Shown in pieces: positions 1-64,000 of a stretch of DNA of 64,000 nt. Under the pieces are notes generated by a model. That model worked only from the letters and a program-made list of their open reading frames with translations. It had not been told where the DNA came from and searched no databases. The translations under genes and the position numbers were made by a program. Position 1 is the first letter of the stretch, and each line of letters starts with the position of its first letter. This DNA is from Sphingopyxis sp. H050 (GTDB lineage: Bacteria > Pseudomonadota > Alphaproteobacteria > Sphingomonadales > Sphingomonadaceae): assembly GCF_001468265.1 (NCBI RefSeq), contig NZ_LNRZ01000001.1:620001-684000 (forward strand), read 5' to 3'.

Positions 1-424
1 GCTTCCACATCCCCATATAGCCCTTGGCGCGCGCCGAAATGTCGAGCGGCTGGACCTCGCCATAATTGCGCGTCGCTTCCTCGGCGGCGATGCGGAACGT
101 GTCGATCAGGCGCGTGACCTCGCCCTCGCTGTCGGCGATCGGCTTGCCCGCCTCGACGCACAAAGCATAGGCGAGCTCGTCGAAGCGCTCCTGAAAGCGC
201 GCGACGCAATGCGCCAGGACGTCGCGCTTCTCGAAACTCGCAAGCCGCGCCATCGGCTCGGCGGCGCGGACGGCGCCCGCGATCGCCGCGTCGATCACGT
301 CGGGGGTCGCCAGCGCGGTGCGGAACGCGACCTCGCCGGTGAACTTGTCGATCACCTCCAGATCGGTGTTGGGCTGCACCGCCTTGTTGTTGAGGTAGAG
401 CGGGTAGACGTCTTTCAGCTTCAT
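1..424 (-). CDS. Aldehyde dehydrogenase family protein (N-terminal part, runs off the window)
   Basis: The first 141 codons of an NAD(P)-dependent aldehyde dehydrogenase. The ATG lies at 424-422 behind a good ribosome site (GGAGAAG). The visible protein starts MKLKDVYPLYLNNK and shows the N-terminal Rossmann-half features of the superfamily: the 'VIDKFTGEVAFRTALATPD' stretch, an 'A..AVRAAEPMA' helix and 'VEAGKPIADSEGEV'. The catalytic Cys/Glu region is outside the window. It lies downstream of the acetolactate-synthase-like gene on the same strand, 111 bp away, with a palindromic repeat between them. The pairing suggests that the ThDP enzyme and the dehydrogenase act on the same 2-oxo acid or aldehyde route. 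The substrate cannot be told from this fragment. Confidence 0.85.
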   Translation of the reverse strand, partial: MKLKDVYPLYLNNKAVQPNTDLEVIDKFTGEVAFRTALATPDVIDAAIAGAVRAAEPMARLASFEKRDVLAHCVARFQERFDELAYALCVEAGKPIADSEGEVTRLIDTFRIAAEEATRNYGEVQPLDISARAKGYMGMWK

Positions 425-440
425 ATCTTACTTCTCCGTT

Positions 441-519
441 CCCCGGCGAAAGCCGGGGTCCAGGGCTGGAACGCGCAACGGTTGCGCAAGGGTGCTCTGG
501 ACCCCGGCTTTCGCCGGGG
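441..519. repeat. Palindromic intergenic element (family with CCCCGGCGAAAGCCGGGG arms)
   Basis: Perfect 23-nt inverted arms at 441-463 and 497-519, each itself containing the small palindrome CCCCGGCGAAAGCCGGGG. The 33-nt spacer holds another palindrome, GCGCAAC/GTTGCGC, at 473-487. It lies between the ThDP-enzyme gene and the aldehyde dehydrogenase gene, so it would form a strong hairpin in a shared transcript. There is no U-tract, so it is not a classical terminator. It is probably a REP-like dispersed repeat. Confidence 0.85.
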
Positions 520-535
520 AGCAGCAAGCGGGAGA

Positions 536-2182
536 TTAAAGCTCCTTCGACAGCTTCTTGATGTCGATGTTCAAAATCTGGTCATTCTCCGAATAATCGA
601 CCGGGCAGTCGATCAGATGCACCCCCGGCGTGTCGCGGGTATGCGCGAGCAACTCCTTCAGATGCGCCGCGCTTTCGACGCGGTGGCCGTGCGCGCCATA
701 GCTTTCGGCATATTTGACGAAATCGGGGTTGCCATATGTCAGCCCCCAATCCTTGAACCCCATGTTCGCCTGTTTCCAGCGGATCATGCCGTAGGAGCTG
801 TCGTTGAGGATCAACACCGTCAGGTTGAGGCCGAGGCGCACCGCGGTCTCCATCTCCTGGCTGTTCATCATGAAGCCGCCGTCGCCGCAGATCGCCATGA
901 CCTTACGGTCGGGATAGACCATCGCCGACATCATCGCCGAGGGCAGGCCGGCCCCCATTGTCGCCAGCGCATTGTCGAGCAGCACGGTGTTCGGCTTGCA
1001 CGCGGTATAGCCGCGCGCGAACCAGATCTTGTAGACGCCATTGTCGAGGCAGATGATCCCGTCGTCGGGCATCGCGTCGCGGATCGACTGCACGAGGTGC
1101 GGCGGAAAAATAGGGAAGCGGGTGTCGGCCGCGAGCGGCGCGGTATGCTCGACCTCGGCCTTTCGAAAGGCGAGCATATGGTCGAATTTCCACCCGCCGT
1201 TGGGGACGATATCCTCCTTCATCTGCCAGACGGCATTGGCGATGTCGCCGATCACCTCGATATCGGGGAAATAGACCGGATCGACCTCGGCCGTCTTCGA
1301 TGACACATGGATCACCGTCGGCCCGCCCTGCTTCATGAAGAAGGGCGGCTTTTCGATGACGTCATGCCCCAGGTTGACGATGCAGTCCGACGCCTCGACC
1401 GCGCGGTGGACGAAGTCGCCCGCCGACAGGGCCGCACAGCCGAGGAACTTCGGGTGCCGCTCGTCGATCACGCCCTTGCCGAGCTGGGTCGTCAGGAAGG
1501 GGATGCCGGTCTTTTCGATGAACTGGAGCAGCATGCGGCTGGTCATGGTGCGGTTCGCGCCCGCGCCGATCACCAGCACCGGCGATTTCGCCTTTTCGAG
1601 TGCTTTCACCGCTTCGCGGACCGACTTCACGTCGGCGTTGGGGCGACGCGAGTGGCTGCGCTTCAGCGGCGTCGAATCGGTATGCTCGTCGGCGATATCC
1701 TCGGGCAGCTCGATATGCACCGCGCCGGGCTTTTCCTCCTCGGCGAGGCGAAAGGCTTCGCGCACGCGGCTCGGAATATTGTCCGACGACGCCATCTGGT
1801 GCGTATATTTGGTGATCGGCGCCATCATCGAACAGACGTCGAGGATCTGGAAGCGACCCTGCTTCGACTTCTTGATCGGCTTCTGCCCGGTGATCATCAT
1901 CATGGGCATGCCGCCCAATTGCGCATAGGCGGCGGCGGTGACGAAGTTCGTCGCGCCGGGGCCCAGCGTCGCCAGGCACACGCCGGTCTTGCCGGTGTGG
2001 CGGCCATAGGTTGCGGCCATGAAGCCCGCGCCCTGTTCGTGGCGGGTCAGGATCAGCTTGATCTTGGTCGAGCGCGATAGGCTGTCGAGAAAGTCGAGAT
2101 TCTCTTCGCCCGGAACGCCGAAAATATATTCGACGCCTTCTTCCTCCAGGCAGTCGATGAACAGGTCGGATGCTTTTTTCAC
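536..2182 (-). CDS. Acetolactate synthase large-subunit-like ThDP enzyme
   Basis: A 548-residue thiamine-diphosphate enzyme of the acetohydroxyacid synthase/pyruvate oxidase family. The catalytic Glu that activates ThDP is E49 in 'TRHEQGAGFMA', the central FAD/cofactor-fold domain follows, and the C-terminal ThDP/Mg motif is GDGG at 433-436 leading to 'TVLILND'. The length fits the catabolic AlsS type as well as IlvB. No small regulatory subunit is adjacent, and the downstream gene is an aldehyde dehydrogenase, so a catabolic role is more likely than branched-chain amino acid synthesis. Translation starts at a GTG (2182). An unusual hairpin-rich leader precedes it. Substrate assignment (pyruvate versus another 2-oxo acid) remains inference. 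Confidence 0.85.
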   Translation of the reverse strand: MKKASDLFIDCLEEEGVEYIFGVPGEENLDFLDSLSRSTKIKLILTRHEQGAGFMAATYGRHTGKTGVCLATLGPGATNFVTAAAYAQLGGMPMMMITGQKPIKKSKQGRFQILDVCSMMAPITKYTHQMASSDNIPSRVREAFRLAEEEKPGAVHIELPEDIADEHTDSTPLKRSHSRRPNADVKSVREAVKALEKAKSPVLVIGAGANRTMTSRMLLQFIEKTGIPFLTTQLGKGVIDERHPKFLGCAALSAGDFVHRAVEASDCIVNLGHDVIEKPPFFMKQGGPTVIHVSSKTAEVDPVYFPDIEVIGDIANAVWQMKEDIVPNGGWKFDHMLAFRKAEVEHTAPLAADTRFPIFPPHLVQSIRDAMPDDGIICLDNGVYKIWFARGYTACKPNTVLLDNALATMGAGLPSAMMSAMVYPDRKVMAICGDGGFMMNSQEMETAVRLGLNLTVLILNDSSYGMIRWKQANMGFKDWGLTYGNPDFVKYAESYGAHGHRVESAAHLKELLAHTRDTPGVHLIDCPVDYSENDQILNIDIKKLSKEL

Positions 2183-2200
2183 GGTCAGTCGCCCCCTCAG

Positions 2201-2256
2201 CCGGCACCCTCGGGGGTGCGGTCCTCAGTCCGTGCCGGCGACCCGTCAGCACAATG
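2201..2256 (-). promoter_or_regulatory. Hairpin-rich leader of the ThDP-enzyme gene, possible attenuator
   Basis: On the minus strand, the stretch just before the GTG at 2182 contains competing inverted repeats. The outer pair is GCCGGCAC/GTGCCGGC (about 2239-2201), and the inner pair GCACCC/GGGTGC uses the same 3' strand. Just upstream (about 2262-2248) is the codon run ATC ATC ATT GTG CTG (Ile-Ile-Ile-Val-Leu) in a frame open from a GTG at 2339. This resembles a branched-chain amino acid attenuator, but the frame has no stop before the gene and there is no U-tract. Treat it as a candidate only. Confidence 0.3.
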
Positions 2257-2379
2257 ATGATGCAGCGGTTCCCGTCGTAGCCCCGCGAGTCCCTGCTGCT
2301 CCGGGAAGCGTTTGTAACGAGGGCAAAAGGGCTTGTCACCCACCCCGTGGGCGGCCCATTTCGGGGCAGTCCCCGGCGA

Positions 2380-4203
2380 TCAGTCGATGTCGAACAGGCC
2401 CGCGAGCTGCTCGACCATCGTGCCGCCCAGCTGCTCGGCGTCCATGATCGTGACGGCGCGGCTGTAATAGCGCGTCACGTCGTGCCCGATCCCGATCGCG
2501 CACAGCTCGACCGGCGAGCGGTTCTCGATCCACTCGATCACTTGCCGCAAATGCTGGTCGAGATAGGCGCCATGGTTGACCGACAGTGTCGAATCGTCGA
2601 CCGGCGCGCCGTCCGAAATCACCATCAGGATGCGGCGCTCTTCGGGCCGGCCCACGATCCGGTGGTGCGCCCAGATCAGCGCCTCGCCGTCGATATTTTC
2701 CTTGAGCAGCCCTTCGCGCATCATCAGCCCGAGCGACTTGCGCGCGCGGCGATAGGGCTCGTCGGCGGGCTTGTAGATGATGTGACGCAGATCGTTGAGG
2801 CGGCCGGGATGGGGAGGGCGTCCCGCGGCGAGCCAGTCCTCGCGGCTCTGCCCGCCCTTCCAGGTGCGCGTGGTGAAGCCAAGAATCTCGGTCTTCACCC
2901 CGCACCGTTCGAGCGTGCGCGCGAGGATGTCGGCGCTGATCGCGGCGATGCTGATCGGCCGCCCGCGCATCGAGCCCGAATTGTCGATCAGCAGCGTGAC
3001 GACGGTGTCACGGAAGTCGGTGTCGCGTTCGACCTTGTACGACAGCGAGCTGCCCGGCGAGACGATGACGCGCGCGAGGCGGGCGGCGTCGAGCTGGCCT
3101 TCCTCCTGATCGAAATCCCACGCGCGGTTCTGCTGCGCCATCAACCGGCGCTGGAGGCGGTTCGCGAGCTTGGTCACCGCGCCCTGCAAATGCGTCATCT
3201 GTTGGTCGAGATAGGCGCGCAGGCGCGTCAGTTCGTCCGCGTCGCAAAGCTCGGTCGCGGCGATGATCTCGTCATGCTTCTCGGTGAAGCGGACATAGTT
3301 GAAATCGGGGACGTCGGTCGGCAGGCGGTTGGGACGCACGGGCAGCATGCCCTCGTCGCCTTCGCCGCCCATCTCGGGCTCGCCGTCGGCTTCCACTTCC
3401 TGCGCGTCGGGGTCGCTGTCGCCGTCGTCGGCCTGGTCGCCCGCCATTTCGGCGCGCGCGTCGACCTGGCTTTCGCCGCTGCCGCCGTCCTCGCTCTCCT
3501 GCTCGTCCTGGCTTTCGTCCGCTTCGGACTCGTCTTCCTCGCCCGTATCCTCGGCGCCTTCCTCCATCGGCTCGTCGCCATAGATGAGGTCGAGGTGGCG
3601 CAGCGCGAGTTTGGCGGTCTCGGCGAAGGCGGCCTGATCGTCGATCAGCATCGCGAGCGCGTCGAGGTCGCCGCCGGCTTCCTTCGTGATCCACTCGCGC
3701 ACCAGCGACAGGCCGGTCTCGGTGCCCTGCGGCGCGCGTTCGCCGGTCAGCGCCTCGCGGATCAGCAGTTCCAGCGCGCTCGAAATCGGCACATCTTCCT
3801 TGGCCTGCGCGCGGCTGATCGGGTCGCTGCGCATCCGCATGGTCAGCGAGGCGGAGAGATTCTGGCGCATCCCCGCCATGTTGCGCGCGCCCAGCGCCTC
3901 GATCCGCGCGCGCTCCATTGCGTCGAACGCGGCGGCGGCGAGCGGCTCGGACGGGCGCGCGGCGCTGTGGACCTTGTCGCTATGATGCTTCATCCGCAGC
4001 GCATAGCCGTCGGCGAAACCGCGCGCCTCGGCGACCTGATCGCGCGGCAGGGTGCGCGACGGCGTCGGCACCTTGATCGCCTTGCCGATCTGCACCGGCG
4101 CATCGGCGGTGAAGCCCACCTCGACCTCGGGATCGCGCGTGACCGCGCGCGCGACGCTCGACAGCGCGGCTTTCAGGTCGTCGAGGGGGGATTGGGCGGA
4201 CAT
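2380..4203 (-). CDS. cobT: Cobaltochelatase subunit CobT
   Basis: Large accessory subunit (607 aa) of the ATP-dependent aerobic cobaltochelatase CobNST, which inserts Co2+ into hydrogenobyrinic acid a,c-diamide during B12 synthesis. The N-terminal helical region is followed by a long Asp/Glu-rich linker (roughly residues 210-290) and a C-terminal von Willebrand A domain with the MIDAS motif DNSGSM at about 407-412. The ATG at 4203 gives the usual CobT start ([11 protein letters not shown]). The open frame extends 146 codons further upstream, but that part has no family similarity. CobS is encoded just upstream, with a hydrolase gene in between. CobN is not in the window. Confidence 0.93.
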
Positions 4204-4267
4204 GACGAGTCGGCTGTAACCAGCTTTGCGGCGGGAAGAAAGGGGATCGGAGGGTTCGCCGCCGCTG

Positions 4268-5440
4268 TCAAAGGGGATCGCGGTTGCAGATCGTCTCGTC
4301 GAGCTCCTTCGGCGCCGCCGGGTCGGGCCGCAACCAGAAGACATGGGGCAATCGCGTTGCGACGCGCTCGGGCCGAGTCTGTTTGCCCGCCACCGCATCG
4401 ACGAAATCGCGGCACGCGACCGCGCTGCGCAGGAAATTGCTGTGCCCGGTCGATCCACGCGACACCTCGGTCGTGTCGACGACGGTGACCCCCGGGATCG
4501 TGCCCACGAAACACCGCTCGGGAAAGCCCTTGGCCTTGAGATCGGCCGCCTCGAACGGGTCGAAGCAGAAGGGCGAACCGAGCCGCGGATAGCCGTGAAC
4601 CGCGCGCGACACCGCGAGCGCCTTGTCCTTCGCCGACACATAAAGGGTGATGTGCCGCCCCTGCGCGACGCGCTCGGGCGACAGCACCTCGTCGACGATG
4701 TCGCGCTCGAACGTCTCGCTGTCGATGTCGGGCGAGGCGAGAATGATGGTCGAGATATTCCCCGTCCGGTCGGCGCGCCGCGATACGCGATCGACCGTGC
4801 CGATCGCCGGGATCACCAGCCGCGCGCCGAGCGAGTGCGAGACGATGACGATCTCCTTCACCCACGGCTTGTCGGCGAGCCCGCGCAGGAAATCGCGGAA
4901 ATTGCGGACGTCGTGATACATGTTCGTCTCGTCGGCGGCATATTTCAGCACTTCGCCCTGCGAGGGCCAGCTGTATCCGATCACCGGCCCGTCGAAGCCC
5001 GTCATGCGCGCGATCTGCGCGGCGTCCTTCGACGTCGTCTCGAACGTCTCGCGATAGCCATGGACGTAGAGCAGCACGCGGCCTTGCTTGCGGTCGGTTT
5101 CCGCCTGCAATGCCTGCCACCAGTCGCCTTCGTCCTGAAACGCCATCGGGGTGCGCAGCTTCTTGTCGATCTCCGCCGGCTTCGCGAAGCGGCCGTGGCG
5201 TATCCGCTCCCCGCGATGGTTGGTCAGGCTGATCGCGTCCGTGCGGCAATCGGGCAGCCGGCTCGTCACGAAGAAGAGCGGCAGCGCAGCCTCGTCGACC
5301 GCCGCGCCCGGCTGTGCGGTGCACCGCGGGTCGGCGACATAGGCCGCGTGCGGCACCTTGCCATAGTCGACCGGCGTCACGACGCAGCCGCCAAGCGCCA
5401 ATGCGGCGGACGCCACCGCGAGGTGGCGCACCAACGTCAC
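4268..5440 (-). CDS. DUF900-type alpha/beta hydrolase lipoprotein
   Basis: A 390-residue protein with an N-terminal lipoprotein signal (hydrophobic run ending in the lipobox LALGGC) and an alpha/beta-hydrolase domain of the DUF900 type. Visible motifs are 'VLLYVHGY' (oxyanion strand), the nucleophile elbow SHSLGA, and a late 'STGHSNF' segment that should carry the catalytic His. It starts at GTG 5440, which overlaps the cobS stop (GTGA), so the two are translationally coupled. The longer open frame upstream of this GTG would remove the signal peptide from the N-terminus. The protein should sit in the envelope, an odd companion for cytosolic CobS and CobT. The substrate is unknown. Confidence 0.8.
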
Positions 5441-6426
5441 TTGCCGATGACGCTTTCGGGCAGGTCTTCGCCGAACACGCGCTGATAATATTCGGCGACG
5501 ATCATCCGTTCGGCCTCGTCGCACTTGTTCAGGAACGACAGGCGGAAGGCGAAGCCGAGGTTGTTGAAGATCGCCGCATTCTGGGCCCAGCTGATCACGG
5601 TGCGCGGCGACATGACCGTTGAGATGTCGCCGTTGATGAAGCCTTGGCGCGTCAGATCGGCGACCTTCACCATGTTGGCGACGGTCGTGTCGTCGGTGCC
5701 GGGAACCTTGGCGAGGATGATCGCGCTTTCGGTCGCGGCGGGAAGGTAGTTCAGCGTGACGACGATGTTCCAGCGGTCCATCTGGCCTTGGTTGATCTGC
5801 TGCGTGCCATGATACAGCCCGCTGGTGTCGCCGAGACCGACGGTGTTCGCGGTCGCGAACAGGCGGAAATGCGGGTTCGGGCGGATGACGCGGTTCTGGT
5901 CGAGCAAGGTCAGCTTGCCCTCGGCCTCCAGCACGCGCTGGATCACGAACATCACGTCGGGACGGCCCGCGTCATATTCGTCGAAGACGAGCGCCGTCGG
6001 CGTCTGCAGCGCCCAGGGGAGCAGGCCTTCGCGGAACTCGGTGACCTGCTGGCCGTCCTTCAGCACGATCGCGTCGCGGCCGACGAGATCGATACGGCTG
6101 ATATGCGCATCGAGATTGACGCGGATGCACGGCCATTTCAGCCGCGCCGCGACCTGTTCGATATGCGTCGACTTGCCGGTGCCGTGATAGCCCTGGACCA
6201 TGACGCGGCGGTTGAACTTGAAGCCGGCGAGGATCGCCAGCGTCGTGTCGCCGTCGAAGACATAGGCCGGGTCAAGGTCGGGAACGCGCTCGTCGGACTC
6301 GCTGAACGCGGGGACCATCATGTCGATATCGACGCCGAACATCTCGCGCGCGCTCACCTCGGTATCGGGCGCGCCGAGAAGCGTCGAGCCGTGGTGGTCG
6401 GGGAGGCTGTTCGGGATATCGGTCAT
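5437..6426 (-). CDS. cobS: Cobaltochelatase subunit CobS (AAA+ ATPase)
   Basis: The AAA+ motor of the aerobic cobaltochelatase (329 aa). Walker A is GYHGTGKST at residues 79-87, Walker B is '[10 protein letters not shown]' near residue 145, and the sensor-1 strand 'FRLFATANT' follows. With CobT it forms the chaperone-like ring that drives cobalt insertion by CobN. The length and the N-terminal motif '[18 protein letters not shown]' are typical of alphaproteobacterial CobS. It lies 94 bp downstream of the NTF2-like gene and overlaps the DUF900 hydrolase by four bases. Confidence 0.95.
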
Positions 6427-6520
6427 GTCGGTTGTCCAGCGATCTTGATCAGGGAGAGTCGCCGCAGACGGCGCTTCGGCTAGCCGGTATCGCTATGGGT
6501 TGCGGCTTGCAACGCCTTAT

Positions 6521-6958
6521 TCAGAGCAGGCCGAGCGCCTTCATCACCGCCGACTGGTCGTAATAGGGCCGCTCGCAGACGATCTTGTCGCTGCCCGGCG
6601 CGAACTCGAAGCTGGCCGCCATGCGGATGCGAAAAGCCTTGCCGGTCGGCTCGATCGTCCGCAGGCCCAGGCGCAGCGGACCCAGATGCGTGCCGGTCAA
6701 CCAGAATTCGACCAGCACCGTGTTCGTGGCGGCGTCGGCCGCGATCGCGATGACCTCGTTCGCCTGATCGGGAAAGGGCTCGCGCGACGAAGCGAAATAG
6801 GAGCGTACCGCGGTCTCGCCGTCGAAGATGGTGCCCGGGCCCATCAGCTCGTAGCGGGGATGCTCGAAGGTCGCGAGGACGCCGTCCCAGTCGTGTGTGA
6901 TCTCCAGCGCCATATGCCGGCGCACGACGTCGATCCGCGCTTCGTTCAGGTCGCTCAT
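6521..6958 (-). CDS. NTF2-like (SnoaL-type) protein
   Basis: A 145-residue protein with the alpha+beta cone pattern of the NTF2/SnoaL superfamily: an N-terminal helix (VVRRHMALEITHDWDGVLATF), 'PRYELMGPGTIFDGETAVRSYF', then long beta strands. Members are small cyclases, isomerases or binding proteins, and no catalytic residue set can be assigned from sequence alone. It is encoded in the same direction as the J-domain gene upstream (11 bp apart) and cobS downstream. Whether it belongs functionally with cobalt insertion is unknown. Confidence 0.7.
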   Translation of the reverse strand: MSDLNEARIDVVRRHMALEITHDWDGVLATFEHPRYELMGPGTIFDGETAVRSYFASSREPFPDQANEVIAIAADAATNTVLVEFWLTGTHLGPLRLGLRTIEPTGKAFRIRMAASFEFAPGSDKIVCERPYYDQSAVMKALGLL

Positions 6959-6969
6959 CGAACCTCTCC

Positions 6970-7560
6970 CTATGCGAACGCCTTTGTTTTTCTCAGCATC
7001 TGATATGCCTGAACCACCTCGCCGAGTCTCGCCTCGAAACTGCGATCGCCGCCATTGCGGTCGGGATGATATTTGCGGACGAGTTCGCTGTAACGGCGAC
7101 GGAGCGCCGCGCGGTCGGCGTCGGCGGGCAGCGCGAGCAACTGCATCGCGGCATGTTCTTCGCGGCTGAGGCCGGGATTTCTCGCCTCGCGCCGCGCCTC
7201 GTCCATGCGCTGGCGAAAGCGCGCCCCGAGCGCGTCCATCGGATCCTTGAAGTCGGCCCAGCGCGGCGGCAGGTCGGCGCTGCCCGCGGGGCGAAAGGCG
7301 CGGCTTTCGGTTTCCCAGCCCGCGGTCGGCGATTGCGCCGCCATGATCTGGTCGGCGGTCATGCCCTCGAAGAAATTATAGCCCGCGTTGAATTCGCGGA
7401 CATGGTCGAGGCACAGGAAGCGGTACGGCGGCGGCCCGTCGGGCGAGCGGTGCGAGGACAGGGGCGCGCGGAATTCGCCGGGCTCGCGGCAGCCGGGAAC
7501 GGCGCAGGGGGCTTCGCGCGGGATGCGGCCATGGAATCGGGGGGAGCGGGGGCTTGTCAT
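6970..7560 (-). CDS. J-domain protein (C-terminal J domain)
   Basis: A 196-residue protein whose J domain is at the C-terminus, with the HPD tripeptide in 'RKYHPDRNGGD' about 25 residues from the end. The N-terminal part contains two Cys pairs ('PCAVPGC' and 'FLCLDHV') that could bind a metal. This architecture is known from alphaproteobacteria, where the gene sits between bolA and cobS as it does here. The start is taken as the ATG at 7560. The open frame continues upstream but would run into the divergent bolA start region. It is presumably a DnaK co-chaperone with a specialised client. Confidence 0.82.
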   Translation of the reverse strand: MTSPRSPRFHGRIPREAPCAVPGCREPGEFRAPLSSHRSPDGPPPYRFLCLDHVREFNAGYNFFEGMTADQIMAAQSPTAGWETESRAFRPAGSADLPPRWADFKDPMDALGARFRQRMDEARREARNPGLSREEHAAMQLLALPADADRAALRRRYSELVRKYHPDRNGGDRSFEARLGEVVQAYQMLRKTKAFA

Positions 7561-7588
7561 GCGGAACGTCCGCGCCCAACATGGGGGC

Positions 7589-7870
7589 ATGACACAAAAA
7601 GGTCCAGTCCAACACGAGATGGAAGAGCTGCTCGCCGCCGCTTTTCCCGACGCGAAGGTCACCCTCAGCAACGACAGCGCCAAGCATCACGGCCATGCCG
7701 GCGACGACGGATCGGGCGAATCGCATTTCAGCCTGACCATCGAATGGGCGGGCTTTGCGGGCCAGAACCGCGTCGCGCGCCAGCGCGCGGTGAACAAGGC
7801 CCTCGGCGACTTGCCGGGCCAGCGCGTCCATGCGCTGGCGATCAAGGCGACCGCGCCGGGAGAATCCTGA
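7589..7870 (+). CDS. bolA: BolA family protein
   Basis: A small 93-residue BolA-fold protein. The class II KH-like core and the conserved His are visible ('SNDSAKHHGHAG', 'ESHFSLTIEW', 'RQRAVNKALGDL', 'VHALAIKA'). BolA proteins partner monothiol glutaredoxins in Fe-S cluster trafficking or act on transcription. The ATG at 7589 gives the normal family length. It is divergent from the J-domain gene with under 30 bp between the two start codons. Its stop overlaps the pirin start (TGATG). Confidence 0.9.
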   Translation: MTQKGPVQHEMEELLAAAFPDAKVTLSNDSAKHHGHAGDDGSGESHFSLTIEWAGFAGQNRVARQRAVNKALGDLPGQRVHALAIKATAPGES

Positions 7871-8751
7871 TGCAGATCATCACTCCCTCGACCCATGACA
7901 TCGGCGCCTTCGAGGTGCGCCGCACGCTGCCGAACAAGGCGCGGACGATGGTCGGTCCTTTCATCTTCGTCGACCAGTTCGGCCCGGCGCATTTCGACAT
8001 CGGACGGGGCATGGACGTGCGTCCGCACCCGCATATCAACCTGGCGACGGTCACCTATCTGTTCGAAGGCGCGATCGACCATCGCGACAGCCTCGGCACC
8101 TTCGCGACGATCCGTCCCGGCGCGTGCAACCTGATGACGGCCGGCCGCGGCATCGTGCATTCGGAGCGTACACCCGCGGCCGAGCGCGCCACCGGCTCGG
8201 CGATCTCCGGCATGCAGACCTGGCTCGCGCTTCCCGACGGCAAGGAGGAGATCGATCCCGCGTTCGAGCATGTCGCGAAGGAGGATCTGCCGCTCGTCGA
8301 GGATGGCAACGTCTCGGCGCGCGTGATCATGGGCAGCCTGTGGGGCGCGACCTCGCCGATCACCCAGCACAGCGCGACGATCTACGCCGACATATTGATG
8401 AATGCGGGCGCGACGATGCCGATCGAGGCCGAAGCCGACGAGCGTGCGATCGTCGTCGCGATCGGCGACGCCAGCCTGGACGGCGAAAAGCTCGAACGCC
8501 ACAGCCTCTATATCCTCCAGCCGGGACAGGCGATGACGCTGCGCGCCGGGAGCGACGCCCGCGTGATGCTGCTCGGCGGCGAGGCGTTCAAGACCCCGCG
8601 CCATGTCTGGTGGAATTTCGTGAGCTCGTCCCGCGACCGGATCACGCAGGCGAAGCACGACTGGAAGGACCGCAAATTCCCGCTCGTCCCCGGCGACAGC
8701 GAGGAATTCATACCGATCCCTGAGGTGCCGAAGACGGTCAGCTACCCCTGA
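7870..8751 (+). CDS. Pirin family protein
   Basis: A 293-residue bicupin of the pirin family. The N-terminal cupin carries the metal-binding set 'HPHINLATVTYLFEGAIDHRDS' and 'GIVHSE', matching the pirin His/His/His/Glu pattern. The C-terminal cupin lacks an obvious metal site, as is usual. Several bacterial pirins have quercetinase activity or bind metabolic enzymes, and the role here is unknown. The start codon overlaps the bolA stop, so the two are coupled. Confidence 0.9.
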   Translation: MQIITPSTHDIGAFEVRRTLPNKARTMVGPFIFVDQFGPAHFDIGRGMDVRPHPHINLATVTYLFEGAIDHRDSLGTFATIRPGACNLMTAGRGIVHSERTPAAERATGSAISGMQTWLALPDGKEEIDPAFEHVAKEDLPLVEDGNVSARVIMGSLWGATSPITQHSATIYADILMNAGATMPIEAEADERAIVVAIGDASLDGEKLERHSLYILQPGQAMTLRAGSDARVMLLGGEAFKTPRHVWWNFVSSSRDRITQAKHDWKDRKFPLVPGDSEEFIPIPEVPKTVSYP

Positions 8752-8805
8752 CCCGTGCAGGCCGCCGCCTGTTGCGGCTTGCCAGCCGCGCTGATCCGCG
8801 CCTAG

Positions 8806-8826
8806 TTGGTTTCGAAACGAAACCAA
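8806..8826. promoter_or_regulatory. Perfect palindrome upstream of the hydrolase gene, operator candidate
   Basis: Nine-base arms TTGGTTTCG and CGAAACCAA are separated by AAA, ending 13 bp before the ATG at 8840 and touching its ribosome site (AAAGGAG). The size, symmetry and position suit a TetR- or MarR-type repressor operator. No regulator of those types is adjacent, so the cognate protein would be encoded elsewhere. Confidence 0.5.
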
Positions 8827-8839
8827 AGGAGCAGGGTGG

Positions 8840-9757
8840 ATGAGCGGCGATTTCGAACAGGTGCGGTTGACGCTCTCGACCGGGGTCGAACTCGACGTGG
8901 TCGATATGGGGGCGAAGGATGCGCCGACGCTGATCTTTCTCCACGGCTTTCCCGAATCGCATCGCACCTGGCGGTTCCAGTTGCCGCACTTCGCGACCCG
9001 CTTTCGCTGCATCGCCCCCGATCAGCGCGGCTATCGGGGGTCGTCGAAGCCGCAGGACGCCCAATCCTACACCCCCGACAAGCTGATCGCCGACATCTTC
9101 GCGCTTGCCGATGCGCTGGGCGTCGACCAATTCACCATCGTCGGCCACGACTGGGGCGGGGCGATCGCGTGGGGCGTGGCGCTCGGCGGCCAGCCCGGCG
9201 GCTTGCATCCGGCGTGGTCGGGCCGCGTCACGCGCGCGGTGATCGCCAATGCGCCGCACCCGGCGATCTTCCAGCGCCTGCTGCTCACCAACCCGGAACA
9301 GCGCGCGGCGAGCCAGTATATCCGCACCTTCCGCGATCCCGCCAGCGACGCGATCATCGAGGAGCATGGCATCGCCGGGATCCTCGCCCATGCCTTTGCC
9401 GGCAAGGTTCCGAGCGGCGGCATCCAGCCGCCCGACGAGATCGCGCGGCTGCTCCAGGACTGGGAGGATCGCGACACTTGCCGCGCGATGATAAACTGGT
9501 ATCGCGGATCGCCTGCGAATGTGCCCGCGATGGACGAGCCTTTCGCCGAACCGCCCGCGACCCCTTTCCCGAAACTGACGATTCCGACGCTGGTGGTCTG
9601 GGCGCTCGACGACGTCGCGCTGCCGCCTTGCAATCTCGACGGCATCGAAGACCTCGTCCCCGATGTGACGATCGTCAAGGTCCCCGGCTGCGGCCATTTC
9701 GTGCCGTGGGAATGCCCCGCAGCGGTCAATGCGGCGATGGACGATTTCCTGGCATAG
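8840..9757 (+). CDS. Epoxide-hydrolase-type alpha/beta hydrolase
   Basis: A 305-residue alpha/beta hydrolase with the epoxide hydrolase/haloalkane dehalogenase signature. The oxyanion motif HGFP is at 35-38, the nucleophile is Asp104 in GHDWGG, and the C-terminal catalytic His is in 'PGCGHFVPWE'. An Asp nucleophile points to epoxide hydrolase or dehalogenase chemistry rather than ester hydrolysis. The cap-domain residues cannot be used to name a substrate. It is a single-gene unit behind a palindromic operator candidate, and a GC-rich hairpin follows the stop. Confidence 0.85.
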   Translation: MSGDFEQVRLTLSTGVELDVVDMGAKDAPTLIFLHGFPESHRTWRFQLPHFATRFRCIAPDQRGYRGSSKPQDAQSYTPDKLIADIFALADALGVDQFTIVGHDWGGAIAWGVALGGQPGGLHPAWSGRVTRAVIANAPHPAIFQRLLLTNPEQRAASQYIRTFRDPASDAIIEEHGIAGILAHAFAGKVPSGGIQPPDEIARLLQDWEDRDTCRAMINWYRGSPANVPAMDEPFAEPPATPFPKLTIPTLVVWALDDVALPPCNLDGIEDLVPDVTIVKVPGCGHFVPWECPAAVNAAMDDFLA

Positions 9758-9785
9758 CAGCGATCGAACCCCTTGAGAAAAAGGG

Positions 9786-9816
9786 GGCGGGCGGCGAGAT
9801 CCGATTGCCGCCCGCC
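9786..9816. terminator. GC-rich hairpin after the epoxide-hydrolase-like gene
   Basis: Ten-base arms GGCGGGCGGC (9786-9795) and GCCGCCCGCC (9807-9816) enclose an 11-nt loop. On the plus strand there is no U-tract after the stem. On the minus strand the stem is followed by CCC and five T, the better terminator orientation, yet no minus-strand gene lies upstream of it. It may act in both directions. Confidence 0.5.
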
Positions 9817-9989
9817 AGGAGGGGTCCGGCTGTGCCATGCGCGTTCCAAGGGTGGCGGGAAGGAGCGCAGGACACAGTTGTTCGCGCCGTCCGAGGTGTT
9901 TGAACTCGTATATGGACGACGGGATTAAACACTAGAATCGCCCGAAATTGCAGGCTTTCAGATTCTCCCATAGTTGCCATTATCGGGCC

Positions 9990-10760
9990 ATGAAGAGGGA
10001 GGGGATCAAGGCGACTCTTGTCGAGGACCGCATCGACGGCCCTTCCGAATGGACGATCGAACGGCCCGTCCATCTGCTGATCCTGTACGAGGCCGGAAGC
10101 TATCATTGGCTCGAGACCTGGCTCGACGGACGGCGCACCTCGCTCGGCGATCCGCTGCCCGGCGAAATGTGGCTGATCCCCGCCGGGCATGATTATCGCG
10201 CGCGCGCGCAGGGAGGCGCGGTTCGCCATATCATGGTCGAGATACCGTCCGGCCGTCTGATCGTGCCGCCCGGCGCGCGCATCCTGGCCGGATATGAGGA
10301 TCCCGCGATGGCCGGGCTCGTCCGCGCGCTCTGCGCGGGCGAGGCCGATGCAGGCGATCGGCTGGTCGACACGATCGCCGCGGCGCTCGACGGCGGCGTG
10401 ATGCGCTTTCCCGTCGCGCCCGACATCGCGCGGCGGCTCGACAGGCTGATGACCTTCATCGAGGCGCGGATCGAAACGCATCTGACCGTCGAGGAGATGG
10501 CGGCCGAGGCGGGGATGTCGGTGAACAGCTTGATCGTCCATTTCGCGCGCGCGACCGGGCGCACCCCGGCGCAATATCTGCTCCACCAGCGCCTCCGCCG
10601 CGCGCGCTGGTTCCTGATGAACCGGCCGCTGACCGTCGCCGAGATCGCCTTCGCGACCGGGTTTTCCAGCCACGCACATTTATGTGCCGCCTTCCGCAAC
10701 AAGCTCGGTATATCTCCCGGAGCCTGGCGCCGTCAGGCGACGAGGGAGGGGCTGTTGTGA
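9990..10760 (+). CDS. AraC-family transcriptional regulator
   Basis: A 256-residue regulator with an N-terminal cupin-like sensing domain ('GEMWLIPAGHDYRARA') and a C-terminal double helix-turn-helix ('LTVEEMAAEAGMS', then 'EIAFATGFSSHAHLCAAFR' and 'LGISPGAWR'). The ATG at 9990 is chosen over a TTG at 9948 because the N-terminus then fits the family, though no strong ribosome site is visible. Its stop overlaps the GTG of the LtrA-like gene, so the regulator and the membrane protein are co-translated, and the latter is its likely target or partner. Confidence 0.87.
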   Translation: MKREGIKATLVEDRIDGPSEWTIERPVHLLILYEAGSYHWLETWLDGRRTSLGDPLPGEMWLIPAGHDYRARAQGGAVRHIMVEIPSGRLIVPPGARILAGYEDPAMAGLVRALCAGEADAGDRLVDTIAAALDGGVMRFPVAPDIARRLDRLMTFIEARIETHLTVEEMAAEAGMSVNSLIVHFARATGRTPAQYLLHQRLRRARWFLMNRPLTVAEIAFATGFSSHAHLCAAFRNKLGISPGAWRRQATREGLL

Positions 10761-11980
10761 TCCGCGACAAACTGTTTCGCACCCGCGACGCGCACGGCCA
10801 TGCGCCGGTCACCAATCTCGAGCTGTTCTTCGACCTCGTCTTCGTCTTTGCGATCACCCAATTGTCGCACGGACTGCTCGAACATCTTAGCTGGCTCGGC
10901 GCGCTCCAGACGCTGATGCTGCTCTTCGCCGTCTGGTGGGTGTGGATCTACACGACTTGGGTCGCCAACTGGGTCGATCCCGACCATCCGAACGTCCGGC
11001 TGATGCTGATCCTGCTGATGCTGGCCGGGCTCGTTCTGTCGAGCGCGATTCCCTATGCGTTCGGCAAGACAGGCTGGCTGTTCGCCGCGGCCTATTGTTC
11101 GATGCAGACCGCGCGATCGCTCTATGTCGTGTGGGCGAGTTGGGGCGTCCACGACGGCCGCGCGCGCAATTTCATGCGCATCACTTTCTGGTCGCTGCTC
11201 TCGCTGCCCCTGTGGATCGCCGGCGCGCTCGCCGACCCCGCGGCGCGGATGCTGTTCTGGGCAGGCGCGCTGCTCGTCGATTATGCGGGACCGCTGCTGT
11301 TCTTTCCCGCGCCGGGGCTTGGCCGGTCGAAAGGTTCCGACTGGGACATTTCGGGCGCGCATATGGCTGAACGCTGCGCGCTCTTCGTCATCATCTCGCT
11401 CGGCGAAGGGGTGCTGATCACCGGCGCGACCTTCGCGAAACTGCCGCAGGACGGCCTTCACTGGCTGGCCTTCGCGACCTGCTTCCTCGGTTCGGCGGCG
11501 CTCTGGTGGCTCTATTTCGACAGCGGCGCCAAACGCGGCAGCGAAGTGATCGAGGCAAGCGACCAGGCCGGCGTGCTCGCGCGGCGCGCCTATACCTATT
11601 GGCATATTCCGATCGTCGCGGGGCTCGTCGTCTCGGCGGTCGCCGACGAGATGCTGCTGATGCACCCCTATGGCCATATCGAATTTCCGTTCCTCGCGGT
11701 GTCGATCGGCGGGTCGCTGCTCTTCCTGATCGGCAATATGGGCTTCAAGCACGCGACGGCGGGCCGCCGCCTGCCGCCCTTTTCGCACATCATCGGTTGC
11801 ATCCTGCTGATCGCGGTCGGCGCGGCGGCCTGGTTCCTGCACTGGCAACCGATCGCGCTCGGCATCGCCGTCTTCGCCGTGCTCGTCTTCACCGCACTCT
11901 GGGAATGGGGCAGCTATCATGGCGGCTGGCGGCGCTGGGCGCCGTGGCTCGGGCGTTTCGGAGATGCCGCCGAAGGGTGA
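10757..11980 (+). CDS. Low-temperature-requirement protein A (LtrA) family membrane protein
   Basis: A 407-residue polytopic membrane protein of the LtrA family. The signature is near the N-terminus ('NLELFFDLVFVFAITQLSH'), followed by about ten hydrophobic segments and the central 'HMAERCALFVIISLGEG' motif typical of the family. The biochemical function of LtrA proteins is not established. It starts at GTG 10757 (GTGA overlap with the AraC stop) behind a GAGGGAGGGG ribosome site. The longer ATG-started version (10682) would add 25 residues read from the AraC HTH and is rejected. Confidence 0.88.
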   Translation: MIRDKLFRTRDAHGHAPVTNLELFFDLVFVFAITQLSHGLLEHLSWLGALQTLMLLFAVWWVWIYTTWVANWVDPDHPNVRLMLILLMLAGLVLSSAIPYAFGKTGWLFAAAYCSMQTARSLYVVWASWGVHDGRARNFMRITFWSLLSLPLWIAGALADPAARMLFWAGALLVDYAGPLLFFPAPGLGRSKGSDWDISGAHMAERCALFVIISLGEGVLITGATFAKLPQDGLHWLAFATCFLGSAALWWLYFDSGAKRGSEVIEASDQAGVLARRAYTYWHIPIVAGLVVSAVADEMLLMHPYGHIEFPFLAVSIGGSLLFLIGNMGFKHATAGRRLPPFSHIIGCILLIAVGAAAWFLHWQPIALGIAVFAVLVFTALWEWGSYHGGWRRWAPWLGRFGDAAEG

Positions 11981-12001
11981 ACGAGAGGGGGAGACAGGAC
12001 C

Positions 12002-12256
12002 ATGTCGCACACTGCCATCATGCTGATCGCCGGCCTCGCGCTGCTGATCGGGCTTCGCATTCTGATCCGCGACAAGGCGCGCGCGACCTGGGCGTTCCTC
12101 GTCCTGTGGCTGATCATCTCGGTCGGCAATCTGCTCGTCGGGGTGCTGTCGGCCGGTTACGGCTGGGGCGAGGAGGCGGTCGTCTGGCTGCTCGTCTTCG
12201 GCGCACCCGCGGCGCTGGCGCTGATCGTGGTACGGCTCGGCGCGCCTCGACCCTAG
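12002..12256 (+). CDS. Small membrane protein, function unknown
   Basis: An 84-residue protein with a good ribosome site (GGGGGAGA) before the ATG. Three hydrophobic segments can be seen (about residues 5-20, 30-50 and 60-77), separated by a basic loop 'RILIRDKARATW'. I do not recognise a family. It follows LtrA by 21 bp and may share its transcript. The stop codon lies inside a 20-bp palindrome. Confidence 0.65.
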   Translation: MSHTAIMLIAGLALLIGLRILIRDKARATWAFLVLWLIISVGNLLVGVLSAGYGWGEEAVVWLLVFGAPAALALIVVRLGAPRP

Positions 12257-12271
12257 GGTCCTGACCCTAGG
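12252..12271. repeat. 20-bp palindrome between convergent genes
   Basis: Arms CCTAGGGTC (12252-12260) and GACCCTAGG (12263-12271) are separated by two bases. It overlaps the stop of the small membrane protein and abuts the stop of the opposite gene. It could act as a short bidirectional terminator stem, though no U-tract is present. Confidence 0.5.
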
Positions 12272-12691
12272 CTAGGGATTGATCAGGCAGCCGCTCGCGC
12301 CCGCGTAGCGCGCGCTGCGCGACGCAAGCAGCGGCACGCTGCCGGTGACGGTCTTCGTCGCCGGATCCTCGCTCAGCGACACCATCTCCATCCCGGGCTC
12401 GAAATCGGTCTGACAGCTTTCCAGGCTGCGCCCCTGCACATAGCGGCACGAACAGCCGACGCGCGCGGCATAGGCCGATCCGAGCTCGGCCTGCGCCTTG
12501 AACGAGGGGAATTGCCAGATCAGGAAGATCAGGAACAGCACCCCGCACCCGATCGCCCACGGCAGGCACCCGCCGCGCTTGCCGTCGCGCTTTCGCCCGC
12601 GCAGGTGCGGCGGCACTTCGGGCGGCGGCGCCGACGGCTGATGGTCGGCCGTTGCCGGATCGGTCGGGTTGGTGTTAGTCACCCCGGCCAT
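12272..12691 (-). CDS. Single-pass membrane protein, function unknown
   Basis: A 139-residue protein. The Pro/Thr-rich N-terminus and a basic patch (RGRKRDGKRGG) are followed by one transmembrane helix (WAIGCGVLFLIFLIW, about residues 46-60) and a C-terminal domain with four Cys (GCSCRY, ESCQTDF, ASGCLINP), probably periplasmic with disulfides. No known family is recognised. The ATG at 12691-12689 overlaps the start codon of the divergent hydrolase gene. The longer frame reads into that gene's coding region and is not preferred. Confidence 0.6.
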   Translation of the reverse strand: MAGVTNTNPTDPATADHQPSAPPPEVPPHLRGRKRDGKRGGCLPWAIGCGVLFLIFLIWQFPSFKAQAELGSAYAARVGCSCRYVQGRSLESCQTDFEPGMEMVSLSEDPATKTVTGSVPLLASRSARYAGASGCLINP

Positions 12692-13847
12692 GATCACGAA
12701 AAAAGCCATGCTGGCAAGTGCCGCGCTCGTGATGCTGGGGGGCTGGTCGCTGACGCAGGCGGCGGGGCAGGGCAGCATCGCGCCCGCGTCGCCTTCGCCC
12801 AAATTCGGCGCCTCGCTCGACGATGTGCCGGCCGCCGAGGCGTCGCAAGCGCTGCCCGCGCTCGACCCCGCGATCAGGGCGAAGGCCGATGCGCTGTTCG
12901 ACGACGACAGCCAGGTCGGCGAGACGCGCGCCCTCTATGTGCTGCGCGACGGCGAGCCGATCTACGAACGCTATGGCGAGGGCTTCGGCCCCGATTCGAA
13001 GCTGATCAGCTGGTCGATGGCGAAGAGCATCACCGCGGTGCTCACCGGCTTCCTCGTCGCCGACGGCCAATTGTCGCTCGACGGCCCGGCGCCCGTCGCG
13101 GCGTGGGAGCGCAGCGGCGACCCGCGCGGCGCGATCGCGCTCCGCGACCTGCTCCACATGGCCTCGGGTCTCGAGCATGTCGAAGTCGGCGATCCGGTGT
13201 GGAAGGGCGACACGGTCACGATGCTGTTCGGCGAGGGCGCGCAGGACATGGGCGGCTTTGCCGAGGCCAAGCCCGCGGCGGCGCAGCCGGGCGAGGTGTT
13301 CAACTACAGCTCGGCGACCAGCGTCATCCTGTCCGACATCATCGCCGACACGCTGACCCCGTCGCAAAACCCCGAGGCGCGGCGCGAGGCGATGCGCGAG
13401 TTCATCCACGGGCGGCTGATGGAACCGCTCGGCATCACCAGCCTGACGCCGGAATTCGATGCCAAGGGGACGATGATCGGCGGATCGATCATGCATGCGA
13501 CGGCGCGCGACTATGCGAAGTTCGGCGAGTTTTTGCGCAACCGCGGCGTTGCCGGCGGCCAGCGCCTGCTGCCCGAAACCTGGATGCGCTTCATGCTGAC
13601 CCCCTCGGCGAACGATCCGGGCTATGGCGGTCACATCTGGCTCAACCGCCGCCGCCCGCCCGGCGCCGACGAGGCTTTATGGCCCGACCGCGGCCCCAAC
13701 GACCTGTTCGCCTGCATCGGCCATCAGGGCCAATATATCATCGTCTCGCCCTCGCAGCGCGTGACGGTGGTCCGGCTGGGAATCACGACCGACGACGAAT
13801 TTCCCGCGCTGCGGCGACATCTGGCGGATTTGATCGCGGCGCTGTGA
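12690..13847 (+). CDS. Serine hydrolase, beta-lactamase/class C fold
   Basis: A 385-residue secreted or membrane-anchored enzyme with a hydrophobic signal (LASAALVMLGGWSL) and the penicillin-binding fold. The SxxK motif is S109-M-A-K112, YxN-like Y206-S-S follows, and a late 'GHQGQYI' replaces KTG as in the esterase/DD-peptidase subgroup. Likely substrates are esters or peptidoglycan-like amides, and beta-lactamase activity cannot be assumed. The ATG at 12690 shares a CATG with the divergent gene's start. An ATG at 12708 is an alternative start. Confidence 0.85.
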   Translation: MITKKAMLASAALVMLGGWSLTQAAGQGSIAPASPSPKFGASLDDVPAAEASQALPALDPAIRAKADALFDDDSQVGETRALYVLRDGEPIYERYGEGFGPDSKLISWSMAKSITAVLTGFLVADGQLSLDGPAPVAAWERSGDPRGAIALRDLLHMASGLEHVEVGDPVWKGDTVTMLFGEGAQDMGGFAEAKPAAAQPGEVFNYSSATSVILSDIIADTLTPSQNPEARREAMREFIHGRLMEPLGITSLTPEFDAKGTMIGGSIMHATARDYAKFGEFLRNRGVAGGQRLLPETWMRFMLTPSANDPGYGGHIWLNRRRPPGADEALWPDRGPNDLFACIGHQGQYIIVSPSQRVTVVRLGITTDDEFPALRRHLADLIAAL

Positions 13848-13892
13848 TTGGCGTGAGGACCGCAATGGATGTCGGTATGCGACCGGTAGTTG

Positions 13893-13972
13893 CCGTCGCC
13901 CCCGCGAAGGCGGGGGCCGCTGGAGTCGTTGCGCAAGGCCGACTACGGCCCCCGCCTTCGCGGGGGCGACGG
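13893..13972. repeat. Palindromic element (family with CCGTCGCCCCCGCG arms)
   Basis: Perfect 26-nt inverted arms at 13893-13918 and 13947-13972 flank a 28-nt spacer. A close relative, differing at the central bases of the arm hairpin, occurs at 59733-59826. It lies between the serine hydrolase and the convergent PhzF gene. Confidence 0.85.
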
Positions 13973-14014
13973 ACTATTTAACGTCCCCTCCCCACCCCAA
14001 AGCAGTCCATCCCC

Positions 14015-14836
14015 CTACAGCAAAAACTCGCCCACCAGCGTCGTCACGCAGCGACCCGTCAACTCGACCTGATCCCCCACCAGCTTGCACCCGACATAAC
14101 CGCCGCGCGCGCTCGCCTGATAGGCGGCGAAATGATCGCGGCCGAGGCGCGTCGTCCAATAGGGCGTCAGCGCGCAATGCGCCGATCCGGTCACCGGGTC
14201 CTCGTCGATTCCGGCGCCCGGCACGAAAACGCGGCTGACGACGTCGGCGCCCGAGGGGTCGCCCGCGCCCGGCGCGGTCGCGATATAGGCGACGTCGCCG
14301 CCGGCCTTCAGCGCCGCGAAATCGGGCGACAGCGCGCGGACTTCCTCGGCGCTGTGATAGGCGATCACCGCATAGCCGCCGTCGTTCCACAGCGACTCGA
14401 CCGGCTCGCCGCCGATCACGCGCAGCGCGTCGGGCATTGCCTTCGCCGTGACGCGATAGGCGGGGAGGAGCATCCGATATTCATCGTCCTCGCCGCCGCG
14501 CATCACCTGCAGGATGCCGGCCTTGCGCGTCCGAAAGCGCATTTCGTTGCGCCAGGCGGCGTGCGACAGCAGCACATGCCCGCTCGCCAGCGTCGCATGG
14601 CCGCAGAGCGCGACCTCGACCGTAGGGGTGAACCAGCGCAGTTCGTAATCGGCCTCGCCGCTCTCGTCGGGGACCAGGAAGGCGGTCTCGGAGAGATTAT
14701 TCTCCGCCGCGATCGCCTGCAGCATCGCGTCGCTCATCCATTCCTCCAGCGGCATGACCGCGGCGGGATTGCCGGCGAAGGGGCGGTCGGCGAAGGCGTC
14801 GACGCGGGTGATCGGCAGCGAGCGGAGCGCACTCAT
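14015..14836 (-). CDS. PhzF family isomerase/epimerase-like protein
   Basis: A 273-residue member of the PhzF/diaminopimelate-epimerase-like fold. The hallmarks are 'VDAFADRPFAGNPAAV' at the N-terminus, 'ENNLSETAF' with the catalytic Glu, 'LCGHATLASGHVL', and a second-half 'DPVTGSAHCALTPYW'. No phenazine genes are nearby, so this is one of the many PhzF paralogues of unknown substrate. The start codon overlaps the pdxH stop (ATGA), so the two genes are coupled. Confidence 0.9.
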   Translation of the reverse strand: MSALRSLPITRVDAFADRPFAGNPAAVMPLEEWMSDAMLQAIAAENNLSETAFLVPDESGEADYELRWFTPTVEVALCGHATLASGHVLLSHAAWRNEMRFRTRKAGILQVMRGGEDDEYRMLLPAYRVTAKAMPDALRVIGGEPVESLWNDGGYAVIAYHSAEEVRALSPDFAALKAGGDVAYIATAPGAGDPSGADVVSRVFVPGAGIDEDPVTGSAHCALTPYWTTRLGRDHFAAYQASARGGYVGCKLVGDQVELTGRCVTTLVGEFLL

Positions 14837-15411
14837 GGATAAAGCAGTCCTTTCGTCCAGCGTTCGCCGTCGCGCACATAGAGGGTACGTTCGTGCAGCC
14901 GATGTTCGCGGTCCTGCCAGAACTCGATGCGTTCGGGCGCGACGCGCCAGCCCGACCAGCGCGGCGGCCGCGGCACATCCTGCCCCTCGAAGCGCGCCTG
15001 CATCTCGGCGAACCGCGCCTCGAAGGTTTCGCGGCTACCCAGCGGGCGCGACTGGTCGCTGGCCCAGGCGCCAAGCTGGCTGTCGCGGCCGCGCGTCGCG
15101 AAATAGGCGTCGGCGGTCGCGTCGTCGACCGGCGTCACCGGCCCCTCGATGCGGATCTGGCGGCGCAGCGACTTCCAGTGGAAAAGCAGCGCAACCTGCG
15201 GGTTCGCGGCCAGCTCGCCGCCCTTGCGGCTGTCGAGATTGGTATAGAAGACGAAGCCGTCGGGGCCATGTCCCTTGAGCAGCACCATGCGCAGCGAGGG
15301 GCGTCCGCCCGGCGTGCTCGTCGCCAGCGCCATCGCGTTGGCGTCGTTGGGTTCGCTCGCGCGCGCTTCGGTGAACCAGCTGTCGAACAGCGCGAAGGGA
15401 TCGTCGATCAT
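14833..15411 (-). CDS. pdxH: Pyridoxamine 5'-phosphate oxidase
   Basis: FMN-dependent oxidase (192 aa) that makes pyridoxal 5'-phosphate from PNP or PMP. Recognisable are 'EPNDANAMALAT', the FMN-binding 'RMVLLKGHGPDGFVFYTN' and 'SRKGGELAANP', 'ALLFHWKSLRRQIRIEG', and the C-terminal 'PPRWSGWRVAPERIEFWQ' plus terminal 'LLYP'. The ATG at 15411 has GAGGCAGGG upstream and gives MIDDPFALF, the usual sphingomonad start. The upstream frame adds 24 residues without family similarity. Confidence 0.93.
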   Translation of the reverse strand: MIDDPFALFDSWFTEARASEPNDANAMALATSTPGGRPSLRMVLLKGHGPDGFVFYTNLDSRKGGELAANPQVALLFHWKSLRRQIRIEGPVTPVDDATADAYFATRGRDSQLGAWASDQSRPLGSRETFEARFAEMQARFEGQDVPRPPRWSGWRVAPERIEFWQDREHRLHERTLYVRDGERWTKGLLYP

Positions 15412-15535
15412 CCCTGCCTCATAGTGCGGCGCGCCGTGCGGGTCGAGACGGGAACTTGACCGCATCCGCCGCTGTTCCCACATCGCGGGTCGATGAGGCC
15501 TTTCCGGCCACTCACTTATTGGGCTAAGGAGCGAA

Positions 15536-16471
15536 ATGGCCGATCCCTATTCCACCCTTGGCGTGTCGAAGTCCGCGACCGAAGCGGAGATCAAGTCCGC
15601 GTACCGCAAGCTCGCCAAGGAGCTGCATCCCGACAAGAACAAGGACAATCCAAAGGCGTCGGAGAAATTTTCCGACGTGACCAAGGCCTACGACCTTCTG
15701 TCCGACAAGACCAAGCGCGCGCAATTCGACCGCGGCGAAATCGACGGCGACGGCAACCCGGCCATGCCCTTCGGCTATGGCGGCGGGGGCGGGGGCTTTC
15801 GCGGCGACCCGCGCGGCCAGCCCGGCGGCTTTGGCGGGTTCGGCGGCGACGGCGCCGATTTCGGCGACATTTTCGAGGGGCTGTTCGGCGGGCGCGGCGG
15901 GGGCGGCGGGCCGTTCGGCGGCTTCGGCGGACGCGGCAACGGGCCGCCGGCGAAGGGCGCGAACGTCGCCTATCGTCTGTCGGTCTCGTTCATCGACGCC
16001 GCGACGCAGGCGATGCAGCGCATCACGCTGGCCGACGGCAAGACCATCGACGTCAAGCTGCCCGCCGGGGTCGAGACCGGCACGCAGATGCGCATCGCCG
16101 GCAAGGGGCAGCCGGGGCCGGGCGGCAATGGCGACGCCATCGTCACGATCACGGTCAAGGATCACCCTTTCTACGAGCGCGACGGCGACAATATCCGCCT
16201 CGATCTGCCGGTGACGCTGAACGAGGCGGTCAAGGGCGCGAAGATCAAGGTGCCGACCGTCGACGGCCCGGTGATGCTCTCGATCCCCGCCGGCTCGACC
16301 TCGGGCAAGGTCATGCGGCTGAAAGGCAAGGGTTTCAGCCGCAAGAGCGGCGGCCGCGGCGACCAGCTGGTGCGGCTGATGGTCGATCTGCCCGCCGGCG
16401 ACGCGGCGCTTGAAAAATTCGTCGGCGAATGGAGCGATCGCCGTGCGGTGCGCGCGGACCTTGGTGTCTGA
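15536..16471 (+). CDS. DnaJ/CbpA-type co-chaperone lacking the zinc domain
   Basis: A 311-residue type II Hsp40. The N-terminal J domain (about 1-70, HPD in 'KELHPDKNKDN') is followed by a long Gly/Phe region (about 80-135) and two C-terminal substrate-binding beta domains ('VKLPAGVETGTQMRIAGKGQ' and 'LSIPAGSTSGKVMRLKGKG'). There is no CxxCxGxG zinc region, so it is CbpA-like, not DnaJ proper. It starts a run of plus-strand genes ending in aroC. Confidence 0.92.
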   Translation: MADPYSTLGVSKSATEAEIKSAYRKLAKELHPDKNKDNPKASEKFSDVTKAYDLLSDKTKRAQFDRGEIDGDGNPAMPFGYGGGGGGFRGDPRGQPGGFGGFGGDGADFGDIFEGLFGGRGGGGGPFGGFGGRGNGPPAKGANVAYRLSVSFIDAATQAMQRITLADGKTIDVKLPAGVETGTQMRIAGKGQPGPGGNGDAIVTITVKDHPFYERDGDNIRLDLPVTLNEAVKGAKIKVPTVDGPVMLSIPAGSTSGKVMRLKGKGFSRKSGGRGDQLVRLMVDLPAGDAALEKFVGEWSDRRAVRADLGV

Positions 16472-16474
16472 TGC

Positions 16475-17557
16475 GTGGCTGAACCGACCGACAAGGCGGC
16501 GGTCGCCGCGATCGAGCGCGAGGTCGCCGAAGAGGTTGCCCAGAAGTTCGTCGCAGAGGGCCATTCGCCGCACTCCCCCGAAGCGCGCGCCGAGCGTGCG
16601 AAACGCGTCAAGCTGCGGACCCGGGCGCAGGGCATCATCGACCGCGGACGCGAGACGCTCGGCCCCGGCACGCGCGCGTTCAGGATCCTGCGCCGCGTCG
16701 TCGTCGGCACCTACACCGACGGCTTCATCCATGCGGGAAACCTGGCTTATCTCGCGCTGATCGCGCTCTTTCCCTTCTTCATCCTGCTCGCCGCGGCGCT
16801 GTCGATCTTCGGCGGCAGCGTCGGCGGCGAAGCGGCGGTCGAGGCGGTCTTTTCGACGATGCCGCCGACGGTGGCCCAGGCGCTGTCGGGCCCGATCCGC
16901 GAGGTCATGACGGCGCGCACGGGCATCTTCCTGTGGCTGGGCGCGCTCGTCGCGCTGTGGACCGTGGGCAGCCTGATCGAAACCGTGCGCGACATATTGC
17001 GCCGCGCCTATGGCACGCACTTCTCGAAGGGTTTTTTCCACTACCGCCTGCTCTCGATCGGGATCATCACCGGCGCGGTGGTGCTGATGCTCCTGTCGTT
17101 CAGCATGCAGGTGCTGATCGTCGGGATCGAACAATTCGTCACCCGCGTCCTGCCCGAGCAATTCCAGGCATGGGGCATCGTCCTGATCTCGCGCGGCGTG
17201 TCGGGCCTCGGCCTGTTCCTTGCCATCTACATGCTGTTCTACAGCCTGACCCCATCGAAATACCGGCGGCGGCAGTTCCCCAAATGGCCGGGCGCGCTGT
17301 TCACGACCTTGTGGTGGATCGCGGTGACGCTGGCGCTGCCGCCGCTGCTCGCCAGCCTGCTCAGCTATGACGCGACCTATGGCAGCCTGGCGGGCGTCAT
17401 GGTCGCGCTGTTCTTTTTCTACCTCGTCGGATTGGGTATGGTCGTCGGCGCCGAACTCAACGCGGCGCTGGTGGAGGTTGAGGATTTGGGACACGACGCT
17501 ATTGGGCGCGTGGACGATGTGGTGATTGAAGACAAAAAGGCCGGAGACGAAGAATGA
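16475..17557 (+). CDS. YihY/BrkB-family membrane protein
   Basis: A 360-residue inner-membrane protein starting with GTG three bases after the dnaJ-like stop. A charged N-terminal arm of about 75 residues leads into 'YTDGFIHAGNLAYLALIALFPFFILLAAALS', then about six transmembrane helices typical of the YihY (formerly ribonuclease BN-like) family. The transport or enzymatic role of this family is unsettled. The stop overlaps the fabI start (ATGA). Confidence 0.9.
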   Translation: MAEPTDKAAVAAIEREVAEEVAQKFVAEGHSPHSPEARAERAKRVKLRTRAQGIIDRGRETLGPGTRAFRILRRVVVGTYTDGFIHAGNLAYLALIALFPFFILLAAALSIFGGSVGGEAAVEAVFSTMPPTVAQALSGPIREVMTARTGIFLWLGALVALWTVGSLIETVRDILRRAYGTHFSKGFFHYRLLSIGIITGAVVLMLLSFSMQVLIVGIEQFVTRVLPEQFQAWGIVLISRGVSGLGLFLAIYMLFYSLTPSKYRRRQFPKWPGALFTTLWWIAVTLALPPLLASLLSYDATYGSLAGVMVALFFFYLVGLGMVVGAELNAALVEVEDLGHDAIGRVDDVVIEDKKAGDEE

Positions 17558-18381
17558 CGGGGCTGATGAAGGGCAAACGCGGGCTGATCATGGGGCTGGC
17601 GAACGACAAGTCGCTCGCCTGGGGCATCGCAAAGGCGCTGCACGCGCACGGCGCCGAGCTGGCGATCAGCTATCAGGGCGATGTCATGCTCAAGCGCGTG
17701 AAACCGCTCGCCGACGAGCTCGGCTGCGATTTCCTGATCGACTGCGACGTGTCCGACATGGACAATCTCGATGCCGCGTTCGGGGCGCTCGCGGCGCGCT
17801 GGCCGACGATCGACTTCGTCGTCCATGCGATCGGCTATACGAACAAGGAGGCGCTGCGCGGCCATTATGCCGACGTGAGCCTCGACGATTTCCTGATGAC
17901 GATGAACATCAGCGTCTACAGCTTCACCGCGGTCGCGCAGCGCGCGTCGAAGATGATGACGCCCTATGATCCCGAGACGGGCAAGGGCGGCGGTTCGCTG
18001 CTGACGCTCAGCTATTATGGCGCCGAAAAGGTAATCCCGCACTATAACGTCATGGGTGTCGCCAAGTCGGCGCTCGAAACCAGCGTCAAATATCTCGCCA
18101 ACGACTATGGTCCACAGGGGGTGCGCGTGAACGCGATCTCGGCCGGGCCGATCAAGACGCTCGCGGCGTCGGGGATCGGCGATTTTCGCCTGATCCTCAA
18201 ATGGAACGAGCACAACGCCCCGCTGCGCCGCAACGTCACGATCGACGATGTCGGCGGCTCGGCGCTCTATCTGCTCAGCGACCTGTCGAGCGGCGTCACC
18301 GGCGAAACGCACCATGTCGACGCGGGCTATCACACCGTCGGCATGAAACAGGAAGACGCGCCGGATATTTCGCTGGTTTGA
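17554..18381 (+). CDS. fabI: Enoyl-[acyl-carrier-protein] reductase (NADH), FabI
   Basis: Short-chain dehydrogenase-type enoyl-ACP reductase (275 aa) catalysing the last step of each fatty-acid elongation cycle. The N-terminal cofactor region 'GLIMGLANDKSLAWGIA' and the active site Tyr154-(x9)-Tyr164-(x6)-Lys171 ('YYGAEKVIPHYNVMGVAK') match FabI. The C-terminal 'GETHHVDAGYHTVGM' is also characteristic. It is co-translated with the YihY-like gene through an ATGA overlap. It is essential in most bacteria that lack FabL/FabV/FabK. Confidence 0.96.
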   Translation: MTGLMKGKRGLIMGLANDKSLAWGIAKALHAHGAELAISYQGDVMLKRVKPLADELGCDFLIDCDVSDMDNLDAAFGALAARWPTIDFVVHAIGYTNKEALRGHYADVSLDDFLMTMNISVYSFTAVAQRASKMMTPYDPETGKGGGSLLTLSYYGAEKVIPHYNVMGVAKSALETSVKYLANDYGPQGVRVNAISAGPIKTLAASGIGDFRLILKWNEHNAPLRRNVTIDDVGGSALYLLSDLSSGVTGETHHVDAGYHTVGMKQEDAPDISLV

Positions 18382-18390
18382 TCGAACAAA

Positions 18391-18518
18391 CCCTCACCCT
18401 CCCACCCGGCGATGCCGGGCGGGCCCCTCCCTCTCCCCCAAGGGGAGAGGGTTCAAGCCAGCCCTCTCCCCTTGGGGGAGAGGGAGGGGCCCATCGCGCA
18501 GCGATGGGAGGGTGAGGG
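18391..18518. repeat. Inverted pair of two-hairpin repeat elements before the DUF559 gene
   Basis: Two copies of one element in head-to-head orientation. The conserved hairpin parts at 18429-18451 and 18462-18484 (CCCTCTCCCC...GGGGAGAGGG) are also complementary to each other, separated by ten bases. Each copy carries a second, sequence-variable hairpin: CCCGGCGATGCCGGG (about 18403-18417) in one and CATCGCGCAGCGATG in the other. The outer ends CCCTCACCCTCCC and GGGAGGGTGAGGG are complementary. The right end runs directly into the GTG of the DUF559 gene. Confidence 0.88.
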
Positions 18519-18519
18519 T

Positions 18520-18948
18520 GTGAGTAAGAGCCGCTTCACCTCCGACGATGGCACGATCGACCGCGCCCGCCGCCTGCGCCGCGACGCCACCCCAGCCGAA
18601 AAGAAGCTCTGGTCGGCTCTCCGCGCGGGCAATCTTGGCGGCCATAAATTCCGCCGCCAGCAACGTATCGGCCAATTCATCGCCGACTTTACCTGTCAAT
18701 CGGCGCGACTGGTGATAGAGGTCGATGGGGATAGCCACGCGCTCCAAATCGACTATGACGCGCGGCGAACGGAATTTCTGGCGCGAGAGGGATATCGGGT
18801 GCTGCGGTTCACGAATGCTGACGTGATGGGCAATCTGGATGGCGTTTGCCGTGCGATCGAGCTCGCGCTGGCTGGCAGGGCCTCACCCTCCCATCCGGCT
18901 GCGCCGGATGGACCTCTCCCTCTCCCCCGCGGGGAGAGGGGCATATGA
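18520..18948 (+). CDS. DUF559 (Vsr-like endonuclease fold) protein
   Basis: A 142-residue protein of the DUF559 family, related to very-short-patch-repair and PD-(D/E)XK nucleases. The core is visible: '[16 protein letters not shown]', '[16 protein letters not shown]', '[24 protein letters not shown]', '[19 protein letters not shown]'. The IEVDGDSH strand carries the expected acidic residues. The GTG at 18520 is the first start after the upstream repeat. The last ~20 residues (from about 121) are translated from a downstream repeat copy, and the stop overlaps the aroC start (ATGA). The function of DUF559 proteins is undetermined. Confidence 0.82.
18881..18940. repeat. Third two-hairpin repeat copy, inside the DUF559 3' end and aroC leader
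   Basis: The same element as at 18391-18518: CCTCACCCTCCCA, a variable hairpin (CATCCGGC/GCCGGATG, 18892-18910), then the conserved CCCTCTCCCC/GGGGAGAGGG stem (18918-18940). It is read in frame as the C-terminal tail of the DUF559 protein. Its 3' GGGGAGAGGG doubles as the ribosome-binding site of aroC (ATG at 18945). Confidence 0.88.
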
Positions 18949-20021
18949 GTTTCAACAGCTTCGGACGCGTTCTTCGCTTCACGACGTGGGGGGAAAGCCA
19001 CGGCCCCGCGCTCGGCGCCGTCGTCGATGGCTGTCCGCCGCGCCTGTCGCTGTCCGAAGCCGACATCCAGCCTTTCTTGGACAAGCGCCGTCCCGGCCAG
19101 TCGCGCCACACGACGCAGCGGCAGGAGCCCGATCAGGTGCGTATCCTGTCGGGGGTGTTCGAGGGCAAGACGACGGGCACGCCGATCAGTCTGATGATCG
19201 AGAATGTCGACCAAAGGTCGAAGGATTATGGTGAGATCGCGCAGGCCTATCGCCCCGGCCACGCCGATTATGCCTATGACGCCAAATATGGCATCCGCGA
19301 CTATCGCGGCGGCGGCCGGTCGAGCGCGCGCGAAACCGCGGCGCGCGTCGCGGCGGGCGGCGTCGCGCGGTTGATCATCCCCGAGGTGCAGATTCATGCG
19401 TGGGTGGCGGAGATCGGCGGCGACGCCATCGATCCTGCGAACTTCGACCTCGAAGAAATTGATCGCAATCCCTTTTTCTGTCCCGACCCCGCCGCGGCGC
19501 AGCGCTGGGAAGGGCTGATGGACGCCGCGCGCAAGGCGGGTTCGTCGCTCGGCGCGGTGATCGAATGCGCCGCGAGCGGCGTGCCCGCCGGCTGGGGGGC
19601 GCCGATCTACGCCAAGCTCGACAGCGACCTCGCCGCCGCGATGATGGGGATCAATGCGGTGAAGGGCGTCGAGATCGGCGCGGGCTTCCACGCGGCGCGG
19701 CTTCGCGGTGAGGAAAATGCCGATCCGATGCGCCCCGCGACGGACGGCAGCAACCGCCCCGATTTCCTCTCGAACAATGCGGGCGGCATCGCGGGCGGCA
19801 TCTCGACCGGCCAGCCGGTCGTCGTCCGCGTCGCGTTCAAGCCGACCAGCTCGATCCTGACGCCCGTGCCGACGATCAACAACGCGGGCGAGGCCGCCGA
19901 CATCGTCACCAAGGGCCGCCACGATCCCTGCGTCGGCATCCGCGGCGCGCCGGTGGTCGAGGCGATGATGGCGCTGGTCCTCGCCGATCACAAATTGCTC
20001 CACAGGGCGCAGAACGGCTGA
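18945..20021 (+). CDS. aroC: Chorismate synthase
   Basis: The last enzyme of the shikimate pathway (358 aa), converting EPSP to chorismate with reduced FMN. Family signatures are '[20 protein letters not shown]', '[15 protein letters not shown]', '[20 protein letters not shown]' and '[22 protein letters not shown]'. The ATG at 18945 gives [18 protein letters not shown], the expected N-terminus. Its Shine-Dalgarno lies within the upstream repeat and its start overlaps the DUF559 stop, an unusual context for a core biosynthetic gene. Confidence 0.97.
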
Positions 20022-20028
20022 GGCCGGC

Positions 20029-21813
20029 GTGATCGAGACCGTCCGGGCTTTTATCGACGCGCATCAGGCTGCCCTGTCGCTGGTCATTCTCGCCGCGATG
20101 TTCGTCGGCTTCCTGATGGAACGCTTGCCCGCGACCGTCATCGCGATCCTCGGCGCTTGCACCTATCTTGCGCTCGGCATCCTCGATGCCGACGGCATGT
20201 ATTCGGTTTTCTCCAACTCGGCACCGATCGTCATCGGCGCGATGTTCGTACTGTCGGGCGCGCTGATCCGCACCGGGGTTATCCAGCGCGTCGCCGATGC
20301 GATCATGAAGCGCGCGGAGAAGCATCCGCGCCTTGCTATCGTCGAAGTGCTTGTCGGCGCGCTCTTCGCCTCGGCCTTCCTCAACAACACGCCGGTTGTC
20401 GTGGTGTTGATCCCGATCATGATGAAGCTCGCCGAGGTCACCGGGGTCAGCGCCAAGAAGCTGCTGATGCCGCTGTCGATCGTCGCGGTGCTCGGCGGTA
20501 CGCTGACCCTGATCGGCACTTCGACCAACCTCGTCGTCGATGGCATCGTGCGGCAGGCGGGAATGGAACGCTTCGGCATTTTCGAGATCACGCCGATCGG
20601 TCTGGTGACCGCTGCGTCGGGGATGGTCGGGCTCGCGCTGATGTGGTGGCTGCTGCCCTCGGACAAGCCGGTCAAGGGGCCGGCCGGCACCCATGACGCG
20701 CATCAATATCTGACCGAGCTGATCCTCGGCGACGACGACGATCTGGTCGGAATGACCATCGAGGCGTTCCGCGACCTCCCGCGTTCGGGCCGCATCGTCG
20801 GGGTGCGGCGCGGGTCTGCGGTAATTCACGGCGGCAACCTCGACCATTGGACGCTTGCCGCGGGGGACCGCGTGATTCTGCGTATCGATGGTGCGACGCT
20901 GATGACGTGGCGCGAACAGGGGCGTTTCGGGCTCGGCATCGGCAGCGGCGAGCCTGCGGAAGGCGATATGGTCGTCGAAACGATGATCGCGTCGAACCAT
21001 CCCGCGATCGGACAGCGGCTTATCGATATTCCCTTTCTGCAAAAGATCCGCGCGCGCATCATCGGCCTCGACCGTCCGGCGCATGAGCCCGGGCCGGACC
21101 TTGCCAGCGTGCGCATCCGTCCCGCCGACCGCCTGCTCGTTGCGGGCGGGCCGCGCGAGGTCGAGGCGCTGCGCGACAATCCGCACCTGATCGGCGCAGA
21201 TCTTGCCAAGGTGCGCGCCTTTCGCCGGGGCAAGGCATGGATCGCGGTGCTTTGCATGCTGTCGGTAGTGACGCTCGCCGCCTTCGACATCATGTCGATC
21301 GGCGTCGCCGCGATCATCGCGATCGGGGTCATCCTCGTCACGCGCTGCATCGACAGCGAGGAAGCATGGGGAACGATCGACGGCGACGTGCTGATCCTGA
21401 TTTTCGCGATGCTCGCTGTCGGGTTGGCGCTTGAACAGAGCGGCGCGGTCGCGATGATGGTCGGCTGGGTCGAACCGTCGCTCTTGGGCCAGCCGGCGTG
21501 GGTATTGATCTTCGGCATCTATTTCTTCGCGCTGATCCTCTCCGAACTGCTCAGCAACAATGCGGTCGCGGCGCTGATGACGCCGGTGACGCTCGCGATC
21601 GCCTCCGAACTCGGCGTCGATCCGCGCCCGCTGGTGATCGCGCTGATGATCGGCGCTTCCGCCTGCTTCGCGACGCCGATCGGCTATCAGACGAACACCA
21701 TCGTCTATGCCGCGGGCGATTATCGCTTCGTCGATTTCGTCAGGATCGGCGTTCCGCTCAATATCATCACCGGGGTTTCGACCTGTCTGGCGATCACCGC
21801 CTTCATGACCTGA
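20029..21813 (+). CDS. SLC13/DASS-type anion permease with two TrkA-C domains
   Basis: A 594-residue transporter. About five N-terminal membrane helices ('SLVILAAMFVGFLMERLPATVIAILGA'), a cytoplasmic insert with two RCK_C/TrkA-C modules (about 215-290 and 310-390), then a second membrane half. The repeated family motif is seen as 'NNTPVVVVLIPI...GTSTNLVVDGIV' and 'SNNAVAALMTPVTLAIA...TPIGYQTNTIVY'. Such proteins carry sulfate or dicarboxylates, and the TrkA-C insert suggests nucleotide or ligand gating. It starts at GTG 20029, seven bases after the aroC stop. Confidence 0.87.
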   Translation: MIETVRAFIDAHQAALSLVILAAMFVGFLMERLPATVIAILGACTYLALGILDADGMYSVFSNSAPIVIGAMFVLSGALIRTGVIQRVADAIMKRAEKHPRLAIVEVLVGALFASAFLNNTPVVVVLIPIMMKLAEVTGVSAKKLLMPLSIVAVLGGTLTLIGTSTNLVVDGIVRQAGMERFGIFEITPIGLVTAASGMVGLALMWWLLPSDKPVKGPAGTHDAHQYLTELILGDDDDLVGMTIEAFRDLPRSGRIVGVRRGSAVIHGGNLDHWTLAAGDRVILRIDGATLMTWREQGRFGLGIGSGEPAEGDMVVETMIASNHPAIGQRLIDIPFLQKIRARIIGLDRPAHEPGPDLASVRIRPADRLLVAGGPREVEALRDNPHLIGADLAKVRAFRRGKAWIAVLCMLSVVTLAAFDIMSIGVAAIIAIGVILVTRCIDSEEAWGTIDGDVLILIFAMLAVGLALEQSGAVAMMVGWVEPSLLGQPAWVLIFGIYFFALILSELLSNNAVAALMTPVTLAIASELGVDPRPLVIALMIGASACFATPIGYQTNTIVYAAGDYRFVDFVRIGVPLNIITGVSTCLAITAFMT

Positions 21814-21926
21814 TCGGTTGAGCGCGCCGCCCTTGACGCTGCGCGCAGCGCCCGCTCAAAGGGACGCCATAAAACCGGGCCGCGACCGCGCCCCGAAGCA
21901 CGAAGATTTTTTAGGGGGACGGCCGT

Positions 21927-23267
21927 ATGGACCGTAAGCTTACCTGGTATATTCTCGCCGGCATGACGCTGGGCGTGATCGTCGGCTATGCCGTGCATGT
22001 CGGCATTCCGGCGAGCGACCCGTGGTTCGAGCATCTGTCGAAGACGTTCAAGCTGCTCTCGGACATCTTCCTAAACCTCATCAAGCTGCTCGTCGCGCCG
22101 CTGGTGCTCTCGACGATCGTCGTCGGGATCGCGCATATGGGCGACAGCTCGGCGCTCGGACGCATCGGCACACGCGCGATCATCTGGTTCATCACCGCCA
22201 GCTTCGTGTCGATCGCGCTCGGCCTCCTGATGGTGAATCTCTTCACGCCGGGCGTCGGCGCGCCGATCCCCGACGCCGCCGAGGCGGCAAAGCTGGTGGG
22301 CGAGGTCAAAAAGCTCGACGCGTGGGAGTTCACCCTGTCGATCTTCCCCAAGAACGCGCTCGAGGCGCTGGCGACGAACAATATCCTCCAGATCCTCGTC
22401 TTCTCGGTCTTCGCCGGGGTCGCGCTGTCGGCGATAGGCGAAAAGGGCGCGCCGCTGGTGCGCGGCGCCGATGCGCTTGCCGAAATGATGCTCCAGATCA
22501 CCGGCTATGTGATGCGCTTTGCGCCCTTCGCGGTGTTCGGCGCGATTGCCAATGTCGTCGCCAAGAGCGGGCTCGGCATTCTCGCGACCTATTTCGAGCT
22601 GCTGATCGAATTCTACGCCTCGCTGGTTCTGCTCTGGATCATCCTGCTGACGGCCGGCTGGGTTTTCCTGCGCCAGCGCATCTGGATGCTCATCCGCTAT
22701 ATTCGCGAGCCGCTGCTGATCGCCTTTTCGACCGCCTCGTCCGAAGCCGCGCTGCCCAAGATGTTCGAACAGCTCGACCGCTTCGGCGTGCCGCGGCGCA
22801 TTTCGGGCTTCATGCTGCCGCTGGGCTACAGCTTCAATCTCGACGGTTCGATGATGTATATGAGCTTCGCGACGATCTTCATCGCGCAGGCCTATGGCAT
22901 CGACCTGTCGATCGCCACCCAGGTGCTGATCCTGCTGACGCTGATGATCAGTTCAAAGGGTATCGCCGCCGTGCCGCGCGCCAGCCTGGTCGTCATCACC
23001 GGCACGCTCGCGCAGTTCGGCCTGCCGGTCGAGGGCGTGGCGATCATCCTGGCGATCGATCAGTTCCTCGACATGGGCCGCACGGCGACCAATGTCGTCG
23101 GCAATGCGGTGGCGACCAGCGTCATCACCAAATGGGAGGGCATGCTGGAAGTGCCCGACCCGGCGACGACCGAGCGTCCGCATGCGCCCAGCCATACGCC
23201 GCACCATGGAACGCGCGGCCTCGATCTTCGCGACGAGGATGGGGACGGCAAGCCGGCGGCCGGCTGA
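21927..23267 (+). CDS. Dicarboxylate/amino acid:cation symporter (DAACS family)
   Basis: A 446-residue GltP/DctA-like secondary transporter. It shows the serine-rich hairpin 'FSTASSEAALPKM', the 'PLGYSFNLDGSMMYM' motif and the substrate-site helix 'MGRTATNVVGNAVATSVI', preceded by six N-terminal helices. The substrate could be glutamate/aspartate or C4-dicarboxylates. The charged His/Asp-rich tail of about 35 residues is not part of the transport core. The start is ATG 21927 with TAGGGGG upstream. A small hydrolase of unknown role is not present nearby, so it is probably monocistronic. Confidence 0.92.
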   Translation: MDRKLTWYILAGMTLGVIVGYAVHVGIPASDPWFEHLSKTFKLLSDIFLNLIKLLVAPLVLSTIVVGIAHMGDSSALGRIGTRAIIWFITASFVSIALGLLMVNLFTPGVGAPIPDAAEAAKLVGEVKKLDAWEFTLSIFPKNALEALATNNILQILVFSVFAGVALSAIGEKGAPLVRGADALAEMMLQITGYVMRFAPFAVFGAIANVVAKSGLGILATYFELLIEFYASLVLLWIILLTAGWVFLRQRIWMLIRYIREPLLIAFSTASSEAALPKMFEQLDRFGVPRRISGFMLPLGYSFNLDGSMMYMSFATIFIAQAYGIDLSIATQVLILLTLMISSKGIAAVPRASLVVITGTLAQFGLPVEGVAIILAIDQFLDMGRTATNVVGNAVATSVITKWEGMLEVPDPATTERPHAPSHTPHHGTRGLDLRDEDGDGKPAAG

Positions 23268-23353
23268 CGCGCGAACCAAGCGTCCCGGTCGCCCCTTATG
23301 GGGCGGACGAGGGGCTGGACCATGGCTGAGCAGACCGCCGCAGCGGCGGCGAC

Positions 23354-24202
23354 TTAGTCCGGGCGCTCGTGCGCCGACTGCTCGGTTCGTCGGCCGGTCG
23401 GTCGCTCGGCGCGGGGCGGCGGCGTGTAGCTGCTCGGCGGGGCGGCCTGCGGGCGCGGCGCGGGGCGAACGCCTGACGGGTCGCCTGCGCTGCCGCGCGG
23501 CGGCCTTCCGGCGCCATCGGGGCGTCCGCCGGGGGGACGGCCATAATTGCCATCGCCGCGCGGCGGGCGGCCCTGGCCCACGCCGGGGCGATCGGGGCGG
23601 CCGGGATTGCCCGTCACCGGCGGCCCGCCCGTGTTGCCGCCATTGCCCCAGCCGGGGCGCGTGCCGTTCTGGCCGTCGCCGCGATCGGGGCGGCCACCCC
23701 AGCCGCCCGGACGTCCGGGGCGGCCATCGCCGTCGCCGCGACCCGGCTGGCCGGTCCAGCCGCCGGGGCGGCCCGGACGACCGTCGCCGTCGCCGCGACC
23801 CGGGCGGTTCCAGTTGCCGTCACCGCGCCCGCCATGATGCTTCCACCACGCGCGGCGACCGCCCCAATAGTTGAGGTACGAGCCGCGCAGCGGGTAGCGG
23901 TTGTTATAGCTGTCGAAGAGCCACAGGCCGTAGCCGGGGTAGTAATAATTGTCGTACCAGCCGCCGCCGAAGCCGATCTGCGCGAACCCGCTGCCATAAT
24001 CGGACCCGTCGTAGCAGTCATAGCCATAGCCGTCGTCATAGGCATAGCCGTCATAATCATAATAATTGGCGCCATAGCGGGTGGTGCAGTCGCCGCCGGC
24101 GTAGCTCGATCCGTACACATCGCCATAATAGCAGCCGCCGAGCATCGTCGTCGCAACGGCGCCGAGGGCGATGGCGAGGGGACGCTGGAAACTCTGGGGC
24201 AT
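23354..24202 (-). CDS. Gly/Pro/Tyr-rich lipoprotein of unknown function
   Basis: A 282-residue protein with a lipoprotein signal ending in LGGC (about residues 20-23). Then comes a Tyr/Asp/Gly-rich part (for example 'YYDYDGYAYDDGYGYDCYDG'), a conserved-looking middle ('YGLWLFDSYNNRYPLRGSYLNYWGGRRAWWKHH'), and a low-complexity Gly/Pro/Arg tail with two exact copies of GRGDGDGRPGRPGGW. The ATG at 24202 has GAAGGAAAA upstream and is preferred to the one eight codons earlier. It is likely an outer-membrane-anchored, disordered protein. I recognise no family beyond similar sphingomonad hypotheticals. Confidence 0.7.
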   Translation of the reverse strand: MPQSFQRPLAIALGAVATTMLGGCYYGDVYGSSYAGGDCTTRYGANYYDYDGYAYDDGYGYDCYDGSDYGSGFAQIGFGGGWYDNYYYPGYGLWLFDSYNNRYPLRGSYLNYWGGRRAWWKHHGGRGDGNWNRPGRGDGDGRPGRPGGWTGQPGRGDGDGRPGRPGGWGGRPDRGDGQNGTRPGWGNGGNTGGPPVTGNPGRPDRPGVGQGRPPRGDGNYGRPPGGRPDGAGRPPRGSAGDPSGVRPAPRPQAAPPSSYTPPPRAERPTGRRTEQSAHERPD

Positions 24203-24374
24203 GGTTTTTTCCTTCAGGGTCCACATGGATGAGACCCGTCATCCGGCCAGCAAGTTGCACGAGTCGAGTTGAATTTGCGGTGAATGGAGTCCCGCGGCGG
24301 GAAAGGCCTTACTTGCATGGATGTCAGTAGTGAGATAGCCTGCGCGATATGCGCAACGATAGAAAAGATCCCCG

Positions 24375-25766
24375 ATGAACGCCCCCGCGAAAATCAATTG
24401 GTCCGAACGCCGCTTCGGCCCCGACACCGCCCACTGGCTGCCGCGCAATCCCGACGCCGCGCTCGACCATATTCCGGGCGAAGACGGGATGCCGGTGATC
24501 GGCAACACGCTCGAACAGTTGCGCGACTATCCATCCTTCACGCGCCGCATGGTCGCCAAATATGGCCGCGTCTATCGCAACAACAGCTTCGGCGGGCGCA
24601 GCGTCGCGCTGCACGGGCCCGAAGCGAACGAGCTGGTGATGTTCGACCGCGAGAAAATCTTCTCGTCCGAACAGGGCTGGGGACCGGTGCTCAACCTGCT
24701 GTTCCCACGCGGCCTGATGCTGATGGATTTCGAAAAGCACCGCGCCGACCGCAAGGTGCTGTCGGTCGCGTTCAAGCCCGAACCGATGCGGCACTATGCC
24801 GAATCGCTGAACGAGGGCATCCGGGACCGCATCGCCGCGTGGAGCGGCAAGACCTTCAAATTCTATCCCGCGATCAAGGAGCTGACGCTCGACCTTGCCG
24901 CGACCAGCTTCCTCGGCATTCCGTGGGGGCCCGAGGCCGACAAGGTCAACAAGGCCTTCGTCGACATGGTGCAGGCGTCGATCGGTGTCGTGCGCCGTCC
25001 GCTGCCCTTCACCGCGATGGGCCGCGGCGCCAAGGGGCGCGCGTACCTCGTCGACTATTTCGGCAAGATGGTGCCGGAGCGGCGCGAAGGCGCGGGCGAG
25101 GACATTTTCAGCCAGATCTGCCGCGCCAAGGATGATGACGGCGAATATCTAAGCACCGGCGCGATCGTCGATCATATGAACTTCCTGATGATGGCGGCGC
25201 ACGACACGATCACCAGCTCGATCACGACGATGGTCTATCAGCTCGCCAAACATCCCGAATGGCAGGACCGGCTGCGCGAGGAGATGCTGAGCGTCGCGCC
25301 CGCGGGCGAGGGCGTCGGGCACAACGGCCTCGGCGAGCTGGAAATGACCGAATGGGCGTTCAAGGAATCGCTCCGCCTCGTGCCGCCGGTGCCGAGTTTT
25401 CCGCGCCGTGCGCTCAAGGATTTCGAGTTCGGCGGCTATCGCATCCCCGCGGGCACCAGCGTCGGCGTCAGTCCGGCCTTCACGCATATGATGGAAGAGC
25501 ACTGGCCCGAACCTGAAAAGTTCGACCCGATGCGCTTTGCGCCGGAGGCGACGCGCGAGCGGCACAAATATGCCTGGGTGCCCTTCGGCGGCGGCGCGCA
25601 TATGTGCCTCGGCCTGCATTTTGCTTACATGCAGGCAAAAATCTTTTTCCACCATGTCGTGACCACTCATCGGATCGTCGTTGAGGATGGCTATGCGCCC
25701 GAGTGGCAGATGCTGCCGATCCCGCGGCCGAAGGACGGGCTGACGGTGAGGTTCGAGCCGCTCTGA
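24375..25766 (+). CDS. Cytochrome P450
   Basis: A 463-residue bacterial P450. The heme-ligand loop is FGGGAHMCLG with the axial Cys at about 411. The K-helix ExxR is in 'KESLRLVPP', and the I-helix oxygen-activation motif is 'AAHDTITSS'. There is no membrane anchor. No ferredoxin or ferredoxin reductase gene is adjacent, so electrons must come from partners encoded elsewhere. The substrate is unknown. It is divergent from the lipoprotein gene across a 172-bp gap. Confidence 0.93.
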   Translation: MNAPAKINWSERRFGPDTAHWLPRNPDAALDHIPGEDGMPVIGNTLEQLRDYPSFTRRMVAKYGRVYRNNSFGGRSVALHGPEANELVMFDREKIFSSEQGWGPVLNLLFPRGLMLMDFEKHRADRKVLSVAFKPEPMRHYAESLNEGIRDRIAAWSGKTFKFYPAIKELTLDLAATSFLGIPWGPEADKVNKAFVDMVQASIGVVRRPLPFTAMGRGAKGRAYLVDYFGKMVPERREGAGEDIFSQICRAKDDDGEYLSTGAIVDHMNFLMMAAHDTITSSITTMVYQLAKHPEWQDRLREEMLSVAPAGEGVGHNGLGELEMTEWAFKESLRLVPPVPSFPRRALKDFEFGGYRIPAGTSVGVSPAFTHMMEEHWPEPEKFDPMRFAPEATRERHKYAWVPFGGGAHMCLGLHFAYMQAKIFFHHVVTTHRIVVEDGYAPEWQMLPIPRPKDGLTVRFEPL

Positions 25767-25803
25767 GCTTGCCGCGGGACGTGGGGCGCGCCATCTGGAG
25801 TGG

Positions 25804-26520
25804 GTGACGAGTCTGCGCCCCTATCTGATCTGGTTTGCGATCGCCGTCGTACTGGCGATCGGCGCGATCCGCGTCATGCAATGGGTGCGCGACCATCCCG
25901 AACATTTTCCCGGTGCGCGGTTCGAGTTCAGCCAGCCGCAGGGCTGGGCGACGCACCGCAAGCTGATGAACTTCGCGAGCGATGATGCCGCGTGCTTCGC
26001 GGCCTTCGACCGCGCCAAGGCGGGCTATGAGCGACGGCCGGTCGTCGGCACCGGGCAATGCCGCGCGAGCCAGCGCATGGTGCTGACCGGCAACCGCTTC
26101 GTGCCGACCATGCGCCCGGCGCGCGCTGCCCCCGGTTGCGCGGTCACGGCGGCGATGGTGCTGTGGAACCGCGATGTCGTTCAGCCGGCGGCACAGAAAT
26201 ATTTCGGGCAAAAGGTCGTCGAGCTCGAAAATCTCGGCGCCTACAACTGCCGCAAGATCGCCGGACGCGAGGCGCTGAGCCAGCATTCGACCGCCAACGC
26301 GATCGACATATCGGCCTTCATCCTGGCCGACGGCACCCGGATCACGCTGATCAACGACTGGACGCCTGGCGACAAGCGCGGCGAGTTCCTGCGCGAAATC
26401 CGCGACGGGTCGTGCGATCTGTTCAGCACCGTGCTGTCGCCCGACCACAATGAAGCGCACGCCAACCACTTCCATTTCGACATGGCGGCCCGCACGGCGG
26501 GCTGGTCGGTCTGTCGCTAA
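25804..26520 (+). CDS. Extensin-like C-terminal domain protein
   Basis: A 238-residue protein with one N-terminal membrane helix (YLIWFAIAVVLAIGAI) and a periplasmic extensin-C (DUF1407-like) domain. Conserved features are 'CRASQRMVLTGNRFVPTMRPA', 'LGAYNCRKIAGREALSQHSTANAIDISAF' and 'SPDHNEAHANHFHFDM', whose His/Asp set resembles LAS-type metallopeptidases such as VanY/MepA. A peptidoglycan or cell-wall hydrolytic role is plausible but unproven. The GTG start is at 25804. The stop overlaps the stop of the convergent gene by four bases. Confidence 0.85.
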   Translation: MTSLRPYLIWFAIAVVLAIGAIRVMQWVRDHPEHFPGARFEFSQPQGWATHRKLMNFASDDAACFAAFDRAKAGYERRPVVGTGQCRASQRMVLTGNRFVPTMRPARAAPGCAVTAAMVLWNRDVVQPAAQKYFGQKVVELENLGAYNCRKIAGREALSQHSTANAIDISAFILADGTRITLINDWTPGDKRGEFLREIRDGSCDLFSTVLSPDHNEAHANHFHFDMAARTAGWSVCR

Positions 26521-27248
26521 TTGCCGCCGATGCGAGGAAACAGCATGCCGACGCGTCGGCGATAGCTGACATAGGCCTCGCCGAAGAGGTCGACGAGGTC
26601 ACGTTCCTCAAGCCGGATCGCGATCAGCATATAGATCGACAGGCCGGCGGCGAGCAGCAGGTGGCCCACCGTCATAACCGGCGTCGCCCAGAAAGCGATG
26701 AAAAAGCCGGTGTAAAGTGGATGGCGGACGAATTTGTAGAAGAAGGGCTGGCGCAGGACCGGCGGTGCGGCCGCCCGTTGGCGGAGGGCGAACCACGCCT
26801 GCTGCAATCCGAACAATTCGAAATGATTGATCAGGAAGGTGCTGATCAGCACGATCGCCCAGCCGCTGGCGAACAGGATCCAGAGGATCGCCGCGCCCAC
26901 GCCATGGGTGACGGTCCAGACCGGCGCGGTCAGCTGATGCCAGAAGGCCATCAGCACGATCAGCGCCGCGCTGGCGAACAGGACATAGGTGCTGCGCTCG
27001 ATCGGCGCCGGGACGATGCGGGTCCAGCCTGCCTTGAAACCCGGCCGCGCCATCACGCTATGTTGGATGCCGAACAGCGCGATCAGCGCCGCGTCGATCG
27101 TTGCGGCCTTGCCGGGCGATGCAATGCGCGCAAAGTCCACCGTTACCGGCACCAGAGATAGATTGCCGACGAAGGCGATCAGATACAAAAAGGTCGCGAA
27201 GAAGATCGCATAAGCCACTGCGGCATAAAGCAAATAGAGCGCACGCAT
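26517..27248 (-). CDS. mddA: Methanethiol S-methyltransferase (MddA-like)
   Basis: A 243-residue integral membrane methyltransferase of the NnrU/isoprenylcysteine methyltransferase superfamily. The segments 'ALFGIQHSVMARPGFKAGW', 'LINHFELFGLQQAW', 'FVRHPLYTGFFIAFW' and 'AIRLEERDLVDLFGEAYVSYRRRV' match the MddA type, which methylates methanethiol to dimethyl sulfide with SAM. The RHPLY and EERDL motifs are the SAM/catalytic part shared by the wider superfamily. The name therefore rests on the N-terminal half, and a different thiol substrate is possible. Confidence 0.75.
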   Translation of the reverse strand: MRALYLLYAAVAYAIFFATFLYLIAFVGNLSLVPVTVDFARIASPGKAATIDAALIALFGIQHSVMARPGFKAGWTRIVPAPIERSTYVLFASAALIVLMAFWHQLTAPVWTVTHGVGAAILWILFASGWAIVLISTFLINHFELFGLQQAWFALRQRAAAPPVLRQPFFYKFVRHPLYTGFFIAFWATPVMTVGHLLLAAGLSIYMLIAIRLEERDLVDLFGEAYVSYRRRVGMLFPRIGGN

Positions 27249-27306
27249 CCCGACAGCCCCTGCAGTTTCGCGGGCATTCTATCAGATTTTGCGCGGAAAA
27301 GCGCGC

Positions 27307-27663
27307 CTAGACGGTAAAGCTCTCGCCGCAGCCGCACGCGCCCTTGGCGTTCGGATTTTCGAACACGAAGCCCGCGGCGAAATCATCTTCGATCCAGTCC
27401 ATTGTGCTGCCGATCAGGTACAGCACCGACGCGCCGTCGATGTAGAAGGTGCCGCCGGGGGTTTCGATCTTCTCGTCGAACTTCTGCTCCTCGGTCACAT
27501 AGTCAACCGAGTAGGCAAGCCCCGAACAGCCACGGCGCGGGGTCGACAGGCGGACGCCAATCGCACCTTCGGGTGCCGATGTCATCAGCTTCGCGATGCG
27601 CTCTTCGGCGCCCGGGGTCAGGGTAACAGCGGCCGGGCGGGCGCGGGTCTTGGTTTCAGTCAC
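27307..27663 (-). CDS. sufA: A-type Fe-S carrier protein (SufA/IscA/ErpA family)
   Basis: A 118-residue A-type scaffold or carrier. The three cluster-binding Cys are in 'RGCSGLAY' and the C-terminal 'CGCGESF', with the HesB-like core 'DGASVLYLIGSTMDW' between them. It is the last gene of the suf cluster and is separated from sufT by 112 bp containing a palindromic element. It should accept clusters from the SufBCD scaffold and hand them on. Confidence 0.93.
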   Translation of the reverse strand: MTETKTRARPAAVTLTPGAEERIAKLMTSAPEGAIGVRLSTPRRGCSGLAYSVDYVTEEQKFDEKIETPGGTFYIDGASVLYLIGSTMDWIEDDFAAGFVFENPNAKGACGCGESFTV

Positions 27664-27678
27664 AATCCGTTCCTTTCC

Positions 27679-27758
27679 CCGTTCGTGTCGAGCGAAGTCG
27701 AGACACCCCGAGGGCGCGTGCTGCCGATGGGCATCTCGACTTCGCTCGATGCGAACGG
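27679..27758. repeat. 80-bp palindromic element, copy 1 (sufT-sufA gap)
   Basis: Left arm 27679-27704 begins CCGTTCGTGTCGAGCGAAG; the right arm 27733-27758 is its reverse complement with two internal mismatches. About 28 nt separate the arms. It lies in the gap between sufT and sufA. Related copies are at 29390, 32812, 44748 and 59508. Confidence 0.9.
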
Positions 27759-27775
27759 AAATTGATGGGCCTGTT

Positions 27776-28246
27776 TCACAGCATTCCCAGTTCGAGCCGC
27801 GCTTCGTCGCTCATATTCTGCGGCGACCACGGCGGATCCCAGACCAGATTAACCTCGGCATCGCCGACGCCCGGGACCGCGCCGACGCGGAGTTCGACCT
27901 CGGCAGGCATCGATTCCGCGACCGGGCAATGCGGGGTGGTCAGCGTCATTGTGACCATCACATGCCCCTCGTCGATCTCGACATTGTAGATGAGGCCAAG
28001 GTCGTAGATGTTCACCGGAATTTCGGGATCGTAGATGTCCTTCAGCGCGTTAACGACGGCTTCGTACAGATCACCACCGACCGCAGCGGGATCGACAGCG
28101 GCGGGCTTGGCCGCGAGGAACCCTTCCAGATAGTCGCGCTTGCGCTCCAGCTTCTCGGTCGCGGTTTCGACGTCCTCGACGCGCGCTTTCGGCGGCGCCT
28201 CGACGCTGGTGACTTCCTCAACCTTGATCATCCGGTCCTCGCTCAT
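27776..28246 (-). CDS. sufT: SufT / MIP18-type Fe-S assembly protein (DUF59)
   Basis: A 156-residue protein with a charged N-terminal extension (about residues 1-50) and a C-terminal DUF59/MIP18 domain. The domain shows 'LKDIYDPEIPVNIYDLGLIYNVEI', 'MTLTTPHCPVAESMPAEV' with the conserved Cys, and 'VWDPPWSPQNMSDEARLELGM'. Proteins of this type help mature Fe-S proteins. The ATG at 28246 overlaps the sufS stop (ATGA), so it belongs to the suf operon. The longer frame upstream reads antisense to no family and is discarded. Confidence 0.9.
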   Translation of the reverse strand: MSEDRMIKVEEVTSVEAPPKARVEDVETATEKLERKRDYLEGFLAAKPAAVDPAAVGGDLYEAVVNALKDIYDPEIPVNIYDLGLIYNVEIDEGHVMVTMTLTTPHCPVAESMPAEVELRVGAVPGVGDAEVNLVWDPPWSPQNMSDEARLELGML

Positions 28247-29487
28247 CCGAAAATCCTCTCGACGCGGGCGAGGCCGTCGATCAGCGCCGCCACATCGTCC
28301 TGATTGCTGTAAACGCCAAAACTCGCGCGGGCGGTCGCGGGCACACCCAGATGCTCCATCAGCGGCTGTGCGCAATGGTGCCCGGCGCGGATCGCGACCC
28401 CGCTTTCGTCCAAGATAGTGCCGATGTCGTGCGGATGAACCCCCGTCATCGAAAAGCTTACGATTCCGGCGCTGTTTTCAGGGCCGTAGAGCGTGATGCT
28501 GTTCTTGCGGGCGAGCTGCGCGCGCAGCGACGCGACCAGCGCGACTTCGTGTGCATGGATCGCCTCGACGCCGATGCCCTCGACGAAATCGATCGCCGCG
28601 GCGAGCCCCAGCGCTTCGACAATCGCGGGCGTTCCTGCCTCGAAGCGGGTGGGGGCGGGGGCGTAGGTCGTCCTGGCGAAGGTCACGCGGTCGATCATCG
28701 ACCCGCCGCCCTGCCAGGGCGGCAGCATGTCGAGCTTGTCGCTCCACAGCACACCGACGCCGGTGGGGCCGTAGAGCTTGTGGCCCGAGAAAGCGTAATA
28801 GTCGCAGCCGAGCGCCGCGACATCGACGGGCAGCCGCGGCACCGCCTGGCAGCCGTCGATCAGCAGCTCGGCGCCGACGCGGTGCGCGAGGTCGGCGGCA
28901 CGGGCGACATCGAGCGGGCTGCCGAGCACGTTCGAGACATGCGCGAAGGCGACCATCGTGTGTCCGGGGGTGAGCAGCTTTTCGGCGGCATCGAGGTCGA
29001 TACAACCATCGACGGTCAGCGGGCAGACATCAACCTGCCAGCCCGCAAGCTGCCAAGGCACGATATTGCTGTGATGCTCCAGCGTGGAGAGCAGCACGCG
29101 GCCTTTGCGCGGGTGTGAGTAGGCGACGAGATTGATCGCCTCGGTCGCGCCGCGCACGAAGGCGATCTGCTCTTCCTTCGCGCCGATAAATGCCGCGATC
29201 CGCCGCCGCGCCGCCTCATAGGCGAGCGTCATGTCGGCGGAGCGCGCATAGACGCCGCGATGCACCGTCGCATAGTCGCGGCCCATTGCGTTCACCGTCG
29301 CGTCGATCACCGCTTGCGGCTTCTGCGCGGTGGCGGCGGTGTCGAGGTAATGCCAGCCGGGCGTCAGGCCGGGAAACTGACCCCGAATTCCGTTCGTGTC
29401 GAGCGCAGTCGAGACACCGGGCGAGAATGTGCTGGCGTGGAGCATCTCGACTTCGCTCGATGCGAACGGGGAGGAGAGATCGCTCAC
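28243..29487 (-). CDS. sufS: Cysteine desulfurase SufS with an in-frame palindromic element near the N-terminus
   Basis: PLP-dependent group II cysteine desulfurase (414 aa) supplying sulfur to SufBCD. The PLP lysine is Lys237 in 'FSGHKLYGPTG' and the persulfide Cys is Cys372 in 'RAGHHCAQP'. It starts at GTG 29487, which overlaps the sufD stop (GTGA) with GGAGAG five bases upstream. Residues 7-33 are encoded entirely by an 80-bp palindromic element (29390-29469), and the normal SufS N-terminus ('IRGQFPGLTPGWHYLDTAATAQKP') follows directly. An internal ATG (residue 15, inside the element) is a weaker alternative start. No sufE gene is adjacent. Confidence 0.94.
   Translation of the reverse strand: MSDLSSPFASSEVEMLHASTFSPGVSTALDTNGIRGQFPGLTPGWHYLDTAATAQKPQAVIDATVNAMGRDYATVHRGVYARSADMTLAYEAARRRIAAFIGAKEEQIAFVRGATEAINLVAYSHPRKGRVLLSTLEHHSNIVPWQLAGWQVDVCPLTVDGCIDLDAAEKLLTPGHTMVAFAHVSNVLGSPLDVARAADLAHRVGAELLIDGCQAVPRLPVDVAALGCDYYAFSGHKLYGPTGVGVLWSDKLDMLPPWQGGGSMIDRVTFARTTYAPAPTRFEAGTPAIVEALGLAAAIDFVEGIGVEAIHAHEVALVASLRAQLARKNSITLYGPENSAGIVSFSMTGVHPHDIGTILDESGVAIRAGHHCAQPLMEHLGVPATARASFGVYSNQDDVAALIDGLARVERIFG
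29390..29469. repeat. 80-bp palindromic element, copy 2 (inside sufS)
   Basis: Left arm from 29390 (CCGTTCGTGTCGAGCGCAG) and right arm ending at 29469 (reads CCGTTCGCATCGAGCGAAG on the minus strand). The whole element lies in the sufS reading frame without a stop, encoding about 27 residues including 'PFASSEVE' and 'GVSTALDTNG'. The same two peptides, with small changes, are encoded by the copy in the Rrf2 gene. Confidence 0.92.
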
Positions 29488-30215
29488 ACCAGCTCTCCCA
29501 GCTTCGCGAGCGCGAGGGCCTGCAGCTGTTCCTCATCCTCGGCGCCGTCGAACACGCCCGCGACGAACGCCTGCAGCATCAGCTTCTTCGCCTCGCCGGG
29601 CGGCAGGCCGCGCGACTGGAGATAATAGAGCGCCGTGGCATCAAGTTCGCCGATCGCGCAGCCATGCGCGCATTTGACGTCGTCGGCGTAAATCTCCAGC
29701 TCTGGCTTTGCGTTGGCAGTCGCGCTGCGACCCAGCAACATCGCCTTCACATCCTGCTCGCTGTCGGTCTGCTGTGCATCGCGCGCGACGGCGACCTTGC
29801 CGAGATAGGTACCCGTCGCGGTTCCGCCGAGCACCGACCGCACCACCTGCCGCGACGTCGCGCCGGGCTCGGCGTGCGTGACCGTCGTGACGATCTCAAG
29901 GTTCTGCTCGCCGCCGCCGATCTGCGCGGCGCCGAGATGGAAGTCGGCGCCTTCGTGCAGCGTCACGGCGAGTTCGATGCGGCCATAGGCGCCGCCGATG
30001 TTCAACACATGCAGCGATGCCGTCGCGCCCTTGCCGAGCACCAGCTCGATCTGGCGGATATCACCCGCGTTCTGCACGATTGCGCGGCGGTAGTCGCCGC
30101 CAGCGGGCACGATGATGCTCTCGGGCGCCGGCAACGGCCAAAGGCGCGTTAGCGCCTGTATATCGCTGTACCGCCAAGCCTCATCGCGGCGCGTCGGAAT
30201 TGGCGCTGTCATCAT
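29484..30215 (-). CDS. sufD: SufD, Fe-S scaffold subunit (short form)
   Basis: A 243-residue SufD. The beta-helix core and the C-terminal cluster-assembly motif 'YADDVKCAHGCAIGELDATALYYLQSRGL' are present, including the conserved His after the Cys. The N-terminal helical domain of the ~420-residue enterobacterial SufD is largely missing, as is common in this order. It forms the SufB-SufC2-SufD scaffold. It starts 118 bp after sufC, with a long inverted repeat in that gap. Confidence 0.92.
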   Translation of the reverse strand: MMTAPIPTRRDEAWRYSDIQALTRLWPLPAPESIIVPAGGDYRRAIVQNAGDIRQIELVLGKGATASLHVLNIGGAYGRIELAVTLHEGADFHLGAAQIGGGEQNLEIVTTVTHAEPGATSRQVVRSVLGGTATGTYLGKVAVARDAQQTDSEQDVKAMLLGRSATANAKPELEIYADDVKCAHGCAIGELDATALYYLQSRGLPPGEAKKLMLQAFVAGVFDGAEDEEQLQALALAKLGELV

Positions 30216-30225
30216 AGCCTGCTCC

Positions 30226-30296
30226 TCTTCGCGTCTTCGCGTCTTCGCGTGAACAGAATCTTTTTTGGCTCACGCGAAGACGCGAAGACGCGAAGA
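30226..30296. repeat. Perfect 27-bp inverted repeat in the sufC-sufD gap
   Basis: Arms 30226-30252 and 30270-30296 are exact reverse complements around a 17-nt loop containing six T. Each arm is built from three 9-nt direct repeats of CTTCGCGT type. In the sufCD transcript this would form a very stable stem just upstream of sufD. It may be a dispersed repeat or an internal processing or attenuation site. It belongs to a different family from the other palindromes here. Confidence 0.9.
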
Positions 30297-30333
30297 CGAA
30301 AGGGAGGAAGGGCGCCTTCGGCGCGGAAATGGC

Positions 30334-31060
<727 letters not shown>

Positions 31061-31077
<17 letters not shown>

Positions 31078-31314
31078 AGCTGTTCTTCAATTCACCGTTA
31101 ATTGTGATGGTGTGTCGCGAGGTGTCACAGTCGATGTGGTGAGTGATGTCGTCCACATTTAAAAAGTACGTCATTCCTTCCTTCGACACGTTTAAATAAT
31201 CGCCGGCCCTCGGAATGAACTTCAAAGGAGCCTCGCGAATTAGATTTGGTGTGCCATCGAAGTCACTGAATTGAATGCAGAGTTCGACGTCTTGCAGCTC
31301 ATCGTGCATTTCGC

Positions 31315-31318
<4 letters not shown>
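31061..31318 (-). CDS. Orphan 85-residue protein inside the suf operon
   Basis: An open frame of 85 codons between sufB and sufC. It begins at GTG 31318, overlapping the sufB stop (GTGA), and ends 17 bp into sufC. A start at the second Met (31309) is also possible. The protein has alternating polar/hydrophobic stretches typical of beta strands ('[12 protein letters not shown]', '[18 protein letters not shown]', 'HTITINGEL') and no membrane segment. I recognise no family. By hand count the region 31081-31320 is about 47% G+C, well below its neighbours, which suggests acquisition after the operon formed. sufB-sufC are normally adjacent. Confidence 0.68.
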
Positions 31319-32798
<1,480 letters not shown>

Positions 32799-32802
<4 letters not shown>

Positions 32803-33347
32803 AATGGAATTCCGTTCGCCTCGAGCCCTTCGACACGCTCAGGATTCGAGAGGCCCTTCGTCCGCGCGCTGTCGATGGGTGTCTCGACTTCGCTCGACAC
32901 GAACGGGTTTGATTTTGCCGGGGCGACGGTCAAACTCGCCAAACTGATCTCCGCCAATGCTCCCCGCACCGCGCCGTTCACCACGCCCCAATGCGGCTGC
33001 ACCTTGCAGCTGCCCTCGAGCGAGCAATCATGGCGGCCCTCGGAGACGCAGCTGGTCAGCGCGATCGGGCCTTCGACCGCCTCGATGATATCGGCGACGC
33101 TAATAGCCGCCGCCGGCCGCGCGAGCCGCACCCCGCCGCCGCTGCCGCGCGACGCGACGAGCAGGCCGGCACGCGCAAGTCCGCTCACCAGCTTCTGCGC
33201 GGTCGGCCCTGGGATGCCCGTCTGTTCGGCGAGCATGGCGGCGTGTATCGGCCCGGCACCATAATGCGATCCGCACTGGCGTGCGGCGGCGCTCATCAGC
33301 ACGACGGCATAATCGGCAAGGTTGGAAAGGCGCACTTCATTTCCCAC
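32799..33347 (-). CDS. Rrf2-family SUF regulator with a repeat-encoded C-terminal tail
   Basis: A 182-residue Rrf2/IscR-type transcription factor, first gene of the suf operon. The winged helix covers about residues 1-85 ('[31 protein letters not shown]'). Three Cys at 100, 108 and 114 match the Fe-S ligand pattern of IscR-like sensors. This fits the family of SUF-system regulators. Residues 148-179 are translated from a palindromic element (32812-32906), so the native protein probably ended near residue 147. The current stop still overlaps the sufB start. A palindrome upstream of the gene is the likely autoregulatory site. Confidence 0.9.
32812..32906. repeat. Palindromic element, copy 3 (composite, inside the Rrf2 gene)
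   Basis: The right arm 32881-32906 is the standard arm of the family. The left end begins CCGTTCG (32812) but continues into a different repeat-like sequence (TCGAGCCCTTCGACACGCTC), so this copy is a composite of about 95 bp. It is read in frame on the minus strand as residues 148-179 of the regulator ('[10 protein letters not shown]' to '[10 protein letters not shown]'). Confidence 0.88.
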
Positions 33348-33370
33348 TGAAACTGCGAACGATTCTTAAC

Positions 33371-33387
33371 TGGAGTAAATCACTCCA
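33371..33387. promoter_or_regulatory. Inverted repeat upstream of the rrf2-suf operon, probable Rrf2 operator
   Basis: TGGAGT and ACTCCA separated by AAATC, 24 bp before the ATG at 33347 of the regulator. The surrounding DNA is A/T-rich and would contain the promoter. Rrf2/IscR proteins typically bind short A/T-centred inverted repeats of this kind in their own promoters. Assignment to this regulator is inference. Confidence 0.5.
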
Positions 33388-33628
33388 CTTACATAGGGAA
33401 GAGCTTGGTGCGGCGCAACCTAGGCGGCCTTTTTGATGCCAAAAAAGAAGGCACCCGCCCGGCCGAAGCCGAACAGGTGCCAAGATGAAGGTCTCGGCCT
33501 CGTGAGAGGCGAGCTCTTCTGGGTCGCAAGGCGGGATTATGCCCGGCGGCCGATTCGCGATTGTACCAAAGCGCCAAAACGTCATTCGGCGCTCTTTTAT
33601 TTCGTTTGGGCGCGGGAAGGCGAGGCGG
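33388..33628. other. Intergenic region between the divergent suf operon and AraC gene ends
   Basis: About 240 bp. It holds the minus-strand terminator at 33441-33481. A possible 73-codon plus-strand frame (33433-33654) starts inside that terminator and has no recognisable features. I see no tRNA or other RNA gene in it. Confidence 0.5.
33441..33481 (-). terminator. Rho-independent terminator on the minus strand
   Basis: Read on the minus strand: GGCACC (33481-33476), a GC-rich middle with an inner CGGC/GCCG hairpin, GGTGCC (33455-33450), then TTCTTTTTT. It lies about 150 bp downstream of the AraC-type gene ending at 33629 and would end its transcript before the suf promoter region. Confidence 0.72.
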
Positions 33629-34516
33629 TCAGGTATCCGAAACGAGCGGGCTGACCTTACCGGTCATTTCCTTCCGGCCCTTCGTCGTCGCCTCGGTATA
33701 GCGCGAGGGGCGGGCGAGCTGGCCGGGCGTGGCGCCGGTGAAGCGCTTGATTTCGCGAATCAGATGCGACTGGTCATAGAAGGCGTCGCCCATTTCGGCG
33801 TCGTCGAGCGTTTCGCCGCGCGCGATCGCCGAGGCTGCGCGCACGGCGCGATATTTGCGCGCGAGCATGCGCGGCGACAGGCCGTAATAATGTTTGGTCA
33901 TCCGCTCGACCGAGCGGATCGACATGCCGGTGGCGTCGACCAGGGCGGGCACCTGCGGGCTGACCGATTCGGTCAGCCACTTGTCGACCGTCCGGGTGAA
34001 CCATACCGGCGCAGGCTCGTTCTTCTTCAGGATTTCGCGGACGAAATTATTCCCGATGACCAGCCGTTCCTCGGTATCTTCGGCCGCGATCAGCGCCTCG
34101 ACCACGGCGTCGATCCAGTCGCCGAACAGGTCGGCGGCGTCCATCGCCCGGTCGGTCAGCTTGTCGGCATGGTCGCCCATCAGCGTCGCCCAGCCCGCGG
34201 GCATCATCCCGAAACCATAGATGCGCAGCGGGCCTTTCCCGCGCGCGCGGACGCTGCCGCTCGTGGGGCCGATGATCGTCGCGCGCTTCGCCGGAAAGAC
34301 ATGGCCGTCGGGGAAGATATACTCGCCTTCGGCGACGCTCATGATGCGGAATTGCGGGCGATCGGCGCGTTCGCTCTCATCGAACAGCGGCATGTCGATG
34401 CGCACGAAGTAAAAGCTCGACACCATTTCCGCCAGATCGGGATCGGGCGGAAAATATTGCAGCTCGAATGGCGTGTCGCCATCGACGCCGGTTGGCGAAA
34501 GAGGCTTATCTGACAT
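33629..34516 (-). CDS. AraC-family transcriptional regulator
   Basis: A 295-residue regulator. The N-terminal sensing domain of the AraC/DUF6597-like type is followed by a C-terminal HTH pair ('VPALVDATGMSIRSVERMTKHYYGLSPRMLARKYRAVRAAS' and 'DAEMGDAFYDQSHLIREIKRFTGATPGQL'). It is monocistronic, with its own terminator downstream. No effector or target can be inferred. The DUF885 gene lies upstream in the same direction, 89 bp away, so the regulator could be partly co-transcribed with it. Confidence 0.88.
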   Translation of the reverse strand: MSDKPLSPTGVDGDTPFELQYFPPDPDLAEMVSSFYFVRIDMPLFDESERADRPQFRIMSVAEGEYIFPDGHVFPAKRATIIGPTSGSVRARGKGPLRIYGFGMMPAGWATLMGDHADKLTDRAMDAADLFGDWIDAVVEALIAAEDTEERLVIGNNFVREILKKNEPAPVWFTRTVDKWLTESVSPQVPALVDATGMSIRSVERMTKHYYGLSPRMLARKYRAVRAASAIARGETLDDAEMGDAFYDQSHLIREIKRFTGATPGQLARPSRYTEATTKGRKEMTGKVSPLVSDT

Positions 34517-34563
34517 GACGAGACGGACCCTGTCGCAGCTATGTTGCTGCCTTTTTCTGTCTG

Positions 34564-34594
34564 CTATAATTTTCTAATTTCACCAGTGGGTCAA
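34564..34594 (-). promoter_or_regulatory. Candidate sigma-70-type promoter of the AraC-family gene
   Basis: On the minus strand TTGACC (34594-34589) is followed 17-19 bases later by an A/T-rich AATTATAG stretch (34571-34564), about 50 bp before the ATG at 34516. The region is distinctly A/T-rich compared with its surroundings. Confidence 0.4.
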
Positions 34595-34605
34595 CCCGCA
34601 ATTGT

Positions 34606-36429
34606 CTATCGGTTTGATTTCTCTGCGGCGATCCACGCATCGACACGGCGTTCGAGGATGTCGAGCGGCACCGGCCCTGACTTCAGCACGACGTCGTGAA
34701 AGGCCCGGAAATCGAACCGCGGCCCGAGCGCCGCCTGCGCGCGGCCGCGCAGCTCCATGATCTTGAGCTTGCCGATCAGATAGGCCGTCGCCTGGCCCGG
34801 ATAGACGATATAGCGCTCAATCCCTTTTTCGATGTCGCCCTGCGGATTCGGCGTATTGTCCTTCAGATATTTGATCGCCTGTTCGCGGCTCCAGCGCTTG
34901 TCGTGGATGCCGGTATCGACGACGAGCCGCGTCGCGCGCCACAGCTCCATGCCGAGCCGCCCGAAATCGCTGTACGGATCGGTATAGAAGCCCATGTCCT
35001 TCGCCAGTTCCTCCGAATAGAGGCCCCAGCCCTCGGTATAGGCGGTGAAGCCGCCGAACCGGCGGAAAGGCGGCAGGCCGGTCAGCTCGGTCTGCACCGC
35101 GCGCTGCAGGTGATGACCGGGCACGCCCTCATGATAGGCAAGCGCCTCGAGTTCGGTCTTCGACATGTCGCGCAGGTCAAAGAGGTTCACATAATAGGTG
35201 CCAGGCCGCGACCCGTCGGGCGAGGGCGACTGATAGAAAGCCTTGCCCGCCGATTTCTCGCGAAACGCCTCGACCGCCTTCACGACCAGCGGCGCCTTGG
35301 GCAGTGTGTTGAAGAAAGCGGGCAGGCGGGCTTCCATCGCCTTCACATGTTTGTCGACCTCGGCAAGATAGGCCTCGCGCGTGGTATAATAATATTGCGG
35401 GCTGGTGCGCAGATGGTCGAAAAATTGCTGGAGCGTGCCCTTGAATCCGACCTTCTTCATAATCGCGCGCATCTCGCCATGGATACGCGCGACCTCGGCA
35501 AGCCCCAGGTCGTGGATCTGCGCCGCGGTCATGTCGGTCGTCGTGTAGTTGGCGAGCAGCGCCTCGTAATAGGCCTTGCCGTCCGGCATCCGCCACACGC
35601 CGTCCTGCGTCGGCGCGGTCGCCTGCTGGCGCGCCATCTCGGTCTTCAGCCGCGCATAGGCGGGACCGGCGCTTTCGCTCCACGCGGCCTTGGCGGCTGC
35701 GACCAACCGCGTCTTTTCGGGCGCGTCGATCTCGAGCTTGCCGATCTTGGCGCCTATGTCTTCGATCACCGCATTGTCGGGCTTCAGCAGATTGTCGATG
35801 TCGGAGATGACATAGGGATAGACCCACTTCGGCGGCCCCATGCCCGCCGCCGCCCGCCCGGTCGACTGCGCCGACAGCGTATCCAGGAGTGGTCCTAGCC
35901 CGCGGATGCGCGATATATAGGCCTCGGCCTCGGCGACGTTCGCGACGCGGTGGATATTGATCAGGAAGGCGGGCAGCTGGCTCTGCGCGCCGTTCATCTG
36001 GTCGAAAATGTAGCGGTGATCGCGAAAAGCGAAGAGCCGGTCGGCGCGCGCTGCCTGCGCGTTGAACAGTTCGAACGACAGCGCTTCATCCTCGGACAGC
36101 GTCCCGGGGTCGAAGCTGCCGCGCATCGCTTCGGCGCTGGCCTGTTGCAGCTTGTTGGTCGCGACCTCGGTCTCGTCGCTGACGTCGGTCCATTTGCCAT
36201 AGTCGGCGTCGCGGATGCCGCGATAGGCCTTGCCCTGCGGGTTCAACGACAGTTGCGCGGCGTCATATTTGTCGAAAAATTGCGCCAGCGTTGCGCCCGC
36301 CGGGGCAGGCGGGGGCGCCTCGGTCGCAGCGGTCGTCGGGCCGTCGCGGACGGCGGCCGGTGTGCAACCGGCGACGGAAAGCGCGATCAGCGCGGCGGAC
36401 AAGCGAAGGACGTTGGGGGGGCGCGACAC
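34606..36429 (-). CDS. DUF885 family lipoprotein (putative metallopeptidase)
   Basis: A 607-residue secreted lipoprotein. The signal ends in the lipobox SVAGC and is followed by a Pro/Ala-rich linker, then the DUF885 domain. The motif 'YHEGVPGHHLQ' is an HExxGH-like zinc-binding sequence, and 'FTAYTEGWGLYSEELAKDMGFY' is also conserved in the family. A peptidase role is suggested by this motif. The GTG at 36429 with GGGAG upstream is chosen because it places the signal peptide at the N-terminus. The upstream ATG would add 20 residues. It is divergent from pyrD. Confidence 0.88.
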   Translation of the reverse strand: MSRPPNVLRLSAALIALSVAGCTPAAVRDGPTTAATEAPPPAPAGATLAQFFDKYDAAQLSLNPQGKAYRGIRDADYGKWTDVSDETEVATNKLQQASAEAMRGSFDPGTLSEDEALSFELFNAQAARADRLFAFRDHRYIFDQMNGAQSQLPAFLINIHRVANVAEAEAYISRIRGLGPLLDTLSAQSTGRAAAGMGPPKWVYPYVISDIDNLLKPDNAVIEDIGAKIGKLEIDAPEKTRLVAAAKAAWSESAGPAYARLKTEMARQQATAPTQDGVWRMPDGKAYYEALLANYTTTDMTAAQIHDLGLAEVARIHGEMRAIMKKVGFKGTLQQFFDHLRTSPQYYYTTREAYLAEVDKHVKAMEARLPAFFNTLPKAPLVVKAVEAFREKSAGKAFYQSPSPDGSRPGTYYVNLFDLRDMSKTELEALAYHEGVPGHHLQRAVQTELTGLPPFRRFGGFTAYTEGWGLYSEELAKDMGFYTDPYSDFGRLGMELWRATRLVVDTGIHDKRWSREQAIKYLKDNTPNPQGDIEKGIERYIVYPGQATAYLIGKLKIMELRGRAQAALGPRFDFRAFHDVVLKSGPVPLDILERRVDAWIAAEKSNR

Positions 36430-36498
36430 TTTGATCTCCCTGTTTTTTTGGATGATGGTGGGCTTGCCATAGCCCCCGCGCGCGCGCAATGCCGGGCC

Positions 36499-37569
36499 AT
36501 GTCACGTCTCGCCTCTGCCGCCGATGCCGCCTATGCGCTCGTCCGTCCGCTCGTTCATGCCACCGACGGCGAGGCGGCGCATAATCTGACGCTGAGCGCG
36601 CTCCAGCCGTTGCCCCGCGCCCGCCATGCACTGACCAGCCCGGCGCTGACGACCGAGCTGGCGGGGCTGCACTTTCCAAACCCCGTCGGCCTCGCACCCG
36701 GGTTCGACAAGGATGCCCGCGTTGCCCATGCGATGCCGCATTTCGGTTTCGGCTTTGTCGAGGTCGGCACGCTGACCCCGCTGCCGCAGGCGGGCAATCC
36801 GCGCCCACGCCTGTTCCGGCTGGTCGAGGATCGCGCGGTGATCAACCGCCTGGGCTTCAACAACGGCGGGCAGGCGAAAGCGGCGGAGCGGATCGCCTGC
36901 CTGCGCCGCTACGGCCTGCCGGTGCCGCTCGGCATCAACATCGGCGCGAACAAGGATAGCGTCGACCGCATCGCCGACTATGCCAAGGGGACGGCGGCCA
37001 TGGCGCCGCTCGCCGACTATCTGACGGTGAACATCAGCTCGCCCAACACGCCGGGGCTTCGGGCGTTGCAGGACAAGGGTTCGCTCGAAGCCTTGCTCGA
37101 CGGCGTTGCGGCGGCGCAGCCAGCGGAAAGCGCCAGGCCGGTCTTCCTGAAGGTTGCGCCCGATCTCGAACCCGCCGACATCGACGACATCGTCGCGGTC
37201 GCCTTCGACAAGCGCCTTGCCGCGGTGATCGTCTCGAACACGACGATCACGCGCCCCGCGCTGACCTCGCGCCATGCTGGCGAAGCAGGCGGTCTCTCCG
37301 GCGCCCCGCTTACCGAACTGGCGCTGCAGCGCGTCAGGGATTTTCGCGCCGCGAGCGGCGGCAAGCTGGCTCTCGTCGCCGCGGGCGGCATCGCGACGCC
37401 TGAACAAGCCTGGGCGCGCATCCGTGCGGGCGCCAGCCTGATCCAGATTTATTCGGCAATGGTCTATGAAGGCCCCGGCCTCGCCGCGCGCATCGCGCAC
37501 GGCCTGGAGAGCCTCGCCGCGCGCGATGGCTTTGCGCGCGTTGCCGATGCTGTTGGGGCGGGCGACTGA
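36499..37569 (+). CDS. pyrD: Dihydroorotate dehydrogenase (quinone), class 2
   Basis: FMN enzyme (356 aa) of pyrimidine synthesis that passes electrons to the quinone pool. The N-terminal helical membrane-association region (about 1-45) marks class 2. FMN and substrate motifs include 'NPVGLAPGFDKDA', 'VEVGTLTPLPQAGNPRPRLFRL', 'INRLGFNNGG', 'LTVNISSPNTPGLR' (catalytic Ser region) and 'LVAAGGIATPEQAWARIRAGASLIQIYSAMVYEGP'. The ATG at 36499 gives a normal length. It is divergent from the DUF885 gene with 69 bp between starts. Confidence 0.95.
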   Translation: MSRLASAADAAYALVRPLVHATDGEAAHNLTLSALQPLPRARHALTSPALTTELAGLHFPNPVGLAPGFDKDARVAHAMPHFGFGFVEVGTLTPLPQAGNPRPRLFRLVEDRAVINRLGFNNGGQAKAAERIACLRRYGLPVPLGINIGANKDSVDRIADYAKGTAAMAPLADYLTVNISSPNTPGLRALQDKGSLEALLDGVAAAQPAESARPVFLKVAPDLEPADIDDIVAVAFDKRLAAVIVSNTTITRPALTSRHAGEAGGLSGAPLTELALQRVRDFRAASGGKLALVAAGGIATPEQAWARIRAGASLIQIYSAMVYEGPGLAARIAHGLESLAARDGFARVADAVGAGD

Positions 37570-37616
37570 ACCCATCGGGGTTGCGCTGAGTTGAGGTGCG
37601 CGCCAATGTCGCGCGC

Positions 37617-39308
37617 ATGATCAAACGACTCCTTGCTGCTTTCAGCCTTCTCGTCCTCGCCATTCCCTCGCTTGCTTCGGCCCAGGGCGTTACCTCGTCG
37701 GCCGATCCGCGCGCGACCGAGGCGGGGCGCCAGATCCTGCACGAGGGCGGAACCGCCGCTGACGCGGCGATCGCGATGGTCGCGGTGCTGACCCTCGTCG
37801 AACCGCAGTCGAGCGGCATCGGCGGCGGCGGCTTCATGCTCTTCCACAACGCCAAGGACGGCAGCATTTCGACGATCGACGGCCGCGAGATGGCGCCGGC
37901 GGCGGCGAAACCCGAACGCTTCCTCGGTCCCGACGGCAAGCCGCGCGGCTATTCGGACGTCATCCCGGGCGGTCTGTCGGTGGGCGTTCCCGGCAACGTC
38001 CGCCTGATGGAGATCGCGCATCGGAAATGGGGCAAGCTGGAATGGAAGGCGCTGTTCCAGCCCGCGATCAAGCTCGCCGAGGACGGCTATCAGGTCACTC
38101 CCGCGCTCTACACCTGGCTGGTCCAGTTCGAGCCGACGTGGAAGGATTTCCCCGATGCGCGCGCCATCTATTATGTGGACGGCAAGCCCGCGCCGGTCGG
38201 CACGACGATCAAGAATCCCGCCTATGCCGCGATCCTTCGCGACATCGCGGCGCGCGGTCCCGAAGCCTTTTACTCGGGCGCCAACGCCAGGGCGATCAGC
38301 GACGCGGTGGCGAAAGCGCCGCGCAATCCGGCCCAGCTGACGGTGAAGGACATCGCCGCCTACAAGGCGAAGGAGCGCCCCGCGGTCTGCACCACCTATC
38401 GCATCTACAAGGTGTGCGGCATGGGCCCGCCCTCGTCGGGCGCGACCACCGTTTTCGGCATCCTCGGCATGGTCGAGGGCTGGGACATGAAGGCGATGGG
38501 CAAGGATAATCCGATGAGCTGGCACCTGCTCGCCGAAACGATGCAGCTCGCCTATGCCGACCGTTCGGCCTATCTCGGCGACGCCGATTTCGTCGATGTC
38601 CCCGTCAAGGGCCTGCTCGACAAGAGCTACCTTGCCGAGCGCCGCCAGCTGATCTCGCCTTTCGGTGCCGCGGGTCATTATGAGCCCGGCACGCCGCCGG
38701 GCGCGAAGCCGCGCGCCGAGGCCCGGCCGGTCAAGGAGCAGGGGACGACGCACTTCGTCACCGCCGACAAGGACGGCAATGTCGTGTCGATGACCTCGAC
38801 CGTCGAAAGCATCTTCGGCAGCCAGCTGATGGCGAACGGCTATTTCCTCAACAACGAACTCACCGACTTCGACCTCGCGCCGACCGAGAATGGCGTGCCG
38901 ACGCAGAACCGCGTGCAGGCTGGCAAACGCCCGCTCTCGTCGATGTCGCCGACGATCGTCTATGGCCCCGACGGCAAGGTCGTGCTCGCGGTCGGCTCGG
39001 CGGGCGGCAAGCGCATCATCATGCACGTCACAAAAACGCTGATCGGCGTGCTCGACTGGGGTCTGGACGCCAAGAGTGCAATGGAGCTTCCCAATCTGTT
39101 TTTCGGCCAGCAGGGCGTGCTTATCGAAAATACCGAAGCCGGGCAGGCGATTGCCGCGAAGATGAAACCCTTCGGCTACAGCTTCACCGCAACGGGTCTC
39201 GGCTCGAAGCTCAACGCGCTCGAGCGGGTCGGCGACGGCTGGCGCGGCGCCGCCGATCCGCGCGGCCCCGGCACCTCGTCGGTCGATGGCGCGCCGGCGC
39301 AGAATTGA
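37617..39308 (+). CDS. ggt: Gamma-glutamyltranspeptidase
   Basis: Periplasmic Ntn-hydrolase (563 aa) that cleaves glutathione and other gamma-glutamyl compounds and self-processes into two chains. The signal peptide (MIKRLLAAFSLLVLAIPSLASAQ) is followed by the large-subunit motif 'GGTAADAAIAMVAVLTLVEPQSSGIGGGGFML'. The autocatalytic nucleophile is about Thr377 in 'QGTTHFVTADKDGN'. The late 'SSMSPTIV' and 'VGSAGGKRII' segments form the gamma-glutamyl site. The ATG at 37617 puts the signal peptide at the N-terminus. Confidence 0.94.
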   Translation: MIKRLLAAFSLLVLAIPSLASAQGVTSSADPRATEAGRQILHEGGTAADAAIAMVAVLTLVEPQSSGIGGGGFMLFHNAKDGSISTIDGREMAPAAAKPERFLGPDGKPRGYSDVIPGGLSVGVPGNVRLMEIAHRKWGKLEWKALFQPAIKLAEDGYQVTPALYTWLVQFEPTWKDFPDARAIYYVDGKPAPVGTTIKNPAYAAILRDIAARGPEAFYSGANARAISDAVAKAPRNPAQLTVKDIAAYKAKERPAVCTTYRIYKVCGMGPPSSGATTVFGILGMVEGWDMKAMGKDNPMSWHLLAETMQLAYADRSAYLGDADFVDVPVKGLLDKSYLAERRQLISPFGAAGHYEPGTPPGAKPRAEARPVKEQGTTHFVTADKDGNVVSMTSTVESIFGSQLMANGYFLNNELTDFDLAPTENGVPTQNRVQAGKRPLSSMSPTIVYGPDGKVVLAVGSAGGKRIIMHVTKTLIGVLDWGLDAKSAMELPNLFFGQQGVLIENTEAGQAIAAKMKPFGYSFTATGLGSKLNALERVGDGWRGAADPRGPGTSSVDGAPAQN

Positions 39309-39348
39309 TCAATATAATAAAAGAAAACGACATTCGCTGGAGAGAGGC

Positions 39349-41178
39349 ATGAAGCTCGCAAATCCCCATCTCGACCATTTTCCAAGCCTGGTCGCGATGT
39401 TCTTCGACCGCGCGGGGCGCGGCGGCGAAGACCCGTTCCTGTGGCGCAAGGCCGACCGCGCGTGGCAGCCGCTGAGCTGGCGCCAGGTCGCCAATCAGGT
39501 CGCGGCGCTCGCGCATAACCTTCGCGACCTTGGCCTGAAGCAGGGGGACCGCGTCGTCCTCGTCAGCGAGAACAGACCCGAATTCTGTATCGCCGACCTC
39601 GCGATCATGGCCGCGGGCTGCGTGACCGTCCCCACCTACACGACCAACACCGAGCGCGATCACCAGCACATCCTCGACAACAGCGGCGCCAGCGCGGTGA
39701 TCGTTTCGACCGCGAAGCTTGCGCGCGTGTTGATGCCCGCGGCGCTGCGCTCGAACGTCAAGCTGGTGATCAGCATGGAAAGCATGCGCGTCGGCCAGCA
39801 GGGCGATGTCCAGGTCATCGACTGGGACCCGCTCGTCACCGGCGGCGAGGCGCATCGTGCCGACGCCGAGGCGCGCGGGCAGGCGATGACGCGCGACGAT
39901 ATCGCCTGCCTCATCTACACCAGCGGCACCGGCGGTGCGCCGCGCGGGGTGATGCAGCATCATGGCGCGATCCTGCATAATGCCGCGGGCGCAGCCGAGG
40001 TACTGGTCAACGACTTCGGGATCGGCGACGAGGAGGTGTTCCTGTCGTTCCTGCCCTTGAGCCACGCCTATGAGCATTCGGGCGGGCAGTTCCTGCCGAT
40101 CATGGTCGGCGCGCAAATCTATTACAGCGAAGGCCTCGAAAAGCTTGTCTCGAACATCGAGGAAACGCGCCCGACGATCATGGTCGTCGTGCCGCGCCTG
40201 TTCGAGGTGATCCGCGCGCGGATGATCAAGTCGGTCGAAAAGCAGGGCAAGCTCGCGAACTGGATGCTGGGACAGGCGCTTCGCGTCGGCGAGAAGGACT
40301 ATGAGCGCCGCCTGGGCGTACTCGACCGGCCGGTCGACATGCTGCTCAACAAATTGTTCCGGCCGAAGATTTCGGCCCGCTTCGGCGGCCGGATGAAGGC
40401 GCTCGTCTCGGGGGGGGCGCCGCTCAACCCCGAAATCGGCGTCTTCTTCCACTCGATCGGGCTGACGTTGCTTCAGGGCTATGGCCAGACCGAGGCGGGG
40501 CCGGTGATCAGCTGCAATCGCCCCTCGGTGGGCCTCAAGATGGACACCGTCGGCCCGCCGCTGATGAACACCGAGGTCCGGATCGCCGACGATGGCGAAA
40601 TCCTCGTCCGCGGCGAGTTGGTGATGAAGGGCTATTGGCGGAACAAGCCCGAAACCGAGCGCGTCCTGATCGTCGACCCGGCCGAGCCTGACAAGGGACC
40701 GTGGCTACACACCGGCGATATCGGTCATATAGACGACAAGGGCCGCATCGTCATCACCGACCGCAAGAAGGACCTGATTGTCAACGACAAGGGCGACAAT
40801 GTCTCGCCGCAGCGGGTCGAGGGCATGCTGACGCTTCAGCCCGAAATCCTGCAGGCGATGGTCTATGGCGACAAGCGCCCGCACCTCGTCGGTATCATCG
40901 TTCCCGATCCCGAATGGGCATCCGAATGGGCCGCAGCCGAGGGGCTGCCCAAGGATCCGAAGCTGCTGCGCGAGCATGAGAAGTTCCGCGCTGCTGTCCG
41001 CGCCGCGGTCGACCGCGTCAACACCCAGCTGTCGGTGATCGAAAAGGTCCGCAAATTCGACTTCGCCGACGAGCCCTTCACGATCGAAAATGAGCAGATG
41101 ACGCCGTCGATGAAGATCCGCCGCCATATCCTGCGGCAGGTCTATGAGGCCAAGATCGCCGCGCTCTACAAGGCTTGA
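39349..41178 (+). CDS. Long-chain acyl-CoA ligase (AMP-binding family)
   Basis: A 609-residue adenylate-forming enzyme of the FadD15/long-chain acyl-CoA synthetase type. The P-loop is 'IYTSGTGGAPRGVMQHH', and the acyl-adenylate motif follows as 'LQGYGQTEAGPVIS', 'WLHTGDIGHID' and 'GRIVITDRKKDLIV'. The C-terminal catalytic Lys would be in 'MTPSMKIRRH'. The ATG at 39349 has GGAGAGAGG upstream. The 40-bp gap after ggt is A/T-rich and contains a perfect TATAAT (39313-39318), possibly a -10 box. Chain-length preference cannot be judged. Confidence 0.92.
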   Translation: MKLANPHLDHFPSLVAMFFDRAGRGGEDPFLWRKADRAWQPLSWRQVANQVAALAHNLRDLGLKQGDRVVLVSENRPEFCIADLAIMAAGCVTVPTYTTNTERDHQHILDNSGASAVIVSTAKLARVLMPAALRSNVKLVISMESMRVGQQGDVQVIDWDPLVTGGEAHRADAEARGQAMTRDDIACLIYTSGTGGAPRGVMQHHGAILHNAAGAAEVLVNDFGIGDEEVFLSFLPLSHAYEHSGGQFLPIMVGAQIYYSEGLEKLVSNIEETRPTIMVVVPRLFEVIRARMIKSVEKQGKLANWMLGQALRVGEKDYERRLGVLDRPVDMLLNKLFRPKISARFGGRMKALVSGGAPLNPEIGVFFHSIGLTLLQGYGQTEAGPVISCNRPSVGLKMDTVGPPLMNTEVRIADDGEILVRGELVMKGYWRNKPETERVLIVDPAEPDKGPWLHTGDIGHIDDKGRIVITDRKKDLIVNDKGDNVSPQRVEGMLTLQPEILQAMVYGDKRPHLVGIIVPDPEWASEWAAAEGLPKDPKLLREHEKFRAAVRAAVDRVNTQLSVIEKVRKFDFADEPFTIENEQMTPSMKIRRHILRQVYEAKIAALYKA

Positions 41179-41201
41179 TAGCGGGCCTGATCGTCCCCTT
41201 T

Positions 41202-41275
41202 CTGCAGCGGGTGAAGCCGAGACAGCCGCCGAGAAGAAGGTGCGCAAGCGACCATCTCGGCTTCAGCCGATGCAG
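41202..41275. repeat. Imperfect palindromic element after the acyl-CoA ligase gene
   Basis: Arms 41202-41222 and 41255-41275 (CTGCAGCGGGTGAAGCCGAG type) match with two mismatches over 21 nt and enclose a 32-nt spacer. It lies in the 185-bp gap between two convergent genes and could end either transcript. Confidence 0.75.
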
Positions 41276-41296
41276 AGGGAGACTGGCCCCTGTGTT

Positions 41297-41348
41297 GCAG
41301 GCGGGGGTTGCGACCCGAAGAACTCGGCGCAAACCGGCCCCCGCCTGC
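41297..41348. repeat. Second inverted repeat in the same gap
   Basis: Arms GCAGGCGGGGG (41297-41307) and CCCCCGCCTGC (41338-41348) are perfect over 11 bases. The arm core resembles the 59733-59826 repeat family. It directly precedes the 3' end of the convergent lipoprotein gene. Confidence 0.65.
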
Positions 41349-41363
41349 GACCGAGCATGATGC

Positions 41364-41807
41364 TCAGCCAGCGTCCCCCGCCGGTTTGCGATAGGGGACG
41401 AATTCGCCGAAGACGCAGGTCGGGCCGCGGATACCGCTCGTGCGGTCGACCAGATGGAAGAAGTCGCCCTCGCAGGTCGATGAACCGAACTGCTGGACGA
41501 CCATGATGTCGCTGTCGCGGGCAAGGCCGGGACAGACGCCCTTCAGATTGTTGCGATAGACCAGCTTTCCGCTGGCGCGATAGAGCAGGATGTCGTCCGA
41601 AACGCGGATCGTCTGATTGCTTTGATAACTGGGAAGACAGCGGATCGGTTCACCGGGGACCTTGCCTGCCAACTGCTTGTCGAGCCGTTCGGCCTGCTTC
41701 GGGGTGAGCGCCGCTGCGCCGGGCTCCGCGGTCCCTGCGGGGGCGCAGCTCGCGATCAGCGGCGCGGCGACCAGCGCCATCGCTGCGGTGCCTATCCTCT
41801 TCGACAT
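41364..41807 (-). CDS. Small lipoprotein, DUF6491-like
   Basis: A 147-residue lipoprotein with an excellent ribosome site (AAGGAG) before ATG 41807 and a lipobox LIASC. The mature domain has three to four Cys ('IRCLPSYQSNQTIRVSDDILLYRASGKLVYRNNLKGVCPGL', 'STCEGDF', 'PTCVFGEF'), a pattern I associate with the DUF6491 family of periplasmic proteins of unknown function. The longer antisense-looking frame upstream is not credible. Confidence 0.75.
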   Translation of the reverse strand: MSKRIGTAAMALVAAPLIASCAPAGTAEPGAAALTPKQAERLDKQLAGKVPGEPIRCLPSYQSNQTIRVSDDILLYRASGKLVYRNNLKGVCPGLARDSDIMVVQQFGSSTCEGDFFHLVDRTSGIRGPTCVFGEFVPYRKPAGDAG

Positions 41808-41869
41808 GATCACACTCCTTGCAGCATCGACGATGCTGGCAATCTGAAACTGAACGCGCGCTGAAGCCA

Positions 41870-42598
41870 TTAGGCGGCGTCCTTGAGCGCGCGGATACGG
41901 CCGAGTTCGGCTGCGGTCCCGGCGCGCAGGAAGGGGTTGGTCGCGCGTTCGGCGCCGATGCTGGTGGGAACCGTCGGCTCGCCGGCAGCGCGCGCGGACT
42001 CGACCGCGGCCAGCCGCTCGGCGAGCGCAGTATTGTCGGGATCGACCGTCACGGCGAAGCGCGCGTTCGACAGCGTATATTCGTGCGCGCAATAGACCCG
42101 CGTCGCATCGTCGAGCGTACCGAGCCGCTGCATGTTCGCAAACATCTGTTCCGCCGTGCCTTCGAACAGCCGGCCGCAGCCCATCGCGAACATCGTGTCG
42201 CCGACGAAGATCGCGGCGTCGTCACCGAAATGATAGGCGATGTGTCCCGCGGTGTGTGCGGGAACGTCCCACACGTCGGCGACATGCGCCCCTAGCTTGA
42301 CCCGGTCTCCGCCTTTCACCTGCACATCCAGCGTCGGGATGCGGGCGAACTCGGCCGCCGGGCCAGTGATCGTGCAACCAGTCGCCTCCTTGATCGCGGC
42401 GTTGCCGCCGGTGTGATCGGGGTGCCAGTGGGTGTTCCAGATGTCGGTGATCGTCCAGCCGCGCTCCTTTGCGGCTTCGAGTACGGGTTCGGCGACCGCG
42501 GGGTCGACGACCATCGTCGCTTTGCTCTCAGGCTCGTGGACCAGCCAGACATAATTGTCGCTGAGGACCGGAATGCGGACGATGTCGAGCACGCTCAC
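41870..42598 (-). CDS. gloB: Hydroxyacylglutathione hydrolase (glyoxalase II)
   Basis: Metallo-beta-lactamase-fold thioesterase (242 aa) that hydrolyses S-lactoylglutathione. The metal motif is 'NTHWHPDHTGGN', with further ligands in 'DVPAHTAGHIAYHF' and 'VGDTMFAMGCGRLFEGTAEQM', and the C-terminal 'YCAHEYTLSNARFA' is diagnostic of glyoxalase II. The GTG at 42598 has GGAGACAGAG upstream and gives the normal start 'VSVLDIVRIPVLSDNYVW'. The ATG 27 bp upstream is possible but poorly spaced. Glyoxalase I is encoded nearby in the same direction. Confidence 0.93.
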   Translation of the reverse strand: MSVLDIVRIPVLSDNYVWLVHEPESKATMVVDPAVAEPVLEAAKERGWTITDIWNTHWHPDHTGGNAAIKEATGCTITGPAAEFARIPTLDVQVKGGDRVKLGAHVADVWDVPAHTAGHIAYHFGDDAAIFVGDTMFAMGCGRLFEGTAEQMFANMQRLGTLDDATRVYCAHEYTLSNARFAVTVDPDNTALAERLAAVESARAAGEPTVPTSIGAERATNPFLRAGTAAELGRIRALKDAA

Positions 42599-42664
42599 CT
42601 CTGTCTCCTCTCGCTCCGGCCTCATGTCTCCCTGACGGAGCGGTTGGCCGCCAGCCTTGGCCGG

Positions 42665-43072
42665 TCAGGTCGCAATGGCGTCATAACCTTTCGCGTTGAA
42701 CGCGATCAGGCAGAAACCGTTGCCGAACGGATCGGCGAACATGGCCTGTCTGCCATAGGGCAAGTCCAATGTCTCACCTTCCTGCACCGCTCCGGCGCGA
42801 ATTGCTTTCGCTATGGCCGTATCGAGGTCGTCGACGGCGAAATCGGGATGCACCGGCGTCCAGTGCCGATCATATCGTCGCACGCCGCCGCCCGCCGGGC
42901 CGATCGTGGACCCGTCGGGTTTTAAGATCAGATAGATCGGTGCATCGCTGCCGAGGAGTTCGACGATATCCGCAGCGAACCGGCGGCCGACGGTCAAAGC
43001 CAATGCCTGGGTGTAGAAGCGTTCGGCCGCCGCAAGATCGGGGACGTCGATGTTGATCAACAGTCCCGGCAT
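42665..43072 (-). CDS. VOC family protein
   Basis: A 135-residue single VOC/glyoxalase-fold protein (paired beta-alpha-beta-beta-beta modules). 'LLINIDVPDLAAAERFYTQALALTV' opens module 1; 'HPDFAVDDLDTAIAKAIRAGAV' and 'MFADPFGNGFCLIAF' form module 2. The last matches the metal-ligand position of many VOC enzymes. It lies between gloA and gloB and may have a related detoxification role, but the reaction is unknown. Confidence 0.82.
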   Translation of the reverse strand: MPGLLINIDVPDLAAAERFYTQALALTVGRRFAADIVELLGSDAPIYLILKPDGSTIGPAGGGVRRYDRHWTPVHPDFAVDDLDTAIAKAIRAGAVQEGETLDLPYGRQAMFADPFGNGFCLIAFNAKGYDAIAT

Positions 43073-43079
43073 GGTCCGC

Positions 43080-43517
43080 TTACCAGACTCCGGTGTTCGG
43101 CATCGACGCCCAGGGTTCCTGCGGCGGTAGATGGCCTTCCTGCAACAACTCGACCGAAATGCCGTCGGGCGAGCGCACGAACGCCATATGGCCGTCGCGC
43201 GGCGGGCGGTTGATCGTCACGCCGGCGTCCATCAGCCGCTGGCAGGTGTCGTAGATATTCTCGACCCGGTAAGCGAGGTGCCCGAAATTGCGCCCGCCCG
43301 AATATTCCTCGGGCGCGCTGCCGTCTTCGGGCGGCCAGTTATAGGTCAGCTCTACCTCGGCCACCCCCGCCTGCCCGGGCGGCGCAAGAAAGATCAGCGT
43401 AAAGCGGCCTTGCTCGCTGTCGAAGCGGCGCACTTCCTCCAGCCCGATCAGCTTGAAGAAATCGATGGTGGCGTCCGGATCCGACACGCGGATCATCGTG
43501 TGAAGATATTTGGTCAT
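43080..43517 (-). CDS. gloA: Lactoylglutathione lyase (glyoxalase I)
   Basis: A 145-residue glyoxalase I, which converts the methylglyoxal-glutathione hemithioacetal to S-lactoylglutathione. Metal ligands and signatures include '[19 protein letters not shown]', 'EVELTYNW', '[24 protein letters not shown]' and '[15 protein letters not shown]'. It lies seven bases before the VOC gene and about 480 bp before gloB, making a compact methylglyoxal detoxification cluster with the thioesterase and hydrolase upstream. Confidence 0.93.
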
Positions 43518-43526
43518 GGCGCCTAT

Positions 43527-43964
43527 CTAGGCGCGAAGCGCGCGACCTTCAAACGCTTCGAACAGGGATACGAATTCATCGGGCACCGGCGCTGTCGCGC
43601 CCTGCGCCTCCTCGACATGGACGCTCACCTCCAGCCCCGTCGCGCGCAGATCGTCTTTGCCTGCGCCGTGCAGCTCGAACAGGAAGGTCATCGAGCTGCG
43701 TCCGACGCGCGAACAGCGCACGCAAATGTCGATTTCCTCGTCGAGCAGGATGGGCACCTTGTAATCGACTTCAGCGCGCGCGACGTGGAACTCAGGGCTG
43801 TTGTTCGCGGGCCAGCGGTCATAGACTCCGGCTGCGCGCCAATATTCGGTGATGCCGATGTCGAAATATTCGAGGTAGCGACTGTTGAACACCACCGCCT
43901 GCGCGTCGATCTCGGCATAGCGGACGCGCTTCTTGACGCTGAACTTGAAATCGCTGCGAGCCAT
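43527..43964 (-). CDS. Hotdog-fold acyl-CoA thioesterase (4HBT family)
   Basis: A 145-residue thioesterase with the 4-hydroxybenzoyl-CoA thioesterase pattern 'RVRYAEIDAQAVVFNSRYLEYFDIGITEYWRA', where the Asp/Glu near residue 19 would be catalytic. The second half, 'VDYKVPILLDEEIDICVRCSRVGRSSMTFLFEL', forms the central strands of the fold. It lies nine bases from gloA and 15 bases from the upstream hydrolase, so the five genes 44738 to 41870 look like one operon. The acyl substrate is unknown. Confidence 0.88.
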   Translation of the reverse strand: MARSDFKFSVKKRVRYAEIDAQAVVFNSRYLEYFDIGITEYWRAAGVYDRWPANNSPEFHVARAEVDYKVPILLDEEIDICVRCSRVGRSSMTFLFELHGAGKDDLRATGLEVSVHVEEAQGATAPVPDEFVSLFEAFEGRALRA

Positions 43965-43979
43965 ATCTGTCCTTTGGTT

Positions 43980-44738
43980 TCAGGTCGCGAGCCGCGCGAC
44001 GGTATCGATCAGGAGCGCGATGTCGGTGTCGCGCGAAAGGCGGTGATCGCCGCCCTTGACCAGCGTCACCTGCACATCCTCGCTCGCCAGCGCAGCCGAC
44101 AGGCGCAGGCTGATCTCGGGCGGCACGTCGCCGTCCTCTTGTCCGTGGAGCAGCCGCACCGGGCAGGCGAGGGGGATTTCCGAATCTAGCAGCCGGTTTG
44201 CCTCGCCCGACTGCCAGAAACGGCGCGTCGTCATATAGGGCTGGTCGCTGTACGGCGTCTCTTCGAGCAATGCCCCTTCGGCGAGGATGATCGCTTTCTC
44301 GGCATCGCTGAAGCCCCACTCGGTAAAATCCGGCGCGGCCGCGATCCCGACGAGCCCGGCAACCCGCGCCGGCCCGTCGCGCTGAACCAGCGCGAGCGCG
44401 GTCAGCAGCATCAGCCAGCCGCCCATCGACGACCCGACGATGATCACCGGCCCCTCGGTCTTCGCATCGACCAGGTCGAGCACATCGCCCCGCCAGTCGA
44501 GCAGCGTCTGCTCGGCAAACAAACCGTCCGAAAGCCCGCATCCGGCATAGTCGAGGAGCAGGCACGCATGGCCCTCGGCCGCCGCCCAATCGAACAGCGC
44601 GGTCGCCTTGCCGCCCGCCATGTCGGACATATAGCCCGGCAGGAAGACGATCGTCGGCCCGGCGCCGGGCGTGTGACGATAGGCGAGCCGCGGGCGGCCC
44701 GGCCGGTCGAGATAGCTGGGCGCGGTAGCGTCGCTCAC
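43980..44738 (-). CDS. Alpha/beta hydrolase
   Basis: A 252-residue serine hydrolase. The oxyanion region is 'TIVFLPGYMSDMAGGKA', the nucleophile elbow VGSSMGGWL, the acid probably in 'LLHGQEDGDVP', and the His in 'KGGDHRLSRDTDI'. It resembles the palmitoyl-protein-thioesterase ABHD10-like group of small cytosolic hydrolases. It starts at GTG 44738, only nine bases from a palindromic element upstream, and no strong ribosome site is visible. It is the first gene of the glyoxalase/thioesterase run. Confidence 0.87.
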   Translation of the reverse strand: MSDATAPSYLDRPGRPRLAYRHTPGAGPTIVFLPGYMSDMAGGKATALFDWAAAEGHACLLLDYAGCGLSDGLFAEQTLLDWRGDVLDLVDAKTEGPVIIVGSSMGGWLMLLTALALVQRDGPARVAGLVGIAAAPDFTEWGFSDAEKAIILAEGALLEETPYSDQPYMTTRRFWQSGEANRLLDSEIPLACPVRLLHGQEDGDVPPEISLRLSAALASEDVQVTLVKGGDHRLSRDTDIALLIDTVARLAT

Positions 44739-44747
44739 TCTCTAATT

Positions 44748-44828
44748 CCGTTCGTGTCGAGCGACGTCGAGACACCCATGGGGACAATATAAGATCGAGA
44801 GGCCTCTCGACGTCGGCGGATGCGAACG
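44748..44828. repeat. 80-bp palindromic element, copy 4
   Basis: Left arm from 44748 (CCGTTCGTGTCGAGCGACG) and a more diverged right arm ending at 44828. Positions changed in the left arm stem (GACGTC instead of GAAGTC) are matched in the right arm (GACGTC), so the stem is preserved. It sits in the leader of the hydrolase/glyoxalase run. Confidence 0.85.
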
Positions 44829-44859
44829 CGATATTGTGCGTGGCCGATAAGCACGCCGC

Positions 44860-45114
44860 TCAGATCACCCAGTCGATCGTGCTCATCTGCATCACGGCCT
44901 GCCCCTTGGCGCGCCGCTGTTCGACCATGATCTTGTTGAGCCGCTGGATCGTGTCGCTGCCGGTGGTGATGCACCAGCCGGGCACGACGGCATGGACCAG
45001 CGCGCAGACGCCGCCATAGATCATCGTCACCCCGAATTTGGACGCGACGCCGAAATGCTCGATGTAATTCTCATCGACGCTCTTCGGGTGATCGACGAAC
45101 AGGCGCTTGAACAT
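44860..45114 (-). CDS. DUF6356 family protein
   Basis: An 84-residue protein starting MFKRLFVDHPKSVDENYIEHFGVASKFG. It has one hydrophobic stretch 'MIYGGVCALVHAVVPGWC' followed by 'TTGSDTIQRLNKIMVEQR'. The pattern matches the DUF6356 family of small sphingomonad proteins, whose function is unknown. GGAG lies ten bases before the ATG. It probably forms its own unit downstream of the XRE gene. Confidence 0.8.
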   Translation of the reverse strand: MFKRLFVDHPKSVDENYIEHFGVASKFGVTMIYGGVCALVHAVVPGWCITTGSDTIQRLNKIMVEQRRAKGQAVMQMSTIDWVI

Positions 45115-45181
45115 GGCGGGATCGCTCCTTTCCGGCTGCCGCCGCCCTAGCGGGGCGGCGGCGGGGGAGCAAGGTTGCCGT

Positions 45182-45373
45182 TCAGTCGCGCTGGAAAATC
45201 TCTTCGATCCGCATGTCGAACAGGTCGGCGATGCGAAAGGCAAGGGGGAGCGACGGATCATATTTCCCGGTCTCGATCGCGTTGACCGACTGGCGCGATA
45301 CCTCCAGCCGGTCGGCCAGGTCCTGCTGGCTCCAGTCGCGTTCGGCGCGCAGCACTTTCAGCCGGTTTTTCAC
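45182..45373 (-). CDS. Small XRE-type HTH regulator
   Basis: A 63-residue, HTH-only regulator: 'MKNRLKVLRAERDWSQQDLADRLEVSRQSVNAIETGKYDPSLPLAFRIADLFDMRIEEIFQ' covers the complete five-helix XRE domain with no sensor domain. It overlaps the preceding membrane protein gene (ATGA). Such pairs are common, and the HTH protein usually represses the pair. Repeated TGTCA motifs in the shared promoter are the likely operator. Confidence 0.92.
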   Translation of the reverse strand: MKNRLKVLRAERDWSQQDLADRLEVSRQSVNAIETGKYDPSLPLAFRIADLFDMRIEEIFQRD

Positions 45374-45792
45374 GCGCAGCCGCCGACGGTGCCCATCGTC
45401 ACCTTATTAAAGAATGCGCCGAGTCCCAGCCCGACGAACCAGAAAAAGGCGGCGCCGAACCCGCCGTTGCCCGGTGCAACGAGGTCGTAATTCTGCAGGA
45501 ATTCCCAGATCGTCATGACAGTCAGGCAAAAGCCTGTAGCGAACAGGCATTGGCGGACCTGAAGCATGCGGATGAACTCGTCGGGTTCCTCGACCAGCAG
45601 CCGCATGACCGCCCAGAAGACGCCGATGATCGGCAGCGCCGGAGCGATCGCCAGCGCATAGGCGGGGATACCGGCGATACTGGTGTGCCGAAAGGTCCAG
45701 CCCGCGGTAAAGATCAGCATGATATAGATGCTCATCAGCACCGCCATGCGGATCAAATAGCGGCGGGTCGCGGCACTTCTGTACATAGCCAT
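45370..45792 (-). CDS. Four-helix membrane protein paired with the XRE regulator
   Basis: A 140-residue integral membrane protein with hydrophobic helices at about 15-32, 42-65, 85-103 and 110-128. Between helices 2 and 3 is the charged 'LLVEEPDEFIRMLQVRQCLFATG', a segment conserved in similar HTH-linked proteins. No transporter or enzyme motif is visible. It is the first gene of a two-gene unit with GGAGG before the ATG. Confidence 0.75.
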   Translation of the reverse strand: MAMYRSAATRRYLIRMAVLMSIYIMLIFTAGWTFRHTSIAGIPAYALAIAPALPIIGVFWAVMRLLVEEPDEFIRMLQVRQCLFATGFCLTVMTIWEFLQNYDLVAPGNGGFGAAFFWFVGLGLGAFFNKVTMGTVGGCA

Positions 45793-45823
45793 GTCAAGGA
45801 ACCTCCATAAATTGACAAGTCTA

Positions 45824-45851
45824 CTTTACTCGATTCGCCCGCTTAGTCAAG
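45824..45851 (-). promoter_or_regulatory. Promoter with repeated TGTCA motifs upstream of the membrane protein/XRE pair
   Basis: Minus strand: TTGACT (45851-45846), 16 bases, TAAAGT (45829-45824), about 30 bp before the ATG at 45792. Around it TGTCA or TTGACA half-sites occur at about 45811-45818, 45846-45856 and 45856-45872, flanking and overlapping the -35 box. This spacing suits autoregulation by the small XRE protein. Confidence 0.6.
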
Positions 45852-45891
45852 TGACATTGACATACTGACAAGGCCGCCACTCATTACGGAT

Positions 45892-45945
45892 GCGCCGCGC
45901 CCCTTGCGGCGGCGCAGTATGGCTGGCAAAGGGGCGCCGCACTTT
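45892..45945 (+). promoter_or_regulatory. thrS leader with mutually exclusive hairpins
   Basis: TGCGCCGC (45892-45899) can pair with GCGGCGCA (45910-45917). The same GCGGCGC can instead pair with GCGCCGC (45935-45941), which is followed by ACTTTT. These are therefore alternative anti-terminator and terminator-like structures about 30 bp before the thrS ATG. No leader peptide or T-box motif is evident. Confidence 0.35.
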
Positions 45946-45970
45946 TGCGCGAAGAAAGGCCGATTTTTAA

Positions 45971-47974
45971 ATGTCCCAGATGATCCGCGTCACCCTTCCC
46001 GATGGCTCTGCCCGAGAAGTCGGGCGCGGAACCACCCCGGCGCAGATTGCGGCGAATATCGGACCCGGCCTTGCGAAGGCGGCGCTCGCCGCGAAAATCG
46101 ACGGCGAGCTGCGCGACATCATGCGCCCGCTCGAAGAAGACACGAACCTCGCGCTGGTGACGAGCCGCGACGAGGCCGATGCGCTCGAACTCGTGCGCCA
46201 CGACTTTGCGCATGTCCTGGCCGAGGCGGTGCAGAACCTGTTTCCCGGCACGCAGATCACCTTCGGTCCCTCGACGAACGACGGCTTTTACTATGACTTC
46301 GCACCGACCGCCGAGCACGGCCCGTTCCGCGACGAGGAGCTGCCGCTGATCGAGGAGGAGATGCGCAGGATCATCGCCGCCGACCTGCCGCTGACGCGCG
46401 AAGTGTGGGAGCGCGACAAGCTGATCGCGAAGTGGGAGGCCGAGGGCGAGACGTTCAAGGCCGAATGGGCGCACGAATTGCCGGAGGGCGAGGAACTGAC
46501 GGTTTACCGTTCGGGCGAAGGCTGGATGGACATGTGCCGCGGGCCGCATCTGGCGTCGACCGGCAAGCTCGATCCGGCGGCGTTCAAGCTGACGCGCGTT
46601 TCGGGCGCCTATTGGCGGGGCGACCAGAAGAATGCGCAGTTGTCGCGCATCTATGGCACCGGCTGGCTCAACAAGAAGCAGCTCGCCGAGCATCTCGTCC
46701 GGCTGGAGGAGGCCGCCAAGCGTGACCATCGCAAGATCGGCCGCGAGATGGACCTCTTCCACCTGCAGGAAGAGGCGCATGGCAGCGTCTTCTGGCACCC
46801 CAAGGGCTATCGCATCTACCGCGAGCTAGAGGCCTATATGCGCCGCGCGATCGACGGCGCGGGCTATCAGGAGGTCAAGACCCCGCAGGTGATGGACGCC
46901 AAGCAGTGGGAACAATCGGGCCACTGGGGCAAATATCGCGAGAATATGTTCGTCATCCCCGACGAGGTGCCGAACATCGAGGATGACGGCCCGCTGGTCT
47001 CGGACCACGCCGAGTGGATGGCGCTGAAGCCGATGAACTGCCCTGCGCACGTCTTGATCTTCCGTCAGGGGATGAAGTCGTACCGCGACCTGCCGTTGCG
47101 CATGGCCGAAATGGGCTGCTGTCACCGAAACGAGCCGCACGGCGCGTTGCACGGCATCATGCGCGTGCGCCAGTTCACCCAGGACGACGGCCATATCTTC
47201 TGCCGCGAGGATCAGATCGTGGAGGAAGTGCGCGCCTTCTGCGAACTGCTCGACCGCGTGTACAAGCAGCTCGGGTTCGAGAAATATGCGGTGAAGCTCG
47301 CGCTGCGCCCCGACATGCGCTTCGGCACCGACGAAATGTGGGACAAGGCCGAGGCGGAGCTGCGCGAAGCCGTCGCGCGCGCCGGCATGGCGAACGACGA
47401 TTATGGCTGGGAAGAACTACCGGGCGAGGGCGCTTTCTATGCGCCCAAGCTCGAATTCCACCTGACCGATGCGATCGGCCGCACGTGGCAGTGCGGGACG
47501 ATCCAGTCCGACCGCGTGATGCCAGAACGCCTCGACGCGAGCTACGTTGGCGAGGATGGCGAGCGCCACCGGCCGGTGATGCTCCACCGCGCGATCCTCG
47601 GCACCTATGAACGCTTCATCGGCATATTGATCGAGCATTTCGCCGGCCGCTTCCCGACCTGGCTCGCGCCGGTGCAGGCGGTCGTCGCGACGATCGTGTC
47701 CGACGCCGACGCATATGCCAAGGATGCCGTGGCGCAGCTGACCGCCGCAGGCATCCGCGTCGAGGCCGACGTTCGCAACGAGAAGATCAACTACAAGGTC
47801 CGCGAACACAGCCTCGCCAAGGTCCCCTATCTGCTTGTGGTCGGCAACCGCGAGGCCGAGGAAGGCACCGTCGCGATCCGCACCCTCGGGCAGGACGGCC
47901 AGCGCATCATGCCGCTCGCCGAAGCGATCGCGATGCTGAAGGGCGAGGCCACCCCGCCGGACCTCAAGGATTGA
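45971..47974 (+). CDS. thrS: Threonyl-tRNA synthetase
   Basis: Class II aminoacyl-tRNA synthetase (667 aa). The N-terminal TGS domain (about 1-65) is followed by the editing domain with '[18 protein letters not shown]' and the zinc-associated 'MDMCRGPHL'. The catalytic core has zinc Cys in '[15 protein letters not shown]', motif 2 '[32 protein letters not shown]' and motif 3 '[21 protein letters not shown]'. The anticodon domain is C-terminal. The family HSxxH in the editing site reads HDFAH here. The ATG at 45971 is preceded by an A-rich, weak ribosome site. Confidence 0.97.
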
Positions 47975-48828
47975 GAGCGAAACCGCGGCGGCGATGGCGG
48001 CGCTGGGCCGCGCTTCTGGCATTGCTCGGCGGCGCGATCCTCGCGCGCGGCTACTGGAATTCGACCCGCGACCCCGTCGTCCGCACCGCGGCGGTCGCGG
48101 TCGCCAACTGGCCTGCGGGGCAAGCCCCGCTGCGGGTGCTGCTCCTTTCGGACACGCATGTCGCGGGGCCCGACATGCCGCCCGCCCGGCTTGCACGGAT
48201 CGTCGACAGGCTCAACCGGCTGAAACCCGATCTGGTCCTGATCGCGGGCGACCTCGTCAGCGAAAAGCGCACCGCGACGCATATCTACACGCCCGCCGAG
48301 ATCGTCGCGCCCCTCGGGCGGCTGCGGGCGCCACTTGGCGTCATCGTCGCGCCCGGCAATCACGATCACTGGTTCCGGCCCGACGCGCTGCGCGGCGCGC
48401 TCGAGGCACGAGGGCTGCGCGTCCTGCAGAACGAGGCGGTGAAACGCGGTCCGCTGATCATCGGCGGGGTCGACGATGACTACACGCGGCACGACGATAT
48501 TCCCGGGACGCTCGCCGCGATGGACGCGCTCGGGCCGGGCGTGCCCGTCATCGTCTCGCACAGCCCCGACATCGTCCCCGGCATCGGCCGTCCGGTCGCG
48601 GCGGTGTTCGCGGGGCATACGCATTGCGGGCAAATCCGCCTGCCCGTGATCGGCGCGCTGACCTATGTGTCGCGCTACGGCAATCGTTTCGCGTGCGGCG
48701 ACATCACCGACAACGGCCAGCGGCTGTTTGTCGGCGCAGGGCTCGGGACAAGCATCCTGCCGCTTCGCTTCAACACGCCGCCCGATGTGTGGCTGGTGAC
48801 GCTCGGGCCGCAGGGCGCTGCCCGGTGA
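47971..48828 (+). CDS. Metallophosphoesterase (YaeI-like)
   Basis: A 285-residue calcineurin-like phosphoesterase with one N-terminal hydrophobic anchor ([20 protein letters not shown]). Metal motifs in order are '[12 protein letters not shown]', '[12 protein letters not shown]', '[12 protein letters not shown]', '[10 protein letters not shown]' and '[15 protein letters not shown]', a complete set. Relatives act on UDP-diacylglucosamine or other phosphodiesters, and the substrate here is unknown. It starts at TTG 47971 overlapping the thrS stop (TTGA), so translation is coupled. Confidence 0.9.
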
Positions 48829-49586
48829 ACGGCGCGCTCCACCTTGTCGGCCTCGCGCCGCTGACTTTCGCGGGCGCGGCCGCGATGACGTTCGGCGCGG
48901 CCTTCGTGCGCGGCCTGACCGGCTTCGGCATGGCGATCATCCTCGTGCCCCTGCTCGGCATGCTTATGCCGCCGGGGCAGGCGGTGGTGCTCGGGATCAT
49001 CCTGCAACTGCTGATCGGTCCTGTTGGATTTCGCCGGATCGCAAACGACGCCGACCGTCGCACCGCCGTTCCTATCGCCATGCTCGCGATGCTCGCGACC
49101 CCGCTGGGCATGCTCGCGCTGAAGGCCGTGACCCCCGACGTTGCGCGGCTCATGATCGCGATCATCGCGATCGGTGCCTTTCTGCTGATCCTGATGCCGC
49201 AGCATCCCGACGGCCATCGGCCCGGCCCGGCCGCTATCGGAGCGACCGGTATCGCCTCGGGCATCCTCACCGGTTTCGCCGCAATGCCCGGCCCGCCGGT
49301 TGTGCCCTTCTACCTCCGCCAGCGGATTGCGCCCGCGACCGCGCGTGCATCGATGATGCTCGTCTTCTTCGCGACCGCGATTGCGGGAACGCTTGCGTCG
49401 CTCTGGCTCGGCCTCGCAACGGCCAAGCTTTTCATCCTGGGGCTGCTGCTATTCATTCCGATGCTGCTCGGCGACCATGCCGGCGCGCGCCTGTTCGGAC
49501 GCGTGCCGGTGCCGGTCTGGCGCAGCATCGTCGCGGTCGTCCTCGGCGTCGCGGGCATATCTGCGCTCGTCCGTCTGCTGAACTAG
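48825..49586 (+). CDS. TSUP (TauE/SafE) family membrane transporter
   Basis: A 253-residue protein with about eight hydrophobic segments. Each half opens with the family motif: 'GAAFVRGLTGFGMAIILVPLL' and 'GIASGILTGFAAMPGPPVVPFYL'. TSUP members export sulfite, sulfoacetate or other organosulfur anions. The GTG at 48825 overlaps the metallophosphoesterase stop (GTGA). The ATG-started longer frame overlaps most of the preceding gene's 3' end and is rejected. The stop overlaps the stop of the convergent ABC permease. Confidence 0.88.
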   Translation: MNGALHLVGLAPLTFAGAAAMTFGAAFVRGLTGFGMAIILVPLLGMLMPPGQAVVLGIILQLLIGPVGFRRIANDADRRTAVPIAMLAMLATPLGMLALKAVTPDVARLMIAIIAIGAFLLILMPQHPDGHRPGPAAIGATGIASGILTGFAAMPGPPVVPFYLRQRIAPATARASMMLVFFATAIAGTLASLWLGLATAKLFILGLLLFIPMLLGDHAGARLFGRVPVPVWRSIVAVVLGVAGISALVRLLN

Positions 49587-52087
49587 AGACTCCGTAGCGC
49601 CTGCGCGGGCTTGGCGGAGAGCAAGGGCCAGCTCCCCGCAATCCCGATCAGGAACGACAGGCCCGCGCCGCCGATCAGCGTCAGTCCGACGATCAGCGGA
49701 TCAGGTGCGAAGGTGAAGTCGAAGATCCGCGTCACGACATACCAGGCCCCCGCGAGCCCAAGGCCCAAAGCCAGCACCGCGAGAATGGCCGCCAGTACCG
49801 CATATTCCATCGCCTGCGCGCCGAGGATCTGGCCGCGCGTCGCGCCCAGCAGCTTCAGGATCACGCTGTCGTACACGCGCCGCTCGCGGCTCGCGGCGAT
49901 CGCGCCGATCAGCACCGCGATGCCCGCGAGGATTGCGATGCTTGCCGCCGCCGCGATCGCCTGGCTCATCTGGGTAAGCAGGGTCGTGACCTGGCCGATG
50001 ACTTCGCGCACCTGAATCAGCGACGCCGAGGGAAAAGCGCGAGGCAGGCTGCGGGCCAGCGCGATTTCGGCCTGCTGGCCGACCGCGACCGTTGCGACCA
50101 TATTGTGCGGCGCCGCGTCGAGCGTGCCGGGCGAGAAGACGAGGACATAGTTGAGGCCGAAATTATTCCATTCGACGGTGCGGAACGATGCCACTTTCGC
50201 CTGAACCTCGACCCCCAGCACGTTGACCGACAGCGTGTCGCCGAGTTTCAGGCCCAGCGATGCCGCGACCTCCTGTTCGACGCTGACCAGCGGCGGGCCC
50301 TTGTAATTCGATGGCCACCACTGGCCCTCGACCAGCTTGCTGCCGTTCGGCAGCGTCGGGCTGTAGGTCAGGCCGCGGTCGCCGCGCAGCACCCAGGCGC
50401 CCTCGGGGATCTCGGCGAGTTCGTCGACTCGCTGGCCCTTGTACTCGGTGACGCTGCCGCGCATCGCGGGGATCATGTTGATCTGGGCGCCGGGGTCCGT
50501 CTTCGTGATCACGTCGCGGAAACGGGCCGCGTCGCCGCGCGGAATGTCGAGGATGAAGAAGCTTGGCGCGCGTTGCGGCACCGTCCGCGCGATCTCGGCG
50601 GTGATGCTCGTCTGGATCGCGGCGAGCGTCACGAACAGCGTCAGGCCCAGCCCTAGGGCCACGACCAGCGCCCCCGTCGCAGCACCCGGCCGGTGCAGGT
50701 TCGCGACCGCGAGACGCAGCAGCGGGCGCTTGGGCCGCGGCACCCGGCTCGCCGTTCGGCGCACCAGCCAGCCGAGCCCGACGAGGATCAACAACAGGCC
50801 GATCGCCGCGCCGATGAAGGCGAGCGCGAACAAAGGCTCGCGCGCCGTCCCGACCGCCAGCGCGATGATCGCCGCCAGCGCCGCGCCGACCGAAATCACC
50901 GTCCGACGGTCGATCCGCGCGCCGCCGTCGACCGTCGCGCGATAGAGCCCAGCCGCCGGGACATGCCGCGTCGCCGCGAGCGGGGGCAGGGCAAAGGCGA
51001 TTGCGATCAGCAGGCCATAGGCCGCGCTGACGATCAGCGGCAGCGGATAGAGCGCGAACCCAGGCCGGACCGGCAGCACGTCGCCCGCGACTGCGCCGAT
51101 CAGGCGGGGCATCAGCGCGCCGACGACCAGCCCGGCGGCGATCGACGCCGCGGCGACCGCGAGGATCTGCAATCCATAGATGCGCAGCACCGCCGCACTG
51201 TCGGCGCCCAGCACCTTCAGCGTCGCGAGCCCCGGCCGCTTGCCCGCGAGATAGCTCGCGACGCCGTTGCCGACGCCGATTCCAGCGATCACCAGCGCCG
51301 CCAGCCCGACCAGCGACAGAAACTGTCCCATCCGTTCGATGAAGCGCCGCGTTCCGGGCGCGCCATTGCTGCTGTCGGTGATGTCCCAGCCGGCGCCGGG
51401 GAATTTCGCCGTCAGCGCCTTGCCGACTGCCTCGGGGTTGGCGCTGGCCGGCAAGCGAACGCGATATTTGCTTTCGTACAGGCTGCCCGGCTGGATCAAC
51501 TGCGTCGCGGGTAGGTCCCCCAGCCCGATGATCGCCACCGGACCCAGCGTGAAGCCTTCGCCGAGCCGGTCGGGCTCCTCGGCGATGATGCCGTCGATCC
51601 TGAAGCTCTTTTCGCCGAACTTCACATCGCCGCCGACCTTCAGGTCGAGCCGCGAGGCGAGATCCTTGCCGATCCAGATCGATCCGGCGGGCGGCGGGCC
51701 TTCGCGGACGCCGCTCTCCAGCCGCATCGTGCCGTAGAGTGGGTAGGCTCCGTCGATAGCTTTCAATTCGGACAGCAGCGCGTCGCCGCCCGGCGCATTC
51801 GCCATCGCGCGCAGCCGCACGGTCGCCGACGGCGTGCCGATGCTGCGAAAGCCTGCCATTTCCTCGGCTGTGGCTTCGCGCTGCGGCAGGCTGAATTCGA
51901 TGTCGCCGCCGAGGATCGTCTGTCCCCGCCGTTCCAGCTCGGAGGTGATCCCGCTGGTCAGGCTGCCGATCGCCGCCAGCGTCGCAACGCCGAGGAACAG
52001 GCAGACGGCGAGCAGGCGAAGCCCGCGGATGCGCGTCGCCAGATCGCGCCGCGCGATCCGCCAGAGAGTCGCGAGCGGCAACATCAA
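49583..52087 (-). CDS. ABC transporter permease, FtsX/YbbP type
   Basis: An 834-residue permease with an N-terminal helix, a large periplasmic domain (about 45-250), a first FtsX core (about 255-370), a second periplasmic segment and a C-terminal FtsX core (about 700-830). This two-core layout corresponds to E. coli YbbP. The ATPase gene lies 34 bp upstream and a GDSL esterase gene is divergent, the same trio as ybbA-ybbP-tesA in E. coli. The substrate is unknown, and lipid or lipoprotein handling is suggested by the family. Confidence 0.9.
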   Translation of the reverse strand: MMLPLATLWRIARRDLATRIRGLRLLAVCLFLGVATLAAIGSLTSGITSELERRGQTILGGDIEFSLPQREATAEEMAGFRSIGTPSATVRLRAMANAPGGDALLSELKAIDGAYPLYGTMRLESGVREGPPPAGSIWIGKDLASRLDLKVGGDVKFGEKSFRIDGIIAEEPDRLGEGFTLGPVAIIGLGDLPATQLIQPGSLYESKYRVRLPASANPEAVGKALTAKFPGAGWDITDSSNGAPGTRRFIERMGQFLSLVGLAALVIAGIGVGNGVASYLAGKRPGLATLKVLGADSAAVLRIYGLQILAVAAASIAAGLVVGALMPRLIGAVAGDVLPVRPGFALYPLPLIVSAAYGLLIAIAFALPPLAATRHVPAAGLYRATVDGGARIDRRTVISVGAALAAIIALAVGTAREPLFALAFIGAAIGLLLILVGLGWLVRRTASRVPRPKRPLLRLAVANLHRPGAATGALVVALGLGLTLFVTLAAIQTSITAEIARTVPQRAPSFFILDIPRGDAARFRDVITKTDPGAQINMIPAMRGSVTEYKGQRVDELAEIPEGAWVLRGDRGLTYSPTLPNGSKLVEGQWWPSNYKGPPLVSVEQEVAASLGLKLGDTLSVNVLGVEVQAKVASFRTVEWNNFGLNYVLVFSPGTLDAAPHNMVATVAVGQQAEIALARSLPRAFPSASLIQVREVIGQVTTLLTQMSQAIAAAASIAILAGIAVLIGAIAASRERRVYDSVILKLLGATRGQILGAQAMEYAVLAAILAVLALGLGLAGAWYVVTRIFDFTFAPDPLIVGLTLIGGAGLSFLIGIAGSWPLLSAKPAQALRSL

Positions 52088-52121
52088 ATCCTCCCCCGCT
52101 GTGGGAGGGTCGTCAGGCCCC

Positions 52122-52832
52122 TCACGTCCTTTCCTCGATCTTCCCGTCGTGCATCACGACGACACGGTCGCAATTCGCGGCAAGATCCGGATCATGCGTA
52201 ATGATCAGCAGCGTCGCGCCCAGCGCCGCGCGGCGCGCGAAGATCAGCTCGATGATCGACTGCCCGGTCGTGGTGTCGAGATTGCCCGTCGGCTCGTCGG
52301 CGAAGATGATCGCGGGGCTGCTCGCCATCGCGCGCGCGATGGCGACGCGCTGTTGCTCGCCGCCCGACAGCTGCGCCGGATAATGGGTCAGGCGGTGTCC
52401 GAGGCCGACGGCCTCGAGCTCAGCCTGCGCCTTGCCGAACGGATCGTCGATCCCGGCGAGCTCCAGCGGCACCGCGACATTCTCGAGCGCAGTCATGGTT
52501 GGGAGCAGGTGGAAGGCCTGCAACACGATGCCGATGCGCCCGCGCCGTGCGCGCGCAAGGTCGTCTTCGTCCATCGCCGCGAAATCGAGGCCTGCAACGC
52601 GGATCGTCCCGCCGCCGGCGCGTTCGAGCCCCGCGAGCACCGCCATCAGCGAGCTCTTGCCCGATCCCGAGGGGCCGAGCAGCGCGACCGAACTTCCCGC
52701 ATCGACCTCCAGATCGACCCCGCGCAAAATTTCGACGGGGGCCTTGTCGCTCCCCAAAGTCAGCGTCACATTATGGGCGGCGATCGCCAGATCAGGCGCC
52801 CCCGTTTCTTGGGGTCGTTCAGCGTGGGACAA
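52122..52832 (-). CDS. ABC transporter ATP-binding protein (YbbA/LolD type)
   Basis: A 236-residue MacB/LolD-type ATPase. Walker A is GPSGSGKSS, the Q-loop is 'VLQAFHLLPTMTALENV', the signature 'LSGGEQQRVAIARAM', Walker B 'IIFADEPTGNLD' and the H-loop 'LLIITHDPDLA'. It partners the FtsX-type permease encoded just downstream. Only 16 bp separate its start codon from the divergent esterase gene. Confidence 0.94.
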   Translation of the reverse strand: MSHAERPQETGAPDLAIAAHNVTLTLGSDKAPVEILRGVDLEVDAGSSVALLGPSGSGKSSLMAVLAGLERAGGGTIRVAGLDFAAMDEDDLARARRGRIGIVLQAFHLLPTMTALENVAVPLELAGIDDPFGKAQAELEAVGLGHRLTHYPAQLSGGEQQRVAIARAMASSPAIIFADEPTGNLDTTTGQSIIELIFARRAALGATLLIITHDPDLAANCDRVVVMHDGKIEERT

Positions 52833-52848
52833 GAAGGAGTCCTTTGGA

Positions 52849-53562
52849 ATGAAAACGGCCGGATGGCGGTCTGCCTTGATATATGGTTGCGTTATCGCGC
52901 TTTGCCAACCGCTTGCGGCGTGTGGCTCGGCGGAGGCGCCGGCGGCATCGACGAACGACCAGGGCGATGCGAAGGCGGTCGCTGCGATCCCGGCGAACGC
53001 GCCGCTGGTGATCGCCTTCGGCGACAGTCTCTATGCCGGCTATCAGCTTGGTCCGAAGGAGGGTCTCGCGCCGCAATTGCAGGCCGCGCTGGCCGAGGAT
53101 GGTGTGGTCGCACGCGTGCAGAACGCCGGTGTCTCGGGCGACACGACCGCGGCGGGGCGCCAGCGCCTGACCTACGTCCTCGACAACGCGAAGACGAAGC
53201 CCGCGCTCGTGCTGCTCGGACTTGGCGGCAACGACATGCTGCGCGGCATCGACGCCGCCCAGACGCGCGCCAACCTGGACGCGATGCTCGCCGAACTTCG
53301 CAAGCGCGAAATTCCGGTGCTGCTCACCGGCATGATTGCCGCGCCCAATATGGGTCCGGACTATGCGAAGAAATTCAACGCCATCTATCCGGAACTGGCC
53401 GCCAAATATGAGGCGAGCCTCTATCCCTTCATCCTCGACAATGTGGTCGGCAAGCCCGACCTGATGCTCGGCGACCATATTCACCCCAATGCGAAGGGGG
53501 TGAAGGTCGTGGTCGAGGGACTGGCGCCGCTCGTCGAGGATGCACTGCCCGGTCCTGGCTGA
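52849..53562 (+). CDS. GDSL/SGNH arylesterase, TesA-like lipoprotein
   Basis: A 237-residue SGNH hydrolase. The signal ends in PLAAC (Cys25, lipobox-like). Block I is GDS with Ser60 in 'VIAFGDSLYAGYQL', block II 'NAGVSGDTTAAG', block III 'LGLGGNDMLRG', block V 'LGDHIHPNAKG'. It is equivalent to TesA/EstA, a lysophospholipase-thioesterase-arylesterase. The ATG at 52849 has AAGGAG nine bases upstream. The divergent ABC exporter genes suggest linked lipid or fatty-acid handling in the envelope. Confidence 0.9.
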   Translation: MKTAGWRSALIYGCVIALCQPLAACGSAEAPAASTNDQGDAKAVAAIPANAPLVIAFGDSLYAGYQLGPKEGLAPQLQAALAEDGVVARVQNAGVSGDTTAAGRQRLTYVLDNAKTKPALVLLGLGGNDMLRGIDAAQTRANLDAMLAELRKREIPVLLTGMIAAPNMGPDYAKKFNAIYPELAAKYEASLYPFILDNVVGKPDLMLGDHIHPNAKGVKVVVEGLAPLVEDALPGPG

Positions 53563-53617
53563 GCTGCATCATGGCGAGGAGCCAAGCGACGCGGCAATCC
53601 GGCGGTGGAGGGAGAGG

Positions 53618-54262
53618 CTACCCCAGCAATTTCTCCGCCCGTGCGCGCCAGCTCGTCGCGAGCGCATCCATTGCGGCGAGCGCGCGCAGCGCCTCCGGCT
53701 CGCGCTTGCCGGCGCCGCCAACGAGCAAATGAAACACCCGCTCGACGCTCCACTCGGGCAGCGGTCTGTCGACCAGTTCCAGTGTGTGGCCCCCGGCGAC
53801 CACGCCTTCCTCGATCACCCGGTAATACCAGCCGCTCCGCCGCGTCGTCACCACCGTCGCGGGCACCGTCGCGACGCCGAAGCGGTGCCCCAGCTTCCAG
53901 CACGGCTGGCGGCCCTGGCTGATCTCGACCAGCGCGCTGCCGAGGCGATAGCGGTCGCCGATGCAGGCCTCGCTCTCGATCAGCCCCGCCGTCGAGATAT
54001 TCTCGCCGAACGCGCCGGGCGCCTCCAGCAGCGCATGGCCGCCGAGCGTTTCGGCCCACCACGCATAATGATCGCGTGGATAATGGTGGATCGCCTTGTC
54101 GACGCCGCCATGCACCGTCAGGTCGGCCTGTTCGTCGCCGTCGATGCCCAGCAGGCCGACGTGTAGCGCCCGATCGACCGGCGTCTTAGCGATTGCGCTC
54201 GCCTCGTCGCCGCGAAAGGGGCGCGCCTTACCCGTCAGCACCGCATCGATCGCATAGCTCAC
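53618..54262 (-). CDS. MOSC domain protein (YiiM-like)
   Basis: A 214-residue protein with a MOSC domain: '[23 protein letters not shown]', '[13 protein letters not shown]', '[27 protein letters not shown]'. The conserved Cys in QPCWK is the presumed sulfur or molybdenum-cofactor-binding residue. YiiM-type proteins reduce N-hydroxylated compounds with molybdenum cofactor. The GTG at 54262 overlaps the stop of the YnfA-like gene (GTGA). Confidence 0.88.
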
Positions 54263-54588
54263 GCGGTCGCTCCCCGCGGCCCGAAGAGGATGATCGCCGC
54301 GCCACCAAGGCAGACCGCGGCACCGATCAAGTCCCACCGGTCGGGCCGCGCCCCCTCGATCGCCCACAGCCAAAGCAGCGCCGCAACGATATACACCCCG
54401 CCATAAGCGGCATAAGCGCGCCCGGCATGATCAGCATCGACCAGCGTCAGCAGCCAGGCGAACAGCGCCAGCGAGGCCATGCCCGGCACGAGCCACCAGA
54501 TGGGCTTGTCGAGTTTCAGCCACGCCCAGAAGGCAAAGCATCCGGCGATCTCGGCCAGCGCGGCGCCGATGTAAGCGAAAGCGGTCAT
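54259..54588 (-). CDS. YnfA family (UPF0060) membrane protein
   Basis: A 109-residue protein with four transmembrane helices in the pattern of small-multidrug-resistance-like YnfA. '[28 protein letters not shown]' covers helices 1-2 and '[23 protein letters not shown]' helix 3, ending '[16 protein letters not shown]'. The ATG at 54588 is preferred to one eight codons upstream because it matches the family N-terminus. It is co-translated with the MOSC gene. Confidence 0.92.
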
Positions 54589-54611
54589 GCGCTCACCGTG
54601 GCCGGGTCGCA

Positions 54612-54646
54612 CCCAAAAGAAAAGGGGCGACCCGCAGGCCGCCCCT
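54612..54646 (-). terminator. Rho-independent terminator after the outer-membrane barrel gene
   Basis: On the minus strand AGGGGCGGCC (54646-54637), a short loop, GGTCGCCCCT (54632-54623), then TTTCTTTT. The stem has one mismatch in ten pairs. It lies 29 bp after the stop of the barrel gene (54675), a textbook position. Confidence 0.85.
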
Positions 54647-54674
54647 CGCTTTGCTTTCGCGCGTCCCGAACGGA

Positions 54675-55133
54675 TCAGAACGCCAGGCCGATGCCGGCGG
54701 CGACGGTGTCGAAGTCGCCGAAGTTGCCGATGAACTGGTGGCGATATTCCACCTTGCCATAGACGTTCTTGCCGAACTTGTGCTGGTAACCGGCGCCGAT
54801 GTACGGATCGTCGATGTCGCTGAAGGTATAACCGCCGGTCACATAGGCCTTGCCGGCGGTGCCGACCTTGGCGCCCACGCGGCCACCGGCCGAGAACTGG
54901 ACGTCTGCGCCGTCCTGCAGGACCTTGTCGCCAGCGACTTCCGCACCGGCGAACGCCGTGCTGCCGAGGTCGAAGTCATAACCGGCCGCGAGACCCGCGG
55001 TGGCTTCGTCGACGCCATTGCCCCAGATATAGCCGCCGCGCAATTCGACGCGGGCCTCACCGCCGTCCTGGGCGAGCGCGGGGGTGGCAACGACGGCCGA
55101 GAGGAGAGCGGCTGCAACTGCGAACTTCTTCAT
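54675..55133 (-). CDS. Outer-membrane beta-barrel protein (OmpA/opacity-like)
   Basis: A 152-residue protein with a signal peptide ([22 protein letters not shown]) and a small eight-strand barrel. Alternating strands such as '[12 protein letters not shown]', '[10 protein letters not shown]', '[13 protein letters not shown]', '[11 protein letters not shown]' and '[11 protein letters not shown]' end in a C-terminal Phe (GIGLAF), the assembly signal for the BAM complex. It is monocistronic, with a strong terminator downstream. Its promoter should lie in the A/T-richer 196-bp gap that precedes it. Confidence 0.88.
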
Positions 55134-55329
55134 TGTCTTTTCCTTTTTCTTCCATTCGAACCACGCCCTTTGGGTCGCGGCCCAGCGCTCAAATCGGTGT
55201 TCGTACCTGTCGCTTCAATGAATGCATCGTTCAGACAATGACAATTTTATTACCTGTGTTATTTCGGCAACACGCATAGCTATGCAATCGCCGCCGAAAG
55301 CGTCGAGAGCCCCTTGAACTGTCGGCTAA

Positions 55330-56580
55330 TCAGCCTAGCGCCGCCTGCTTCTCTTCGGCGATGCGGTCGAGTTCGGCGCGGGTCGGCTTGGTCGCCGCGC
55401 TCTTCAGCTGTCCGCACGCCGCCATGATGTCACGCCCGCGGGGGGTGCGAACGGGGGCCGAGATGCCGGCCTTGAAGATCAGGCTGCTGAACGCCTTGAC
55501 CCGCTCGGGGGTCGAGCATTCATAGGGCGCGCCGGGCCAGGGGTTGAACGGGATCAGGTTCACCTTCGCCGGCAGCTTATACTGCTTGATCAGCCGGACG
55601 AGCTCGCGCGCATCCTCATCGCTGTCATTCTTGTCCTTCAGCATCACATATTCGAAGGTGATGCGCCGGGCATTGTTGGCGCCCGGATAGTCGGCGCATG
55701 CCTGCAGCAGCTCCTCGATGCCATATTTGCGATTGAGCGGCACGATCTCGTCGCGGATTTCCTTGTTCACCGCGTGCAGCGACACCGCGAGATTGACCCC
55801 GATCTCCTCGCCCGCGCGCGCCATCATGGGCACGACGCCGCTCGTCGACAGCGTGATCCGCCGTTTCGACAGCGCGAGGCCTTCGCCGTCCATAACGATC
55901 TTCAGCGCGCCCTTGACCTCGTCGAAATTATACAGCGGCTCGCCCATGCCCATCATCACGATGTTGGTCAGCATCCGGCCGTCGTCGGTGTAGTGGCCCG
56001 CCGCGTCGTCATCGGCGTCCTCATCCTCAGGATCGGCGCCGAAACCGGCCATCGTGCCCTTCGGCCACTCGCCCAGCGCATCGCGCGCCAGCAGCACCTG
56101 TCCGACGATCTCGCCCGCGGCGAGGTTGCGGACGAGGCGCATCGTGCCCGTATGGCAAAAACGGCAGTTCAGCGTACAGCCGACCTGGCTCGACACGCAG
56201 AGCGTTCCCCGATCGGCATCGGGGATGAAGACCATCTCATATTCCTGGCCGTCGGCGGCGGCGAGCAGCCATTTGCGCGTGCCGTCGTTCGACACCTGCG
56301 CCTCGCGCACGGTCGGGCGGCCGATGATGAAACGATCGGTGAGCCAGGGACGCATCGTCTTGGCGATGTCGGTCATCGCCTCGAAATCGGTGACGCCGCG
56401 GTGATAGATCCAGTGCCAGATCTGCTTCGCGCGCAGCTTCGCGCCCTTGGCGTCGAGGCCCGCCTCGACCAGCACCGCGCCGATCGCGTCGCGGGTCAGC
56501 CCGACAAGGTCGATGCGGTTGCCGCCGCGCAGCGGAACGGTGCCCGTCGTGACGGGGTCGATATGGCCGGGAATCTGCAT
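55330..56580 (-). CDS. rlmN: 23S rRNA (adenine-2503-C2)-methyltransferase RlmN
   Basis: Radical-SAM dual RNA methyltransferase (416 aa). The cluster motif is Cys135-x3-Cys139-x2-Cys142 ('[11 protein letters not shown]'), and the methyl-carrying Cys would be in '[12 protein letters not shown]' near the C-terminus. Other signatures are '[12 protein letters not shown]' and 'LAVSLHAVN'. An acidic insert of about 20 residues ('[12 protein letters not shown]') follows the cluster domain. The ATG at 56580 gives MQIPGHIDP; the frame upstream starts only from a TTG. It acts on A2503 of 23S rRNA and on tRNA A37. Confidence 0.95.
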
Positions 56581-56633
56581 GATGCGCGGCCATATAGGGG
56601 GGAAGGCGGAAAAGCGCAATTGGGCCGCGAAAA

Positions 56634-56743
56634 CCCCTCCCGCTTGCGGGAGGGGCAGCGAGACTTGCGGGCTTGCACGCTAGTCGCAGCGGGGAGGGGG
56701 GGATGCCACAAGCCCTCGACCGACGCCTCCCGCAAGCGGGAGG
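56634..56743. repeat. Pair of CCCTCCCGC-type palindromes
   Basis: CCCCTCCCGCTTGCGGGAGGGG-type stem at 56634-56655 and a second copy, CCTCCCGCAAGCGGGAGG, at 56726-56743. Between them is further G/C-rich sequence with partial repeats. It fills most of the gap between rlmN and the SDR gene, whose stop is at 56750. It is probably a dispersed repeat pair. Confidence 0.75.
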
Positions 56744-56749
56744 GGAGGA

Positions 56750-57493
56750 TCAAAGCGACGCCAGCATCGCCAGAACCTGCGGCACGCTGCCATTCGCCTC
56801 GGCATTGCGCAGCGGCAGCACATTCTGGACCAGGATTTCCGCCGGTGTCGGCTGCTGCGCAAACAGCGTCATCACCTCGTCGGCATAATCGTCGAGCGGC
56901 ATATAGCCCTCGCGCGTCGATTGTCCGGGCGTCAGGTCGGTGCGCACCGCGGGCGGCGCCAGCTCGATCACCTCGACCTTACCCTCCAATTGCACGCGGA
57001 GCGCGACCGAATAGCTGTGCATCGCGGCCTTGCTTGCCGAATAGGTCGGCGCCTTGGGGAGCGGCACGAAGGCCAGGCCCGACGTCACATTGACGATCGC
57101 GCTGTCCGCCTGCTTCGCCAGATGGTCGATCAGCGCGTCGGTCAGCCGGATCGGGCCGAGGATGTTGGTGACGATCATATCATCCGCCGTGGAAAGATCG
57201 CGCGCCGCGGTCGCGTCTTCATAGCCCATGATGCCGGCATTGTTGACGAGGACGTTGAGCTCGGGGAACTGCGCCACGATGTCGGCGGCGAAGGCGGCGA
57301 TCGCGGCGGCGTCGGTCACGTCGAGCGCATGCGCGTGCATGTTGTCGCGTCCCGCAACCGCGCTTTCCAGCTTCGCGGCGTTTCGCCCGGTGACGATCAC
57401 GGTGTTGCCGGCGTCGTGCCAGCGCTGCGCGAGGGCGAGCCCGATGCCCGAGCCGCCGCCGGAGACGAGGATGGTGTTGCCTGAGGTCTTCAT
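56750..57493 (-). CDS. Short-chain dehydrogenase/reductase (DltE-like)
   Basis: A 247-residue classical SDR. The cofactor motif is 'LVSGGGSGIGLALAQRWHDAG' (TGxxxGxG variant with Ser), then 'NVLVNNAGIMG', the catalytic Ser in 'IVNVTSGLAFVP' and Tyr/Lys in 'YSASKAAMHSY'. The sequence resembles the DltE subgroup of oxidoreductases. The ATG at 57493 has GGAGAAAAG upstream. It is divergent from an HxlR regulator, which probably controls it. Confidence 0.88.
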   Translation of the reverse strand: MKTSGNTILVSGGGSGIGLALAQRWHDAGNTVIVTGRNAAKLESAVAGRDNMHAHALDVTDAAAIAAFAADIVAQFPELNVLVNNAGIMGYEDATAARDLSTADDMIVTNILGPIRLTDALIDHLAKQADSAIVNVTSGLAFVPLPKAPTYSASKAAMHSYSVALRVQLEGKVEVIELAPPAVRTDLTPGQSTREGYMPLDDYADEVMTLFAQQPTPAEILVQNVLPLRNAEANGSVPQVLAMLASL

Positions 57494-57570
57494 GATCTTT
57501 TCTCCACAAAGAATGTTCGGGGGTGGTGAGAAGGCCTGAATATCCCTATACTCTCCAAAAGAAAGAAGGC

Positions 57571-57596
57571 ACCCGAAAGTGCTATAGTTACCCGAA
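57571..57596 (+). promoter_or_regulatory. Direct ACCCGAA repeats in the SDR/HxlR intergenic region
   Basis: ACCCGAA at 57571-57577 and again at 57590-57596, 19 bp apart (about two helical turns). CTATAGT lies between them and may be a -10 box for the HxlR gene. They are candidate sites for the HxlR protein, which commonly regulates a divergent oxidoreductase. Confidence 0.4.
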
Positions 57597-57618
57597 TGAG
57601 AGATTTGGATTTTCCGCC

Positions 57619-58011
57619 ATGACCGCACCCGAAAAAAATGCACATCACCCGCTCGAGAGCGTCGATCCGCGCGTCGAAGCGCTGGTGACCGAGCTGATCG
57701 GGCGAGTCGCCGACAAATGGACCTTGCTGATTCTGGAGGAACTCGAGGATCATGGCACGTGCCGATTCACCGAGCTGTCGCGGCTCGTCCCCGGCATCAG
57801 TCAGAAGATGCTCACACAGACGCTGCGCGCTATGGAGCGCGACGGCTTGGTCCGCCGCACCGTCTATCCGGTGATCCCGCCCAAGGTCGAATATGATCTG
57901 ACCGACCTCGGCCGCAGTCTCGGCGAGGCCTTCTGCGGGGTATGGCACTGGGCGGGAGAAAATCTCGGCCGCGTCGAATCCGCGCGCAAGTCGTTCGACG
58001 ATCGCGGCTGA
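57619..58011 (+). CDS. HxlR-family transcriptional regulator
   Basis: A 130-residue winged-helix protein of the HxlR type: 'VADKWTLLILEELEDHGTCRFTELSRLVPGISQKMLTQTLRAMERDGLVRRTVYPVIPPKVEYDLTDLGRSL' is nearly the whole signature. The Cys in 'DHGTCRF' might sense electrophiles or aldehydes, as in some relatives. The ATG at 57619 starts MTAPEKNAHHPLESVDPRVEAL; the longer upstream frame is not family-like. It is divergent from the SDR gene. Confidence 0.92.
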   Translation: MTAPEKNAHHPLESVDPRVEALVTELIGRVADKWTLLILEELEDHGTCRFTELSRLVPGISQKMLTQTLRAMERDGLVRRTVYPVIPPKVEYDLTDLGRSLGEAFCGVWHWAGENLGRVESARKSFDDRG

Positions 58012-58094
58012 CGACAGAAAATCAGGGCCGCGATCCAGTGGATACCGCGGCCCTGACAGGTGTCGGCGAGTGCCTGCCGATAGTGGTCGAGGCC

Positions 58095-58418
58095 TTATTT
58101 CCGGATCGAGGCGACACGCACCGGTTCGCCGCGCGAGGCGCCTGCGATCACCTGATCGGCCTTGGCCGACGCGGCTTGCAAGGTATCGCGGCGGCATTGG
58201 CGAATGTCGTTCTTGCCCGCGACATCGAATTCGGACGTCGTGCCGCACACGGCGACGACGGCGCGCCATACGCGGTGCTGCAACGTCTTGGCGCCGCCCG
58301 GGGTGGCGAGGTCGAGGTCCTGATGTTCCACGACCACCGTCTGGGTAATGGGTTCGGCGAGGACGGGCTGGACCAGCGAGGTCGCGGCCAGCGCGGCGAG
58401 GATCAGAGTCTTTGTCAT
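58095..58418 (-). CDS. UrcA family protein
   Basis: A 107-residue secreted protein with a signal peptide (MTKTLILAALAATSLVQPVLA) and the UrcA pattern: 'VVEHQDLDLATPGGAKTLQHRVWRAVVAVCG' plus 'QCRRDTLQAASAKADQVIA'. Two Cys probably form a disulfide. UrcA proteins are common in Caulobacterales and Sphingomonadales and have no known function. The ATG at 58418 has GGAGAATC upstream. It is divergent from the LysR gene. Confidence 0.88.
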   Translation of the reverse strand: MTKTLILAALAATSLVQPVLAEPITQTVVVEHQDLDLATPGGAKTLQHRVWRAVVAVCGTTSEFDVAGKNDIRQCRRDTLQAASAKADQVIAGASRGEPVRVASIRK

Positions 58419-58518
58419 CTTGATTCTCCATCGGCCGGCTGAAGGAGGGGAGGAAGCCGGTGGAGAACCAGATAATCCATCGTTCCGCGTGATTGGAGCA
58501 ACGATGTTGCGCGACCAT

Positions 58519-58532
58519 TCTGCAAAATTGCA
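58519..58532. promoter_or_regulatory. CTGCAAA/TTTGCAG-type palindrome in the UrcA/LysR intergenic region
   Basis: CTGCAAAATTGCAG is a near-perfect 14-bp palindrome about 40 bp before the LysR ATG. LysR-type regulators typically bind dyads near their own divergent promoter, so this is a candidate autoregulatory site. Confidence 0.5.
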
Positions 58533-58568
58533 GAATGAGGCGCGGGCGATTATGTCGCACAAGGCATC

Positions 58569-59450
58569 ATGTACGATTGGAACGACCTCAAGGCCTTTCT
58601 GGCGGTTGCCGAGACCGGAAGCACGCTGTCGGCGGCGCAGACGCTGCGTGTCAGCCAGACGACGGTCGCGCGGCGCATCGCGGCGCTGGAGGCTGCGACC
58701 GGCCTCAACCTCTTCGAGCGGCGGCAGGCGGGCTATGCTCTGACCCCGGTGGGCGAGGCGATGCTCGCGCGCGCCGCCGACGTCCGCGACGCCGCCGAAC
58801 GCTTCGGCGAGGCGGCGGGCGCTAGCTCGCGCGACGCGGGCGGCACGGTCAGCCTGACGGTGATGGAAATCTTTGCGGTCACGATTTTGCCGCCGATCCT
58901 GCGCGACCTCCGCGCCGCGCACCCCGAAATCCATCTGCATCTCGACACCTCGGACGAGCCGCGCGACCTGGCGTCGGGCGCCGCCGACATCGCGATCCGC
59001 AGCAGCAAGCAGCCGACGGGCGCCGGCCTCGTCGGGCGCCGCATCGCCGACAATCCGTGGACTGTGTATTGCAGCCGCGACTATGCCGACCGCCACGGCA
59101 TCCCGCACACACGCGACGAACTGGCGGCGCATCCCTTCATCGGCGGTGGAGGCTATGTCTGGGAGCCCTATCAGGCGTGGCTGCGCCATCACCGGCTCGA
59201 GGATTCGGTGGTGATCCGGTACGACACCAGCACTGGGCTGCTCGCGGGAGTGCGCTCGGGCATGGGGCTCACCATCCTGCCCGCCTTTCTCGCCGACCGC
59301 GAACCCAATCTCGTCCGCTGCATCCCCACGATGAGCGACGACAGGACGGGGCTCTGGCTGCTCACGCACGAGCGGCTACGCCATGTGCCACGCGTCCGGC
59401 TGGTGCTCGATTTCCTCGCGGCCGAACTGACGAAGCTGGGGCGGGAGTAG
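58569..59450 (+). CDS. LysR-family transcriptional regulator
   Basis: A 293-residue LTTR. The N-terminal HTH is 'FLAVAETGSTLSAAQTLRVSQTTVARRIAALEAATGLNLFERR', and the periplasmic-binding-like effector domain covers about 90-290. The typical end 'GMGLTILPAFLADREPNLVRC' is present. The gap to the divergent UrcA gene (58419-58568) contains CTGCAAAATTGCAG at 58519-58532, a perfect palindrome close to the LTTR T-N11-A box. The target gene and inducer are unknown. Confidence 0.92.
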   Translation: MYDWNDLKAFLAVAETGSTLSAAQTLRVSQTTVARRIAALEAATGLNLFERRQAGYALTPVGEAMLARAADVRDAAERFGEAAGASSRDAGGTVSLTVMEIFAVTILPPILRDLRAAHPEIHLHLDTSDEPRDLASGAADIAIRSSKQPTGAGLVGRRIADNPWTVYCSRDYADRHGIPHTRDELAAHPFIGGGGYVWEPYQAWLRHHRLEDSVVIRYDTSTGLLAGVRSGMGLTILPAFLADREPNLVRCIPTMSDDRTGLWLLTHERLRHVPRVRLVLDFLAAELTKLGRE

Positions 59451-59507
59451 GCGAGACACGATGTGCGATGTGACGGCTGCTGACGACCGGTTGCGGCCTA
59501 CTTAACC

Positions 59508-59589
59508 CCGTTCGCATCGAGCGAAGTCGAGATGCCCCTCGGCGTGGCGCAAGGTCGATGGGTGTCTCGACTGCGCTCGACACGAACGG
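59508..59589. repeat. 80-bp palindromic element, copy 5
   Basis: Left arm 59508-59533 (CCGTTCGCATCGAGCGAAG) and right arm 59564-59589 pair with a few mismatches. This copy is intergenic and opens an array of three different palindrome families. Confidence 0.9.
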
Positions 59590-59635
59590 AAAAGAGAGGT
59601 GACCGGTTTCGACCGGTTGCCGCCGTCTCTTTTAT

Positions 59636-59708
59636 CGTCATCCCGGACTTGATCCGGGATCCATAGCCGCGCCGTCGTAATGGATCCCGGATCAAGTCCG
59701 GGATGACG
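59636..59708. repeat. Palindromic element with CGTCATCCCGGACTTGATCC arms
   Basis: Perfect 28-nt arms 59636-59663 and 59681-59708 around a 17-nt loop. Each arm contains its own inner palindrome TCCCGGACTTGATCCGGGA. It is a different family from its two neighbours, and no other copy occurs in the window. Confidence 0.88.
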
Positions 59709-59732
59709 ACGGTAGGAAGCGATCGAAATAAG

Positions 59733-59826
59733 CCGTCGCCCCCGCGCAGGCGGGGGCCGCAGTCGGTCTAACTCTGGCGGCCCAGGAACAGGCCGCCAGC
59801 GGCCCCCGCCTGCGCGGGGGCGACGG
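59733..59826. repeat. Palindromic element with CCGTCGCCCCCGCGCAGG arms
   Basis: Perfect 28-nt arms 59733-59760 and 59799-59826, with a nested CTGGCGGCC/GGCCGCCAG stem (59774-59782 and 59791-59799) inside. It is the same family as 13893-13972, where the arm core is CGAAG instead of CGCAG. Confidence 0.88.
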
Positions 59827-60042
59827 TTGGGTGGAACGGCAGCTAACCACCCCAAACCCGACATTCGCCGCGCAAAATAACGCTGTCCTACAATATCTCG
59901 CCGATCTAGCCTCGCTGACCATGACGTGCGACATCATTTTCCTCCCGACCATGACCGGTGCGTCGTCACGCCCCCCCGGCGCGCGACGAAGGTCTATTTG
60001 CGAGTGAAGTTACGCAGAAATCCGCCCTTTCCCGAAACGGCC
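59827..60042. other. Non-coding remainder of the 59451-60042 gap
   Basis: Together with the three palindromes this makes the longest gene-free stretch in the window (592 bp). In 59827-60042 I see no conserved open frame, tRNA or clear promoter. Short frames there run through the repeats and lack family features. Confidence 0.5.
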
Positions 60043-60540
60043 TCAGCGAATGCTCGCACACCCCAGGGCGGCCGCATCGATCGCCGTCGCGGCGCCGCGC
60101 AGCCGGTAGGTGTCGGCGATCGTCCGGCCGCTGTCGGTGCTGCTCTCGACGCTCATGCTCGGCGCCGACCGCATCGCGGCGATGATCGCGGCGTCCATCC
60201 GGGCATCGCTCGCCCAGCCGTGGAGGCCGTTGCCCGTTAGCACGAAACGCCGGCTGCCGATGGTCAAGCGCAGGTCGCGCCCCGGCGCGCGCGCCTTCGA
60301 CAGGCGGACATAGAATTGACCGCGAATGCGCGATTTCGGCCAATAGCCGACGCTGGCATAGGCCTTGACCTGAGGCGTCCCCACCGTCGCGGCGGGGGCG
60401 GCGAGGGCGTAACAACGCGGCGTCGCCGGCTCGCGAAAGGCGCCCCAGCCGTCGAAAATGCCGAGTGCGGTGCGCGGGGCGGCCAGGGCCGTGACGGGAA
60501 GCGCCGCCGCAATCAGGAAAAGGAAGGCCGTCCGCCGCAT
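60043..60540 (-). CDS. Secreted protein, invasion-associated-locus-B-like
   Basis: A 165-residue protein with a signal peptide (MRRTAFLFLIAAALPVTALA). The mature part opens 'LGIFDGWGAFREPATPRCYALAAP' and ends 'LGCASIR', with two Cys at its ends, and a beta-rich middle. The layout of a short Trp/Cys-containing N-terminus and periplasmic beta domain resembles the IalB family, but similarity is faint and the function is unknown. The ATG at 60540 is chosen because the signal peptide starts there. It is divergent from dnaN. Confidence 0.65.
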   Translation of the reverse strand: MRRTAFLFLIAAALPVTALAAPRTALGIFDGWGAFREPATPRCYALAAPAATVGTPQVKAYASVGYWPKSRIRGQFYVRLSKARAPGRDLRLTIGSRRFVLTGNGLHGWASDARMDAAIIAAMRSAPSMSVESSTDSGRTIADTYRLRGAATAIDAAALGCASIR

Positions 60541-60706
60541 TGCGCCCCGTTTGCCCGAATGGAATTGCTTTGCAAGCATGGCTTGCACGGCGCGTGGCGC
60601 ACGTTAAGGAAGGTGGACATTTTCGGGGGACGGGATTCGGGGCGAAATGCCCGCTCCGCCGAGCTCTCAGGGACTTTTCCCCGCACTACAGGGATGGCGA
60701 ATTAGA

Positions 60707-61822
60707 ATGAAAGCGACGATCGAACGCGCAGTGCTTCTCAAAAGCCTCGGCCACGTCCAGTCCGTGGTCGAGCGGCGAAACACCATTCCGATCCTTTCGA
60801 ACGTTCTGATCGAGGCCGATAGCAGCGGCCAGCTGAAGCTGATGGCGACCGATCTCGACCTGCAGGTTGTCGAAACGATCGCCGCCAAGGTCGAGACCCC
60901 CGGCACAACCACCGTGTCGGCGCACACGCTCTTCGAAATTGCCCGCAAGCTGCCCGAAGGATCGGAGGTCAGCCTGGCTGCCGCGGAGGGCAAGATGCAG
61001 GTCAAGGCCGGCCGCTCGAACTTCAACCTGCCGACGCTGCCGCGCGACGACTTCCCGGTGATTGCCGAGGGCGACCTGCCGACCAGTTTCGAGCTGCCCG
61101 TCGCCGAGCTCATCCAGATCATCGACAAAACGCGTTTCGCGATTTCGACCGAGGAAACGCGCTATTATCTCAACGGCATCTTTTTCCATGTTGCCGAGGA
61201 TGCGACGGGTCCGGTGCTGAAGGCCGCGGCGACCGACGGCCACCGCCTCGCGCGCTACACGGTGACGCGTCCCGACGGCGCCTCGTCGATGCCCGACGTC
61301 ATCGTTCCGCGCAAATGCGTCGGCGAAATCCGCAAGCTGCTCGACGAGGCGGAGGGCAATGTCGAGATCAGCCTGTCGGCGTCGAAGATCCGCTTCCAGC
61401 TCGGCAACGCCGTGCTGACGTCGAAGCTGATCGACGGGACCTTCCCCGACTACAGCCGGGTCATCCCGACCGCGAACGACAAGCTGCTCAAGGTCGATCC
61501 GAAGAGCCTGTATCAGGGCGTCGACCGCGTCTCGACCATCGCCAGCGAAAAGACGCGCGCGGTCAAGGTCGGCATCGACAAGGATCGCATCACCCTGTCG
61601 GTGACCAGCCCCGAGAACGGCACCGCAGCCGAAGAGGTCGCCGCGGCTTACGACAGCGACGCGATCGAGATCGGCTTCAACGCCCGCTATCTCAGCGACA
61701 TTCTGGGCCAGGTGGACGGCGATACGGTCGAACTCCACCTCGCCGACGCCAATGCGCCGACCTTGATCCGTGAGAGCGAGAAAAGCCCGGCGCTGTACGT
61801 CCTGATGCCGATGCGCGTCTGA
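60707..61822 (+). CDS. dnaN: DNA polymerase III beta subunit (sliding clamp)
   Basis: Ring-shaped processivity clamp (371 aa, three repeated domains). Characteristic stretches are 'MKATIERAVLLKSLGHVQSVVERRNTIPILSNVLIEA', 'DKTRFAISTEETRYYLNGIFFH', 'AATDGHRLARY', 'VIVPRKCVGEIRKLL', 'KLIDGTFPDYSRVIP' and the C-terminal 'ALYVLMPMRV', which forms the partner-binding cleft. The ATG at 60707 is the family start. dnaA is not adjacent and I see no origin-like DnaA-box cluster, so this is an unlinked dnaN. Confidence 0.97.
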   Translation: MKATIERAVLLKSLGHVQSVVERRNTIPILSNVLIEADSSGQLKLMATDLDLQVVETIAAKVETPGTTTVSAHTLFEIARKLPEGSEVSLAAAEGKMQVKAGRSNFNLPTLPRDDFPVIAEGDLPTSFELPVAELIQIIDKTRFAISTEETRYYLNGIFFHVAEDATGPVLKAAATDGHRLARYTVTRPDGASSMPDVIVPRKCVGEIRKLLDEAEGNVEISLSASKIRFQLGNAVLTSKLIDGTFPDYSRVIPTANDKLLKVDPKSLYQGVDRVSTIASEKTRAVKVGIDKDRITLSVTSPENGTAAEEVAAAYDSDAIEIGFNARYLSDILGQVDGDTVELHLADANAPTLIRESEKSPALYVLMPMRV

Positions 61823-62295
61823 TGGTGCGGCGGGCGCTGATCCTGTCGGCGGTCCTGCTGACCGTGGGTTTTGCCGGCACAGCGCAGGGACAGGCGATAA
61901 GCGCCCAGGATCGCGCCGATGCCCGCTGTTTCCTCGCGATGCACATGCTGAGGGCGAAAGCGACGGAGGCGGGGACCGAGCTTTCGGCGGCCGACAACGC
62001 CAGGATCGACGCTATCGCGATCTATTTCGTGGGCAAGGTTCGCGGACGTCATCCTGTTTCGACATCGATTGCCGCGATGCTCCCTGTCGAGACGGTCAAG
62101 GACGTTGCCGCCAACGCTGCGAAAGAGGCGGGTCCCTGCATCGCCGAAAGCAAGCAATATGCGACGGACCTCGGTGTCGCGGTTCCGATCATCCAAGAAG
62201 CGTCGCGACAGCTGAACGCAGAGGCTGCCGCGCTGGATGCCGAGAACGAAAAGCTGGAGGCCGAGATCGCGCGGCGGAAAGCCGCTGGCAACTAG
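61822..62295 (+). CDS. Secreted coiled-coil protein of unknown function
   Basis: A 157-residue protein starting at ATG 61822, overlapping the dnaN stop (TGATG). The signal peptide (MVRRALILSAVLLTVGFAGTAQG) is followed by a helical domain with two Cys ('ARCFLAMHML' and 'AGPCIAESKQYA') and a C-terminal coiled coil (RQLNAEAAALDAENEKLEAE). No family is recognised. Coupling to dnaN is positional and gives no functional clue. Confidence 0.72.
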   Translation: MVRRALILSAVLLTVGFAGTAQGQAISAQDRADARCFLAMHMLRAKATEAGTELSAADNARIDAIAIYFVGKVRGRHPVSTSIAAMLPVETVKDVAANAAKEAGPCIAESKQYATDLGVAVPIIQEASRQLNAEAAALDAENEKLEAEIARRKAAGN

Positions 62296-62448
62296 GAGCC
62301 GAGCCGCAGCGGCGCCTTCTGCCTTTTAGGTTCGGCCCGCCCCGAAATTTGCGCAGATAGCGCTCCGGCGACGTGAGGAGCGCGACGCCGCGGACAGAAA
62401 TGGTGCCTCAATTGGCCCGTGCAAAAGCCAAGCGCTCCATGCGCCCTG

Positions 62449-63789
62449 CTAGCCTGCCTTCGACACCCGCCAGATCATATTGCCCGTATCGTCGGCGATC
62501 AGCGCGCTGCCGTCTTTGGCCACCTTGACGTCGGCCGGACGGCCGCGCGTCGTCTTGCCATCCTTGGCAAGGAACTGGTCGACCAGCGTCACTGGCAGGA
62601 CGTTGAGCGGCTTGCCGTTCGCGCCGAACTTGACGAACACGACGCTGTAGCCCGACACCGGCTCGCGGTTCCACGAGCCGTGCAGCGCGATCAGCGCGCC
62701 GTTCGCCCAGCGTTCGCCCAGGTCGAGCTTGTCGGTGAAGGTGAAGCCCAGCGGCGCGACATGGGCGCCGAGGCCATATTCGGGGCGCTTCACATATTGG
62801 CGGCGGTCCTCCGCTTCGGGCTCGACCCGCGGGTCGATGAAGCCGCCCCAATAATACCAGGGCCAGCCATAGAAATCGCCCTCGGCGACGTCGGTCAAAT
62901 AGTCGGGGGCCAAGTCGCTGCCGAGCATGTCGCGCTCGTTGACGACCGTCCACAGCCGATCGCTGCCCGGATAGAAAGCGAGACCGACCGGATTGCGGAT
63001 GCCCGCCGCAAAGGTGCGCACATATTTATTCTCGGGCCGCACCTCGAGCACGCCGGCGCGGCGGAACTCGCGGCTCATGCCCTTCTCGCCGATATTCGAA
63101 TCCGCGCCGACGCCGACGTAGAGCCAGCCGTTGGGCGCGGCGACGAGGCTCTTGGTCCAGTGGCGGTTGGTGCCCTTGGCGGGCAGGTCGACGAGCTTGG
63201 TCGGCTTGCCGCTCATCGTCGTTTCGCCCTCGACATAGGGAAAGGCCAGCAGCGCGTCGGTGTTGGCGACGTAGAGCGTCTTGCCGATCAGCGCCATGCC
63301 ATAAGGCGAGTTGAGCCCGGTGATATAGGCGGTCTTGACCTCGGCCTTGCCGTCGCCGTCGGCGTCGCGGAGCAGGGTGATGCGGTTCGCGGACTTGCCG
63401 CCGGCGCCTGCCTTACTCATCAGGCGGCCCATGACCTTGCCCTCGATCCCCGACGTGTCGCGCGGCGGGCTTTGCGCTTCCGCGACAAGCACGTCGCCGT
63501 TCGGCAGGACGAGTATCGAGCGGGGATGATCGAGCCCCTCGGCGAAGCGTGCGACCTGCAGCCCCTGCGCGGCGCGCGGCGCTTGGCCGGCGGGCCATTT
63601 GGTCGCCTCGGGGACGTTGACCGTCGGGAAGCTCTCGACCTTCTGCGACGCCATCACTGGCACGCGGCCGCTGAGTTCGGCGGTCGAGAAGCGCGCCACA
63701 TCGGGCCGCGACATCACATAAAGGGTGATCCCCCCGGCAACGATCAGGACGACAAGGGCGAGAGCGACATATTTCAGGATTTTGCGCAT
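62449..63789 (-). CDS. PQQ-dependent sugar dehydrogenase-like (sorbosone dehydrogenase family)
   Basis: A 446-residue beta-propeller oxidoreductase anchored by one N-terminal helix (YVALALVVLIVAGGITLYV). Family features are 'GLDHPRSILVLPNGDVLVAEA', 'GLNSPYGMALIGKTLYVANTDALLAFPY', 'GIRNPVGLAFYPGSDRLWTVVNERDMLG' and 'LIALHGSWNREPVSGY'. Such periplasmic enzymes oxidise aldoses or sorbosone with PQQ. No PQQ-synthesis genes are in the window. The ATG at 63789 is chosen for the membrane anchor. Confidence 0.88.
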   Translation of the reverse strand: MRKILKYVALALVVLIVAGGITLYVMSRPDVARFSTAELSGRVPVMASQKVESFPTVNVPEATKWPAGQAPRAAQGLQVARFAEGLDHPRSILVLPNGDVLVAEAQSPPRDTSGIEGKVMGRLMSKAGAGGKSANRITLLRDADGDGKAEVKTAYITGLNSPYGMALIGKTLYVANTDALLAFPYVEGETTMSGKPTKLVDLPAKGTNRHWTKSLVAAPNGWLYVGVGADSNIGEKGMSREFRRAGVLEVRPENKYVRTFAAGIRNPVGLAFYPGSDRLWTVVNERDMLGSDLAPDYLTDVAEGDFYGWPWYYWGGFIDPRVEPEAEDRRQYVKRPEYGLGAHVAPLGFTFTDKLDLGERWANGALIALHGSWNREPVSGYSVVFVKFGANGKPLNVLPVTLVDQFLAKDGKTTRGRPADVKVAKDGSALIADDTGNMIWRVSKAG

Positions 63790-63960
63790 GGCCGCATTCT
63801 TACACAGCGAAAGCGCGGCGGCAAAGGCTCGATTGGGTGGCTGCATGGTTAACCAGCAAGATCAGGCAATTAACCTTACCTGTCTGTTCATCACGCTCGG
63901 GAACGGCGCGGTGATGCGGGGTTGCTAGAGCGGCCTTCGAAGCAACGGACCGGGAACTCC

Positions 63961-64000
63961 ATGCAACTGCCAGCGCCATTCCTAGCCGACCGCAAGGCGG
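63961..64000 (+). CDS. Start of an unidentified gene (truncated by the window end)
   Basis: ATG 63961 with GGGAACTCC upstream begins MQLPAPFLADRKA, thirteen codons before the sequence ends. Too little is visible to name it. The gap 63790-63960 would contain its promoter, and GGTTAA/TTAACC at 63847-63875 forms an inverted pair. Confidence 0.4.
   Translation, partial: MQLPAPFLADRKA

Follow-up and report, generated by a model that had tools for sequence, protein, structure and literature searches.

In-frame palindromic repeats of several families at the N-terminus of SufS in Sphingopyxis, with sequence evidence that family A is translated

The DNA analyzed here is a stretch of 64,000 nucleotides from Sphingopyxis sp. 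H050 (contig NZ_LNRZ01000001.1, positions 620,001 to 684,000), referred to as the window. It contains suf genes in or between which palindromic repeats are located, as listed below.

27679 to 27758, no strand assigned: copy of the family-A repeat in the gap between genes that we take to be sufT-like and sufA-like
28243 to 29487, minus strand: sufS, a cysteine desulfurase open reading frame of 414 amino acids
29390 to 29469, minus strand: family-A palindromic element of 80 bp, encoding SufS residues 7-33 in frame
29484 to 30215, minus strand: sufD (TIGR01981, 169.5 bits, under its cut-off of 222)
29485 to 29487, minus strand: GTG start codon of sufS, which overlaps the stop of sufD
30223 to 30299, no strand assigned: another palindrome, with arms of 30 nt that are 97% complementary, in what is presumably the sufC/sufD gap
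32799 to 33347, minus strand: SUF regulator of the Rrf2 family (TIGR02944, 111.6 bits over residues 5-138, above the cut-off of 110.65)
32827 to 32906, minus strand: diverged family-A copy, in frame and encoding the C-terminal tail of the SUF regulator, with one clear arm by pattern

The element in sufS consists of two inverted arms of ~27 nt with a spacer of ~24 nt between them. The TGA stop codon of sufD (29484-29486) shares bases with the GTG of sufS, and SufS matches its family profile, TIGR01979, from residue 34 onward (460.9 bits, slightly short of the curated cut-off of 475.1). When folded, the copy in the window forms one long hairpin (−43.1 kcal/mol, z = −5.9), and none of 200 shuffled sequences folded as well. 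An earlier note on this DNA had described an 80-bp repeat at these coordinates, read in frame as residues 7-33, together with the GTG/TGA overlap and an ATG at codon 15, and each of these points was confirmed.

The note had also recognized the element as a repeat present elsewhere, which is borne out by the genome of strain H050. The element yielded 70 strand-hits in this genome, of which about 40 are full-length copies, each counted on its best strand. Allowing up to two mismatches, the arm pattern matched 51 times in the forward and 50 times in the reverse orientation, compared with 0 and 1 matches for a reversed control pattern. We located 55 elements in the window and the stretches fetched from this genome. 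There were 36 complete arm pairs, and 29 of these combine one T-type and one C-type arm in inverted order, spanning 70-81 bp with a variable spacer. All six reading frames were open in 10 of 19 copies outside sufS, compared with 93 of 5,000 random 80-mers of equal base composition. Because the repeat is so unusually free of stop codons, its capture as coding sequence should be easy.

Two approaches to these copies were abandoned. Classification of the 55 elements by codon bias was too crude: sufS itself was not flagged, because the sequences to its left and right are coding in other frames, and the candidates that were flagged proved on inspection to be intergenic copies, lying before genes that we take to be ruvC-like, fadB-like, and others. 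A RAYT source for the element was likewise rejected, as a profile search of the H050 genome for Y1_Tnp (PF01797) returned 0 matches while the control was positive in 5 of 14 genomes. Two further repeats in the window are recorded here. A solitary family-A arm (44744-44776) lies directly upstream of an open reading frame on the minus strand (43980-44738), presumably encoding an alpha/beta-hydrolase-like protein, and positions 59635-59709 hold a perfect 30-nt inverted repeat whose end reads TCGTCATCCCGGA and which resembles a CGTC-type REP.

Whether the repeat is part of the protein depends on where translation of sufS begins. If the annotated start were an artefact, sufS would begin after the element and the repeat would merely be intergenic. 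The profile match that opens at residue 34 and the ATG at codon 15 would fit such an arrangement, as would the caution in PMC3733652 that many REPs at the 5′ ends of genes may be non-coding. The distribution of start codons and the pattern of substitutions, however, make this highly improbable. None of the 24 Sphingopyxis loci with a family-A repeat has an in-frame ATG, GTG, or TTG between codon 15 and the SufS core; translation must therefore enter the element. Of the 24, 13 have no possible start other than the codon that overlaps the stop of sufD. Relatives with the A2 form of the repeat have no downstream start. In the A1 form, translation could begin at an ATG within the first arm, codon 15 in the window, but even then ribosomes would read through the element's second half.

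We then compared codons that differ at one base between pairs of copies; these counts come from pairs that are not independent. The A2 copies in sufS showed 157 synonymous and 143 nonsynonymous differences (52% synonymous; expected 26%), and the A1 copies showed 168 and 241 (41%; expected 26%). In contrast, 19 other copies from the H050 genome, read in the same frame as in sufS, showed 221 and 627 (26%; expected 26%), and shifted frames of the sufS copies had no comparable synonymous excess. When distinct changes in each column were counted once, the excess was weaker, with 16 synonymous to 28 nonsynonymous for A1 and 10 to 12 for A2, above the expected 26% although the numbers are small. The lack of downstream starts in the A2 form and a synonymous excess confined to the sufS frame support the view, also taken in the earlier note, that the repeat is in frame and translated. 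The disorder that the note proposed for the SufS N-terminus is likewise supported: in an AlphaFold model built with 58 sequences, pLDDT was <50 over residues 1-26, and a helix was predicted from residue 31. Translation is less certain for repeats other than family A, since at 8 of 18 such loci an ATG or TTG in frame lies no more than 60 nt from the core.

To see what occupies this site elsewhere in the genus, we turned to 80 Sphingopyxis genomes. The sufS gene was found in 75, and 73 N-termini were readable (L162 and L163 were unread). An in-frame repeat of one of four sequence families was present in 42 of the 73. Family A accounted for 24 (12 A1 and 12 A2), B or its short form for 10, C for 6, and D for 1; one more, initially set apart as family E, was merged with B after 5 of 6 comparisons matched. 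The remaining 31 have no repeat. Once the shared ends had been trimmed, comparison of the A, B, C, and D inserts gave no matches between families apart from 2 of 24 A2-C2 pairs. The B, C, and D inserts are themselves dispersed repeats in their host genomes, with 77, 53, and 30 strand-hits in G070, G063, and G067, respectively, and they gave 46, 54, and 71 strand-hits in the genome of strain H050.

SufS proteins with the element read VSxLSSPF...TNGIRDQFPGL, whereas relatives without it mostly read VSTTTALRTFPDVRADFPGL. The earlier note had expected the residues to be missing from related proteins with the flanks continuous. The first expectation holds for the 31 repeat-free genomes; the flanks, however, are imperfectly continuous, so about 11 native residues were replaced and not merely split. 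Its broader interpretation fared in the same way: the in-frame, translated insertion stands, but the event was not a single one, as several families occupy the site across the genus and native residues have been exchanged for them.

Outside Sphingopyxis, we compared 18 SufS N-termini of at least 90 nt, each starting at the sufD stop, with all other DNA in the study, and read them by eye in addition. Twelve match sequence elsewhere at E ≤1e-3, with L049 and L095 doing so weakly. Among the 12, Sphingobium L061 and Sphingomonas L108 have A-like peptides as judged by eye and by comparison. In the reading of N-termini that included these two loci, L055, which was empty, and L104, L106, and L114 yielded none. 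Separately, another family of GC-rich palindromes, present in the window at 13893-13979 and 59726-59826, matches the SufS N-terminal inserts of the non-Sphingopyxis loci L049, L065, and L099.

The type of insert is unrelated to the operon tree. On an operon tree built from eight alignments of suf-region genes, covering 61 of the 75 Sphingopyxis genomes with sufS, insert type required 33 changes compared with 34.6 for shuffled types; on a tree of the sufS core, it required 39 compared with 40.8. Type and sequence were strongly associated only in the ~20 nt adjoining the segment (z = −12.7). The association was gone in sufD and in most of sufS, with one stretch near +48 to +68 at z = −2.8. A single ancient insertion, passed on vertically with losses and with the other families as later replacements, would agree with the stereotyped boundaries of the A-type inserts (TNGIRxQFPGL) and with the finding that the nearest neighbor of a sufS element is the sufS copy of another species in 14 of 15 cases. 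The scatter of types over both trees, and an association that vanishes within tens of bases on either side of the segment, speak against this history, which we consider improbable; vertical inheritance was rejected on these grounds.

The same stereotyped ends, and the closeness of sufS copies to one another, favor the exchange of a short segment over a fresh insertion each time. This reading is tempered by weak background linkage, as ordinary stretches of sequence also correlate weakly (r mostly 0.1-0.4). Native N-termini correlate more closely with their flanks than do inserts of family A or B. Spacer diversity among the sufS copies (0.27) is lower than in the genome pool (0.42), though not tightly so.

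Family-A repeats are also in frame in at least two other genes. The stop of the SUF regulator overlaps the start of sufB by 4 nt, and the C-terminal tails of the regulator, read by eye at 60 loci, fall into A (10), B-like (12), PAFAGA-type (23), D-like (3), and short DEIRL/DEIRI/DEIRV forms (12). The second gene, from the H050 genome, encodes what we take to be an acyl-CoA carboxylase carboxyltransferase subunit (best NCBIfam TIGR01117, far below its cut-off), in which the element lies mid-protein in an interdomain linker (L005:1502-1579, equivalent to G000:C2:481611-481690; comparison loci L264-L293). This insert is unambiguously coding because conserved sequence flanks it on both sides. We fetched the best 30 loci of 74 genomes and read 24 of them. 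Eight linkers are A-derived (3 full, 4 shorter, and 1 degenerate) and 16 are native, a share of inserts that is biased upward because the 30 loci were the best-scoring with an element-bearing query. The same peptide frame, PF(A/V)SSEVE...(L)(D/E)xNG, is used in SufS, the carboxylase, and the regulator.

The explanation that we favor, with a probability of about 0.75, is that repeats build up where a protein is permissive, in its tails and linkers, and that Sphingopyxis genes repeatedly take up repeat DNA at such tolerant ends. The SufS tail between the sufD stop and the conserved core would be dispensable and is probably unstructured, and dispersed palindromic repeats of several families would land in it or be exchanged into it. 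Since sufS is a needed gene that starts upstream of the repeat, only in-frame, stop-free versions would survive, with the frame enforced by the overlapping sufD-sufS start. A surviving repeat would then become translated tail sequence, as the start-codon, frame, and substitution evidence shows. Comparison across loci shows that the C-terminus of the SUF regulator and the carboxylase linker have captured repeats in the same way. Rapid turnover of the short segment, probably through homologous exchange between species together with new insertions, would explain why the repeats differ from one species to the next.

Against the favored explanation, the SufS site is not just any tail, since family-A elements cluster in the suf operon. 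Over 60 suf loci, the operon (374 kb in all) contains 35 elements and the flanking DNA (804 kb) contains 5, a roughly 15-fold higher density in the operon (naive P = 4e-13, a value that ignores shared ancestry). All 35 are at three junctions: sufD/sufS (20), regulator/sufB (10), and sufT/sufA (5). In strain H050, three copies lie within the 6-kb operon (naive P = 7e-5, post hoc). The clustering is post hoc in general, because the operon was examined on account of the sufS finding. We scored as strong hairpins those folding windows below −55 kcal/mol per 100 nt, leaving out L238. They were found at sufC/sufD in 34 of 58 loci, at regulator/sufB in 26 of 60, and at sufD/sufS in 16 of 60, compared with 1.1% of 15,506 windows within gene bodies. 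Few were found at sufB/sufC (3 of 60), at the end of sufA (2 of 60), or at sufS/sufT (0 of 12).

These data bear on the main rival to the favored explanation, a putative role of the hairpins in suf mRNA at gene junctions, where they would be kept for stability, processing, or the ratio of SufS to SufBCD. On this view, the in-frame position of the repeats would follow solely from the 4-nt overlap of the junction genes and the need to preserve translational coupling. Such a role is possible, if doubtful. It draws on the density of elements in the operon and their confinement to three junctions, on the three copies in the operon of strain H050, and on the enrichment of strong hairpins at sufC/sufD, regulator/sufB, and sufD/sufS. 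It also draws on the slow silent sites of the arms: divergence at fourfold sites is 0.03-0.15 in the arms of the sufS copies, compared with 0.30 in the sufS core and 0.32-0.36 in sufD. Plain permissiveness does not predict this slowness, which counts against the favored explanation; recent insertion would predict it. However, the arms of non-coding copies are equally conserved, so the slow silent sites may reflect the biology of the family and not selection in sufS. Nor would the role readily accommodate the 31 of 73 genomes without a repeat at the sufS site, the junctions at which strong hairpins are few, or the carboxylase copy, which is in no junction. The sufS copies also fold more weakly on average than other copies in the H050 genome (mean MFE −46.3 compared with −50.4, with the copy in the window at −39.8 in this comparison), and the A2 copies are shorter as well. 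We regard as rather unlikely a more elaborate form, in which the Sphingopyxis suf operon is a hotspot for interchangeable palindrome cassettes that are kept at gene junctions for an RNA role and, owing to translational coupling, have to be translated as protein tails. Hairpin and coding constraints would then act together on one short segment, which species would exchange as a cassette.

Whichever role applies, the site offers a natural series within one enzyme. In free-living species that are close relatives, named strains among them, it is found either vacant or occupied by an A, B, C, or D repeat. Such a series would make it possible to test whether coding palindromes are neutral passengers, a source of protein innovation, or elements acting as RNA, a question outstanding since the work on Rickettsia. 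The finding also serves as a warning that the tails of SufS and the SUF regulator in databases of Sphingomonadales proteins are repeat-derived.

The nearest parallel in mode of working, already drawn in the earlier note, is with the Rickettsia palindromic elements (RPEs), which Ogata in 2000 and 2002 reportedly described as in-frame palindromic repeats in unrelated housekeeping genes. RPEs encode a related peptide in a fixed frame (PMC10969869, PMC3733652). The family-A repeat is similarly inserted in frame in several unrelated genes (sufS, the carboxylase subunit, and the tail of the SUF regulator) and keeps the same peptide frame across them, which makes the parallel apt. The element works like an RPE, the likeness being one of behavior. 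Unlike RPEs, it is found in free-living Sphingomonadales as an 80-bp element with two arms, four families recur at one site, and both tails and a linker are affected.

In structure, the repeat is like REPINs and BIMEs. These are dispersed, mostly outside genes, have a pair of palindromic arms in inverted order around a spacer of variable length, and are associated with RAYT transposases (PMC3116915, PMC2817692). Family A also consists of two inverted arms with a short spacer and is dispersed. It differs from RAYT-associated REPINs in that its own genome has no match to Y1_Tnp. It may also differ from the GTAG and CGTC REP super-families, as its arms, which start with CGTTCG in most copies, show no evident GTAG or CGTC end.

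Our literature search returned no paper describing repeats like these in sufS or the suf operon. In-frame repeats within the order are nevertheless on record, and the statement in the earlier note that none had been described in Sphingomonadales does not stand. Di Nocera et al. 2013 reported REP dimers that lie inside open reading frames and code for 20-30 residues, including cases in S. alaskensis and E. lithoralis, where tRNA synthetases and TruB carry them (PMC3733652). In the same report, the recB genes of two Xanthomonas species have different REPs at about the same site. The passages of PMC3733652 that we consulted do not name sufS, which its Additional file 3 may list, and describe neither turnover across a genus nor clustering at junctions such as we found in Sphingopyxis. 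In-frame REPs are thus already known, both as RPEs and as the intragenic REPs of PMC3733652, and the Sphingopyxis sufS case is a variant of them.
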